DNA of 42,680 nt, from positions 1-42,680 of the forward strand of contig JAHHGS010000105.1 of assembly GCA_019359715.1 (NCBI GenBank), in the 5' to 3' direction. The notes beneath the pieces are model-generated. The model ran no database searches, was not told the origin of the DNA, and saw nothing but the letters and a program-made list of their open reading frames with translations. A program made the translations under genes and the position numbers. This DNA is from Aphanocapsa sp. GSE-SYN-MK-11-07L. GTDB taxonomy: Bacteria; Cyanobacteriota; Cyanobacteriia; Thermosynechococcales; Thermosynechococcaceae. Positions 1-42,680 of this stretch are shown here, piece by piece (position 1 is the first letter of the stretch; each line of letters starts with the position of its first letter).

Positions 1-117
1 GGACGACGGATTAAAATATCAGGAGCACAGTGGAAAAAAAGCAATGTTCCGCAAGTGTTAATGCATCGCTCTGCCTACCTCAATGGGGACTTCTCAACCT
101 CAGTCTTACAAAATTGA
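1..117 (+). CDS. C-terminal end of an unidentified protein (5' end outside window)
   Basis: Frame 1 is open from the first base and ends in TGA at 115-117, giving 38 residues that finish in HRSAYLNGDFSTSVLQN. The mix of residues (RRIKISGAQW, then VPQVLMHRSAYLNG) reads like a genuine protein C-terminus, not random translation. I do not recognise the family. The downstream neighbour is on the opposite strand, so the two genes converge with a 21-base gap. Confidence 0.4.
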   Translation, partial: GRRIKISGAQWKKSNVPQVLMHRSAYLNGDFSTSVLQN

Positions 118-138
118 GATGCACTCGATCTTAAGGGC

Positions 139-369
139 TTAACGGTGAGATTTTTCTGCTTGCTCTAACTCTTGGCTTGGATCGCGGGTTAAGTCTGCCT
201 TCAGAAAGTCAGCATTGGTGGGCAGCGACATCCGAAAATCGCCTTCGTGCTGCAATTGATCTGACAGAATAGCAGTGATAATGTGGCTGATCGATTCTCC
301 CGTCGCTTGATGCCGCGCTTGCAGGGCTTGCCAGATCGACTGGGGGACTCGGTAGTGAAATGAATGCAT
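139..369 (-). CDS. Small ribbon-helix-helix-like protein
   Basis: This encodes 76 residues. The first ~40 (MHSFHYRVPQSIWQALQAR, then ATGESISHIITAILSDQLQ) have the pattern of a short beta strand followed by two helices, as in CopG/Arc ribbon-helix-helix DNA-binding proteins. The tail is charged (DLTRDPSQELEQAEKSHR). From memory, a similar N-terminal segment precedes acetolactate decarboxylase in some cyanobacteria, so this could be a shortened relative; that is not proven here. It lies 44 bases downstream of obgE on the same strand, so it may be cotranscribed. No toxin-like partner is visible beside it. Confidence 0.5.
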   Translation of the reverse strand: MHSFHYRVPQSIWQALQARHQATGESISHIITAILSDQLQHEGDFRMSLPTNADFLKADLTRDPSQELEQAEKSHR

Positions 370-413
370 AGCTCAGGGAACTTTAAGGGGCTGACCAATT
401 AGGTTTGCAATAC

Positions 414-1457
414 TCAATGTACCTGCACGGGGGAGAGTTTGATCGGATCAACAGGCTGAGCCGATTTGAGGGCATCAAGCATTGTCCAAACCTGGTTCAA
501 CAAGGGTTCTAGTCCAGTTTGGGCCACGGCTGAAATCGTAAAAATCGGTGCGCCCGTTTGCTGAGCCAGTTCAGCTTGGAGGCGGTTTAGCTCATCTTGA
601 TCAACTGCGTCAATTTTGTTCAGCACCACAATTTGAGGGCGATCGCTCAAGCCATGCCCATAGGCCTGCAATTCGGCTTGGATGGTGGTGTAGGAGGCGA
701 TCGCGTCGATTGCCGTTGCGTCAATTAAATGCAGCAACAGACGAGTCCGCTCAATGTGGCGCAGAAAGTCGTGCCCCAGCCCTGTGCCCAAATGGGCCCC
801 CTCAATTAAGCCCGGAATATCGGCAAATACGGTGCCATCGCCAGTCGGATGACGCACCACACCCAAGTTGGGGACGAGGGTGGTGAAGGGATAGTCGGCA
901 ATTTTCGGGCGGGCCGCCGAGACGACTGAAATTAGGGTGGATTTACCGGCATTCGGCAATCCAATAATCCCCACCTCGGCCAATAGCTTGAGTTCTAGGC
1001 GCAGTAGCCGCTCCTCACCTTCTAGCCCTGGCAGCGAGTATTCCGGGGCCCGGTTGCGGTTGCTCAAAAAGTGCTTGTTGCCTAAACCGCCCTTGCCGCC
1101 CTTGGCAGTCAAAAAAGTTTGCCCAGCCGTGGTTAAGTCACCAATCATCTCACCTGTCTCAACGTCGTAGACGACGGTGCCCGGTGGGACATCAATCAGG
1201 CGATCGCTGCCCATTGCCCCGGTCATATTTTTCGGGCCGCCCCGCTCGCCATCTTCTGCTTTGAAGATATGCACGTACCTGAAATCAAGCAGAGTTTGCA
1301 GGTTAGAGTCAACCCGCAAAATCACCGAGCCACCGTTGCCGCCATTGCCCCCGGCTGGCCCGCCCGCTGGCACATACTTCTCGCGCCGGAAGGCGACCAT
1401 GCCATCGCCGCCCTTACCTGCCTGAACGTGAATTTCTGCCTGATCAATAAACTGCAT
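414..1457 (-). CDS. obgE: Obg/CgtA family GTPase
   Basis: 347 residues, full length for the family. The glycine-rich Obg fold fills residues 1-158, including [14 protein letters not shown] near 31-44 and the KGGKGGLGN stretch near 119-127. The G domain follows: G1 GLPNAGKST (166-174), the switch II motif DIPGL (213-217) and NKID (280-283). Obg proteins bind the 50S subunit and act in late ribosome assembly and stress control. The protein ends soon after the G domain, so it lacks the extra OCT domain of some Gram-positives. The ATG start matches the canonical [19 protein letters not shown] opening. Confidence 0.97.
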
Positions 1458-1492
1458 GGGTATTTGAGATTTGTAAAGAATTGAGCCAAGAA

Positions 1493-2215
1493 CTAACTAG
1501 AAAAACACAGCAGTTTAGCAGCGATCGCCGCATCAGTGTACAGACATTCTGCTGTCTGAAACCCGTTGATTTGGGCCAAGTCCTCAAGCTCAGCCAAGGT
1601 TTCTGGAAAGTCGTACTCGGTAATATGCTGATTGATTGCGGCAACTTCTTGGGGCTGCATTTGAGTCCAATCTTGCTGAATATGGGCTAGGTAGCGCTGC
1701 ATATAGTCATCACGACTTTCTTGGTCACGGCGCATCACGTCTAGCAATAAGAACTTCCCGCCGGGCTTCAGGTGAGCCTGGATCTGTCCAAATAAGTTCG
1801 CTTTTGCAGCCAAACTCAGATGATGAACGCTAAAGGAAGCCAGCACCAAATCGTAGCTTGCGGTGTGAGTCGGCAACCACTGACAAAAATCGCCTTGGTA
1901 AAACTGGTGGCTAAAGGACTGGTGAGCAAAATTCTGGGCAGCCAAAGCGAGGGCAGTCTCAGACAAATCAACCCCAACATAATCAGTAATTGCGGCTGCC
2001 TGCAATGCTTGCAGAGTTAGCGAAGCATCCCCACAGCCTAGTTCGAGCAACTGAAACGGAGCGGCATAATCTTGAAAAAAGCAGTTCAGCGCAGTGTAAA
2101 ACTGCTGGTGGCTCATGTAATTTGCCTGTAAGATCTTTCGATAAAGCTGCCATTGATCGGTAAAAAATTCGGCAACTTCAGCAAGGGGGCGATCGCTAGT
2201 CGGAGAAATTGTCAT
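1493..2215 (-). CDS. Class I SAM-dependent methyltransferase
   Basis: 240 residues. The SAM-binding motif [10 protein letters not shown] lies near residues 57-65, followed by the acidic strand end YVGVDLSE and a motif IV-like stretch [26 protein letters not shown] is the typical post-motif of small-molecule methyltransferases. The substrate cannot be read from the sequence. It lies 35 bases upstream of obgE on the same strand, so the two may be cotranscribed. C-terminal residues have no extra domain. Confidence 0.85.
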
Positions 2216-2301
2216 GGGATTTGCTGCAAAACGTCAGCGGCAAGGGAACACTTACTAACATAGTCTCAACCCGTAGCAGACATGTTGCAAAGTTATGACT
2301 A

Positions 2302-2440
2302 ATTTATGTAACAAATTGGGAACATTCTGATTAATGTGTGTCCCACGCCTGTTTGCTGCGTAGTTAAACTAGAACTTTTACAACCTAAATAACAGATTGT
2401 TAAAAATGTCTGGCTAGTGTGGGTACTCTGTTACATAAAT
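2302..2440. repeat. 11-bp inverted repeat in the promoter region of the coiled-coil gene
   Basis: ATTTATGTAAC at 2302-2312 is perfectly matched by its reverse complement GTTACATAAAT at 2430-2440, 117 bases apart. The right copy ends 37 bases before the start codon at 2478. The 262-base space 2216-2477 lies between divergent genes and is otherwise AT-rich without a clear gene. The spacing is too wide for a simple operator; two sites for one regulator is possible, and so is chance. Confidence 0.35.
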
Positions 2441-2477
2441 CATCAGACCAATTGGAGAAAAGATTACCAGGAGCGTT

Positions 2478-3641
2478 ATGGAAAAAAGGAGTCAATCACC
2501 GGAGAGTGGAGCAAGCGGCAGTCCCTTAGACTGGGCAGAACTTGTCACTCTACTTGGTTCTGTTGTCGGTTCTGGGGTATCCATCGCCACCCAGCAAATT
2601 GGGTTTGCAGCAGTCCCGATGACCGCGGCGCTACTGCTAAACCGTGTGAATCGGCAGCGGATGGATCAACTGAGCTTGCAAAACACCCGCGCTGCTCGTG
2701 TGCAGATGCAGCAAGTTTCAGAGCAACTGCAAGGGTTGCAACAGCGGCTGTCTGGGGCTCCGATTGGTTCTCAAGGGGGAGAGCAGGTTGATTTACAGCC
2801 TTTACAGGCAAATGTGGGTTATTTGCAACAACAGTACGATGGTTTGCACTCTGCCCTCAGCAGCGTGACTGAGCGCCTGCAAAGTGTGCCTAGCACGGGA
2901 GCGATCGCCGGTTTAGAAAGTGCTTTGGCTGATTTGTCTGCTCGGTTAAACTCAGTCGAACAGACGCCTGTTAGCATCGGAGCTGCTGCCAGTGAGTCTG
3001 TAGATTTGACACCCCTCAGAGCGAGCATCGAAAGCTTAGAAGCTCGTCTGGCGCAGATGTCTAGTGCTTCTGCCGAGTCTGCAACTGATCCTGCCGCTCT
3101 TGAGTACTTCAAAACAGAAGTTCACTCTCAGTATGCTGGTTTAGAAGGGTCGCTCTCTAGCCTATCTGCCCGCTTGGTGTCTTTAGAACAAGCGCCTGAG
3201 GCTGCTGCCCCTGCCGGTGAACCTGCCGACTTGGGTCAACTGCGAGCTGATTTAGAAACCCTAGTTACTCCCGTCCGCCAGCAGGTTGAAAGCCTAGAAG
3301 CTCGGATGTCAAGTCTACCTGAAGCTCCAGCACCTGGAGTTGAACCGGCGGCTTTAGAAGGACTGCAAACGCAAGTTTATCAGCTCAATTCCCAGATGGA
3401 AAGCGCCTTGACGGAAATTTCCCAGAAGGTAGCAGATGTGCCTGTGACAGTACATTCAATTTTGCAAGAGCAGTTGCAGCACCAGCCAGTCGTCGATAAC
3501 TCGCCATCTTTAGATGCACTCAAGCAACAGGTTGAGCTACTCGAAAAGCGGTTGGAAGAAGTTGCGAGCCAAAGCGGTGCTGCTCAAAACAGCGAAGAAG
3601 ATGACCTTGATTTAGACGCTCTGCTTTCAGGGCTAGAATAA
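2478..3641 (+). CDS. Cyanobacterial coiled-coil protein of unknown function
   Basis: 387 residues from an ATG preceded by CAGGAG. Residues ~14-45 are hydrophobic and Gly/Ala rich (LDWAELVTLLGSVVGSGVSI, then AAVPMTAALLLNRVNRQRM), suggesting one or two membrane-associated helices. The rest is mostly predicted coiled coil, with diverged repeats of the type LRASIESLEARLAQM, SSLSARLVSLEQAP and VESLEARMSSLPEAP, separated by Ala/Pro/Glu linkers. The end is acidic (NSEEDDLDLDALLSGLE). This could be a membrane-tethered scaffold or filament-forming protein. I do not recognise a named family. A strong terminator follows. Confidence 0.75.
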   Translation: MEKRSQSPESGASGSPLDWAELVTLLGSVVGSGVSIATQQIGFAAVPMTAALLLNRVNRQRMDQLSLQNTRAARVQMQQVSEQLQGLQQRLSGAPIGSQGGEQVDLQPLQANVGYLQQQYDGLHSALSSVTERLQSVPSTGAIAGLESALADLSARLNSVEQTPVSIGAAASESVDLTPLRASIESLEARLAQMSSASAESATDPAALEYFKTEVHSQYAGLEGSLSSLSARLVSLEQAPEAAAPAGEPADLGQLRADLETLVTPVRQQVESLEARMSSLPEAPAPGVEPAALEGLQTQVYQLNSQMESALTEISQKVADVPVTVHSILQEQLQHQPVVDNSPSLDALKQQVELLEKRLEEVASQSGAAQNSEEDDLDLDALLSGLE

Positions 3642-3673
3642 ACTGCAAAACACAATAGTGTTCAAGATCTCCC

Positions 3674-3697
3674 AGGGGTGCAATGCTTTGCACCCCT
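3674..3697 (+). terminator. Intrinsic terminator-like hairpin after the coiled-coil gene
   Basis: AGGGGTGCAA at 3674-3683 pairs perfectly with TTGCACCCCT at 3688-3697 across a 4-base loop. A T-containing tract (ATTCTATTGGTTT) follows. It lies 33 bases after the stop codon at 3639-3641. The T-tract is interrupted, so efficiency is uncertain. Confidence 0.7.
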
Positions 3698-3778
3698 ATT
3701 CTATTGGTTTGTGGATCATCCGATTCCGCGAGGTTCAAGTTAGGATTAGTCTTAGCTTGATCGGGTTTCGTTTTTTTC

Positions 3779-5074
3779 ATGCTTTTGCCTGCTAGTGCTG
3801 AATTTATCGACCTTTGCCGCACTCAGGTAGACTTGGTCGTCCAAAGTTTAAGGGCATCTGCGAGCGCTGTTTACTTAACTGAAGAGTTTGCAGAATCGCT
3901 CCAAACTCAACTGGTGCCAATTGTGGTTTATCCCGACGATGTTGAACCCTCTAGATTGCAATTGCCTGCGCCACGTTTGCCTTCAGAGGATGACTCTCTC
4001 AGCGCTAATCCGAACGGGCCTAAAAAATCTCGCCCTTCAGCGCTGCCGAAACAGCCCTCGGCAGCAACGCTTGAGGTGTTTCGAGGACAACCAGAGCGGA
4101 TGGTTTTGCCTTTGATGCATGAAGATTTGGTGTTTGGCTTGTTGGTGGTTGCGCGTGAAAACCAGCAGTGGAGCGCCTGGGAGCAAACACAACTAGAGCG
4201 CGTCGCCCATACCCTGGCGATCGCCTGTGTCTTAGACCAGCGCCAGCAGTGGGCCTTAAGCGCCGACTTTGAGCAGCGATCGCTGCATACCCAGCAGTAC
4301 CAAACCTTAGCCAACCTGCTGCACCAGTTTCGCAACCCGCTCACCACCCTGCATACCCTGGCTAACCTGTTGCTAAAGCGGCTGGTGCCGACTGATCCGA
4401 ACCGTCGCTTAGCGACCAGCATGATTCAAGAGAGCGATCGGCTCCAGACGCTGCTCCAGCAGTTTGACCAGTCAATTGACTTAGGGGAAGCCGCTCTAGA
4501 GCAAGCTCCTGACCCGACACCCGGACTCAAACGCCTGCCGGCTAGCCCACCAACGCTGTTGCTTCCTTCCAGTATTGGGACAAATCTACAGTTCCAGCCC
4601 TGTTGGATCGCCGATGTCTTGCACCCTCTGCTTGATTCTGCGACGGCGATCGCTCAAACTCGGCAGCTTACCTTTGAAGCTCAGATCCCGCCGGAACTGC
4701 CGCCGGTTCAAGCTGACCCGCAGGCCCTACAGGAAATTTTCAGCAACCTGATTGACAATGCTCTCAAGTACAGTCCGGCCGGGCAATCTGTCCAAATTGA
4801 AGTCAGTCGTGATCCCCAAATTCAACAGCAGGCGGTCGCAGTTCAAGACACTGGTTATGGCATTCCGGCTGTCGATTTACCCCACCTATTTGAGCGCCAC
4901 TATCGGGGAGTCCAATCTGAAGGAGAAATTCCCGGTACAGGCTTAGGGCTGGCGATCGCCCAAGATTTAATTCAGCAAATGCACGGCACCCTAAGCGTGA
5001 TTAGCCCTAGCGATCCCAAAAATCTCACTCACCCTGGCAGCAAGTTTGTGGTCTGCTTACCAGAAGTGAGTTAG
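3779..5074 (+). CDS. hik2: Soluble GAF-domain sensor histidine kinase, Hik2/CSK-like
   Basis: 431 residues with no membrane segment. Residues ~1-155 form a GAF-like sensor with an early cysteine, Cys13 (DLCRTQ). The H-box is LLHQFRNPLTTL with the phosphoacceptor His182. The ATPase domain has N box NLIDNALKYSP, G1 DTGYGIP, an F box near LPHLFERHY and G2 GTGLGLA. The architecture, length and early Cys match cyanobacterial Hik2, the homologue of the chloroplast sensor kinase, which senses plastoquinone redox state through an iron-sulfur cluster. That family assignment is from memory of the literature and is the less certain part; histidine kinase itself is clear. Its stop codon overlaps that of the convergent iron permease gene. 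Confidence 0.85.
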   Translation: MLLPASAEFIDLCRTQVDLVVQSLRASASAVYLTEEFAESLQTQLVPIVVYPDDVEPSRLQLPAPRLPSEDDSLSANPNGPKKSRPSALPKQPSAATLEVFRGQPERMVLPLMHEDLVFGLLVVARENQQWSAWEQTQLERVAHTLAIACVLDQRQQWALSADFEQRSLHTQQYQTLANLLHQFRNPLTTLHTLANLLLKRLVPTDPNRRLATSMIQESDRLQTLLQQFDQSIDLGEAALEQAPDPTPGLKRLPASPPTLLLPSSIGTNLQFQPCWIADVLHPLLDSATAIAQTRQLTFEAQIPPELPPVQADPQALQEIFSNLIDNALKYSPAGQSVQIEVSRDPQIQQQAVAVQDTGYGIPAVDLPHLFERHYRGVQSEGEIPGTGLGLAIAQDLIQQMHGTLSVISPSDPKNLTHPGSKFVVCLPEVS

Positions 5075-5985
5075 CTCTGATTCAGGCTGGGCTTGACTGA
5101 GCGATGACTGAGGCTTTGAAAGTAGAGCAGAGCCATTGAGACTAGATAGAGCAGATAAGCGATCGCCTGCACTAAATACAGCCGCTCTCGGTAGCCAAAC
5201 AGCGTTTTTAGCAGCACGCCTGGAAACTGTTTGTCGGGCAAGACCTGGCGGGCATCCCAAACTTGCGGGCCCAAAATACAAGCGCCATTGGCTGAGCAGA
5301 GGCCGGCCCAGTCTGGCATGATTTGGCTGAAGTGAAACACGGCTTGATCCAGGTCTTTGAGGGCCGAAATAACCAAACCAGAGACGATAATCAGCAGGAA
5401 AATACCCATCACCTGAAAAAACAAGCCCAGATTAATTCGCACTCCCCAGCCAAACAGCAGGGTGCCAATCAGCACCGCTCCCAGCAGACCCGCCACGCCG
5501 CCCACGACTGGCATCCAGCCGCTTTGAAACTGGGCCATGATGAACAGCACGGTTTCAAAGCCTTCTTGCAGCACCGCAATCAAAATTAGGCTAAAAATCC
5601 CCCAGCGGGCCTGCTGTTGCTCTAGGGTGGTGATCACCGTTTGGGTCAGCTCGGTTTTAACGGAACCGGCTTGCTGTGTCATCCAAACCAGCATCCAGCT
5701 TAACAGGGCGCTCGCGACTAAACTAAAGCCTGCTTCTAGCAGCGGTTCAACCACTTGAGCGTAGGGGCGATCGGAGGCTTGCAGGGCCAACAAAACGCTG
5801 CTGAAAATGACCCCGATTATTGCACTGCCTCCCAGTCCAGCCCCCACTCCGGCATAGACCCAGCGGTTGTACTGCGTTTGCTCAGCTTTTTGCAAACAAG
5901 CTAAGACAATCCCCACGACTAGGGCAGCTTCTACGCCTTCGCGGAGCGTAATCAGAAACGTCGGTAGGGCCAAGCTCCAGTCCAA
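5071..5985 (-). CDS. ftr1: FTR1-family iron permease
   Basis: 304 residues with about seven hydrophobic segments. The first iron-binding motif is REGVE (15-19), close to the canonical REGLE. The second is changed to QEGFE (140-144). Permeases of this family move iron across the inner membrane, usually with an oxidase or EfeO-type partner, which is not seen here. The start is TTG at 5983-5985, 3 bases after the stop of the ferritin-like gene, with a GAGG ribosome site inside that gene's last codons, so translation is probably coupled. Its stop (TTA on the plus strand, 5071-5073) overlaps the kinase stop at 5072-5074. Confidence 0.9.
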   Translation of the reverse strand: MDWSLALPTFLITLREGVEAALVVGIVLACLQKAEQTQYNRWVYAGVGAGLGGSAIIGVIFSSVLLALQASDRPYAQVVEPLLEAGFSLVASALLSWMLVWMTQQAGSVKTELTQTVITTLEQQQARWGIFSLILIAVLQEGFETVLFIMAQFQSGWMPVVGGVAGLLGAVLIGTLLFGWGVRINLGLFFQVMGIFLLIIVSGLVISALKDLDQAVFHFSQIMPDWAGLCSANGACILGPQVWDARQVLPDKQFPGVLLKTLFGYRERLYLVQAIAYLLYLVSMALLYFQSLSHRSVKPSLNQS

Positions 5986-5988
5986 ACC

Positions 5989-6429
5989 CTATACCTCGCT
6001 GTAGTCTCGCAGCATTTTCCGCAGTTCTAGCCCATGAATTTCTTCTTGACTGATCATTGTGCGGGTAAACTCCTCTAGATAAATTGAAGCGTCGCGAACT
6101 GTTTCTAATAAGCCTTTATATAAGTCTAAAGCTCTGCCTTCGTGGAGTAGGCTCTCCTTTAAGATTGACCCGACTGAATGGCGAAAACTCTCTTCAATTG
6201 GGGCGATTTTGAGGCTGGGATGTCCCTCTAGCCCGGTTAAGATTTCGCCAACTTGCTGAGCATGGGTGAGCGACTCTTGGGCCTGGGCTTGAAAAAACTG
6301 CACGATCGGAATTCGGTGTGGGCCGGTGACCATGAGCGAATAGTGGGTGTAGCGCACCACGCCTGCTAACTCAAACTCCATAATTGTGTTGAGCAGTTCA
6401 ATGGTTTTAGCGGTGTCGAGTTCTCTCAT
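5989..6429 (-). CDS. Bacterioferritin/ferritin-like iron-binding protein
   Basis: 146 residues from the ATG at 6427-6429 (MRELDTAKTIELLNTIMEFE). The frame stays open to 6582, but the added ~51 residues do not look like ferritin, so the shorter form is preferred. Four-helix-bundle ligands are visible: Glu in IMEFELAGVVRYTHY, ExxH in AQESLTHAQQ, Glu in LLHEGRALDLY, and ExxH in ISQEEIHGLEL, consistent with a di-iron ferroxidase site. No obvious heme-ligand Met is assigned. It is the first gene of a two-gene unit with the FTR1 permease, which links iron import to storage. Confidence 0.85.
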   Translation of the reverse strand: MRELDTAKTIELLNTIMEFELAGVVRYTHYSLMVTGPHRIPIVQFFQAQAQESLTHAQQVGEILTGLEGHPSLKIAPIEESFRHSVGSILKESLLHEGRALDLYKGLLETVRDASIYLEEFTRTMISQEEIHGLELRKMLRDYSEV

Positions 6430-6801
6430 GGGAATTGTTGCGGGTTGAATGTGCAGTTGGCACCACTTTTCTAAAGGCTGAGCTAGGGAAGAGTGGGTTC
6501 TATTTTCTACCAAACTTAATCTACCAGCGTAATAGAGGAATAAATCATAAGTATTCCTATTTGCTAGTAGAGTAAGCATCAAGGATCTGAGTCAAAAAAA
6601 GTCAAGATCGCTAGTTTTGTAACTTAGTTATCTCCTTTTCAGGTTGCCATTCAAATAGGCATCGTAGGGCTTTTGCTTCAACTATTGTTATTCTTTCTCA
6701 ATAATTTCTTTAAGTCATTCCCTAGTCGTTCAAACCAAAAATTGCTGGCTACTGCACCTTCTCAATTCAGAAGGAGACAGAAATGATAGTCAGGCGAGCC
6801 T
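6430..6801. other. 372-base intergenic region upstream of the ferritin-like gene
   Basis: AT-rich DNA without a convincing gene. It carries a 6-bp hairpin CCTTCT-CAATTC-AGAAGG at 6757-6774, which follows the stop of the minus-strand kinase gene and could be a weak terminator; no T-run follows. ATTGTTATT at 6683-6691 and AATAAT at 6700-6705 make an AT-rich, imperfectly symmetrical stretch where a Fur-type iron regulator might bind, but the match to a Fur box is poor. Confidence 0.4.
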
Positions 6802-8241
6802 TCATGACGGTAAACGATGACTAACGGTTGATGGTTCGGGGGAGAGGGGAGAAGCAATTGGCAAGCAAACCGTGAAGCAGGTTTTGCCAGGGGTTGACTC
6901 TAGGGAAATACTGCCGAAGTGACGATTCTCGACAATTCGCCGGACAACATCTAAGCCTAAACCAGAGCCTTTCCCGACGGATTTTGTCGTGTAAAACGGC
7001 TCGAAGATCCGGGACTGAATCGCTGGCGAAATCCCGCTGCCGGAGTCAGTGATTTTGACTTGGACGCGATCGCCACTGCTAGCAGTGATAATTTCTAGCG
7101 CTCCCTTTTCATCCATCGCATCGATCGCGTTGTCAATTAAATTTGTCCAGACCTGATTTAGTTCGCTGCCGTAGGCCCAAATCTTCGGCAGGTCGGGATC
7201 ATAATCGCGTTTAATGATTACCCCGTGCTTGAGTTTGTAGGAAAACAGCCGAATTGTATCTTCCAGACCTTCGTGAACATCAACCATTTGCTGAGCGCCT
7301 TGATCAAGATGGGAATAGGATTTCATCGAATGTACCAGTTCGGCAATTCGCTCGGCGCCCCGCAAGCCGCTGCCAATCATTGACATCACCTCAAACGAGA
7401 GGGCCAGCCAGCGCAGTCCCATATCGCGCAGTTCGGTGGGGTCATTTTGCCAAGGCGCAATTAAAGCCGCCAAGGTATCAACTTCCATCCCGGCTTCCGC
7501 CAGCGGTTCAGCAAGCTTCCAGGCATTGGCAACCCCATAATCTTCTAGCCATTCCAGGATCTGGTCTTCCCGATCGCGTAGTTTGAGCGGCTCAATCCGC
7601 TGGTGCAAAATCGTTTCGTAGCCTTGGTCGCGCACCGCTAGCCACTGGGCCGTGTGCGCTTCGTCCACCTGGCGCTGCCCATAGACCAAGTTCATTCGCT
7701 GTAGCTCTGTTAAAGCCGTGGGCACACTTTTGAGCGCCCGCACCAAAGCCGCCGCCGGATTATTGAGTTCGTGGGCCAATCCCGCCGATAAGGTGCCCAA
7801 GGCGGCCATTTTTTCCCGATTCCGAATGAAGGATTCCAGCCCCCGCGATCGCTGGGCTAAAGCCCGAAAAATCAAGATTTCAAACTGGCGACACTCATGC
7901 AGCAGCGTCCGAAAGTCCTCCCCCGATAGCTCATAGATTCGGCAGTTGCCTTTGCAGTCAGCGCTGACCATAATCGGTTCGTCGGTGAGGACAGGAATTT
8001 CCCCTAAAAAGCTAGGGGCATCGTGCTGCCCGATTGGCATCTCAATTCCTTCGCTCTGGCGAGTCAAGCAGAGTTGACCCGTAATCAGGATAAAAAAGCC
8101 CCGCGGCGGATCGCCCTCTTGTACCAGCCGATCGCCTTCCTTCAGCTCAATGATTTCAGCCCGATTGCAAATCCACTCCAGCCGCTCCTGGGGTAAGACT
8201 TGGAATAGCTCTAGACTTAATAAATCTTCAACGCAAAGCAT
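6802..8241 (-). CDS. Histidine kinase with N-terminal cyclic-nucleotide-binding domain
   Basis: 479 residues from the ATG at 8239-8241 (MLCVEDLLSLELFQVLP); an in-frame start at 8289 adds 16 residues. Residues ~5-125 form a CRP-type cNMP-binding fold (EGDRLVQEGDPPRGFFILITG and FLGEIPVL). The H-box LAHELNNPAAAL has its phosphoacceptor His at 157. A ~130-residue insert rich in charged helices separates it from the ATPase domain, which has N box NLIDNAIDAMDEKG, DSGSGI and GSGLGLDVV. No membrane helix is present, so the kinase is cytosolic. It is divergent from the REC-TrxR fusion gene, and the two are probably a two-component pair. Confidence 0.92.
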   Translation of the reverse strand: MLCVEDLLSLELFQVLPQERLEWICNRAEIIELKEGDRLVQEGDPPRGFFILITGQLCLTRQSEGIEMPIGQHDAPSFLGEIPVLTDEPIMVSADCKGNCRIYELSGEDFRTLLHECRQFEILIFRALAQRSRGLESFIRNREKMAALGTLSAGLAHELNNPAAALVRALKSVPTALTELQRMNLVYGQRQVDEAHTAQWLAVRDQGYETILHQRIEPLKLRDREDQILEWLEDYGVANAWKLAEPLAEAGMEVDTLAALIAPWQNDPTELRDMGLRWLALSFEVMSMIGSGLRGAERIAELVHSMKSYSHLDQGAQQMVDVHEGLEDTIRLFSYKLKHGVIIKRDYDPDLPKIWAYGSELNQVWTNLIDNAIDAMDEKGALEIITASSGDRVQVKITDSGSGISPAIQSRIFEPFYTTKSVGKGSGLGLDVVRRIVENRHFGSISLESTPGKTCFTVCLPIASPLSPEPSTVSHRLPS

Positions 8242-8379
8242 GATGTTAAGTCTGTAGGTTGGCCGCAATGCTAAACCTATAGTAGACAAATTATTTCTAA
8301 GATTGAAATTGGCAGTGGCTTTTCTACTTTCTGTCCAATGATTTCAAGTCACTAGCGTCATCCCCAATTTCTGAAGCGT

Positions 8380-10044
8380 ATGGCCAAGCCGATCATTCTG
8401 ACCGTCGATGATGACCCGAACGTGTTGCAGGCGATCGCCCGCGATCTGCGGCAGCAGTATGGCGATCGGTTTCGGGTTGTTCGGGCTGACTCTGGGCCGA
8501 CTGCCTTGGAGCTTCTCCAGCAGTTCCAGCTCAAAAACGAAGTCGTCGCCACTTTTTTGGTTGACCAGCGGATGCCGGAAATGAGCGGGGTGGAATTTTT
8601 AGAGCAGGCGATTGAGCAGTTTCCGGAAGCCAAGCGCGTCTTGCTAACCGCTTATGCCGATACAGAAGCGGCGATTCGAGCCATCAACAGTGCTAAGCTC
8701 GACTATTACTTGCTTAAGCCTTGGGACCCGCCAGAAGAAAAGCTTTATCCCGTTTTGGATGACCTGCTAGAGGGCTGGCTGGCTTCTTTTCATCCGCCCT
8801 TTGAGGGCATCCGGGTGATTGGCAATCGCTGGTCGCCTGCTTCTCATCAGGTGAAAGATTTTTTGGCCCGCAACCAAGTCCCCTACGAATGGCTGGATAT
8901 TGAGTCTTCTCAGGAAGCCCAGCAGTTGGCAGCATACGCCCAGTGCGATCGCCTGCAACTCCCCCTCGTGCTTTTCCCAGATGGAACAAGTCTGCTGCAA
9001 CCAACTCCGACCCAGATTGCCGCCAAAATTGGCTTACAAACTCAGGCCGGCAATCCCTTCTATGATTTAGTGATTGTTGGGGGTGGGCCGGCCGGGCTAG
9101 CCGCCGCCGTCTACGGCGCTTCTGAAGGACTGCGGACGGTGATGATTGAGCGAGAAGCACCAGGCGGTCAGGCTGGCACTAGCTCTCGGATTGAGAATTA
9201 TTTGGGCTTTCCAGTCGGACTTAGCGGCAGCGATTTGGCCCGCCGCGCCGTTACCCAAGCCCGTCGGTTTGGAGTCGAAATTCTCACCCCTCAAGAAGCA
9301 ACTGCGATTCGGATTCAAAATCCCTATCGGGTGATTACCCTAGCTGATGGCAGCGAGATTAGCTGTCATGCTTTGATTTTGGCCATGGGGGTATCCTGGC
9401 GACGCCTGAGTATTCCCGGCATTGATCGCTTGACTGGGGCAGGCGTGTACTATGGGGCCGCTCAAACCGAAGCGATCGCCTGCAAAGACGAAGACGTTTA
9501 TATTATTGGTGGCGCAAACTCGGGCGGGCAAGCTGCGATGTATTTCTCGAAATACGCCCGCCATGTCACGATGCTGGTGCGAGGCGATTCCCTGACCAAA
9601 AGCATGTCTCAGTATTTGATTGACCAAATTGAGGCGACTCCAAATATTACGGTTCAGGTGCACTCCAGCGTAGTTGAGGTAAAAGGAGACACCAGCCTAT
9701 CAGCCTTGGTGATCCAGAATCAAGCCACCGGAGAAACTGCAACTGTGGACGCCACCTCGCTGTTCATCTTTATTGGGGCAGAGCCACAAACTGATTGGCT
9801 AGACAAGATGATTGAACGAGACGAGAAAGGGTTTATTTTGACCGGAGCAGACCGCCCGCAGGATGGCAAGCGATCGCCGGGCTGGAACTTAGAGCGCGAC
9901 CCCTATCTGCTCGAAACCAACGTGCCTGGTATTTTCGCGGTCGGTGATGTCCGCCACAATTCCGTCAAGCGAGTCGCTTCCGGCGTGGGCGAAGGCTCAA
10001 TTTGCGTCCAGTTTGTCCATCGCTATTTGAGCAAGGTGTTGTAG
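8380..10044 (+). CDS. Response regulator fused to glutaredoxin-like and thioredoxin-reductase-like domains
   Basis: 554 residues. A receiver domain spans 1-~125 with Asp10-12, the phosphoacceptor Asp62 (FLVDQRMPEMSG), Thr90 and Lys113. Residues ~143-218 look like a thioredoxin/glutaredoxin fold, but where CPxC should lie the sequence is WSPASH (151-156). Residues ~228-554 are a thioredoxin-reductase-type flavoprotein with the FAD motif GGGPAGLAAAVYG, a second dinucleotide motif GGANSGG and the closing FAVGD. The usual CATC redox pair is replaced by GAAQTEAIAC (359-368), leaving one Cys. The three-domain fusion is a recognised type; both cysteine pairs are missing. The output is therefore unlikely to be ordinary disulfide reduction. 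Confidence 0.93.
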   Translation: MAKPIILTVDDDPNVLQAIARDLRQQYGDRFRVVRADSGPTALELLQQFQLKNEVVATFLVDQRMPEMSGVEFLEQAIEQFPEAKRVLLTAYADTEAAIRAINSAKLDYYLLKPWDPPEEKLYPVLDDLLEGWLASFHPPFEGIRVIGNRWSPASHQVKDFLARNQVPYEWLDIESSQEAQQLAAYAQCDRLQLPLVLFPDGTSLLQPTPTQIAAKIGLQTQAGNPFYDLVIVGGGPAGLAAAVYGASEGLRTVMIEREAPGGQAGTSSRIENYLGFPVGLSGSDLARRAVTQARRFGVEILTPQEATAIRIQNPYRVITLADGSEISCHALILAMGVSWRRLSIPGIDRLTGAGVYYGAAQTEAIACKDEDVYIIGGANSGGQAAMYFSKYARHVTMLVRGDSLTKSMSQYLIDQIEATPNITVQVHSSVVEVKGDTSLSALVIQNQATGETATVDATSLFIFIGAEPQTDWLDKMIERDEKGFILTGADRPQDGKRSPGWNLERDPYLLETNVPGIFAVGDVRHNSVKRVASGVGEGSICVQFVHRYLSKVL

Positions 10045-10095
10045 CTAAGACTTCGTAGAGATCGCTGATTAGTTGGACAGCCTACGATCTTGCTT

Positions 10096-10515
10096 CTACA
10101 CTCTATGGCGATCAAGAAAAGCATCTAGAAGCTGAAGTTGCTGCTCTGGCGGCATTCTAAAGATAATCGAGATTAAGACCCGCTCGACTTCGGTTAAGGA
10201 TTGCTTTGGTTGGTTGTTATGTTGTACAGACTGCTTAGCGAGTATAAGAGCATTAAGGCGCTCGTTTTCAACTTTTTTTAAGGCCTTTTCACGTTGAATA
10301 GACTCCCAGGAAGATTTTGTGGCTTTCCAGTCATCTTCCCACATTCTCTTTGCTAACGAGTTATAGCCGTACTTGTAACCCAAAGCTGTTGCAATTGCGT
10401 TGAGTTCATCGGGCTGCAATTCGCCAAATTCTAGCTGCAAGCGCCCCCAAACCCAGCCACCAGACTGCTTTTCAGAAATCAGGGAGTTAAGTCGAGCTGG
10501 AAATTGCTCTCGCAT
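10096..10515 (-). CDS. Hypothetical 139-residue protein
   Basis: A soluble, mixed-charge protein. The N-terminal half has aromatic-rich stretches (GGWVWGRLQLEFGELQPDEL, then ALGYKYGYNSLAKRMWEDDW). A charged helix follows (ESIQREKALKKVENERLNAL), and the C-terminus is helical (PPEQQLQLLDAFLDRHRV). I recognise no family and no catalytic motif. It is flanked by the REC-TrxR gene (convergent) and purD (same strand, 112 bases upstream). That gap is AT-rich and probably holds its promoter. Base composition is lower in GC than its neighbours, which is compatible with recent acquisition but is weak evidence. Confidence 0.6.
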   Translation of the reverse strand: MREQFPARLNSLISEKQSGGWVWGRLQLEFGELQPDELNAIATALGYKYGYNSLAKRMWEDDWKATKSSWESIQREKALKKVENERLNALILAKQSVQHNNQPKQSLTEVERVLISIIFRMPPEQQLQLLDAFLDRHRV

Positions 10516-10627
10516 GATTAAGTCCTTAATTGATTTAAGAATATATTTACAGTGCCCTGCAAGAGAGTGAAATCTAACAACTGACGCTACCTTACTTTTA
10601 TACTCATATGCTCAGTTCTCATTTACC

Positions 10628-11905
10628 CTAATTCGATCGCACTCGGTGTCCAATATCGCGCCGATAGTAGCAGCCAGCAAAATCAATTGACTTGATTGCT
10701 ACATAGACTTGGTCTAAAGCTTGGGCAAAATCTGCCCCGCTAGCCGTCACCGCTAACACTCGTCCGCCATCGGTAATCAAGTGATACTGCTTCAGGCGAG
10801 TCCCGGCATGGAAAACCATTGCTCCCTTTGCTTCGGCTAGGTCAATCCCAAAAATTTCGGCTCCCTTGCTGTAATCACCAGGGTAGCCAGCGGCAGACAT
10901 CACCACACAGGCCGCTACCTGCTGCTTCCAAGCGATCGCGGGTTGCTGCTTTAACCGCTGTTCCACACAGGCCAAGAGCAATGTGATCAGGGGCGTTTCC
11001 AGCAGCGGCAAAACCACCTGAGTTTCCGGGTCGCCAAATCGGCAGTTGAATTCAATCACCTTTGGGTCGCCAGTTGGGGTAACAATTAAGCCTGCGTACA
11101 GCACACCGCGGTAATCAATCCCAGCCGTTTGCAGTGCCTGCAAGGTTGGCTCCAAAATCTCCTGCTGAATTCGCTGCATCAGAGCCGGAGTCGCCAAAGG
11201 AACAGGCGCGTAGGCCCCCATCCCACCAGTGTTGGGGCCAGTATCCGCTTCGCCAATCCGCTTGTGGTCTTGGGCTGGCAGCAAGGGGCGAATTGTTTTG
11301 CCGTCCGTTAAGGCTAGGACGGAAATTTCTTGCCCCTCTAGATATTCTTCAATCAGCACCCGCTGTCCGGCTTCGCCAAACTGCCCTTGAAAAGCAGCCG
11401 CGATCGCTGCCAGTGCCTGATCAACGGTCATTGCTACCGTTACCCCTTTACCAGCGGCTAGACCGTCAGCCTTGATCACAATCGGTGCACCCTGCTGCTG
11501 GACGTAAGCTTGGGCTGACTCTAGGTCAGTAAAGCTGGCTGCCTGAGCGGTCGGAATCCCGGCCGATTGGATCAGCGCCTTGGCCCAAGACTTACTTGAC
11601 TCAATTTGGGCCCCGGCTTGAGTCGGGCCGAACACCGGAATCTTTTCCGCTTGCAGGTAATCAGTCAACCCCATTGCCAACGGCACTTCTGGGCCAATGA
11701 TCACTAAAGCAATCCCATTCACAAGGGCGTAGCGACGAATGCCGGCAAAATCTTCCCCGGACATCGGCAAATTCTCGCAGCCAGGCAGGCTAGCCGTCCC
11801 GCCATTACCAGGCACACAGATCACCCGTGTCACAGTGTCAGACTGTAATAGCTTCCAAGCTAGGGCGTGTTCTCGACCCCCACTGCCCACCACCATGCAC
11901 TTCAC
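10628..11905 (-). CDS. purD: Phosphoribosylamine-glycine ligase (GAR synthetase)
   Basis: 425 residues from a GTG at 11903-11905, giving MKCMVVGSGGREHALAWKL, the canonical PurD opening, with GAGGG just upstream. An in-frame ATG at 11945-11947 would add 14 unconserved residues. The ATP-grasp domain is seen in PIVIKADGLAAGKGVTVA and EEYLEGQEISVLAL, the grasp-loop region in TGGMGAYAPVP, and metal ligands in VIEFNCRFGDPETQ. It joins glycine to phosphoribosylamine in purine synthesis. The gene stands alone here, away from other pur genes. Confidence 0.97.
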   Translation of the reverse strand: MKCMVVGSGGREHALAWKLLQSDTVTRVICVPGNGGTASLPGCENLPMSGEDFAGIRRYALVNGIALVIIGPEVPLAMGLTDYLQAEKIPVFGPTQAGAQIESSKSWAKALIQSAGIPTAQAASFTDLESAQAYVQQQGAPIVIKADGLAAGKGVTVAMTVDQALAAIAAAFQGQFGEAGQRVLIEEYLEGQEISVLALTDGKTIRPLLPAQDHKRIGEADTGPNTGGMGAYAPVPLATPALMQRIQQEILEPTLQALQTAGIDYRGVLYAGLIVTPTGDPKVIEFNCRFGDPETQVVLPLLETPLITLLLACVEQRLKQQPAIAWKQQVAACVVMSAAGYPGDYSKGAEIFGIDLAEAKGAMVFHAGTRLKQYHLITDGGRVLAVTASGADFAQALDQVYVAIKSIDFAGCYYRRDIGHRVRSN

Positions 11906-11988
11906 ATTGCCCTCGCTCGCGATCGCCGAATGATGCTGCCAACTCACTCAAGGCCAGCAATTGTAGCATTCTGTTAGGGCTCTGAATG

Positions 11989-12052
11989 CTTGATCAAATC
12001 TTCATCAATATTAGATGTAGACTGTTGCTCAAATCTAATATTCTTGATCAAG
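11989..12052. repeat. Two-part inverted repeat between purD and queA
   Basis: AATATTAGAT (12007-12016) pairs with ATCTAATATT (12033-12042). Outside it, CTTGATCAA (11989-11997) pairs with TTGATCAAG (12044-12052). The two stems are separated by a 9-base bulge on the left and 1 base on the right. Nearby at 12064-12075 is the palindrome TTTAGATCTAAA. The region lies between divergent genes and could be an operator, a leader hairpin for queA, or a small mobile repeat. Confidence 0.5.
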
Positions 12053-12167
12053 CGGACTTAAGCTTTAGATCTAAATTATTCAGAATGTTTTGGGGGAAAG
12101 GTTCTGGATTTGATCTAAGTCTTGACTTGATTCATATTTCTGACTTTACATTAGCGATCGCGTTGCT

Positions 12168-13298
12168 ATGGATCAACTTGTTCACCCAGAAGCTCTGTCA
12201 GGCAATGACCCAAGCCTTGATCCAGAGCAGCGATTGTCCAGCTACGACTACGATTTGCCAGCCAGTCAGATTGCCCAATCTCCAGCCGTGCCAAGGGACA
12301 GTTCACGTCTGCTCGTGGTTGAGGCAGACAGCCATCGCCACCAGATTTTTCGAGAATTGCCAGAGTTGCTGCGTCCTGGCGACTTGCTGGTGATGAATAA
12401 TACGCGGGTGATTCCTGCCCGGCTGCTGGGGCGGAAGGTGAGCCAACAGGGTTCGCTGCCCGTAGAGGTGTTGCTGCTAGAGGAGCAAGCTGACCATCGC
12501 TGGCTAGCCCTAGTCAAACCGGGTCGTCGGCTGAAGCCAGGCAGTCAAATTGAGTTTGGCCAGGTTGAATCGGTTCAAATCAAAGCAACAGTTTTAGAAA
12601 CTGATTTAGCGACACGGGGACGAATTTTAGTCTTTGACCTGCCCGTTGGCGATCGCCTGCTTAACTATTTAGATCAAATTGGGCAGTTGCCGCTACCGCC
12701 CTACATCACAGGCGCTTCCTCTCAGCCAGAACAATACCAAACCATCTATGGCGATCGCCCTGGCGCTGTGGCAGCTCCGACGGCTGGCTTACACTTCACC
12801 CCAGAGTTACTCACCCGATTAACTCAGCAGGGAATTCAACACTGTTTTTCAACGCTGCATGTCGGAGTTGGCACCTTTCGTCCAGTTGAGGCAGAGAACA
12901 TTCAAGACCACATCATGCATCAGGAATGGTTGGAAGTTTCACCGGGCACAGTTGCCCAGATTCAGCAAACTCAAGCCCAGGGTGGACGGATTATTGCTGT
13001 TGGCACAACCGTGGTACGGGCCTTAGAAACCGCCGCTCAGTCGGGTAAACTTCAGCCTTTTCGAGGCAAGACCAATCTGTTTATTTTTCCGGGCTATCGT
13101 TGGCAGGTGGTAGAAGGGATGATTACTAATTTTCACCTCCCCCGCTCCAGTCTGCTGATGCTCGTCAGCGCCCTAATTGGGCGAGAACGATTGCTAAATT
13201 TGTACCAAACGGCGATCGCCGCTCAGTATCGGTTTTATTCCTTTGGCGATGCAATGCTAATTTTACCTGTTGCCAAAAGTAGTGCCGTGGACTGCTGA
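12168..13298 (+). CDS. queA: S-adenosylmethionine:tRNA ribosyltransferase-isomerase
   Basis: 376 residues. Conserved QueA blocks include [63 protein letters not shown] and [21 protein letters not shown]. The enzyme transfers the ribosyl part of SAM to preQ1 in tRNA on the way to queuosine. The N-terminus before LSSYDYD is about 23 residues longer than in many homologues, but no closer ATG exists. No other queuosine genes are near. Confidence 0.96.
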
Positions 13299-13620
13299 CA
13301 AAAAACGAGCCAACGTTGATCTAAGTTTCAACACTCCCCTTTGCCAGAAATAATCTTTGACCAACAGGCTTTTTTGACTGCTTTTTGATTGCTTAAACTT
13401 AACAAACCAAAATGACCACACGGATGTAACATAAACAACTTAATCAAATTCAAAACTGTTCTAAAAAATCTCTGAAAGTTAGTTTTTGTGTTAAGGATAT
13501 AGCAACCCTAAATAGCAGTCTCAAATCAGTTGAGGGCGGCTTAGGAATGGAATTCACTACTCATGACTGATTCGGGATTGCTATATCCTCAAGATGAAAA
13601 TCCTAAAAGTAAGAATACTG
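13299..13620. other. 322-base intergenic region holding a MITE-like element
   Basis: The space lies between the convergent queA and a minus-strand conserved gene. It is AT-rich, with T-rich patches that may help end queA transcription. The notable content is the inverted repeat at 13495-13588, listed separately. The plus-strand reading frame starting at 13563 overlaps the element and the antisense of the neighbouring gene, and is not considered real. Confidence 0.5.
13495..13588. repeat. MITE-like element with terminal inverted repeats
   Basis: GGATATAGCAACCC at 13495-13508 is matched by GGGATTGCTATATCC at 13574-13588, giving 14 pairs with one bulged base. The total length is 94 bases. An inner hairpin CTCAA-ATCAG-TTGAG lies between them. 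Size, symmetry and intergenic position suit a miniature inverted-repeat element. No clear target duplication flanks it (TTAA on the left, TCAA on the right). It starts 33 bases past the stop of the minus-strand gene, so it could also act as a 3' hairpin. Confidence 0.5.
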
Positions 13621-14100
13621 CTAGGCCAGATCAGGGGGAATTGACTGAACCAACTTTTGCAGTTGCGTTTGGACGGCTTGCTGAATCTCTGGTCGAGTTA
13701 TTTCCTGGCCGACGTTTGGATCACTGCTATCTTCTAGGAAGATTAAGCTGTCTATTCCCTCTAGGGATAGCATCTGAAATAGGAGTTGGATTAAGGGTTG
13801 AGGCACAACCAAAAGCTGATGATCAAGTTGAGATTGACCTGCGCTGACCGCAGCTTGGCGATCGGCGTAGGCGTAGATGACTGCTTTTTCCCGTTTAGGC
13901 TGTTGCCGATGCTTAAGGGTTGTAATTTGCCAGCGCTGATCCAAGCTTTGCAGGATGTAGTATGTAGGACACTTTAACCGCTGAGCCATCTGCTGGAGGG
14001 CTGGGACAATCGCCTGCACTCCGTTCAGGGTTTGTTGATCCTGCGGTGCGTTAGCGAGTAATGCTTGAACTTGAGCTTGGATTTCTTGCTGTCTATTCAT
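13621..14100 (-). CDS. Conserved hypothetical protein, 159 residues
   Basis: The start chosen is the ATG at 14098-14100 (MNRQQEIQAQVQALLANAP); the frame stays open to 14184, but the extension looks unconserved. The protein is Gln- and Leu-rich with a mixed alpha/beta look: QQMAQRLKCPTYYILQSLDQ, RWQITTLKHRQQ and AVIYAYADRQAAVSA, followed by QPLIQLLFQMLSLEGIDSLI. No catalytic motif or membrane segment is seen. It is probably a cyanobacterial protein of unknown function. It converges with queA. Confidence 0.6.
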   Translation of the reverse strand: MNRQQEIQAQVQALLANAPQDQQTLNGVQAIVPALQQMAQRLKCPTYYILQSLDQRWQITTLKHRQQPKREKAVIYAYADRQAAVSAGQSQLDHQLLVVPQPLIQLLFQMLSLEGIDSLIFLEDSSDPNVGQEITRPEIQQAVQTQLQKLVQSIPPDLA

Positions 14101-14501
14101 ACATTTAGTAGATGAGCTGGTTCCTTTAAAGATAAACTGCTTCAGCCCGTCAGCCCATCTAACAAACAGTATAAGTTGAGTCATCGATCAGTCATTTCTA
14201 CTCAGATTAAATATCAGCTTGAATATTGAGTAGACTAAGCATAGGCTGAGATTAAAACAACCGTTTTTTCTGATTCATTTTTGACCTAAAGTTGGTATTT
14301 TTTAGAAAGTCCTGTCAATGACAAATAAATCATGCCAAAATCTAAATATGTCAGTATAATGATTTTGTTTAGTAGGTTTTTTAATTGCCGGTGGTTTTTG
14401 ACCTCAATGACTGCTTCTAGCTAAACAATATCTAAACTAAACAATATCCAAAGAGTAATCTAAGGACAATCACGTAACTTCAAGATAGGGCATATCGAAC
14501 G
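14101..14501. other. 401-base region upstream of the cyAbrB gene
   Basis: This AT-rich space lies between divergent genes. It holds TATAAT at 14355-14360, a good -10 hexamer with only a poor -35 (TGCCAA) 16 bases before it, and a 16-bp tandem repeat at 14421-14452. No ORF with protein-like composition was found, apart from the weak upstream extension of the minus-strand gene. Confidence 0.4.
14421..14452. promoter_or_regulatory. 16-bp tandem repeat upstream of the cyAbrB gene
   Basis: CTAAACAATATCTAAA (14421-14436) is followed directly by CTAAACAATATCCAAA (14437-14452), 15 of 16 bases identical. The copies end 49 bases before the ATG at 14502 and lie downstream of the TATAAT at 14355. Since cyAbrB proteins bind AT-rich DNA, an autoregulatory site is a fair guess but not shown. 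Confidence 0.45.
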
Positions 14502-14891
14502 ATGAAAAAACGCAAGGGTGAACCATTGACAGGAGATCCACTGCTGAAGAAAGTTAAGGAGCTTGAAAACCTGACCAAGGAAGAAAAGGCAAAAGCCTGT
14601 GGCTACTTTACCGTCACTAAAAACGGGACAGAGCGAGTTAGTATGATGAAGTTCTTGAACGCGCTGGTCGATGCTGAAGGCATTCAGCTAGACGGCAAAG
14701 GCAAGAATGGCAATGGGCGGGGTGGGCGCAGCGCTAGCTATCGAATCAGTGTGCAGTCAAACGGCAACTTGCTGATTGGTTCAGCCTACACAAAGCAAAT
14801 GGATCTAGCCCCAGGAGATGAATTTGAAATTTCTTTGGGTCGCAAGCACATTCATTTGAAGCAGGTGACGACCGAAGTTGCTGAGGCTTAG
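14502..14891 (+). CDS. AbrB-type (cyAbrB) transcriptional regulator
   Basis: 129 residues. The N-terminal part, DPLLKKVKELENLTKEEKAK then ACGYFTVTKNGTERV, is the cyanobacteria-specific extension. The C-terminal part, YRISVQSNGNLLIGSAYTKQ then LAPGDEFEISLGRKHIHLK, is the AbrB swapped-hairpin DNA-binding fold, here at the C-terminus as usual in cyanobacteria. Family members affect nitrogen, carbon and stress genes. Which paralogue this is (CalA/cyAbrB1 or cyAbrB2) cannot be settled by eye. It is transcribed toward the small membrane peptide and ABC permease genes. Confidence 0.9.
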   Translation: MKKRKGEPLTGDPLLKKVKELENLTKEEKAKACGYFTVTKNGTERVSMMKFLNALVDAEGIQLDGKGKNGNGRGGRSASYRISVQSNGNLLIGSAYTKQMDLAPGDEFEISLGRKHIHLKQVTTEVAEA

Positions 14892-14980
14892 AATGCTCCC
14901 GGCAGGACTCTCAGCCTTATGATGGTGGTCGGGCTGGCATTATATAGAAATGGCAATTTTTAGGGAGTTACGCCCACTTT

Positions 14981-15106
14981 ATGGAAGGAACAGACTGGGC
15001 AAGTGTAGTTGCGGGTGGATTAGCGATCACAATTTTAATTGGGGGGATGCTGATGATGTTCACAACGCTTTGGACATCAAAATCACGTAAAGGCCAGGGC
15101 AAGTAA
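14981..15106 (+). CDS. 41-residue single-span membrane peptide
   Basis: The ATG at 14981 follows AGGGAG. Translation opens MEGTDWASVVAGG, continues with a hydrophobic run LAITILIGGMLMMFTTLW, and ends in a basic tail TSKSRKGQGK, so it should insert with the positive tail in the cytoplasm. The stop at 15104-15106 is 13 bases before the ABC permease start, so the two are probably cotranscribed. It does not match any small photosystem, cytochrome b6f or NDH subunit I can recall. Composition and ribosome site make a real gene likely. Confidence 0.65.
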   Translation: MEGTDWASVVAGGLAITILIGGMLMMFTTLWTSKSRKGQGK

Positions 15107-15119
15107 TTTTTTAAATGCC

Positions 15120-15965
15120 ATGCCACAGCAATCAGCCGATTTAAATCGATGGCTTTTCCGAGTTGGAACTTATTTGCTGTTGGGGGGAATTGCAATTGTC
15201 ATGCTTATGCCACTGTTGTGGTTAGTGAGTACAGCATTCAAATCCCCAACCGAAAATATCTTTCAATTTCCACCTCAGCTCTGGCCCAGTCAGCCGACGC
15301 TGGGCAACTTCATTACCGTCTGGCAAACCAACCCGTTCGGAAGGTACCTGCTCAATAGTTTGCTGGTAGCCCTGTTGACCGTTATCTTTAATCTGACTTT
15401 CTGCGCCTTAGCGGCTTACCCTTTAGCTCGTTTACAGTTTTGGGGTCGAGATTGGCTGTTCACCGCAGTCGTCTCTACAATCATGATTCCATTTCAGATT
15501 GTGATGATTCCCCTCTATATTTTGGCTGTGCAGTTGAGCTTGAAAAACAGCTACTTGGGAGTTATTTTTCCGGCGATCGCCTCCGCCTTCGGGATTTTTT
15601 TACTGCGACAGGCTTTCCAGGGCGTGCCCAAAGAATTGGAAGAAGCGGCCCGGATTGACGGCTGCTCAGAACTAGGCATCTGGTGGTTTGTGATGCTGCC
15701 TGCCGTGCGCCCTGCCCTAGTTACGCTCTCGATCTTTGTGTTTATTGGCTCTTGGAGCGACTTTCTCTGGCCGCTAATTATCCTAGACCAGCCAGACTAC
15801 TACACATTGCCTTTGGGAGTGGCGACCCTAGCTGGCACGTTTTCCCTTGACTGGCGCTTGATTGCTGCTGGCTCTGTCATTTCCATAGCGCCAGTTTTAA
15901 TTTTCTTCTTGATGATGCAGCGCTACATCATTCCTTCGGAAGCCGGCAGCGGACTCAAGGGTTAG
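15120..15965 (+). CDS. Carbohydrate-type ABC transporter permease (MalG family)
   Basis: 281 residues with six predicted membrane helices. The EAA loop that contacts the ATPase is EELEEAARIDGCSELGIWWF (KE precedes it), followed by VMLPAVRPAL. The ending YIIPSEAGSGLKG resembles the usual MalG end with its Gly/Lys motif. The family transports sugars, glucosylglycerol or trehalose with a second permease, a binding protein and an ATPase, none of which is nearby. The partner genes must be elsewhere. It is preceded by the 41-residue membrane peptide gene. Confidence 0.93.
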   Translation: MPQQSADLNRWLFRVGTYLLLGGIAIVMLMPLLWLVSTAFKSPTENIFQFPPQLWPSQPTLGNFITVWQTNPFGRYLLNSLLVALLTVIFNLTFCALAAYPLARLQFWGRDWLFTAVVSTIMIPFQIVMIPLYILAVQLSLKNSYLGVIFPAIASAFGIFLLRQAFQGVPKELEEAARIDGCSELGIWWFVMLPAVRPALVTLSIFVFIGSWSDFLWPLIILDQPDYYTLPLGVATLAGTFSLDWRLIAAGSVISIAPVLIFFLMMQRYIIPSEAGSGLKG

Positions 15966-15981
15966 CGGGCAAACATTCGGC

Positions 15982-16737
15982 TTAGCTTAAAAAGCGGGCA
16001 ACTTCAGCAAAAACTTGGGTTCGCTCGACATCAAGCGGAATAACATGATCCGACTGTGTTAACCAGTGGATTTGCTTGCTGGCTGACCCTAAATGTTGGT
16101 ATAGCCAGGCTGCGCCAGAGGGGTCAACGACTGAATCTTGATCAGATTGGATAATCAGAGTCGGCACTTGGATACCAGGGACTTCCCGCTTGACCTGCTC
16201 AATTAATTCAGTCGCACTCCGAACTGCGGCCAGGTTGAAGGTCTGAAAGAAGCTGGCTTGAAGAGCAGCAACTTGGATTGCCGGATCTCGAATCGGCAGT
16301 TGTCGCCGCGGGATGCTGTCAATCCATCTGCCGATCGAGAATAAGTAAGCTTCTGGCGGCAACAGGTAGTACCAGCACCGCCGGATCAGTAAGTAGGGAC
16401 TAAGCAGCACTAGCTTATGCAGCGGATGCCCCGCCGCCAGATGGAGGGCTAGAGTTGCACCAGTCGAAAAGCCAACCACAGCGACCTGTGAATACTTTTG
16501 AGTCAGGCTTTGATAAGTTTCAACAATATGGGCGTACCATTGTTGCCAGGTAGAATGAGGCATCGTTTTGGCGGGAGTATCGTGCCCAGGATAAAGAATG
16601 CACTGGACAGTTATTCCTTGCTGGTGCACTGCCTCACCTAAAAGCTGCATTTCATAAGCCCCACCCCCCAGTCCATGCAACAGCAGGCAAGCACAACTGG
16701 AATCTGCGCTCAGAAAGAAAGGTTGATTGCTTAGCAT
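15982..16737 (-). CDS. Alpha/beta hydrolase, carboxylesterase or monoacylglycerol-lipase type
   Basis: 251 residues. The oxyanion-hole segment is LLLHGLGGGAYEM, the nucleophile elbow GFSTGAT with Ser91, the acid in QSDQDSVVDPSGA and the histidine in TQSDHVIPLD. Spacing and length match the Est30/YvaK carboxylesterase group. No signal peptide is apparent, so it should be cytosolic. It converges with the ABC permease gene (17 bases between stops). The substrate is unknown. Confidence 0.88.
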   Translation of the reverse strand: MLSNQPFFLSADSSCACLLLHGLGGGAYEMQLLGEAVHQQGITVQCILYPGHDTPAKTMPHSTWQQWYAHIVETYQSLTQKYSQVAVVGFSTGATLALHLAAGHPLHKLVLLSPYLLIRRCWYYLLPPEAYLFSIGRWIDSIPRRQLPIRDPAIQVAALQASFFQTFNLAAVRSATELIEQVKREVPGIQVPTLIIQSDQDSVVDPSGAAWLYQHLGSASKQIHWLTQSDHVIPLDVERTQVFAEVARFLS

Positions 16738-17080
16738 CTGAAGACGGGCTGATCAGTTGGATAACTTATCCGGGCATCCTAATCCTAGGTCGAATCAAAC
16801 TCAAACGGGTTCAATCAACGCTAACTCAATCGGTTAGGGTTTTGGTACTGTCTAGACTGCATAGTAAAGGGATAGTTTTAAGTCTGACAGCTCTGCTCTC
16901 AGGTTTAAAAACATCCCCTCAATCCGCAACGCTACTGTTTTGGGCAATTGTCTATTGTGCAAGCAGCGTTTCTCTCTTTACACTAGAGTGGGAAAGCCGC
17001 TAAGTCTGTGGGCAGCGACGCTGGATTGCCCCTGTTGGTGTTTGACTTTAAATTAGGTACATGTAAAGAGGATCATCGGC
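16738..17080. other. 343-base region upstream of hmpF
   Basis: This space is shared by the divergent esterase and hmpF promoters. I see TTGACT at 17042-17047 but no well-spaced -10, and AAAGAGGA (17064-17072) as the hmpF ribosome site. Short symmetric elements (CTAAC/GTTAG, and CTTTACACT facing AGTGGGAAAG) are too weak to name. No gene is supported here. Confidence 0.4.
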
Positions 17081-18700
17081 GTGCTGTATTTAGCCGAAGT
17101 GCACAAAAAAGCTGGTTTTATGGGCAACAAGGTTGAGCTAAAGTTACTGGCTCGCCAGCAAGCTGAGCAAAGCTGGAATGCGGTGCCTGGAGACGATATG
17201 ATTGCTACCGATGCAGCCAGCGATTATAACCATGGCAACTTGGTGCTGGTCGAGGTGAGTGCTAATCGGCAAGTCCAAACCGTGCAAGATGCGACGAAGC
17301 CATTGGTGGTGATTTTGCAAAATTTCTCGCGCATGAAAGAGAAGTTTCGCACCCAAGAAGAAGAAATTGAAGGCTGGAAGCAGTCTCTGATTTACCAAAG
17401 TCAGGAGCTAACTCGGCGCGAGTTGGAAATGGAAACTCGCCAAGAGGAAATCCAGCAGCTCGAAGTCGATGTGCAAGACTATGAGCAAAAGCGGCAAGAC
17501 TTGGAACAGTTACGGCAGCAAGTTGAAACCGATCGCCAAGCGATTGAGCGGAATCGCCAGCGGCTAGAGGAATTGCAGGCTGCTGGCGTCGGCGGTCTGG
17601 ATCCAGAGCAAGTGCAGCAGATCGAACAACTGCTGCATCGTTTGAGCGCGGGGATTGAACAAGCACAAAATTCTGCGCCTGTGCTCAACCAGCAGCAATC
17701 TCTGCTGGATCAACATTGGCAAACCCTTGAGCAGCAGCAGTCTTCTGCTCAGCAGCAGCAGGCTGAAATTGAGACTCAAGCCAATCAGTTGCAGGCAGGC
17801 TGGCAAAGTTGGCATCAAAATCAAGCGGCTTTGGAACAAGCTCGAATTGATTTAAAAGTTCAAGAACAGACCCTTGGCTTGAAAACGACCAGCCAAGAAG
17901 ATTTGAATCAGCGGATGCAAGCAAATTTGGCTCTGCAAAACCAGTTAAGGCTGATTGCGGAAGGGGGCGCTGCCAACAGCAATAGTGAAGTGGACTATAA
18001 AGCCTTGATGCAGATGCCCCTGAATGAACTGACGGGAGTTGTCGAGTCGCTCCGCCGTGACTTAGCGAAAATGTCTAGCTTCGTGAATGATCAAGAAGAA
18101 GAATTGAAATTGCAGCAGCAAACCCTGGAAGAATTTCAAAGAAAAATTCAACGGGCAAGCGAATATGAGCGCTTTACGCTGGAAGCTGACTTAGGGGCAG
18201 AAAAACAAAGCTACCAGCTTTTGGATGAAGCTCTACAGGGACAGCGCCAGCGTCTCCAAGAGCGGCAAAACCTGCTGAAACTGCACGAAAGTATTCTCCA
18301 GCGCCGTCAAGACCCTAATGCCCAATCTGAAATAGACCTAGAGCCTGTGGTGCAGCAACTCGCAACCCAGCACCAGCAGCTAGAGGCAGAACTCCAACAG
18401 CTAGAAGCTGAAATCAATCAAATCCGCTCTGGGCTGGGGCAATTGCAGGAATCTGTTAGCCGTCAGACCGCAGAGCAGCAAGCCAAGCAGCAAGAGCTAG
18501 ACCAGTCGGCTAGCAGCCTGCAAGCGCGGCGGATCGCGATCGCAGAAATTTGGGGGCGGGTGAACACCTACCGGGAGACGCTGCAACCGCTGCAAGATAA
18601 TCTGAACAGCTTGCGCCAGTCGCTCAGTTCTGAGCAAAATGGGACGGGTCAGCAAACCGTTAACCAATTAAAGCAATTGATTGCCAGCCTCAATCCGTAG
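17081..18700 (+). CDS. hmpF: Pilus motility taxis protein HmpF
   Basis: 539 residues from a GTG start with AAAGAGGA upstream. The first ~110 residues are globular (MLYLAEVHKKAGFMGNKVEL at the start, LVLVEVSANRQ later). The rest is almost entirely Gln/Glu-rich coiled coil, with runs such as EEIQQLEVDVQDYEQKRQDL and QLEAELQQLEAEINQIRSGL. This arrangement matches HmpF, a cyanobacterial coiled-coil protein needed for type IV pilus-driven gliding and phototaxis, which sits near the pilus motors. The naming rests on the N-terminal block and architecture. No other hmp genes are in the window. Confidence 0.88.
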   Translation: MLYLAEVHKKAGFMGNKVELKLLARQQAEQSWNAVPGDDMIATDAASDYNHGNLVLVEVSANRQVQTVQDATKPLVVILQNFSRMKEKFRTQEEEIEGWKQSLIYQSQELTRRELEMETRQEEIQQLEVDVQDYEQKRQDLEQLRQQVETDRQAIERNRQRLEELQAAGVGGLDPEQVQQIEQLLHRLSAGIEQAQNSAPVLNQQQSLLDQHWQTLEQQQSSAQQQQAEIETQANQLQAGWQSWHQNQAALEQARIDLKVQEQTLGLKTTSQEDLNQRMQANLALQNQLRLIAEGGAANSNSEVDYKALMQMPLNELTGVVESLRRDLAKMSSFVNDQEEELKLQQQTLEEFQRKIQRASEYERFTLEADLGAEKQSYQLLDEALQGQRQRLQERQNLLKLHESILQRRQDPNAQSEIDLEPVVQQLATQHQQLEAELQQLEAEINQIRSGLGQLQESVSRQTAEQQAKQQELDQSASSLQARRIAIAEIWGRVNTYRETLQPLQDNLNSLRQSLSSEQNGTGQQTVNQLKQLIASLNP

Positions 18701-18836
18701 GTGGTCGTCCTAAATCATCACTTAAATCCCACTCCCCTTAGGTTTGCTGATTCGGGTTTGACGGGGTTTAAAGCACACGACCCAACAGCGTCCGCCCTGA
18801 GTGTGTCAAAATGATTATCTGGCCAAGGTAAAGCTT

Positions 18837-20270
18837 ATGTTTGACGCACTTTCAGACCGCCTGGAATCAGCTTGGAAGAAGCTGCGAGGGCAAGACAAAA
18901 TTTCAGAGACGAACATTCAGGAAGCCCTGCGGGAAGTTCGGCGGGCGCTTTTAGAAGCCGATGTCAATTTGCAGGTGGTCAAGGACTTTGTCGAAGAAGT
19001 CCGTCTGAAGGCCCAAGGGGCAGAGGTGGTGGCCGGCGTGCGGCCAGACCAGCAGTTTATTAAGGTTGTCTACGATCAGCTGGTCGAAGTCATGGGAGAA
19101 ACCAATGCTCCCCTGGCAGAAGCTGCTCCCACTGTGATTTTGATGGCAGGATTGCAGGGAACAGGCAAAACCACTGCCACAGCTAAATTAGCCCTTCATT
19201 TACGTAAAATCAATCGCTCGACGCTGCTGGTTGCCACTGATATTTACCGCCCAGCGGCGATCGCCCAACTGCTCACCTTGGGCAAGCAAATTGACGTGCC
19301 TGTCTTCGAGCTAGGCACTGATATCAGCCCAGTTGAGATTGCCCGCCAAGGCGTTGAGTACGGCAAAGCCCAAGGCGTTGATACGGTGATTGTTGACACC
19401 GCCGGTCGGCTGCAAATTGATGCCGACATGATGGCGGAACTAGCTCAAATTAAAGCGGCGATCCAGCCCGATGAAACCCTGCTGGTCGTGGATGCCATGA
19501 CCGGGCAAGAGGCCGCCAACCTCACCCGCACCTTCCAGGAAGAGATTGGGATTACCGGAGCTATCTTAACCAAGATGGACGGTGACACCCGTGGGGGAGC
19601 CGCCTTATCGGTGCGGCGAATTTCGGGGCAGCCAATCAAGTTTATTGGCGTCGGCGAAAAAGTGGAAGCCCTGCAACCCTTTTACCCCGATCGCATGGCT
19701 TCGCGGATTTTGGGCATGGGGGATGTGTTGACCCTGGTCGAAAAAGCCCAAGAAGAAGTCAACTTGGCTGATGTAGAGAAGCTGACCCAGAAAATCATGG
19801 AAGCCAAATTTGACTTCACTGATTTTCTCAAGCAAACTCGCTTGTTGAAGACCATGGGTTCCCTGGGCGGCGTGATGAAGCTGATTCCGGGCATGAATAA
19901 AATTTCCTCCGAGCAGTTGCAGCACGGTGAGCAGCAGTTGAAGCGAGCCGAAGCGATGATTGGTTCGATGACCCTAGAAGAACGATGCAACCCAGAATTG
20001 CTGTCGAGTTCTCCCAGTCGGCGCAAGCGAGTTGCCGGTGGCTCTGGGCACAAGCTTGAAGATGTCAGCAAGCTGGTCAGCGAGTTTCAGAAGATGCGAT
20101 CGCTGATGCAGCAGATGGGACAGGGCAACATGCCGCCCGGAATGCCGGGCATGGGCAATCCCTTTGGCGGCGACAATCAAGCGGCTGGGCCGGGCTGGCG
20201 AGGCTACCCAGGCCAAGGAGGCAAAAAAGCCAAAAAACCGAAAAAGAAAAAAGGATTTGGGACGCTCTAA
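18837..20270 (+). CDS. ffh: Signal recognition particle GTPase Ffh (SRP54)
   Basis: 477 residues from the ATG at 18837 (MFDALSDRLESAWKKLRGQD); a GTG at 18801 would add 12 unconserved residues. The N domain is followed by the G domain with GLQGTGKTTATAKLA, DTAGRLQID and TKMDGDTRGG. The methionine-rich M domain includes MKLIPGMNK, SGHKLEDVSKLVSEF and MRSLMQQMG. The tail is Gly/Pro/Met rich and ends in a basic KKAKKPKKKKGFGTL. It binds SRP RNA and signal sequences of nascent membrane proteins. It heads the cluster ffh-rpsP-KH-phoH. Confidence 0.97.
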   Translation: MFDALSDRLESAWKKLRGQDKISETNIQEALREVRRALLEADVNLQVVKDFVEEVRLKAQGAEVVAGVRPDQQFIKVVYDQLVEVMGETNAPLAEAAPTVILMAGLQGTGKTTATAKLALHLRKINRSTLLVATDIYRPAAIAQLLTLGKQIDVPVFELGTDISPVEIARQGVEYGKAQGVDTVIVDTAGRLQIDADMMAELAQIKAAIQPDETLLVVDAMTGQEAANLTRTFQEEIGITGAILTKMDGDTRGGAALSVRRISGQPIKFIGVGEKVEALQPFYPDRMASRILGMGDVLTLVEKAQEEVNLADVEKLTQKIMEAKFDFTDFLKQTRLLKTMGSLGGVMKLIPGMNKISSEQLQHGEQQLKRAEAMIGSMTLEERCNPELLSSSPSRRKRVAGGSGHKLEDVSKLVSEFQKMRSLMQQMGQGNMPPGMPGMGNPFGGDNQAAGPGWRGYPGQGGKKAKKPKKKKGFGTL

Positions 20271-20399
20271 GCGGTTTCTAGGCTTGCGGCCGGCTTGAGT
20301 GAACTTGCGAATATGTTAGGATAAGTATCCGAATCTTGAGTGTTTTTACACTTATATGTTCTAAGCATTTAGACCCTAAACCGCAGATTTTCTGACACC

Positions 20400-20648
20400 A
20401 TGATCAAATTAAGACTGAAGCGATACGGCAAGAAAAGATCTCCCAGCTACCGAATTGTAGCGATGAATAGCCGCGATCGCCGTGATGGTCGTCCGCTAGA
20501 AGAGCTAGGCTTCTATAACCCGATGACGGATGAAATCAAGCTCAATACCGAGTCGATCGTCGCTCGCTTAAAAACAGGTGCTCAGCCGACTGATACCGTT
20601 CGTCGCATTCTAGAAAAAGCCAATATTCTTGAACAGGTTCGTGCCTGA
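20400..20648 (+). CDS. rpsP: 30S ribosomal protein S16
   Basis: 82 residues with the standard opening [20 protein letters not shown] and the block [12 protein letters not shown]. Length is normal. It lies 129 bases after ffh. That gap contains the palindrome GGATAAGTATCC and probably a promoter. The last codons overlap the start of the KH-domain gene. Confidence 0.98.
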
Positions 20649-21024
20649 ATTTTCCGACCAAACCCCTCAAACTGCCCTGCCACCTGACTATGAGCGGTTG
20701 GTTCGGTTTCTCGTCGAGCCTTTTCTAGAAAAGCCAGATAGTCTCAAAATTGACTGCGAAACCCGCCCTGCAAAAGCCAGAGTATGGGTACGTCTAGCCT
20801 TTGCCGACTCTGATAAGGGGCGAGTGTTTGGGCGAGGCGGGCGCACAATTCAATCGATTCGGACGGTGCTGGAAACCGCCGCCCAAGTGGTTGGGCATTC
20901 GATTCATCTAGAAATCTACGGTGAGCGGGATGAAAAGGCAGAATCTAGCAAACGAGAAGCACCTAAACGCTCTTCGACCTATCAGCCCCCCGTGATCAAG
21001 AAAGTCAACCAGGAATCTGAGTGA
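20641..21024 (+). CDS. KH-domain RNA-binding protein (KhpA/YlqC type)
   Basis: 127 residues from the GTG at 20641-20643, which overlaps the rpsP stop by 8 bases; a TTG at 20629 is the other possible start. The KH core is [20 protein letters not shown] then [19 protein letters not shown], with GRGG replacing the more common GKxG at the RNA-binding loop. The tail after residue ~105 is charged and Lys/Glu rich ([14 protein letters not shown]), longer than in typical KhpA. The rpsP-KH order is widely conserved and points to a ribosome- or RNA-linked role. Confidence 0.9.
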
Positions 21025-21152
21025 AGTTTGGTAGTGATATTTAAGTGAAAATTTTGAGGAGTGTTGGCTTCGCTGACGCTACCCAAAATTCTCATTTCTT
21101 GAGGACGACTTGAAGTTTTAACGAACCGGATCGGGCCTGCATGGTTTTCTAA

Positions 21153-22106
21153 ATGGCCGAATCTCTCACCATTGACTTGCCGACGATCGCCAGCGCGATC
21201 GCCCTGGCAGGAGACCAGCAAACTAACCTGAGCATTTTAGCCAAGCAAACTGGGGCCAAGGTTGTCCTGCGCGGACAAGAGCTACTGCTCTCTGGGACTG
21301 GCAAGCAGGTGAGTTTATGCGAGCAACTGGTGCGATCGCTAGAACCGCTCTGGCGAGAAGGGCGGGCCATCTCCGGGGTAGATATTTTGACGGTGCGCCA
21401 AGCACTTGACGCTCAACAGCAAGGCGAACTCAAGGATCTACAACAGGATGTGCTGGCCCGCACCCGGCGGGGCGAGTTGATTCGAGCTAAAACCTTTAAG
21501 CAGCGACAATATATCCAGTCAATTCGTACCCACACCCTCACGTTTGGCATTGGCCCGGCGGGAACCGGCAAGACTTTTCTGGCCGCAGTTTTGGCGGTGC
21601 AAGCTCTGTTGTCGAATCAATTTGAGCGACTGATTCTGACTCGCCCGGCTGTCGAAGCCGGCGAAAAGCTCGGATTTTTACCCGGCGACCTCCAGCAAAA
21701 AATTGATCCTTACCTGCGTCCCCTCTACGATGCCCTCTACGAGTTAATCGACCCCGAACGAATTCCCGACTTGATTGAGCGAGGAGTAATTGAAGTCGCT
21801 CCGCTGGCCTATATGCGAGGTCGCACCCTCAATAATGCCTTCGTGATTTTGGATGAAGCTCAAAACACCACTCCGGCCCAAATGAAAATGGTGCTGACTC
21901 GTCTGGGCTTCAATTCTCGCCTAGTCGTCACTGGCGATGTCACCCAAACCGATTTACCCACCCATCAAACATCAGGGCTGGCCGTAGCCCAAAAAATCTT
22001 GCAGCAGGTAGAAGGAATTGCCTTTTGCTACCTCTCGAAGGGAGATGTCGTGCGGCATCCCTTGGTCGAGAAAATTATTGATGCCTACGAGCGCTATGAA
22101 AGCTAA
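21153..22106 (+). CDS. phoH: PhoH-like ATPase
   Basis: 317 residues. An N-terminal KH-like region (TKQVSLCEQLVRSLEPL area) precedes the ATPase domain with Walker A GPAGTGKTFLAAVLA, Walker B AFVILDEAQNTTP and sensor-like VVTGDVTQTDLP. The protein ends normally. The family is linked to RNA metabolism and phosphate stress; the precise reaction is unknown. The upstream 128-base gap holds AT-rich DNA with a GCTTCGCTGACGCTACC-like stretch of the sort repeated in cyanobacterial genomes. Confidence 0.95.
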   Translation: MAESLTIDLPTIASAIALAGDQQTNLSILAKQTGAKVVLRGQELLLSGTGKQVSLCEQLVRSLEPLWREGRAISGVDILTVRQALDAQQQGELKDLQQDVLARTRRGELIRAKTFKQRQYIQSIRTHTLTFGIGPAGTGKTFLAAVLAVQALLSNQFERLILTRPAVEAGEKLGFLPGDLQQKIDPYLRPLYDALYELIDPERIPDLIERGVIEVAPLAYMRGRTLNNAFVILDEAQNTTPAQMKMVLTRLGFNSRLVVTGDVTQTDLPTHQTSGLAVAQKILQQVEGIAFCYLSKGDVVRHPLVEKIIDAYERYES

Positions 22107-22129
22107 GAAATCTTAGAGTTGATGCATTT

Positions 22130-22744
22130 TTAAGCTTTGCGGCAATAACAATAGATGAATTTTTGCTCTGTCCCGAATGGCGTTTCGTGGGATTCACTTG
22201 TGCTATGCACTAAATCAAAGTTATCGCCAAACTCATCATGCAAACTATCAGGATTGTAACGGACGACTTCTAGACTGCTACAACGAGATGGACCATCAAC
22301 ACCAAAGGTGGCAACAATAACATGGCCACCAGCTTTGACCGAGTGCCTGACGGCTTCCACATATTTTTGACGGTCTGCCCCGCGAGTGAGAAAGTGAAAA
22401 ACGGCGCGATCGTGCCACACATCATAAAATTGGTAAGGCAGTTGAACTTGAGTAATGTCGGCTTCTAGCCAAGTGACTGCTTTTGCCTTCGAGCCAAGCC
22501 GTGCTTGCGCTACCTGAAGTGCGGCTCCTGAAATATCCAAAACTGTGATGTTCTGATAACCTCTATCCAGTAAATTGTCTACCAGAGTTGAGGCACCACC
22601 ACCAACGTCAATAACTTGACCCGAATTGTCCACGCCAGTGCGCTCGATAAACTGCAATGACAATTCAGGATTTTCCTGAAACCAGCTTACTTCAGTAGAA
22701 TCTTTTGTCTTGTAAACTTCTTGCCAATGAGTTTTTGTTTCCAT
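22130..22744 (-). CDS. Class I SAM-dependent methyltransferase
   Basis: 204 residues. N-terminal HWQEVYKTKDSTEVSWFQ is typical of a group of small-molecule methyltransferases sometimes annotated as thiopurine-like. Motif I is VIDVGGGASTLVDNLL, followed by ITVLDISGAAL, YQFYDVWHDRAVFHFLT and KAGGHVIVATF. A CSS and CYCRK Cys cluster is present but not diagnostic. It sits upstream of the convergent phoH end. The substrate is unknown. Confidence 0.88.
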   Translation of the reverse strand: METKTHWQEVYKTKDSTEVSWFQENPELSLQFIERTGVDNSGQVIDVGGGASTLVDNLLDRGYQNITVLDISGAALQVAQARLGSKAKAVTWLEADITQVQLPYQFYDVWHDRAVFHFLTRGADRQKYVEAVRHSVKAGGHVIVATFGVDGPSRCSSLEVVRYNPDSLHDEFGDNFDLVHSTSESHETPFGTEQKFIYCYCRKA

Positions 22745-22825
22745 ACTTTTTAGTTTTTGTTATGACCTGTAAGTGAGTATTGCGCAGCGGGATAACATCT
22801 GTCCCCTCGATAGAAGAGTTATGCT

Positions 22826-23287
22826 TTAGAGCCACTGACGAACCTTTGCCTTGTAGGCAGAATAGTCGGTGCCGAAGAGTCTTGAAAGTACCCTCTCTTC
22901 AGGAGCAATTTGGAAGCGACTAATGTAAAGAAAGAAGGCTAACGGACCAAGCAACGCCCACGGTGATGATAAGAACGCTGCCCATGCAATCAGCACAAAT
23001 AGAAACCCCACGTACATTGGATTGCGAGTGACTCTGTAGATGCCTGAGCTAACCAGAGAACTTGCCGATTCTGGCTTCATTGGGTTGACAGTTGTTCGAG
23101 CTTGGCGGAAAGATATGATGCCAGAGATATTGAATGCGATGCCTATCAAAGCGATGGCAATTGCTACGAACACACAATATGGAGTGAACATTTCAAGCAA
23201 TGGGGTCATCAACGAGATTCCCCACATGGCGATGGCGACTAGAGCGGCAATGACTGGCGGTGGAATCTTGAGTTCTAGCGATTGCAT
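22826..23287 (-). CDS. Isoprenylcysteine carboxyl methyltransferase (ICMT)-like membrane protein
   Basis: 153 residues from the ATG at 23285-23287; a GTG four codons upstream is also possible. There are three to four hydrophobic segments, then the diagnostic block SSGIYRVTRNPMYVGFLFVL and ISRFQIAPEERVLSRLFG, which match the ICMT/PEMT fold's SAM-binding region. In bacteria such proteins often methylate lipids or small molecules, not prenylcysteine. It is on the same strand as and upstream of a soluble methyltransferase (81 bases between). Confidence 0.85.
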   Translation of the reverse strand: MQSLELKIPPPVIAALVAIAMWGISLMTPLLEMFTPYCVFVAIAIALIGIAFNISGIISFRQARTTVNPMKPESASSLVSSGIYRVTRNPMYVGFLFVLIAWAAFLSSPWALLGPLAFFLYISRFQIAPEERVLSRLFGTDYSAYKAKVRQWL

Positions 23288-23312
23288 TTGTACTACCACA
23301 CTTGTACTACCA
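23288..23312. repeat. Short tandem duplication at the start of the ICMT-like gene
   Basis: TTGTACTACCA occurs at 23288-23298 and again at 23302-23312, 14 bases apart. The duplication creates two possible start codons (GTG at 23297-23299 and ATG at 23285-23287) with near-identical upstream bases. It may be a recent duplication in the translation start region. Confidence 0.5.
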
Positions 23313-23322
23313 TGAGGTCTAA

Positions 23323-24771
23323 CTAGAGTTTAGGTGTTCGCTTGTGCCACTCCGTTGCTTGCTCGTAAGCATAGGCGGCTTGGAATAACTGGTCTTCTCG
23401 CAGCACATTGCCGATCATTTGTAAGCCAATCGGTAAGCCTTCAGGATCAAAGCCGCAGGGCAGGCTAAGTCCAGGTAAACCGGCTAAGTTAACTGGAATC
23501 GTCATTAGGTCAGACAGATACATACTCAACGGGTCAGCGGTTTTCTCACCGGCCTTAAAAGCTGTGGTGGGGCAAGTCGGAGAAACTAAAACATCCACTT
23601 GCTCAAAGGCGGCTTCAAAGTCTTGCTTGATTAAGGTGCGGACTTTTTGGGCTTTTAGGTAATAAGCGTCATAGTATCCGGACGAGAGGGCGTAGGTGCC
23701 AATCATGATCCGGCGTTTGACTTCGGTGCCAAACCCTTCTGCCCGCGTTTTGGCGTACATCGACAGCAAATTATCGGCATCTTTGGCTCGCAGGCCATAC
23801 TTAACGCCATCGTAACGGGCCAAGTTAGCGGAAGCTTCTGAAGGGGCAATGATGTAGTAGGTGGGCAATCCATAGCGAAAGCGCGGACAGGAGATTTCCC
23901 GGATTTCTGCCCCCAAGTCTTTGAGTTGTTGAATTGCTTGCTGAACGGCTTCGGCCACGATCGGGTCTAAGCCTTCGCCAAAGGTTTCTTGGATAACGCC
24001 AATTTTTTTACCCTTCAAGTCAGGAATCAGCGACTGCGTATAGTCTGAAATTGGCACGTTGAGGCTAGTGGCATCCTGCGGGTCGTGACCCGCGATCGCC
24101 CCCAGCAAAATCGCTGCATCCTCAACGCTGGTCGCAAACGGGCCAATTTGATCGAGAGAAGAGGCAAAGGCGACCAGCCCATAGCGAGACACCAATCCGT
24201 AGGTTGGCTTCAGACCAACCACACCACAAAAAGCCGCCGGTTGCCGAATTGACCCGCCGGTGTCTGACCCCAAGGCCACCACGCACTCACCAGCGGAAAC
24301 AGCCGCGGCGGAGCCGCCAGAGGAGCCGCCGGGCACTCTGGTTAAATCCCAGGGATTGGCGGTGACTTGATAGGCAGAGTTTTCAGTCGAACTGCCCATC
24401 GCAAACTCATCTAAGTTAGTCTTGCCGACCATGACTGCGCCGCCCAGATTCAGTTTGCGGGTCACGGTTGATTCGTAGGGCGGGATAAATCCTGACAAAA
24501 TTTTGGAGCCGCAGGTGGTAGCAATCCCTTGGGTGCAAAAATTATCTTTAATCCCAATCGGAATCCCGGCCAGCCAACCGATTTCTTCGCCCGCCGCAAT
24601 TTGGGCATCCACTCGCGACGCCTGAGCCAAGGCATAGTCGGCAGTCACCAATAAGAAACTGTGCAGCTTGGGTTCTAATTGCTGAATCGTGGCCAGGGCA
24701 GCTTGCGTAATTTCAGTTGCCGATCGCGTTTTGCTGACCAGTTGTTGATGCAACTCTCGGATCGATGCCAT
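23323..24771 (-). CDS. gatA: Aspartyl/glutamyl-tRNA amidotransferase subunit A
   Basis: 482 residues of the amidase-signature family. The catalytic Lys is in [14 protein letters not shown], the Ser-rich loop [14 protein letters not shown] holds the cis-Ser, and the nucleophile is in [14 protein letters not shown]. With GatB and GatC it converts misacylated Glu-tRNA(Gln) to Gln-tRNA(Gln), which is the usual route in cyanobacteria. Full length. It follows the glycosyltransferase gene by 26 bases on the same strand. Confidence 0.97.
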
Positions 24772-24797
24772 GCCCCAAGCCTTCTGACGTTTACGTT

Positions 24798-25976
24798 TTA
24801 CCCTCCCAGTATACGCTTGCGATCGCGCTCAGGGGCGGAGTGCTCTAATTGGATAATTTCAACAATTTTTGCTGCCATGTCTGTCCAAGTGTAGCGACGG
24901 AGGTCTGTAGCGAGCGCCTCTGTCCGCTGGCGGTAGGAATCTTGGGCAGTGCGCCAGCCGTGCAGGCGAGCCATCAGTTCTTCCACACAATCAGGATTGC
25001 TGAGCAGTAAGTCACTCAAATCGGCCGGATACCGTTCTGCCACACCAGCATTGGCACTGACGATCGCCGGCAAACCGCAGCAGAGCGCTTCGTGAACGCC
25101 TAGCCCGTAAGCTTCGTAGCGAGTTGGGGCAACCAGGCAATCGGCTGCTCTGAGTAAATTTGGCACATCGGCACGGAATCCCAAAAACTGAATCCGATCG
25201 CCGATGCCTGCTTCAGCAGCCCGCTGCTGCCAGAGCGGTAACTCTGCCCCTACCCCGATTGTAATTAGATCGACATCCCAGTTTGAATCAGCACAGAGTT
25301 GCTGCCAGGCTGCAAATAGGGTGTCAAATCCTTTCCGGCGATCGCCCAAAGCGCCAATAAACACAGCAATTTTGCGATCGACCGACCAGCCAAGCTGCGG
25401 GCGTAACTGTTTTTGCTCTGACGGAGTAGCTGGGAAAAAAGTTTGGGGGTCAATGCCGTTGTATACCCGATGCAGACGGTGGGCAGGAATCTCTAAATGC
25501 TCAATTAGATCTTGCTTTGTCCGGGTTGAGTTAACAATGACAACTCGCGCCGACTGGAGCGCTGCTTGTTCTGCACCCAGAAACAGTCGATGGGCGACCC
25601 CACCTTTAATCTGTTGCAGGAAGCCGGCTTGATCAACGGGTTGGTAGGCGGCATGGGTGTAATGTACCCAGTTCACATCTCCCCATTGGCAATTGCCGCC
25701 ATTCACCAGCACCCTTCCCCCAGACTTCGCTAAACGCTCTGCTTGCCTGCGTCCTGCCCAATCTAGCCAGAACCCACCCAACAAGTGAGAATTTGCTGGT
25801 TTAGGCACCTGATGAAACGCGACATTCGGATAAGCCAATAGCTCTGGAGCGACTCGGTAAGCAACCAGATTTAATTCTTGACCGCTAGCCGCTAAATACT
25901 CAGCCAAGGCAAAGTTGGCCCTGTCCATGCCACCTGTTTTGACAAAATCGCCCGTCACTAGCAAGTAGGGCATCAC
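24798..25976 (-). CDS. Glycosyltransferase, GT-B fold, family 4 type
   Basis: 392 residues. N-terminal [20 protein letters not shown] is the acceptor-side loop. The C-terminal half has the donor-site motifs [16 protein letters not shown] and the E-x7-E pair in [17 protein letters not shown]. The start ATG overlaps the end of the upstream O-antigen-ligase-like gene by 4 bases (25973-25976), so the two are translationally coupled. The pair probably serves cell-surface polysaccharide synthesis. The sugar is unknown. Confidence 0.92.
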
Positions 25977-27358
25977 GATCGCTGCCTAAGTTGCTTCTGA
26001 ACGGGGAAGGGGCTTAACTGAAGCCAACTCTTATACCCAGCCACAAACAAACAGCTATTCAAGAGCCAAAACTCCATGCCGCCTTGGCTAATAAACAGCG
26101 GATAGTTAAAAGTAATCACGATCGCCCCAATGTCGTAAGCAAAAATCAAGCCAGCCCAAAACGCTAACTCGCCTAACTGCTGATTGTTGGCTAGCCGCCA
26201 GGCAACTTGGCAAGTAAAGTATAGTGCCACGGCATAGGCAATAATCAGCAAAATGCCGCCATCGATCAGCCAGCCCGTGAGTTGAATCTCTACCCAAATC
26301 GGTCGCGTTTCTGGATTGTTATTGATGCCAAAGTAACCCGAAATTGGTCCCCATCGCCCCAGCCCAGCTCCCATTGGATAATCCAGGAGTAAGGTCTGAA
26401 AGGTATAGGTCAAGAAACCGCCCCGGTTTTGCTGATAAACCGCTTGTGGCGTATCGGCAAAAAGGGTCATCACCCGCTCCATCGTTTGATTCCCACCCAC
26501 GGCTACCGCCCAATTAAATACGCTGGCAAATAGCACACCGACAGCGGTTCCCATGACTGCGACTTGCAGCACCTTGCCTTGGCGCAACAGTACAATTCCA
26601 AGAATCAGTAAGCAGACAATCGCAAAAATTAAGATGGAGCGAATTTGCGATAGATAAATGCAGAATAACCCGATCGCTGCACTGCCAAGTCCGACTAGGC
26701 GGAGGAGGGGGTTACGAGCTTGTAGAGCAATGCCAATCCCCAGTAGTAAGGCGTAGAACCCGGCGATAGCCGCGCCTCCAGGTTCACCCGTCAGTCCCAT
26801 TGGTCGGTAAACTTCTAAACCATTGGCCAGTGTAATTTTTAAATTTTCGCCGCCAAATTTAGACTCCTGAATGGCGGTTGACAAGAAGGGTTGAAAGCGG
26901 CCTGGATTATAAACCTGTAGAATCCCAAACAATGAGCTAACGGTATGGAACGCCCACAGCAGCCAGATCAGAGCATAGAATCCGGCAGTATTTATTTTGA
27001 GCCGGCTCGCCCAAAACAGCGGACCTAAAATTGCCAAATACATTGCACATTGAGCTAGACCAGCGGGAAAGGTATTAAGTCCAGGATTCAAAAATAGTTG
27101 CAGCACCATAATCGCCACAATCGCGATCGCTGCCCCTTTAGCTGGGTGCTTGATGCCTGGGCCGGGCAACCATAGCACTAACCCCAAACTAATTAAAAAG
27201 CTGATCGTACGCATCCAGACGCGCAGCACCCCGAACTGGGAAAACAACAGCAGCAGTTGCAAAACAAACTGACAAACAATAAACCAATGTGCCCAGCCCC
27301 AGTCAGCCCAGGGCAATCGAATTGACCAAGTGGAGAGGCGATAGGAGGGTTTGAGCAT
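25973..27358 (-). CDS. O-antigen ligase/polymerase-like membrane protein
   Basis: 461 residues with about ten to twelve hydrophobic helices. A large hydrophilic loop near residues ~285-345 (NQTMERVMTLFADTPQ, then LLLDYPMGAGLGRWGPISGY) is typical of Wzy/WaaL-type proteins, where conserved Arg and Gly residues act in glycan transfer. The family call is moderate because sequence identity in this superfamily is low. The gene is coupled by a 4-base overlap to a family 4 glycosyltransferase. A 140-base AT-rich gap precedes lepA's end. Confidence 0.82.
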   Translation of the reverse strand: MLKPSYRLSTWSIRLPWADWGWAHWFIVCQFVLQLLLLFSQFGVLRVWMRTISFLISLGLVLWLPGPGIKHPAKGAAIAIVAIMVLQLFLNPGLNTFPAGLAQCAMYLAILGPLFWASRLKINTAGFYALIWLLWAFHTVSSLFGILQVYNPGRFQPFLSTAIQESKFGGENLKITLANGLEVYRPMGLTGEPGGAAIAGFYALLLGIGIALQARNPLLRLVGLGSAAIGLFCIYLSQIRSILIFAIVCLLILGIVLLRQGKVLQVAVMGTAVGVLFASVFNWAVAVGGNQTMERVMTLFADTPQAVYQQNRGGFLTYTFQTLLLDYPMGAGLGRWGPISGYFGINNNPETRPIWVEIQLTGWLIDGGILLIIAYAVALYFTCQVAWRLANNQQLGELAFWAGLIFAYDIGAIVITFNYPLFISQGGMEFWLLNSCLFVAGYKSWLQLSPFPVQKQLRQRS

Positions 27359-27498
27359 AGCAGCACGATTTGAATGCTCTCACTTTAACCTGCGATCGCT
27401 GGCCAATGTGATTGCGATCATCAAGATATATCGCTATTTAGAAAGCTTTGTGGAGCAAGAGTTTCAAAGCATTGCTAAATTTGATTTAAACGCAGACT

Positions 27499-29310
27499 CT
27501 ATTCCTCTTTCAATTTCAGCACGGCCATAAAGGCTTCCTGTGGCACATCGACGCTGCCAACCGATTTCATTCGCTTTTTGCCGGCTTTTTGTTTTTCTAG
27601 CAGCTTGCGCTTGCGGCTAATATCCCCGCCATAGCACTTGGCTAGCACGTCTTTTCGCAGGGCCGGAATGCTTTCGCTGGCGACCACCTTGCTGCCGATC
27701 GCCGCTTGAATTGGAATCTTAAACTGGTGGCGAGGAATCAGTTCCCGCAGTTTACTGACCAACGCTCGCCCGACATAATAGGCTTTGTCGCGGTGAACGA
27801 TCGTCGCCAAGGCATCCACCGGGTCAGCGTTGATCAAAATATCGAGTTTGACCAGCGGGTTTTCCTGATAGCCAATCAGTTGATACTCCATGCTGGCGTA
27901 ACCCCGCGATCGCGACTTCATCTGGTCGAAAAAGTCGGTGACAATTTCCGCCAAGGGCAGCTCGTAGATTAGGGTTGTCCGGCCGGGGGTGAGGTATTTC
28001 ATGTCTTTGAACACGCCGCGCCGATTTTGAGCCAACTCCATCAGCGTCCCAACGTAGACTTCGGGCGTAATCATGTCTACCCGCACGTAGGGTTCTTCGA
28101 TTTTTTCCCGGTGCTGGGGGTCGGGCAGTTCGCTGGGGTTATCGATCATCACTACTTCGCCTTTGATCGAGGTAACGCGGTAGACCACCGACGGGGCGGT
28201 AATAATTAAACTCAGGTTGTATTCCCGCTCTAGCCGCTCCTGGACAATTTCCATGTGCAGCAGTCCCAAAAAGCCGCAGCGGAAGCCGAACCCCATCGCG
28301 CTGGAAGTTTCTGGCTCGTAGTTGAGGGACGCATCGTTCAGCTTCAGTTTTTCTAGCGCCTCCCGCAAATCGGGGAACTGGTTGGCATCGATCGGGAACA
28401 TGCCGCAGAACACCATTGGTTTGGCTTCTACGTAGCCTGGCCAAGCTTCCTGGGCTGGCTGGGCGGCTAGAGTAATTGTGTCGCCAACCCGAGCATCTTC
28501 GACGGCCTTGATCGCGGCAGCTAGGTAGCCAACTTCGCCAGCGTGGAGCTGATCAACGGTGATTTGGTTGGGGGAGAGCACGCCCAACTCGTCAATTTGA
28601 TATTCTTTGCCGGAGGCCATCAGCCGGACGCGATCGCCGGTTTTGAGCGCCCCATCCATCACCCGGAAATAGACGACTACGCCACGGTAAAGGTCATAGT
28701 AACTATCAAAAATCAGCGCCCGCAGCGGTTTGTTGACTGTATCAGGCGGTGGCGGGACTAAATGCACAATTGATTCTAAAATTTCCGGGATGCCAATTCC
28801 TTCTTTGGCCGAGGCCATGACGGCACCGCTGCAATCTAAGCCAATCACCTCTTCCACTTCCTGTTTGACTCGATCCGGTTCTGCTCCCGGCAGGTCAATT
28901 TTGTTCAAAACTGGGATGATTTCTAAGTTGTGTTCCAGCGCCAAATAGACATTAGCTAGGGTCTGAGCCTCGACGCCCTGGGAGGCATCCACCACCAGCA
29001 GCGCCCCTTCGCAGGCGGCCAGCGATCGCGAGACTTCGTAGGAAAAATCAACGTGCCCTGGGGTGTCAATCAGGTTCAAAACGTACTGCTCACCATCGGC
29101 AGCCGTATAGTTCATCCGGGCGGCTTGCAGCTTAATTGTGATCCCGCGCTCTCGCTCTAGATCCATGTTGTCGAGGAACTGCTCTTTCATGTCGCGATCG
29201 CCGACGGTGCCGGTAAACTGCAACAGCCGATCCGCTAGGGTAGACTTGCCGTGGTCAATGTGGGCAATAATCGAGAAATTGCGAATCCGAGAGACAGGTA
29301 CATCGGTCAT
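27499..29310 (-). CDS. lepA: Elongation factor 4 (LepA)
   Basis: 603 residues, full length. G1 is [15 protein letters not shown], switch [13 protein letters not shown] and G4 NKIDLPGA. The unique C-terminal domain includes [19 protein letters not shown] and [17 protein letters not shown]. It is a ribosome-binding GTPase that affects initiation and back-translocation. The ATG start matches the family ([18 protein letters not shown]). It stands alone, with the toxin-antitoxin promoter region divergent from it. Confidence 0.97.
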
Positions 29311-29480
29311 AGCAGAAGTTCTAAAAGAGCCGGGAAAACATCACCGTTCACTGAAAATTTTAATCCTTCTTAACGTCCCTGTGGATTATCCCCAGCTTTT
29401 GCTTCAATTCTCTCTATCATGATCGCAAGAGAGACTTTAACTACTTCCCTTCGGATTTTGTTGATACCTGGGCTCACGAC

Positions 29481-29511
29481 TTACTTTATTGTATACGTTG
29501 TGTACAATAAA
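29481..29511 (+). promoter_or_regulatory. Promoter and 27-bp palindromic operator of the toxin-antitoxin pair
   Basis: TTTATTGTATAC (29485-29496) and GTGTACAATAAA (29500-29511) match at 11 of 12 positions around a 3-base centre. A possible -10, TACAAT (29503-29508), lies inside the right arm, 16 bases after TTACTT (29481-29486). A ribbon-helix-helix antitoxin bound here would cover the promoter, the usual autoregulation of such operons. The antitoxin ATG is at 29538. Confidence 0.65.
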
Positions 29512-29537
29512 GGCACAGAACGTAAAACCCTAGTTCA

Positions 29538-29810
29538 ATGTCTGAGACCACAACTATTACTGTTCGCTTGGACGCAAATCTTAAGACTAAGCTAGAGGCT
29601 TTGTCCAAAAGCACTCAGCGCAGTAAATCCTGGTTAGCAGCCGCAGCGATCGCCACTTACATTGAGCAAGAATCCTGGCAAATCGAGCAAATTGAAGCAG
29701 CCGTTACCCAGGCAGATCTGCCTGATGCTGAATGGATTGACCATGAAGAAGTATCGGGCTGGCTAACAAGTTGGGGAACAGATGCCGAAACAGCAGCCCC
29801 ATGCCCATAG
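29538..29810 (+). CDS. Antitoxin with CopG-type ribbon-helix-helix domain
   Basis: 90 residues. TTITVRLDANLKTKLEALSK is the ribbon and first helix, and RSKSWLAAAAIATYIEQES the second helix of an RHH fold. The C-terminal half, acidic and Trp-containing (DLPDAEWIDHEEVSGWLTSW), would wrap the toxin. Its stop at 29808-29810 overlaps the toxin start at 29801 by 10 bases. Order and size fit a type II ParD/CopG-ParE/RelE pair. Confidence 0.85.
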   Translation: MSETTTITVRLDANLKTKLEALSKSTQRSKSWLAAAAIATYIEQESWQIEQIEAAVTQADLPDAEWIDHEEVSGWLTSWGTDAETAAPCP

Positions 29811-30085
29811 TTTGGTTATCGCTTGCGGTTCAAGATGTTCTTCATATTCGCACCTACCTGACTGATTACGATCCTCAAGCGGCTCACAGCGTTGCCCTTC
29901 GGATTGATCAAGCAATCAGCAACTTGGCTGCAATACCTAACTTGGGGCGGCCAGGGCGAATTTTCGGCACTCATGAACTTGTGATTGGCGGCACCCCCTA
30001 TCTTGCTATCTACCGTGTGCAAAACAGCCGAGTAGAAATTCTGCGGATTCTGCAGGGGCGACAGACCTTTCCAGAGCTGCTTTAG
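29801..30085 (+). CDS. RelE/ParE-family toxin
   Basis: 94 residues from the ATG at 29801 (MPIVWLSLAVQDVLHIRTYL). The RelE/ParE fold is seen in RIDQAISNLAAIPNLGRPGR, then GTHELVIGGTPYLAIYRV and VEILRILQGRQTFPELL. ParE toxins inhibit gyrase and RelE toxins cut ribosomal mRNA; the LGRPGR and HELV pattern leans to ParE. An in-frame earlier start at 29771 is unlikely because it runs inside the antitoxin gene without a ribosome site. Confidence 0.85.
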   Translation: MPIVWLSLAVQDVLHIRTYLTDYDPQAAHSVALRIDQAISNLAAIPNLGRPGRIFGTHELVIGGTPYLAIYRVQNSRVEILRILQGRQTFPELL

Positions 30086-30183
30086 ATGCGAGGGATCAAG
30101 ACCAGAGGATTTTATCCACGGGATAGTTATTCGCGTGGGACTGAGCTAGGTTAAAAGTATGGTTTAGATCAGCCAGAGCAATC

Positions 30184-30417
30184 ATGACAATTCCCATAGC
30201 AACCCTCCAGACCATTAGGCCAGAGAGGCTACCTTTTCTAGAAACGATTTGCTGGCAAACCGCAGACGTTTACCGGTTGACGCCTGAGCAAATGCTGAGT
30301 CGCTATGAGCGCGGATGGCGCTACCGTCAGATTCTTGGCAATCTTGAGGGTCAAGAACTCACTTTCTTGAAAACACTGGCCAAAAGCTACAATTCTTGGC
30401 TGCAAGCTGAGCTATGA
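30184..30417 (+). CDS. 77-residue partner of the AbiEii-like nucleotidyltransferase
   Basis: A soluble 77-residue protein (opens MTIPIATLQTIRPERLPFLE, continues with LTPEQMLSRYERGWRYRQIL and ends LKTLAKSYNSWLQAEL), helical with aromatic and basic residues. I do not recognise the family. The stop TGA overlaps the next ATG as ATGA at 30414-30417, so the two products are coupled. The order (small protein first, nucleotidyltransferase second) resembles toxin-antitoxin operons. The small protein would then be the antitoxin or an adaptor. This is inference from layout. Confidence 0.65.
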   Translation: MTIPIATLQTIRPERLPFLETICWQTADVYRLTPEQMLSRYERGWRYRQILGNLEGQELTFLKTLAKSYNSWLQAEL

Positions 30418-31163
30418 CCTTTAGATTAGAACATCACAATAAGATCCTGACTGTGCTGGAAAGCTTAGATGCCAATTTGCTCGGGGAGAGTTTTGCTTAC
30501 CTTGGTGGTGGAACTCTGATTGCTCTCGACTTTGGAGAATATCGCTGGAGTAAAGATGCTGACTTTATCTGTTCAATCTCTTCGTCTGGGTATCGGCACC
30601 TCCGCTCGGTGATTTTTGAGGGAGGATATAAAGCATTGTTTCGTGACCTGAATCGCATTCAAGTTGGCAGGAGCACAGCGGATCAGTATGGGATTCGGAT
30701 GGTGGTTAATGTCGACGGTTTGCCAATCAAAACTGAAATTATTGCTGAAGCTCGATTTGACTTAGATCCACCCAGATACCCAGCTTGGTCGCCTGTAGCT
30801 TGCTTGAGTTTGAATGATTGCTATACGGCTAAGCTGCTAGCCAACTCCGATCGCTACCTAGACGATAGCGTTGAGTCTAGAGATTTAATCGACTTAGCCG
30901 TTCTGAGGCTACAATTGCCAATCCCACCATCGGCGATTGCTAAAGCAGAACAAGCCTATGAGGTGATACGTCCTCTAGTTGCTGCGATTCAACATTTTCA
31001 AGATCGGGCAGACTGTCGAGCCAGATTTTTCTCTGGACTCCAGATTGCTCAGTCTGAATGGCCCAAAATCATCGATGGCGTTGATCTGCTGGCTAGAGAT
31101 TTGGGTTTAGCAATCACGCAAAGAACCTTTCCTGAACAGCCTGATATGTTCACGCATCTGTAG
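30414..31163 (+). CDS. Nucleotidyltransferase of the AbiEii toxin type
   Basis: 249 residues. Pol-beta-type nucleotidyltransferase motifs are visible: SFAYLGGGTLIALDFG (GGGT at 31-34) and SKDADF (46-51), supplying the two metal-binding Asp. The later acidic strand may be PIKTEIIAEARFDLD. A helical region follows (CLSLNDCYTAKLLANSDRYL, then SRDLIDLAVL), which also occurs in AbiEii proteins. AbiEii toxins add nucleotides to tRNA or other targets and give phage exclusion with an AbiEi antitoxin. No AbiEi-type gene is here; the coupled 77-residue gene takes its place. Confidence 0.82.
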   Translation: MTFRLEHHNKILTVLESLDANLLGESFAYLGGGTLIALDFGEYRWSKDADFICSISSSGYRHLRSVIFEGGYKALFRDLNRIQVGRSTADQYGIRMVVNVDGLPIKTEIIAEARFDLDPPRYPAWSPVACLSLNDCYTAKLLANSDRYLDDSVESRDLIDLAVLRLQLPIPPSAIAKAEQAYEVIRPLVAAIQHFQDRADCRARFFSGLQIAQSEWPKIIDGVDLLARDLGLAITQRTFPEQPDMFTHL

Positions 31164-31251
31164 GCATAGTAGGCTAGCAGATGAAGGTTTTCTGGACTGC
31201 TGATGGTTGCCAGACTGCTGTCCTCAATTCAAGACTGGAGAAGTTGAAGCA

Positions 31252-33147
31252 ATGCGCTTGTCACAAATGCTGTTTGTCACCCTGCGGGAGAGTCCAGCCG
31301 AGGCGGAGATTCCTAGCCATAAGCTGCTGTTGCGGGCAGGCTACATCCGGCGGGTGGGCAGTGGCATCTATGCTTACTTACCGCTGATGTGGCGGGTGCT
31401 GCAAAAAGTTTCTCGGATTGTCCGGGAGGAAATGAACGCGACGGGGGCCCAGGAATGTCTGTTGCCTCAGCTTCAGCCCGCCGAACTATGGCAAGAGTCG
31501 GGGCGCTGGGATACCTACACCAAAGCAGAGGGAATTATGTTTGCTCTTGGCGATCGCCAGCAGCGAGAATTGGGCTTGGGGCCAACCCACGAAGAAGTGA
31601 TCACAGCGATCGCCCGTGACTTGATTCGCTCTTACCGGCAATTGCCCTTAAATCTGTACCAAATTCAAACCAAATTCCGGGATGAAATTCGCCCCCGGTT
31701 TGGGCTGATGCGCGGGCGGGAATTCATTATGAAGGACGCCTACTCTTTTCACCCGGACGAGGCTAGCCTGAAGCAAACTTATCAGGATATGCACCAGGCC
31801 TACAGCAATATTTTGCGCCGCTGTGGGCTAAAGTTTCGGGCCGTGGATGCTGATTCGGGGGCGATCGGGGGGTCTGGCTCGCAGGAGTTTATGGTGCTGG
31901 CAGATGCGGGCGAAGATCAAGTCCTGTTCACCGAAGACGGCAAGTACGCCGCCAATGTCGAAAAAGCAGTTTCTCTGCCCGTTGATCCAGTCCCTTCCGG
32001 GTTTGCCAGCCATGAAAATCGGGCCACACCGGACACAGACACGATCCAAAAGCTGTGTAAATTTCTGGATTGCTCTCCGACTCAAATTGTTAAGAACGTG
32101 CTCTACCAAGCTGTTTTTGATCAAGGGCAAACGGTGCTGGTGCTAGTTAGTATTCGCGGCGACCAAGCGGTGAATGAGGTGAAACTGCAAAACGCGCTGA
32201 CCAATTTAGCTGGAGAATATGGCAGCAAAACGGTGTTGTCATTAACAGTGCCCGATGTTGAAGCGCAGACGAAGTGGGCAGCCCAACCTTTACCGTTGGG
32301 CTACATTGGTCCAGGCTTAGCCAACAGTTACATCAAGCCTGCTAAACCTGCGCCTGTAGGGCGACAGGCAACTGGGGCGGTAATTGCCAAGTTCCTGCGC
32401 CTAGTAGACAAGACTGCGGTTGACCTGACCAATTTCGTTACTGGCGCCGATGAAGCTGGCTATCACGTTGTTGGTGCCAATTGGCAAAATCAAGCAGCTA
32501 AGACTAAACCAGCAAAAGATCAACAAGATTCCCTTCTGCCCTCTGCCTTCTACCCTCTGCCTTCCTTAGTCGTTGATGTCAGAACCGCCCAAGTTGGCGA
32601 TCGCGCTGTTCATGACCCCAGTCAAACCCTGCAATCTGCTAGAGGAATTGAAATTGGGCATATTTTTCAGTTGGGGAATAAGTACTCCCAGGCAATGGGG
32701 GCCACCTATACAAATGAGCAGGGTGAAGAAGTGCCGTTGGTAATGGGCTGTTATGGGGTGGGGGTGTCTCGCCTGGCCCAAGCGGCGGTGGAGCAGTCTT
32801 ACGACAAGGATGGAATTATTTGGCCGGTGGCGATCGCTCCCTATCAGGCGATCGTGGTGATTCCAAATCTGAGTGATGCGGCTCAAGTTGAGGCGGCTAG
32901 CAAGCTTTATGCAGAGCTAAATGCGGCTGGAATTGAGACCCTGCTAGATGATCGGGCAGAGCGGGCTGGGGTTAAGTTTAAAGATGCTGATTTGATTGGC
33001 ATTCCTTACCGAATTGTGACGGGGCGATCGCTGGCGGAGGGCAAGGTGGAGTTGGTAAATAGAGCCAGCCATAGCTCTCAAGAAGTGGAATTGGCTCAGG
33101 TAGTGGAGAAGTTAAAACAGGCGATCGCGGCGGCTTGTGCGGGTTAA
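31252..33147 (+). CDS. proS: Proline-tRNA ligase, bacterial type with editing domain
   Basis: 631 residues from the ATG at 31252 ([20 protein letters not shown]), with GGAG 11 bases upstream; a TTG at 31207 is unlikely. Class II motifs are seen in [20 protein letters not shown], motif 2 [21 protein letters not shown] and motif 3 in [15 protein letters not shown]. The INS/YbaK-type editing domain lies between motifs 2 and 3. The C-terminal anticodon domain is [13 protein letters not shown] onward. An extra segment of ~18-20 residues rich in Gln, Lys and Pro coincides with a heptamer repeat at 32532-32566. Confidence 0.97.
32532..32566 (+). repeat. Heptameric STRR-like repeat inside proS
   Basis: Five consecutive heptamers: CCTTCTG, CCCTCTG, CCTTCTA, CCCTCTG and CCTTCCT. 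This matches the CCYTCTG-type short tandemly repeated repetitive sequences known from cyanobacteria, which are normally intergenic. Here it is read in frame as [11 protein letters not shown] within proS, between the editing domain and motif 3. Confidence 0.75.
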
Positions 33148-33160
33148 ACGGTAGTTCTTT

Positions 33161-33295
33161 ATAACTAAATCTCGCGGTAAATCTCCAGGTCGAACCAAAG
33201 GGCAAACTCAACCCCCTCGGACTCGCTACCCAACAGTCAAAAAACAGGTCTCTAAACCCAAAAATTCACAGCCACCGGTACGAGTTGCAGCTTAG
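33161..33295 (+). CDS. Possible small basic protein without a standard start codon
   Basis: Immediately after proS, a plus-strand frame runs from a TAG at 33152-33154 to a TAG at 33293-33295. From the ATA at 33161 it reads ITKSRGKSPGRTKGQTQPPR and continues TRYPTVKKQVSKPKNSQPPV, then RVAA: 44 residues, strongly basic, Pro-rich and protein-like. No ATG, GTG or TTG exists in this frame between the two stops. It could be a gene with a lost start, a gene starting on ATA, or a chance frame. I do not recognise it. Confidence 0.3.
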   Translation: MTKSRGKSPGRTKGQTQPPRTRYPTVKKQVSKPKNSQPPVRVAA

Positions 33296-33424
33296 CTTTT
33301 GACCCTCCTGACTAAGTGAACCTTACTCCACCACTTTCAGAGGCGGAGGAGTTTTGGGATCGCTTCCTGTCAATACTTGGTAGGAGACAATTAGTCCAAA
33401 CTAAAGTTAGCGAAAACAGCTATC

Positions 33425-33447
33425 AAAAAACCCAGCTAATGCTGGGT
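33425..33447 (-). terminator. Intrinsic terminator of pnp
   Basis: Read on the minus strand, ACCCAGC, loop ATTA, GCTGGGT is followed by a run of six T. The stem is 33430-33436 with 33441-33447 and the T-run corresponds to AAAAAA at 33425-33430. It begins 32 bases after the pnp stop codon (33479-33481). Confidence 0.85.
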
Positions 33448-33478
33448 CTTAAGAAATCACATTAACCAATCCGGCGGA

Positions 33479-35629
33479 TTAGGCAACGCCTGCCGCAGAA
33501 CGAGCGGCGGCGGCTTCATCAGGATGGATGCCTAAGCGGGTGAGGTTGATCCGACCGCGATTGTCAATTTCCCGAATTTTGATAATCACTTCATCGCCAA
33601 CATTTACTTCATCTTCTACTTTGCCAACCCGGTAATCAGCCAGTTGGGAAATATGGATCATCCCTTCTTTACCCGGCAAAAACTCGACGAAAGCGCCGAT
33701 CGGAATCACGCGCGTCACTTTGCCAACGTAGACATCGCCAGCGTTTAGCTTGCGGGTCATGCCCTGAATAATGCTGCGGGCCTGTTTGGCTTTTTCTTCA
33801 TCCACGGCTGAAACGGTAACGGTGCCATCGTCAGCAATGTCGATTTTGGCGCCGGTTTCTTCGGTAATCCCCTTAATTGTTTTACCGCCTGGGCCAATTA
33901 CTAACCCGATTTGCTCAGGGTCAATCTTGATTGTCAGCAACCGCGGTGCATAGGGAGAGGTTTCCTCTCTCGGTTGGGCGATCGCCTCTAGCATTTTGCT
34001 CAAAATGTGGATTCGGGCCGGTTTGGCTTGATGAATGGCTTGGGCAATCACCTCCATCGGTAGGCCGGTGATTTTCATGTCCATTTGGAGGGCGGTAATG
34101 CCGCTGTCGGTGCCAGCGACTTTGAAGTCCATGTCGCCTAAGAAGTCTTCGATGCCCTGAATATCAGTCAGGATTCTGATTTGATCGCCTTCTTTGATCA
34201 GCCCCATTGCTGCTCCGCTGACCGGTTTGGCAAGCGGTACGCCAGCATCCATCAATGAAAGGGTTGAGCCAGACACCGATCCCATTGAAGTTGAGCCGTT
34301 GGAAGAGAGTACTTCCGAAACGACTCGAATCACATAGGGAAACTCAATCTCAGACGGCAAAACCGGCAACAGGGCCCGCTCAGCTAAGGCACCATGGCCG
34401 ACCTCGCGCCGACCGGGCGATCGCATTGGGCGAGTTTCACCCACCGAGTAGGGCGGAAAATTGTAGTGGTGCAGGTAGCGTTTCTTTTCGTCGGGGTGCA
34501 AATCATCTAGATCTTGGGCGTCGCCAGGGGTGCCGAGGGTAACAGCCGATAAAACCTGGGTCAGTCCCCGATTGAACAAACCGCTGCCATGTACACGTCG
34601 CGGCAATACCCCAACCTGACAGGAAATTGGCCGCACTTCATCTAGTTTGCGCCCATCCACCCGGATGCTGTCTTCAATCACCTGGCGGCGCATCAGCACC
34701 TTCGTCACATCTTTGAACGTATTGCCAACGGCTTTTGGGTTTTCGGTGGCGGCGATTTGAACGGGGCTATCTGCGGGCAGTTCAGCGATCGCTTCTAAGA
34801 TTGACGCTTTAACTGCATCTAAGGCGTCGTCTCGAACGGCTTTGTCTTTATCAAAGCGGGCTAAAATTTCTTTGACTGGGGCAGTCGCCCGATCGCGAAT
34901 GAAATCTTCCAGGGTTGGATCAAGCTCTGGCGGGGTAGCCTGAGCAATTTCAATCCCTAGATGGGCGATCAAGTCGCGCTGGCTCTGGATTAAGTCGCGG
35001 ACGGCTTCGTAGCCAAAGTCGATCGCTTCAATAATGTCTTCCTCCGGCAGTTGATTCGCTCCGGCTTCGACCATGATTACCCCCTCTGGGGAACCGGCCA
35101 CAACTAAGTCGAGATCTCCTGCTTCAATTTCGGCGTAGGTGGGGTTAATCACAAAATCATCGCCGACCAAGCCAACGCGGACAGCAGCCATCGGCCCATA
35201 GAATGGAATCTGAGCCAGCAATACGGCGATCGAAGCGCCCGTCACGGCTAATACATCAGGTGGAACCTGCTCATCTAACGAAAGGGTCGTGGCGACTACT
35301 TGCAGGTCATCGCGCAGCCAGGAGGGAAAAAGGGGACGTAAGGGGCGATCGATGAGGCGACAAATTAAAGTTGCTTTCTCCGGCGGGCGGCCTTCTCGCC
35401 GTAAAAAGCCGCCAGGAATTCTCCCGGCGGCGTATAGGCGCTCTTCGTAATCAACCAGTAGCGGTAAAAAATCAATGCCTTGTCTGCCTTCAGCCCGTGT
35501 GGCAGTCACTAGTACGGCAGTTTCCCCAGATTGAATCAACACTGCGCCACCCGCCTGGGGAGCATAGCGGCCAATCGTCAGGTCGATATCCCGTCCATCA
35601 AAGGATATTGACCACTTATGTTCTGTCAT
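33479..35629 (-). CDS. pnp: Polyribonucleotide nucleotidyltransferase (PNPase)
   Basis: 716 residues, full length. Two RNase PH-type domains are joined by a helical linker. The second holds the active site ([20 protein letters not shown] then [12 protein letters not shown]). A KH domain ([20 protein letters not shown]) and an S1 domain ([20 protein letters not shown] then [10 protein letters not shown]) close the protein. The enzyme degrades RNA 3' to 5' with phosphate, and in cyanobacteria it also makes heteropolymeric tails. A terminator follows, and a strong hairpin lies upstream. Confidence 0.98.
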
Positions 35630-35956
35630 GTATGAGTCCTTCTTTATTTTTTCACTTCTAAATTCTATCCATAATTGTCAGTTCACCGTTGCTTAATTTT
35701 ATGCCCAATAAAAATTAGCTGACTTCCGATTTGAATGGCAGACAAGTTGCTGATTGCTAGCTTTGCTCCGCGAAGCTGGCAATCAACAACTGAAATTAAT
35801 CTAACCGCAAACCGCCGCACCTCAATCTCAAGGAGATTCTATGCCACCTATCTGCTGAGGGTTGATTGTTTCAGTCGGTGCCGCTTGGCAACAATTTAGG
35901 ATCAAGATCGTGGGGAGCAAGCTGTAAATTCAAAACAGAAAAACTGCCAAATCATC
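35630..35956. other. 327-base region upstream of pnp
   Basis: This space contains the pnp promoter and leader, on the minus strand, and the 3' end of the Tab2 gene. AT-rich DNA near 35640-35710 fits a promoter, although no clean hexamer pair is picked. The main structure is the hairpin at 35745-35791, listed separately. No ORF is supported. Confidence 0.45.
35745..35791 (-). repeat. Long imperfect hairpin upstream of pnp
   Basis: AGTTG, GATTGC and AGCTT on the left pair with AAGCT, GCAATC and CAACT on the right. One 2-base internal loop and one single mismatch interrupt the stem, and the apical loop is about nine bases. The loop side contains GCTCCGCGAAGC, part of a GC-rich motif often seen in dispersed cyanobacterial repeats. 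It lies 116-162 bases before the pnp start. It may be a dispersed repeat or a leader structure. Confidence 0.55.
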
Positions 35957-36787
35957 CTAATCAGATTCATCTAATAACCAAATCCCAGTAAAGGTTACGC
36001 CAGAGTCATCGGGTTGGACAAGCAAAAAATGTAGCCCTGCGGTCAGTTGTTTGCGCTGCTCAAACTCTCTGGCAGCTAGTACGACTTCTGGGTCGTCAAA
36101 GGTAACTAAAATCCAGCGATCGCAGAGGGCGGCGGCTAAAACTAATCCACTCGGTTCGCCTTGAATGAAATGCAAGCTGGTTGGGGTTTGAGCTTTTAAC
36201 CATTCCACTAATTTGAGCGATCGCCGTCCACTGTAAATGATGACGCCAGAAACGCGGGTTGTCGGTGGCAGTTTGAGCAGTTGCTCCCGCAATTCTGATG
36301 GTGTTGAGATAAATGGAATCGGTTGCTGATCAATGAAATCTCGCAAATCTGAGGCGCCCAGACTGGCAAACTGCCATTTTTCTCCCCACAGCCGATCTGG
36401 AAAGGGTAACGGTGGCGGCTGTTCAATTTTGGTCAACTGAACCGCCTGGCCGGTGTAGCCTGGCATCTGGGCATATTGCTGGGTTCGCTCTTGAAGCAAC
36501 TGCTTTAAGGCGATCGTCCGGCGGGTGGGTTCGAGCGTCACCCCTAATTCAGTGCAGGCGGTTTCGAGCAGGCTCAAGCTCTGGGGGCGAAACACCTGAA
36601 TTTGCTCAGGCAACGGTAAACCCACCTGCTGAAACTGAGTCACGACCCACTGGGCACTCACCTGGGGCTGGGGGCAAAAAGCACTATATTGCCAGCGATC
36701 GCCACAAATTAATAATTCCCACAGCGCGTCTCCCTCAGCATTAATCAACGGACGACGGTAAAAATCAACTTGCCAAGAATTTGTCAT
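35957..36787 (-). CDS. Tab2/Atab2 family RNA-binding protein
   Basis: 276 residues. The opening WQVDFYRRPLINAEGDALWE and LLICG are characteristic of the Tab2/Atab2 (DUF1092) family. Conserved later blocks include VFRPQSLSLLETACTELGV and RRSLKLVEWLKAQTPTSLHF, ending in GVTFTGIWLLDE. In algae and plants the family binds psaB and related mRNAs and is needed for photosystem translation; the bacterial role is less studied. The start codon is directly adjacent to the stop of the upstream GTPase gene (36788), so the genes are an operon. Confidence 0.88.
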   Translation of the reverse strand: MTNSWQVDFYRRPLINAEGDALWELLICGDRWQYSAFCPQPQVSAQWVVTQFQQVGLPLPEQIQVFRPQSLSLLETACTELGVTLEPTRRTIALKQLLQERTQQYAQMPGYTGQAVQLTKIEQPPPLPFPDRLWGEKWQFASLGASDLRDFIDQQPIPFISTPSELREQLLKLPPTTRVSGVIIYSGRRSLKLVEWLKAQTPTSLHFIQGEPSGLVLAAALCDRWILVTFDDPEVVLAAREFEQRKQLTAGLHFLLVQPDDSGVTFTGIWLLDESD

Positions 36788-38032
36788 CTATTGCTGATTT
36801 TCAGTCTCTTTGCGATCGCTGGCGGCCTGCTTAAACCGTGCCTGTGCTTCTTGAAAAGATTTCTGCATCACTTGTTTGATTTGCTGCGGGTCAGGTTTTT
36901 TGCCGCCCATTAAATCACCGAAATAAACGCAGGCGGCTTCTCCTAGCGCCCAAGTGTAAGCTGTCGCCCAAGAAGCGGCGACAACGCTGCCCAAAATCGG
37001 GATAAATTTAATCAACTGCTGCCCGATCGCTTGGGCAAAAAACCCACCGGCGATCGCGCTGACTACGCCCCCGGCCTGAGACGGAGTAATCGTTTGCCCG
37101 TAGAGTCGCCCCAACAAACCGACCATTGTTGTTTGGAGCGCCGTCAACACCGGCATTGTCGCAAAAGGCAGTGGGACGGCCGCCAAAGTGCCTGCCATGA
37201 CTGCGAACGGCAAAATGTAGCGCCGCCCGGCTTCTCGATACAAGTTGCCGACCTGATCGGCGGTTTCACCCTGGCTGAGCAGTTGGTTAAGCATCCGCGC
37301 CTCCGCTTCCGGCAGTAAATCAGACAGCGCTTCGACAAAGGCCTCTAGTCCATAAAATACCGGATCATAACCGTCGGATTCCAAGGTGAAATCAACCAAA
37401 ACCGCCCGATCGATTAAACCAGAAAATTGGGCTTGAATCGCCTGAAATGCCCGCTGCACGTCTGGATAATCCGGCGGATAGCTAGGATGATCAGCTACCC
37501 CGCTCGGATAAACCTCATGCAGGCAGGTGACCGCCATTAAACAAGGGACTTCCGGATGAGCTTGGCGGAGGGCACTGACAATTTGGTGCAGAGATGCGGT
37601 GGCAAAATCGCTAATTTTAACGGTCAGCAGCAAAATTTTGGCAGCAGACTGTTGGTCAAGCTGCAAGGATGAGGCTAGCTCGGCCTCTAGCTCTTGAGTT
37701 ACAGCAGTGGTTTCAACCTGACTTTCGCCCAAACCAACGGTATCGGTAAAAACCAGCAGCGGCAGGTCTGTCGTTGGGTAAGTGTAGCGCTGGGTGTGGT
37801 CAGTATGGGGGCGAAACCCCTGTCCAACTGCGGCAGCAGAAATCCCGGTCAGCGATCGCACAACTGAACTCTTGCCCGTTTGCGGCTTACCTACCAGCAA
37901 TACTTCGGTGGTGGGGAGCCGATCGCGCAGCTTCGACAAAATGAGGCTGATCTGGTTGCTGTCAACTGTGAACCAGCCTGTAATTTTTTCCAAAATTGGC
38001 TGTAAAGGTCGGAAGCTAAACTTCCCCGCCAT
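36788..38032 (-). CDS. GTPase with C-terminal DUF697-type membrane domain
   Basis: 414 residues from the ATG at 38030-38032 (MAGKFSFRPLQPILEKITG); an in-frame ATG at 38045-38047 and one at 38084-38086 are alternatives. The P-loop is LLVGKPQTGKSSVVRSL and switch II is FTDTVGLGES. The last third has hydrophobic segments (FAVMAGTLAAVPLPFATMPV and GGVVSAIAGGFFAQAIG), typical of DUF697 proteins. The tail is charged (FKQAASDRKETENQQ). It overlaps the DUF2973 gene by 17 bases and abuts the Tab2 gene, so the three form one unit. The role is unknown. Confidence 0.82.
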   Translation of the reverse strand: MAGKFSFRPLQPILEKITGWFTVDSNQISLILSKLRDRLPTTEVLLVGKPQTGKSSVVRSLTGISAAAVGQGFRPHTDHTQRYTYPTTDLPLLVFTDTVGLGESQVETTAVTQELEAELASSLQLDQQSAAKILLLTVKISDFATASLHQIVSALRQAHPEVPCLMAVTCLHEVYPSGVADHPSYPPDYPDVQRAFQAIQAQFSGLIDRAVLVDFTLESDGYDPVFYGLEAFVEALSDLLPEAEARMLNQLLSQGETADQVGNLYREAGRRYILPFAVMAGTLAAVPLPFATMPVLTALQTTMVGLLGRLYGQTITPSQAGGVVSAIAGGFFAQAIGQQLIKFIPILGSVVAASWATAYTWALGEAACVYFGDLMGGKKPDPQQIKQVMQKSFQEAQARFKQAASDRKETENQQ

Positions 38033-38297
38033 AGCCCGGAGACTCATTATAAAGTGTGTCAAGCTGCTCACGGGCATCTTCAACACTCAACGAGCGCATG
38101 ACTAGCAGTGGCTCGTCAATCAGGTTGCCCGATGCATCTAGTAACTCAGGATGAGCGATGTTGGCAGTCGATCTGCTGTTCGGTTGAGGGTAAGAGCGGT
38201 GTGATTCAATGCCCAAGCTCAACAAATTGCGAATCAAGTTGCCGACTGCCAAAAAAGCCAAAATCGTAAAAGCAATGATGTAAAGCAGTTGCAGCAT
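38016..38297 (-). CDS. DUF2973 family membrane protein
   Basis: 93 residues. One hydrophobic N-terminal helix (MLQLLYIIAFTILAFLAVGN) is followed by a hydrophilic tail with the family-like block HPELLDASGNLIDEPLLVMR and SLSVEDAREQLDTLYNESPG. The family is restricted to cyanobacteria and often lies beside DUF2605, as here. Function unknown. The stop codon overlaps the GTPase start region. Confidence 0.8.
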   Translation of the reverse strand: MLQLLYIIAFTILAFLAVGNLIRNLLSLGIESHRSYPQPNSRSTANIAHPELLDASGNLIDEPLLVMRSLSVEDAREQLDTLYNESPGYGGEV

Positions 38298-38406
38298 TTA
38301 GAGTTCCTCCGCAGCAGGCATAAACTTGACTGCTGTCAATGACCATGAGCGCGATTTTGTAAATATCATTGATCGCTTACCTATTATTATCAGCGCTTCC
38401 GGATTT

Positions 38407-38754
38407 TTACTCAATGCCCACATCTGTCTGGGTGTTCCCCTTAGATTGGCTGCTCCGGTACTGAGCCGAGACTTTCCAGCACTCCGAAACCAATTGATGC
38501 CAGGGCAAAAGTGCTGAAGCCTCAATCCCAACTTGACCATTTGTAACCTGAAACAGGGCCCGCGCCGCCGCGACCTCCTGTTGAGCTTGCGTGACCCGCG
38601 CCAGCAGATCAGCTTGCTGATCAGTGCCCAAACTAGTAATGACCTCGGTCGTCAGTAGCGAGTGAGCACCGCTAAACCAATACTGAAAATCGTCTAGAAG
38701 AGGCTCTAGCAGCGACTTCAATAGTTCTGACTCTGACAAGTTAGAGTTCCACAT
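38407..38754 (-). CDS. DUF2605 family protein
   Basis: 115 residues. ESELLKSLLEPLLDDFQYWF at the N-terminus and AARALFQVTNGQVGIEASAL then LPWHQLVSECWK at the centre and C-terminus match DUF2605. It is soluble, mostly helical and without known catalytic residues. It sits 109 bases upstream of the DUF2973 gene on the same strand. The pair is common in cyanobacteria, with unknown function. Confidence 0.8.
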   Translation of the reverse strand: MWNSNLSESELLKSLLEPLLDDFQYWFSGAHSLLTTEVITSLGTDQQADLLARVTQAQQEVAAARALFQVTNGQVGIEASALLPWHQLVSECWKVSAQYRSSQSKGNTQTDVGIE

Positions 38755-38971
38755 GAGATGACTAATGTCTTATTCTAGTTCTGATTTTAACCTTCTTTAC
38801 ATTCTTTAACAAAAGCAAGACTAATGCTCTAAAGAAAGCTTTAGTTTTGCTCAGTAAAGCAGCTAGGATGACGGTCTAGCACAATTTAAAAATGAGTGGC
38901 TTAGATTGCCAAGATCACAGCCCATAAACATGACTGTCACCTAAACAAGAAGCATCAATTCACCACTCAAA

Positions 38972-39670
38972 ATGCCTAGTCCATCGTCTGACCTATTCCT
39001 GAAAGTCAGGGGCGGCCTTATTGTGTCCTGCCAAGCCCCAGCGGATTCACCCCTCCACAATCCGACCGTGATCGCTGCGATCGCCGAAGCCGCCATCAAC
39101 CAGGGAGCTGTCGGGGTCAGAATCGATACTCCTGAACACATTCAGGCTGTCTGTCGTCGAGTCTCAGCCCCAATCGTTGGTCTTTGGAAGCAAGCTGTGC
39201 CTGACTCGGAAGTCTATATTACACCGGAATTTAGACATGCTCAGGCGATCGCTGAAGCAGGAGCCGATCTGATTGCGATTGACGCCACGCTCCGCCCCCG
39301 ACCAAACGGAGAAACGCTGACGGAATTAATCACAAAAATTCACACTCAGCTTAACAAACCCGTGATGGCAGATGTGGATAGCCTTGAGGCAGCGATCGCC
39401 GCCGCCACAGCCGGAGCAGATTGGATTGCCACAACTCTATATGGCTACACTGCCCAAACCAAGCACTTTCAACCACCGGGATTAGACTTGCTGGCTGAAA
39501 TAATTAGTCAGGTTAAGCTGCCTGTGATCTGCGAGGGCGGAGTCAATGATCCGTCGATTGCCCGAACCGCGATTAAATTGGGCGCTTTCGCTGTTGTCGT
39601 AGGCACAGACATTACGGGCATTGACCTCAAAACTCAGGCTTACTGCCAAGCACTGAGAGATCGGATCTAA
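38972..39670 (+). CDS. nanE: N-acetylmannosamine-6-phosphate 2-epimerase (NanE-like)
   Basis: 232 residues, a TIM barrel. Conserved blocks are GGLIVSCQAPADSPLHNPTV, VGVRIDTPEHIQAV, AGADLIAIDATLRPRP and PVMADVDSLEAAIAAATAGA. VICEGGVNDPSIARTAIKLG and AFAVVVGTDIT close the phosphate-binding site. The enzyme interconverts ManNAc-6-P and GlcNAc-6-P. No other sialic-acid or amino-sugar catabolic gene is near, so its cyanobacterial role may be different, for example in surface sugar metabolism. Confidence 0.9.
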   Translation: MPSPSSDLFLKVRGGLIVSCQAPADSPLHNPTVIAAIAEAAINQGAVGVRIDTPEHIQAVCRRVSAPIVGLWKQAVPDSEVYITPEFRHAQAIAEAGADLIAIDATLRPRPNGETLTELITKIHTQLNKPVMADVDSLEAAIAAATAGADWIATTLYGYTAQTKHFQPPGLDLLAEIISQVKLPVICEGGVNDPSIARTAIKLGAFAVVVGTDITGIDLKTQAYCQALRDRI

Positions 39671-39750
39671 GGTAATCAGCCCGGCACAGTCCTGCCCTAG
39701 ATCAAAACCCACTGCTATTGCTTCAGCACTTGATCACCGAAGTCGCAAAC

Positions 39751-39960
39751 TTACAGACTGGTCAAAAAGCCAATCAGACCGTGACCGGTGGAAGCTTCTA
39801 GAACGAGCAGGGCAACAAAACCAATCATGGCAAACCGGCCATTCAGGTTTTCAGCTTCTTTGGTAAAGCCAGCTTGTGACTCTTCCATCACGTAGACCTG
39901 AGGCTCAATCGCGAAAATATTTGTCTTACCTTGATCGTCAATAATTGAACCGCTTCTCAT
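39751..39960 (-). CDS. hli: High-light-inducible protein (HLIP/SCP)
   Basis: 69 residues with one membrane helix. The chlorophyll-binding motif is AENLNGRFAMIGFVALLVLE, with the Glu, Asn and Arg pattern of HLIPs. A hydrophilic N-terminal ~37 residues precedes it. GAGG lies upstream of the ATG. These thylakoid proteins bind chlorophyll and carotenoid, quench energy and help photosystem II assembly under stress. Upstream is a 12-base-spaced repeat that may be regulatory. Confidence 0.92.
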   Translation of the reverse strand: MRSGSIIDDQGKTNIFAIEPQVYVMEESQAGFTKEAENLNGRFAMIGFVALLVLEASTGHGLIGFLTSL

Positions 39961-40003
39961 GGTTTTTTCCTCAAGTTAGGAGCTGAATTTGTTTTCTTTA
40001 CAT

Positions 40004-40023
40004 AAGTTAATGCAAAAGTTAAT
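40004..40023 (-). promoter_or_regulatory. Direct repeat upstream of the high-light-inducible gene
   Basis: On the minus strand ATTAACTT occurs twice with 12-base periodicity (plus-strand AAGTTAAT at 40004-40011 and 40016-40023). The RpaB-bound HLR1 element also has two octamers at 12-base spacing, but with consensus TTTACAWW, so the base match is imperfect. The repeat lies 44-63 bases before the start codon. Confidence 0.35.
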
Positions 40024-40107
40024 TTTTGTAAAGCTTTTTAGCAGACTGTCAACGATGGGTTGGACGGGAATTGCTTGCTCTTCTCCATATCCAAACCTGA
40101 GTTCGGG

Positions 40108-40488
40108 CTAAGCCGAAGGCAGGAAAAATTCATTGATGTTGAGCGAGGGCTTCTTGGGTTGATGACAATAGGCAATCAGCCCGCAGATCAGGTTGACGAT
40201 ACAATTGACCGGACTACGATGGCGAGAATGCTCAATCTGCGAAATGTTCTTGAGCTGGTCAATGATCGTCTCAATGATCGATCGCCTGCGAAGCAAGAGT
40301 TTATCCATCAGCGGCATCAATTTATTCTTCATGTTGCGCTTGGGTTTAGTGATCAGTTGAATGCCCATCTGAGTCAACAAGGTTTCAAACAAGGACTGGG
40401 AAACATAGCCCCGATCAGCCAGCACCTTACCCGTTAATCCGTTGAGGAGCTTGAGCACGGGCTGACGGTCATCCGTATTGCCTATACG
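40108..40488 (-). mobile_element. IS982-family transposase C-terminal remnant
   Basis: About 126 residues of an IS982-type transposase: [20 protein letters not shown], then [55 protein letters not shown] and the tail [10 protein letters not shown]. The later catalytic Asp (ADRGY) and Glu (IIETIID) are present, but the N-terminal half with the first Asp is missing. The left end of the element appears to continue past the stop (AGCCCGAACTCAGG on the minus strand), but no matching inverted repeat was found on the other side. It is fused in frame to the start of hicA. Confidence 0.85.
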
Positions 40489-40581
40489 CTGGTGCTTACC
40501 ACCGGGATATGGCCCCTCAAATCCACATTGCTTCAGGTAGCGAATCAGGTCTTTGAGACTGATTGGCTTGAGCGGTGGCAT
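40489..40581 (-). pseudogene. hicA: 5' fragment of hicA toxin gene
   Basis: About 31 residues ([20 protein letters not shown], then [11 protein letters not shown]) match the HicA N-terminus, including the GxxH catalytic histidine at residue 30. The reading frame then runs straight into the IS982 remnant. The remaining ~35 residues of HicA are absent. ATG (40579-40581) overlaps the hicB stop by one base (TAATG), so the toxin was made after the antitoxin in a hicBA order. The toxin is presumably inactive. Confidence 0.8.
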
Positions 40582-40826
40582 TATGCCGCTACCTCTTGAT
40601 GGATATTCAGGTCAATGCCATCTAGCACGGGTAACTCATGCCCTAGCTGTAGTCCTAACAAAACCCAACCCTCTAGAGCATCTTGGAGCATTACCCGACA
40701 TTCTTCTAAGGTGTCCGCATTCGTCAGCACACCCGGGCAATCGGCAATCTCAGCGTAGAAGCTGCCATCTTCGAGAATTTCGTAGGTTGCTTTCTTGAGG
40801 GCAGTCTGGATATAGGCGGTCAGCAT
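40581..40826 (-). CDS. hicB: HicB-type antitoxin
   Basis: 81 residues: opens [20 protein letters not shown], continues with [20 protein letters not shown] and ends in [14 protein letters not shown]. This is the partial RNase-H-like HicB domain, with its conserved ADCPGV motif. No C-terminal DNA-binding domain is present, as in short HicB forms. It is intact while its partner hicA is truncated, so it is now an orphan antitoxin. Confidence 0.88.
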
Positions 40827-40837
40827 TGGGATGCTCC

Positions 40838-41293
40838 TTAAAGTTTGGGCAGAAAACTAGGGCTAAGGATGTCTGGCAATGGGTAGGGAAGCAGTTGAGG
40901 GAATTGTTCAGCAGCCAGAGCTGTCTCAGCGATCGCCTGCTCTAAGGCATCTTGGTAGCACTCGTTAAGCTGTGTTTCAAGATAGGGTTTGAGGCTAGGG
41001 CTATTTTTTAGCGCTTTTCTAATCCGCCGACGGTGCTCAACGATACTCCCCTTCCAATTGGCACAATGCATGGAGGGCTGATACTGCCACTTGAGTAGAT
41101 GCACCAGGAGGATGATTAGGTTGCTCTCCAACGCCTGTTTTTCAGTCTTGCCCAAGCTTGCTATTTCCTCAATAACGTTGTCCCAATCAACCTGATCAAA
41201 TTTTCTTTCTCTCATCAGTTGAGCCATTCTCTCCGTCCAGGCAACATAATCACCTTCGTAGAGCGTTGTGATGGATCTAAGTTCCGTTGTCAT
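40838..41293 (-). CDS. DUF29 family protein
   Basis: 151 residues. LYEGDYVAWTERMAQLMRER and IEEIASLGKTEKQALESNLI, followed by LLVHLLKWQYQP, are diagnostic of DUF29, common and multi-copy in cyanobacteria. It is helical and soluble, of unknown function. GAGGAGAG lies before the ATG. The gene begins 11 bases after the end of an integrase remnant and is followed by hicB at 11 bases, so it may be cargo of the decayed element. Confidence 0.85.
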   Translation of the reverse strand: MTTELRSITTLYEGDYVAWTERMAQLMRERKFDQVDWDNVIEEIASLGKTEKQALESNLIILLVHLLKWQYQPSMHCANWKGSIVEHRRRIRKALKNSPSLKPYLETQLNECYQDALEQAIAETALAAEQFPQLLPYPLPDILSPSFLPKL

Positions 41294-41304
41294 GGCAACT
41301 CTCC

Positions 41305-41457
41305 TCAGTGAAATTCTGGTAGGGTGGGACGGCTGTTCACGTTGCCCGCATAGCTTTTGAAAAGCACCTCTGGATCATGTCCAGACAATTGAGCAACCAT
41401 GAGTGGGTTGTTGCGAGCTGTTAATTCCCTGAAACTCTTACAGAATAATGCTTTTAT
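41305..41457 (-). pseudogene. Tyrosine recombinase (integrase) C-terminal remnant
   Basis: 50 codons: FREL-TARNNPLMVAQLSGHD-PEVLFKSYAGNVNSRPTLPEF, then TGA at 41305-41307. LSGHDP and KSYAG are the His and catalytic Tyr region at the end of phage-type integrases. The frame is closed upstream by a TAG at 41458-41460, directly beside the tRNA remnant, so the rest of the gene is gone. Confidence 0.75.
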
Positions 41458-41461
41458 CTAA

Positions 41462-41510
41462 AGCTCGTGACGAGGATTGAACTCGTGACCTCACCCTTAC
41501 CAAGGGTGTG
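41462..41510 (-). pseudogene. 3' half of a tRNA-Thr (anticodon GGU) gene
   Basis: On the minus strand the anticodon stem CACCC/GGGTG surrounds loop TTGGTAA (anticodon GGT). The variable loop AGGTC, T arm ACGAG-TTCAATC-CTCGT and 3' acceptor strand CACGAGC-T follow in correct register. The 5' half is not a tRNA: TAGTTAT cannot pair with CACGAGC, and the D loop lacks GG. This is the pattern left when an integrative element duplicates the tRNA 3' end as its attachment site. Confidence 0.75.
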
Positions 41511-41561
41511 CTTTATGTCGCTGAAACGCATAACTAGCAAGACTTCTGGGCATTGTCAAAA

Positions 41562-41585
41562 AAGGAGCGGGGTAAGGAGCGGGGT
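41562..41585. repeat. 12-bp tandem repeat
   Basis: AAGGAGCGGGGT is repeated exactly at 41562-41573 and 41574-41585, 52 bases beyond the tRNA remnant. Direct repeats near an integrase site can be arm-type binding sites. Two copies alone do not prove it. Confidence 0.6.
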
Positions 41586-41616
41586 AATCACAACAGTCGT
41601 CACCTGCTGAGAGTGC

Positions 41617-41925
41617 TTACATCTCCTGAGCCAGTCGCTTGATGTCATTGCCAATCGCCTCAACCTTTGTAGCTAGGTCAGGTAGAACCGAAGCATTCTC
41701 TTCAAGTCGCTGCACTCTGTTATTGAGTTGAGAGACATCACCTCTAATCCGAGAGGTATCGCCCTTGATCTCAGTAACTTCTGAGCGCATTCCAGTGATT
41801 TGTGAGCGAATATCAGCAACTAGAGAAATCAACTGCCCAATATCCTCACGTGTGACTGAATTCTGTTTTAGAAGGGCAACGTCAGCTTCTAGGGCTGCAA
41901 CCCGATGGGCAATGTCATTGGTCAT
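41617..41925 (-). CDS. Small coiled-coil protein
   Basis: 102 residues from the ATG at 41923-41925, which overlaps the upstream stop as ATGA. The protein is nearly all heptad coiled coil (VAALEADVALLKQ, RSEVTEIKGDTSRIRGDVSQ, LNNRVQRLEENASVLPDLAT). No membrane or enzyme motif. The coupling to an RHH-like protein suggests a regulator pair or an antitoxin-toxin-like unit. I do not recognise a named family. Confidence 0.7.
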   Translation of the reverse strand: MTNDIAHRVAALEADVALLKQNSVTREDIGQLISLVADIRSQITGMRSEVTEIKGDTSRIRGDVSQLNNRVQRLEENASVLPDLATKVEAIGNDIKRLAQEM

Positions 41926-42119
41926 CCCTTCACCTCTTGATTCAGCAATTCCCGCTGTGCTGCTTCGGTGATGACTCGCCTTAGCCATTCCGCTCGGTTG
42001 GGAACGGAACGTACGGCAGTATCAATATCTCGCTCTACTCGAACTGACAGCGCCTTATCTGCCAACGATACTTCTCCAAGGGAGACAAACTTGCCCTCAT
42101 AGCCTTTAATTCCTGGCAT
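41922..42119 (-). CDS. Small RHH-like DNA-binding protein
   Basis: 65 residues. ALSVRVERDIDTAVRSVPNR followed by AEWLRRVITEAAQREL fits the strand-helix-helix layout of Arc/CopG regulators. The first 20 residues (MPGIKGYEGKFVSLGEVSLA) are an extension. It is coupled by ATGA to the coiled-coil gene. Its upstream region holds three copies of a GTCTACA heptamer. The likely role is local repressor. Confidence 0.7.
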   Translation of the reverse strand: MPGIKGYEGKFVSLGEVSLADKALSVRVERDIDTAVRSVPNRAEWLRRVITEAAQRELLNQEVKG

Positions 42120-42132
42120 ACATAAAACCCGT

Positions 42133-42229
42133 GTCTACAAATACAAGTTTACATCATGTAGACCAGGATTTTAAATAAGTAATTCCAATCATTAAAAACG
42201 CTAAAATTGCTTTCAATGCCGTGTCTACA
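42133..42229. promoter_or_regulatory. Three GTCTACA heptamers between the divergent small genes
   Basis: GTCTACA occurs at 42133-42139 and 42223-42229, and inverted (TGTAGAC) at 42157-42163. The first and third share a longer form, TGTAGACACGG on the minus strand. The third lies 6 bases before TAATAT (42235-42240), a possible -10 for the plus-strand genes. The first two flank the likely leader of the RHH gene. They are good candidates for operators of the RHH protein. Confidence 0.55.
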
Positions 42230-42244
42230 TGACATAATATAAGC

Positions 42245-42322
42245 ATGAAAACAAAAGAGAGCGCTCCAAACCCAGAAAAATTCAAGCGCTCTCTACCCCA
42301 ACTAAGAAGTTCCCTGCAATGA
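42245..42322 (+). CDS. 25-residue leader-type ORF
   Basis: ATG at 42245; the peptide begins MKTKESAPNPEKFKRSLPQL and ends RSSLQ. The stop TGA (42320-42322) overlaps the next ATG as ATGA. The ORF encloses a perfect 10-bp hairpin. No ribosome site is visible, and a TAATAT lies only four bases upstream, so this may instead be untranslated leader. The coupling overlap favours translation. Confidence 0.35.
   Translation: MKTKESAPNPEKFKRSLPQLRSSLQ
42256..42294 (+). promoter_or_regulatory. Perfect 10-bp hairpin in the leader of the cysteine-rich gene
   Basis: AGAGAGCGCT (42256-42265) pairs exactly with AGCGCTCTCT (42285-42294) across a 19-base loop. It ends 24 bases before the ATG at 42319. No T-run follows, so it is not a standard terminator. 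It could control translation of the cysteine-rich gene or bind a protein. Confidence 0.55.
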
Positions 42323-42552
42323 CTGAAATCTATGATGAGTTCAATGAATCGCCAGATCCTCTTGCGATTTGCCTTGTTTTGGTAGAGCCAGAAACAGCCC
42401 CACCGCCACAATGTGGCAATTGCAGATGGTTTGTTCAGTCCGAGTGGCATCGCTCAGTCTTTGAGGGCAAAACGGGGTACTGCTGGACGGTAAATCAGGG
42501 CCGCCGCAAAACGGCCACCTGTGCTGATCACGAATTTAACGATGAGTTTTAA
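42319..42552 (+). CDS. Small cysteine-rich (zinc- or iron-sulfur-binding) protein
   Basis: 77 residues. Cys32 and Cys35 (QCGNCRWFVQ), Cys55 (KTGYCWTVNQ) and Cys68 (TATCADHEF) form a CX2C-X19-C-X12-C pattern. This layout, with a Gly before the third Cys and an aromatic after the last, is frequent in small phage and prophage proteins. It could hold a metal. It lies on the opposite strand to the RHH/coiled-coil pair and ends four bases before the IS3-like element begins. Confidence 0.6.
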   Translation: MTEIYDEFNESPDPLAICLVLVEPETAPPPQCGNCRWFVQSEWHRSVFEGKTGYCWTVNQGRRKTATCADHEFNDEF

Positions 42553-42556
42553 GGAG

Positions 42557-42680
42557 TGACCTTACCCCGAAAAAGTGGACAGGTGACTTAAGCGGCGATC
42601 GGGTGATTGAGAGTGCTCCAGTAATTTGCTTCAAACTGAACCGGGGAAAGATATCCAATCGTGGAGTGGATTCGTTGTCG
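42557..42680 (-). mobile_element. End of an IS3-family insertion sequence (element continues past the window)
   Basis: The end TGACCTTACCCCGAAAAAGT at 42557 onward resembles IS3-type terminal inverted repeats. Inside, the transposase ends in IHSTIGYLSPVQFEANYW, typical of OrfB integrase-core proteins. The element lies next to the cysteine-rich ORF stop without disrupting it. Confidence 0.8.
42588..42680 (-). CDS. IS3-family transposase OrfB, C-terminal part (truncated by window edge)
   Basis: 30 residues plus TAA at 42588-42590, open to the window edge: RQRIHSTIGYLSPVQFEANY then WSTLNHPIAA. The HSTxGYxSPxxFE block is the conserved end of IS3-family DDE transposases. The rest lies beyond the window. 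Confidence 0.85.
   Translation of the reverse strand, partial: RQRIHSTIGYLSPVQFEANYWSTLNHPIAA

Follow-up and report, generated by a model that had tools for sequence, protein, structure and literature searches.

A tRNA-Thr(GGU) 3' fragment as the probable right attachment site of a phage-satellite-like element in Aphanocapsa sp. GSE-SYN-MK-11-07L

Features at the tRNA-Thr fragment

The stretch of DNA analysed here (the window) is the whole 42,680-nt contig C105 of the Aphanocapsa sp. GSE-SYN-MK-11-07L draft genome, and the features of concern lie close to its high-coordinate end (Table 1). In their midst, the minus strand reads AAAGCACACCCTTGGTAAGGGTGAGGTCACGAGTTCAATCCTCGTCACGAGCT, which corresponds to the 3'-terminal 54 nt of a tRNA-Thr (anticodon GGT) and has no tRNA 5' half beside it. 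The 3' part of this tRNA had been recognised in the first-pass annotation, which set its limit slightly short at 41510, and it is genuine: a BLAST search of the same genome (5.1 Mb in 159 contigs, 99.5% complete) returned as the sole other close copy a segment of an intact tRNA-Thr(GGU) gene located on contig C116 (C116:27422-27493; 54/56 bases, E 7.6e-20). The intact gene with a near-identical 3' segment, which that annotation had proposed to look for elsewhere in the genome, is therefore present; the two differences concern one D-arm base and one acceptor base. No tRNA is called by ARAGORN anywhere in the window, and against the Rfam tRNA model the piece reaches 23.5 bits, below the gathering score of 29, with a match that begins only at model position 9, so that the piece is a fragment and not a whole tRNA hidden by misread bases, an objection raised earlier. 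Searches of plasmid and phage collections yielded short matches to tRNA-Thr-like sequence and nothing more, and among IMG/VR contigs carrying the tRNA-Thr motif a weak integrase similarity was seen in two.

Table 1. Features of the window around the tRNA-Thr fragment, by decreasing coordinate
Feature	Position	Strand	Evidence
Multicopy insertion sequence, right end, truncated where the contig stops	42557-42680	-	22 matches in the genome
77-aa gene, assigned to the element by position	42319-42552	+	Position
65-aa gene, right-end element gene	41922-42119	-	Homology and position
123-aa coiled-coil protein, element gene by position	41617-41988	-	ORF between right arm and 65-aa gene
Element right arm adjoining the core	41516-41600	-	Alignment to C107 right arm; motif; TACCCCG pair
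3' fragment of tRNA-Thr(GGU), tRNA positions 19-72, attachment core (almost certainly attR)	41515-41462	-	BLAST, ARAGORN, Rfam
Left-arm-like segment after the tRNA end, with motif ATTCTGTAAGAGTTTCAGGGAA at 41446-41425	41425-41461	-	Weak motif and alignment match
C-terminal remnant of a tyrosine integrase of another subfamily; ca. 40 codons and stop, with catalytic-Tyr region LSGHDPEVLFKSYAG	41305-41427	-	C-terminal homology
DUF29 protein	40838-41293	-	PF01724, E 9.8e-52
HicB-like/UPF0150 antitoxin	40581-40826	-	PF21748, E 6e-28

On the low-coordinate side of the core, the integrase tail is up to 61% identical to the C-termini of integrases of 366-405 aa from many cyanobacteria, so that the integrase end reported there is genuine. 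The homology begins at ca. residue 9-10 of the open frame (ca. 41427) and continues to the stop, which places it ca. 35 bp away from the tRNA piece rather than the 4 bases first noted, and the first codons of the frame may be att-arm sequence. Full-length relatives of this integrase are encoded mostly just downstream of tRNA-Ala, -Pro, -Val or -Thr genes and in the same orientation, with tRNA-Thr(GGU) as the neighbour at four loci (L109, L121, L127 and L128, of which L121 and L128 apparently represent one assembly). Compared with other integrases of its own genome, the tail reaches at most 48% identity, and only 34% with the C-terminus of the integrase found on C116 (see below); the two belong to different subfamilies. 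Between the tail and the core, a match to motif ATTCTGTAAGAGTTTCAGGGAA has the orientation that would be expected and lies close to the predicted distance from the tRNA (shuffle p 0.0018), and the segment as a whole weakly resembles the left arms of two paralogous elements on contigs C107 and C144 (local alignment p 0.007 and 0.023, respectively). Elsewhere, in Drouetiella hepatica and PMM_0036 (L127, L128, G388:C34:4731-4778 and G389:C476:3133-3180), the order tRNA-Tyr, tRNA-Thr, integrase was observed together with tRNA-Thr 3' fragments on other contigs, which are likely attR sites.

Further from the core on the same side, the DUF29 protein occurs in 14 copies in the genome, and a relative with 50% identity is found with a HicB-like gene just inside the attR of another genome of the class (G013). 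The pair formed by DUF29 and HicB (40581-41293) could be cargo of an older element or could be host genes. Next to it, on the minus strand (40108-40581), a frame opens as a hicA-like toxin gene but from residue 34 onward matches an IS982-type transposase, whereas the adjoining hicB-like gene is open; an IS has evidently disrupted the toxin and spared the antitoxin.

Of the small genes flanking the fragment, which the first-pass annotation took for former cargo, those on the high-coordinate side (41617-42552) are element genes, by homology and position for the 65-aa gene and by position for the other two. The 65-aa gene shares 56% identity with a 69-aa gene of the C107 element that lies ca. 1 kb from its right end, and 78% over 28 aa with one located inside the attR of G013. 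The 123-aa protein has low-specificity coiled-coil matches only, and the 77-aa gene has no relative in the 387 other genomes of the class and a single 56% paralogue in its own genome, on contig C97. Around CCGTGTCTACA (42123-42237), upstream of the 65-aa gene, inverted repeats overlap with direct ones and are perhaps candidate operator sites of the 65-aa product. An element-like order that includes no visible integrase was also seen in another genome (G010:C457, 1591-2081; L091), where a stretch related to the 65-aa gene begins no more than 15 bp after an intact tRNA-Thr and is itself followed by a coiled-coil gene.

The left end on C116 and paralogous elements

On C116, a tRNA-Tyr, the intact tRNA-Thr, a 370-aa tyrosine integrase (int370), a DUF927 helicase/primase and two TerS-like genes follow each other in the same direction. 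The integrase (Phage_integrase PF00589, E 6.7e-20) is directly downstream of the tRNA-Thr, as expected for an island whose tyrosine integrase lies inside the element beside the rebuilt tRNA. The tRNA pair is preceded by host genes, from our reading nitrite reductase-like and nitrate transport-like ORFs. On C116 we thus have an integrated element at its left end, where the tRNA has been rebuilt, and int370 is most likely the integrase that matches the attR of the window.

C116 and C105 both terminate in one type of IS, the former with its left end and the latter with its right end, in compatible orientation and with the same three flanking bases, CTC. This match of flanks does not discriminate, since other contig pairs also agree at three bases, and complete copies of the joining IS display no clean target duplication. 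We infer that a single insertion has one end on each of the two contigs, with an IS linking them, the IS flanks themselves being only consistent with it. If both were joined directly, the element would measure ca. 10 kb plus the IS. The window provides the right end of an element that the draft assembly splits over contigs. Here tRNA-Thr and its 3' fragment lie on separate contigs; in the C107 paralogue and in a genome from another cyanobacterial family (G064, see below) gene and fragment share one contig.

The C107 paralogue is a complete element (C107:5037-22900; L204, L003) that extends from an intact tRNA-Pro(CGG) (5037-5110) to a 3' piece of tRNA-Pro at the far end. Its integrase shares 61% identity with the C116 one, three further C116 genes have relatives in it, and it carries a terS-like gene, terL and a type I restriction-modification system, together with what we take, by reading, to be a PIN-type toxin pair. 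Just outside its attR, a second copy of the left arm occurs with no integrase attached (z 24.5 to the C116 left arm), so that layering has seemingly taken place twice in this genome. A third integrase of this kind, which shares 66% identity with the C116 one, lies directly downstream of tRNA-Ala(GGC) and is associated with the same arm sites (C144:1461-2773; L026); a right end for the C144 element was not found.

These paralogues define what flanks the tRNA-Thr fragment in the window. The 85-bp right arm aligns with the 100 bp adjoining the tRNA-Pro piece of C107 with a score of 81 (shuffle mean 16.3, z 21.6, 0/500 shuffles), and the similarity stops where the tRNA pieces, Thr in one case and Pro in the other, start. 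Because the arms are alike while the tRNA pieces differ, the boundary between element end and core is fixed, and the 5' flank of the fragment can be read as the element right arm and the fragment itself as attR. Two further signals lie in this arm. The heptamer TACCCCG occurs twice, 12 bp apart (41568 and 41580), and pairs with this spacing are present in the right arms of the window and of C107 and in the left arms of C116, C107 and C144, where they are putative integrase arm sites. An inverted copy of the left-arm motif AATTAGTAAGGCTTTTGGGGAT is located at 41532-41553; with a motif built only from the left arms of other elements, this very segment ranks first of 85,318 window positions. The window thus holds the right end of an element of the C116 type and is not an empty scar. 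The att-site reading made from the window is correct, and the fragment is almost certainly the attR of the C116/C107-type element family.

A proposed succession of elements and competing readings

Very probably, then, the window contains the attR of an integrative, phage-satellite-like element inserted in tRNA-Thr(GGU), with C116 as its left end and an older, decayed element beyond. In such a history, the tyrosine integrase would recombine the chromosomal tRNA with an attP that includes a copy of the tRNA 3' half; the element would rebuild a whole tRNA at its left end (on C116, tRNA-Thr followed by int370), and the old 3' half would be displaced to its right end, at 41515-41462 of the window. 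An older element at this tRNA would persist beyond the displaced piece as a decayed left end, with an integrase reduced to ca. 40 codons: the second element would have inserted into the rebuilt tRNA and pushed the left end of the previous occupant to the host side of attR. Indeed, the integrase tail sits across the core from the element, to the host side of attR. Tandem integration is favoured by this position, by the subfamily of the tail, by the weak left-arm likeness and by the parallel at C107, and together with decay of the older element it is probable, though less firmly so than the attachment site, the order of events being deduced. What is supported directly is the intact tRNA with its integrase, the displaced 3' piece, the homology of right arm and right-end gene to C107, and the difference in integrase subfamily. 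BLAST detected no third tRNA-Thr fragment in the genome and the second member consists of an integrase tail only, which argues for a decayed remnant rather than a full tandem.

The first-pass annotation had viewed the locus as the scar of a single element whose integrase abuts its own att site. This is mistaken or oversimplified: the tail is of another subfamily and on the host (distal) side, and an element is still present at C116. On that view, fragment and tail would belong to one decayed element with its cargo on the low-coordinate side; the two are indeed adjacent and on the same strand, and tRNA followed by integrase is the normal order in related loci, but a left end should carry a whole tRNA, which is rebuilt there upon integration, whereas the fragment has a C107-type right arm on its 5' side and the tail differs in subfamily from int370, which makes the single-element view quite unlikely. 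Somewhat less improbable, while still doubtful, is that the fragment and the C116 left end do not belong together, the fragment having come from another copy of the element, as its right end, or having been moved by an IS-driven rearrangement. In favour of this, C116 and C105 are distinct contigs, both of them end in a multicopy IS, and two mismatches separate the fragment from the intact tRNA region; yet the assembly holds a single other tRNA-Thr 3' half, the C116 element needs a right end for which no other candidate was found, and the IS ends are compatibly oriented.

The succession of a tRNA 3' piece and an integrase C-terminus also recalls a split integrase of the SSV type, in which attP lies inside the integrase gene and the C-terminal part is left next to the tRNA piece. 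An in-frame TAG stop separates the two here, with ca. 40 codons remaining, and the integrase genes of relatives are uninterrupted and downstream of a whole tRNA; this very improbable candidate was rejected on these grounds. One could also take the fragment for a tRNA pseudogene, whether degenerate or duplicated, that plays no part in integration. Its 5' side allows a poor D-arm to be drawn, and the shared TTTCAG is like the CTCAG of the tRNA D-arm. The same flank, however, stands beside the tRNA-Pro fragment at C107, so that it is element sequence and not an eroded tRNA half, and the C107 comparison refutes the pseudogene, whose probability is practically nil.

Known systems and related loci in other genomes

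With regard to the preferred reading, an attR of the C116-type element next to an older remnant, the site is a real att site of an ordinary kind, produced by a known mechanism but with an unusually clear layered history. Partial tRNAs resulting from element integration are common in prokaryotes (PMC9897764), and the present fragment resembles those described there, which come mainly from archaeal genomes and were considered in relation to annotation errors, unlike the case reported here. In the Islander collection, 3760 of 3919 islands have a 3' fragment, 2083 are anticodon-centred and 125 are tandems of two or more (PMC4383910). If C116 and the window are taken as one insertion, the locus is like these islands in having a whole tRNA at one end, a displaced 3' fragment in the same orientation at the other and a tyrosine integrase; crossovers in the anticodon region and tandem arrays are both known among them (PMC4383910). 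The locus differs in that its two ends, on C116 and in the window, lie on different contigs and that the second tandem member is a remnant only.

Genes of the satellite type are int, the DUF927 helicase and TerS-like genes on C116, and int, terS-like and terL on C107. The gene content, a small element with an integrase, a replication helicase/primase and terminase genes, is reminiscent of phage satellites such as PICI, cfPICI, PLE, PICMI and Tycheposons, as is the defence cargo represented by the type I RM system of C107 (PMC11389934). No capsid gene was recognised in the C107 or C116 stretches, the C116 element being incomplete in the assembly. The tRNA-Thr, -Pro and -Ala elements of this genome have arms and arm-site spacing in common and differ in the tRNA core, and such paralogues would offer a handle on how the target choice of an integrase changes. 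It is conceivable, though rather unlikely, that these related satellite-like elements, at least three in number, represent an undescribed family of cyanobacterial tRNA-targeting phage satellites that switch target tRNA, keep their arms and repeatedly stack at the same tRNA. On the tandem reading, the letters of the genome by themselves would show how successive elements pile up and decay at one cyanobacterial tRNA gene.

An empty site was not found: among the nearest genomes compared, which all belong to the same family and have a scrambled gene order, genes around tRNA-Tyr/tRNA-Thr or around nanE orthologues match neither side of the window. Comparable loci occur elsewhere. In G064, an intact tRNA-Thr (395900-395972), an integrase starting ca. 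160 bp beyond it (from 396130) and, 18 kb away, a tRNA-Thr 3' piece (413878-413923) are found on one contig and on the same strand, and the similarity of the fragment flank to that of the window does not exceed that of shuffles. The pattern TTCAG-gap-CCCTTGGTAAGGG is matched in 4 of 388 genomes of the class. In G013 and G023, the 5' flank of the tRNA-Thr 3' pieces resembles that of the window (score 30 each, 0/500 shuffles), and G023 further has an intact tRNA-Thr followed by the N-terminal part of a relative of int370 (58%). In this last genome (L088, L087), the 3' fragment is located at C53:23645, and the intact tRNA-Thr with the int370-like N-terminal half at C25:9224-9403, the latter ending near an IS110-like gene.
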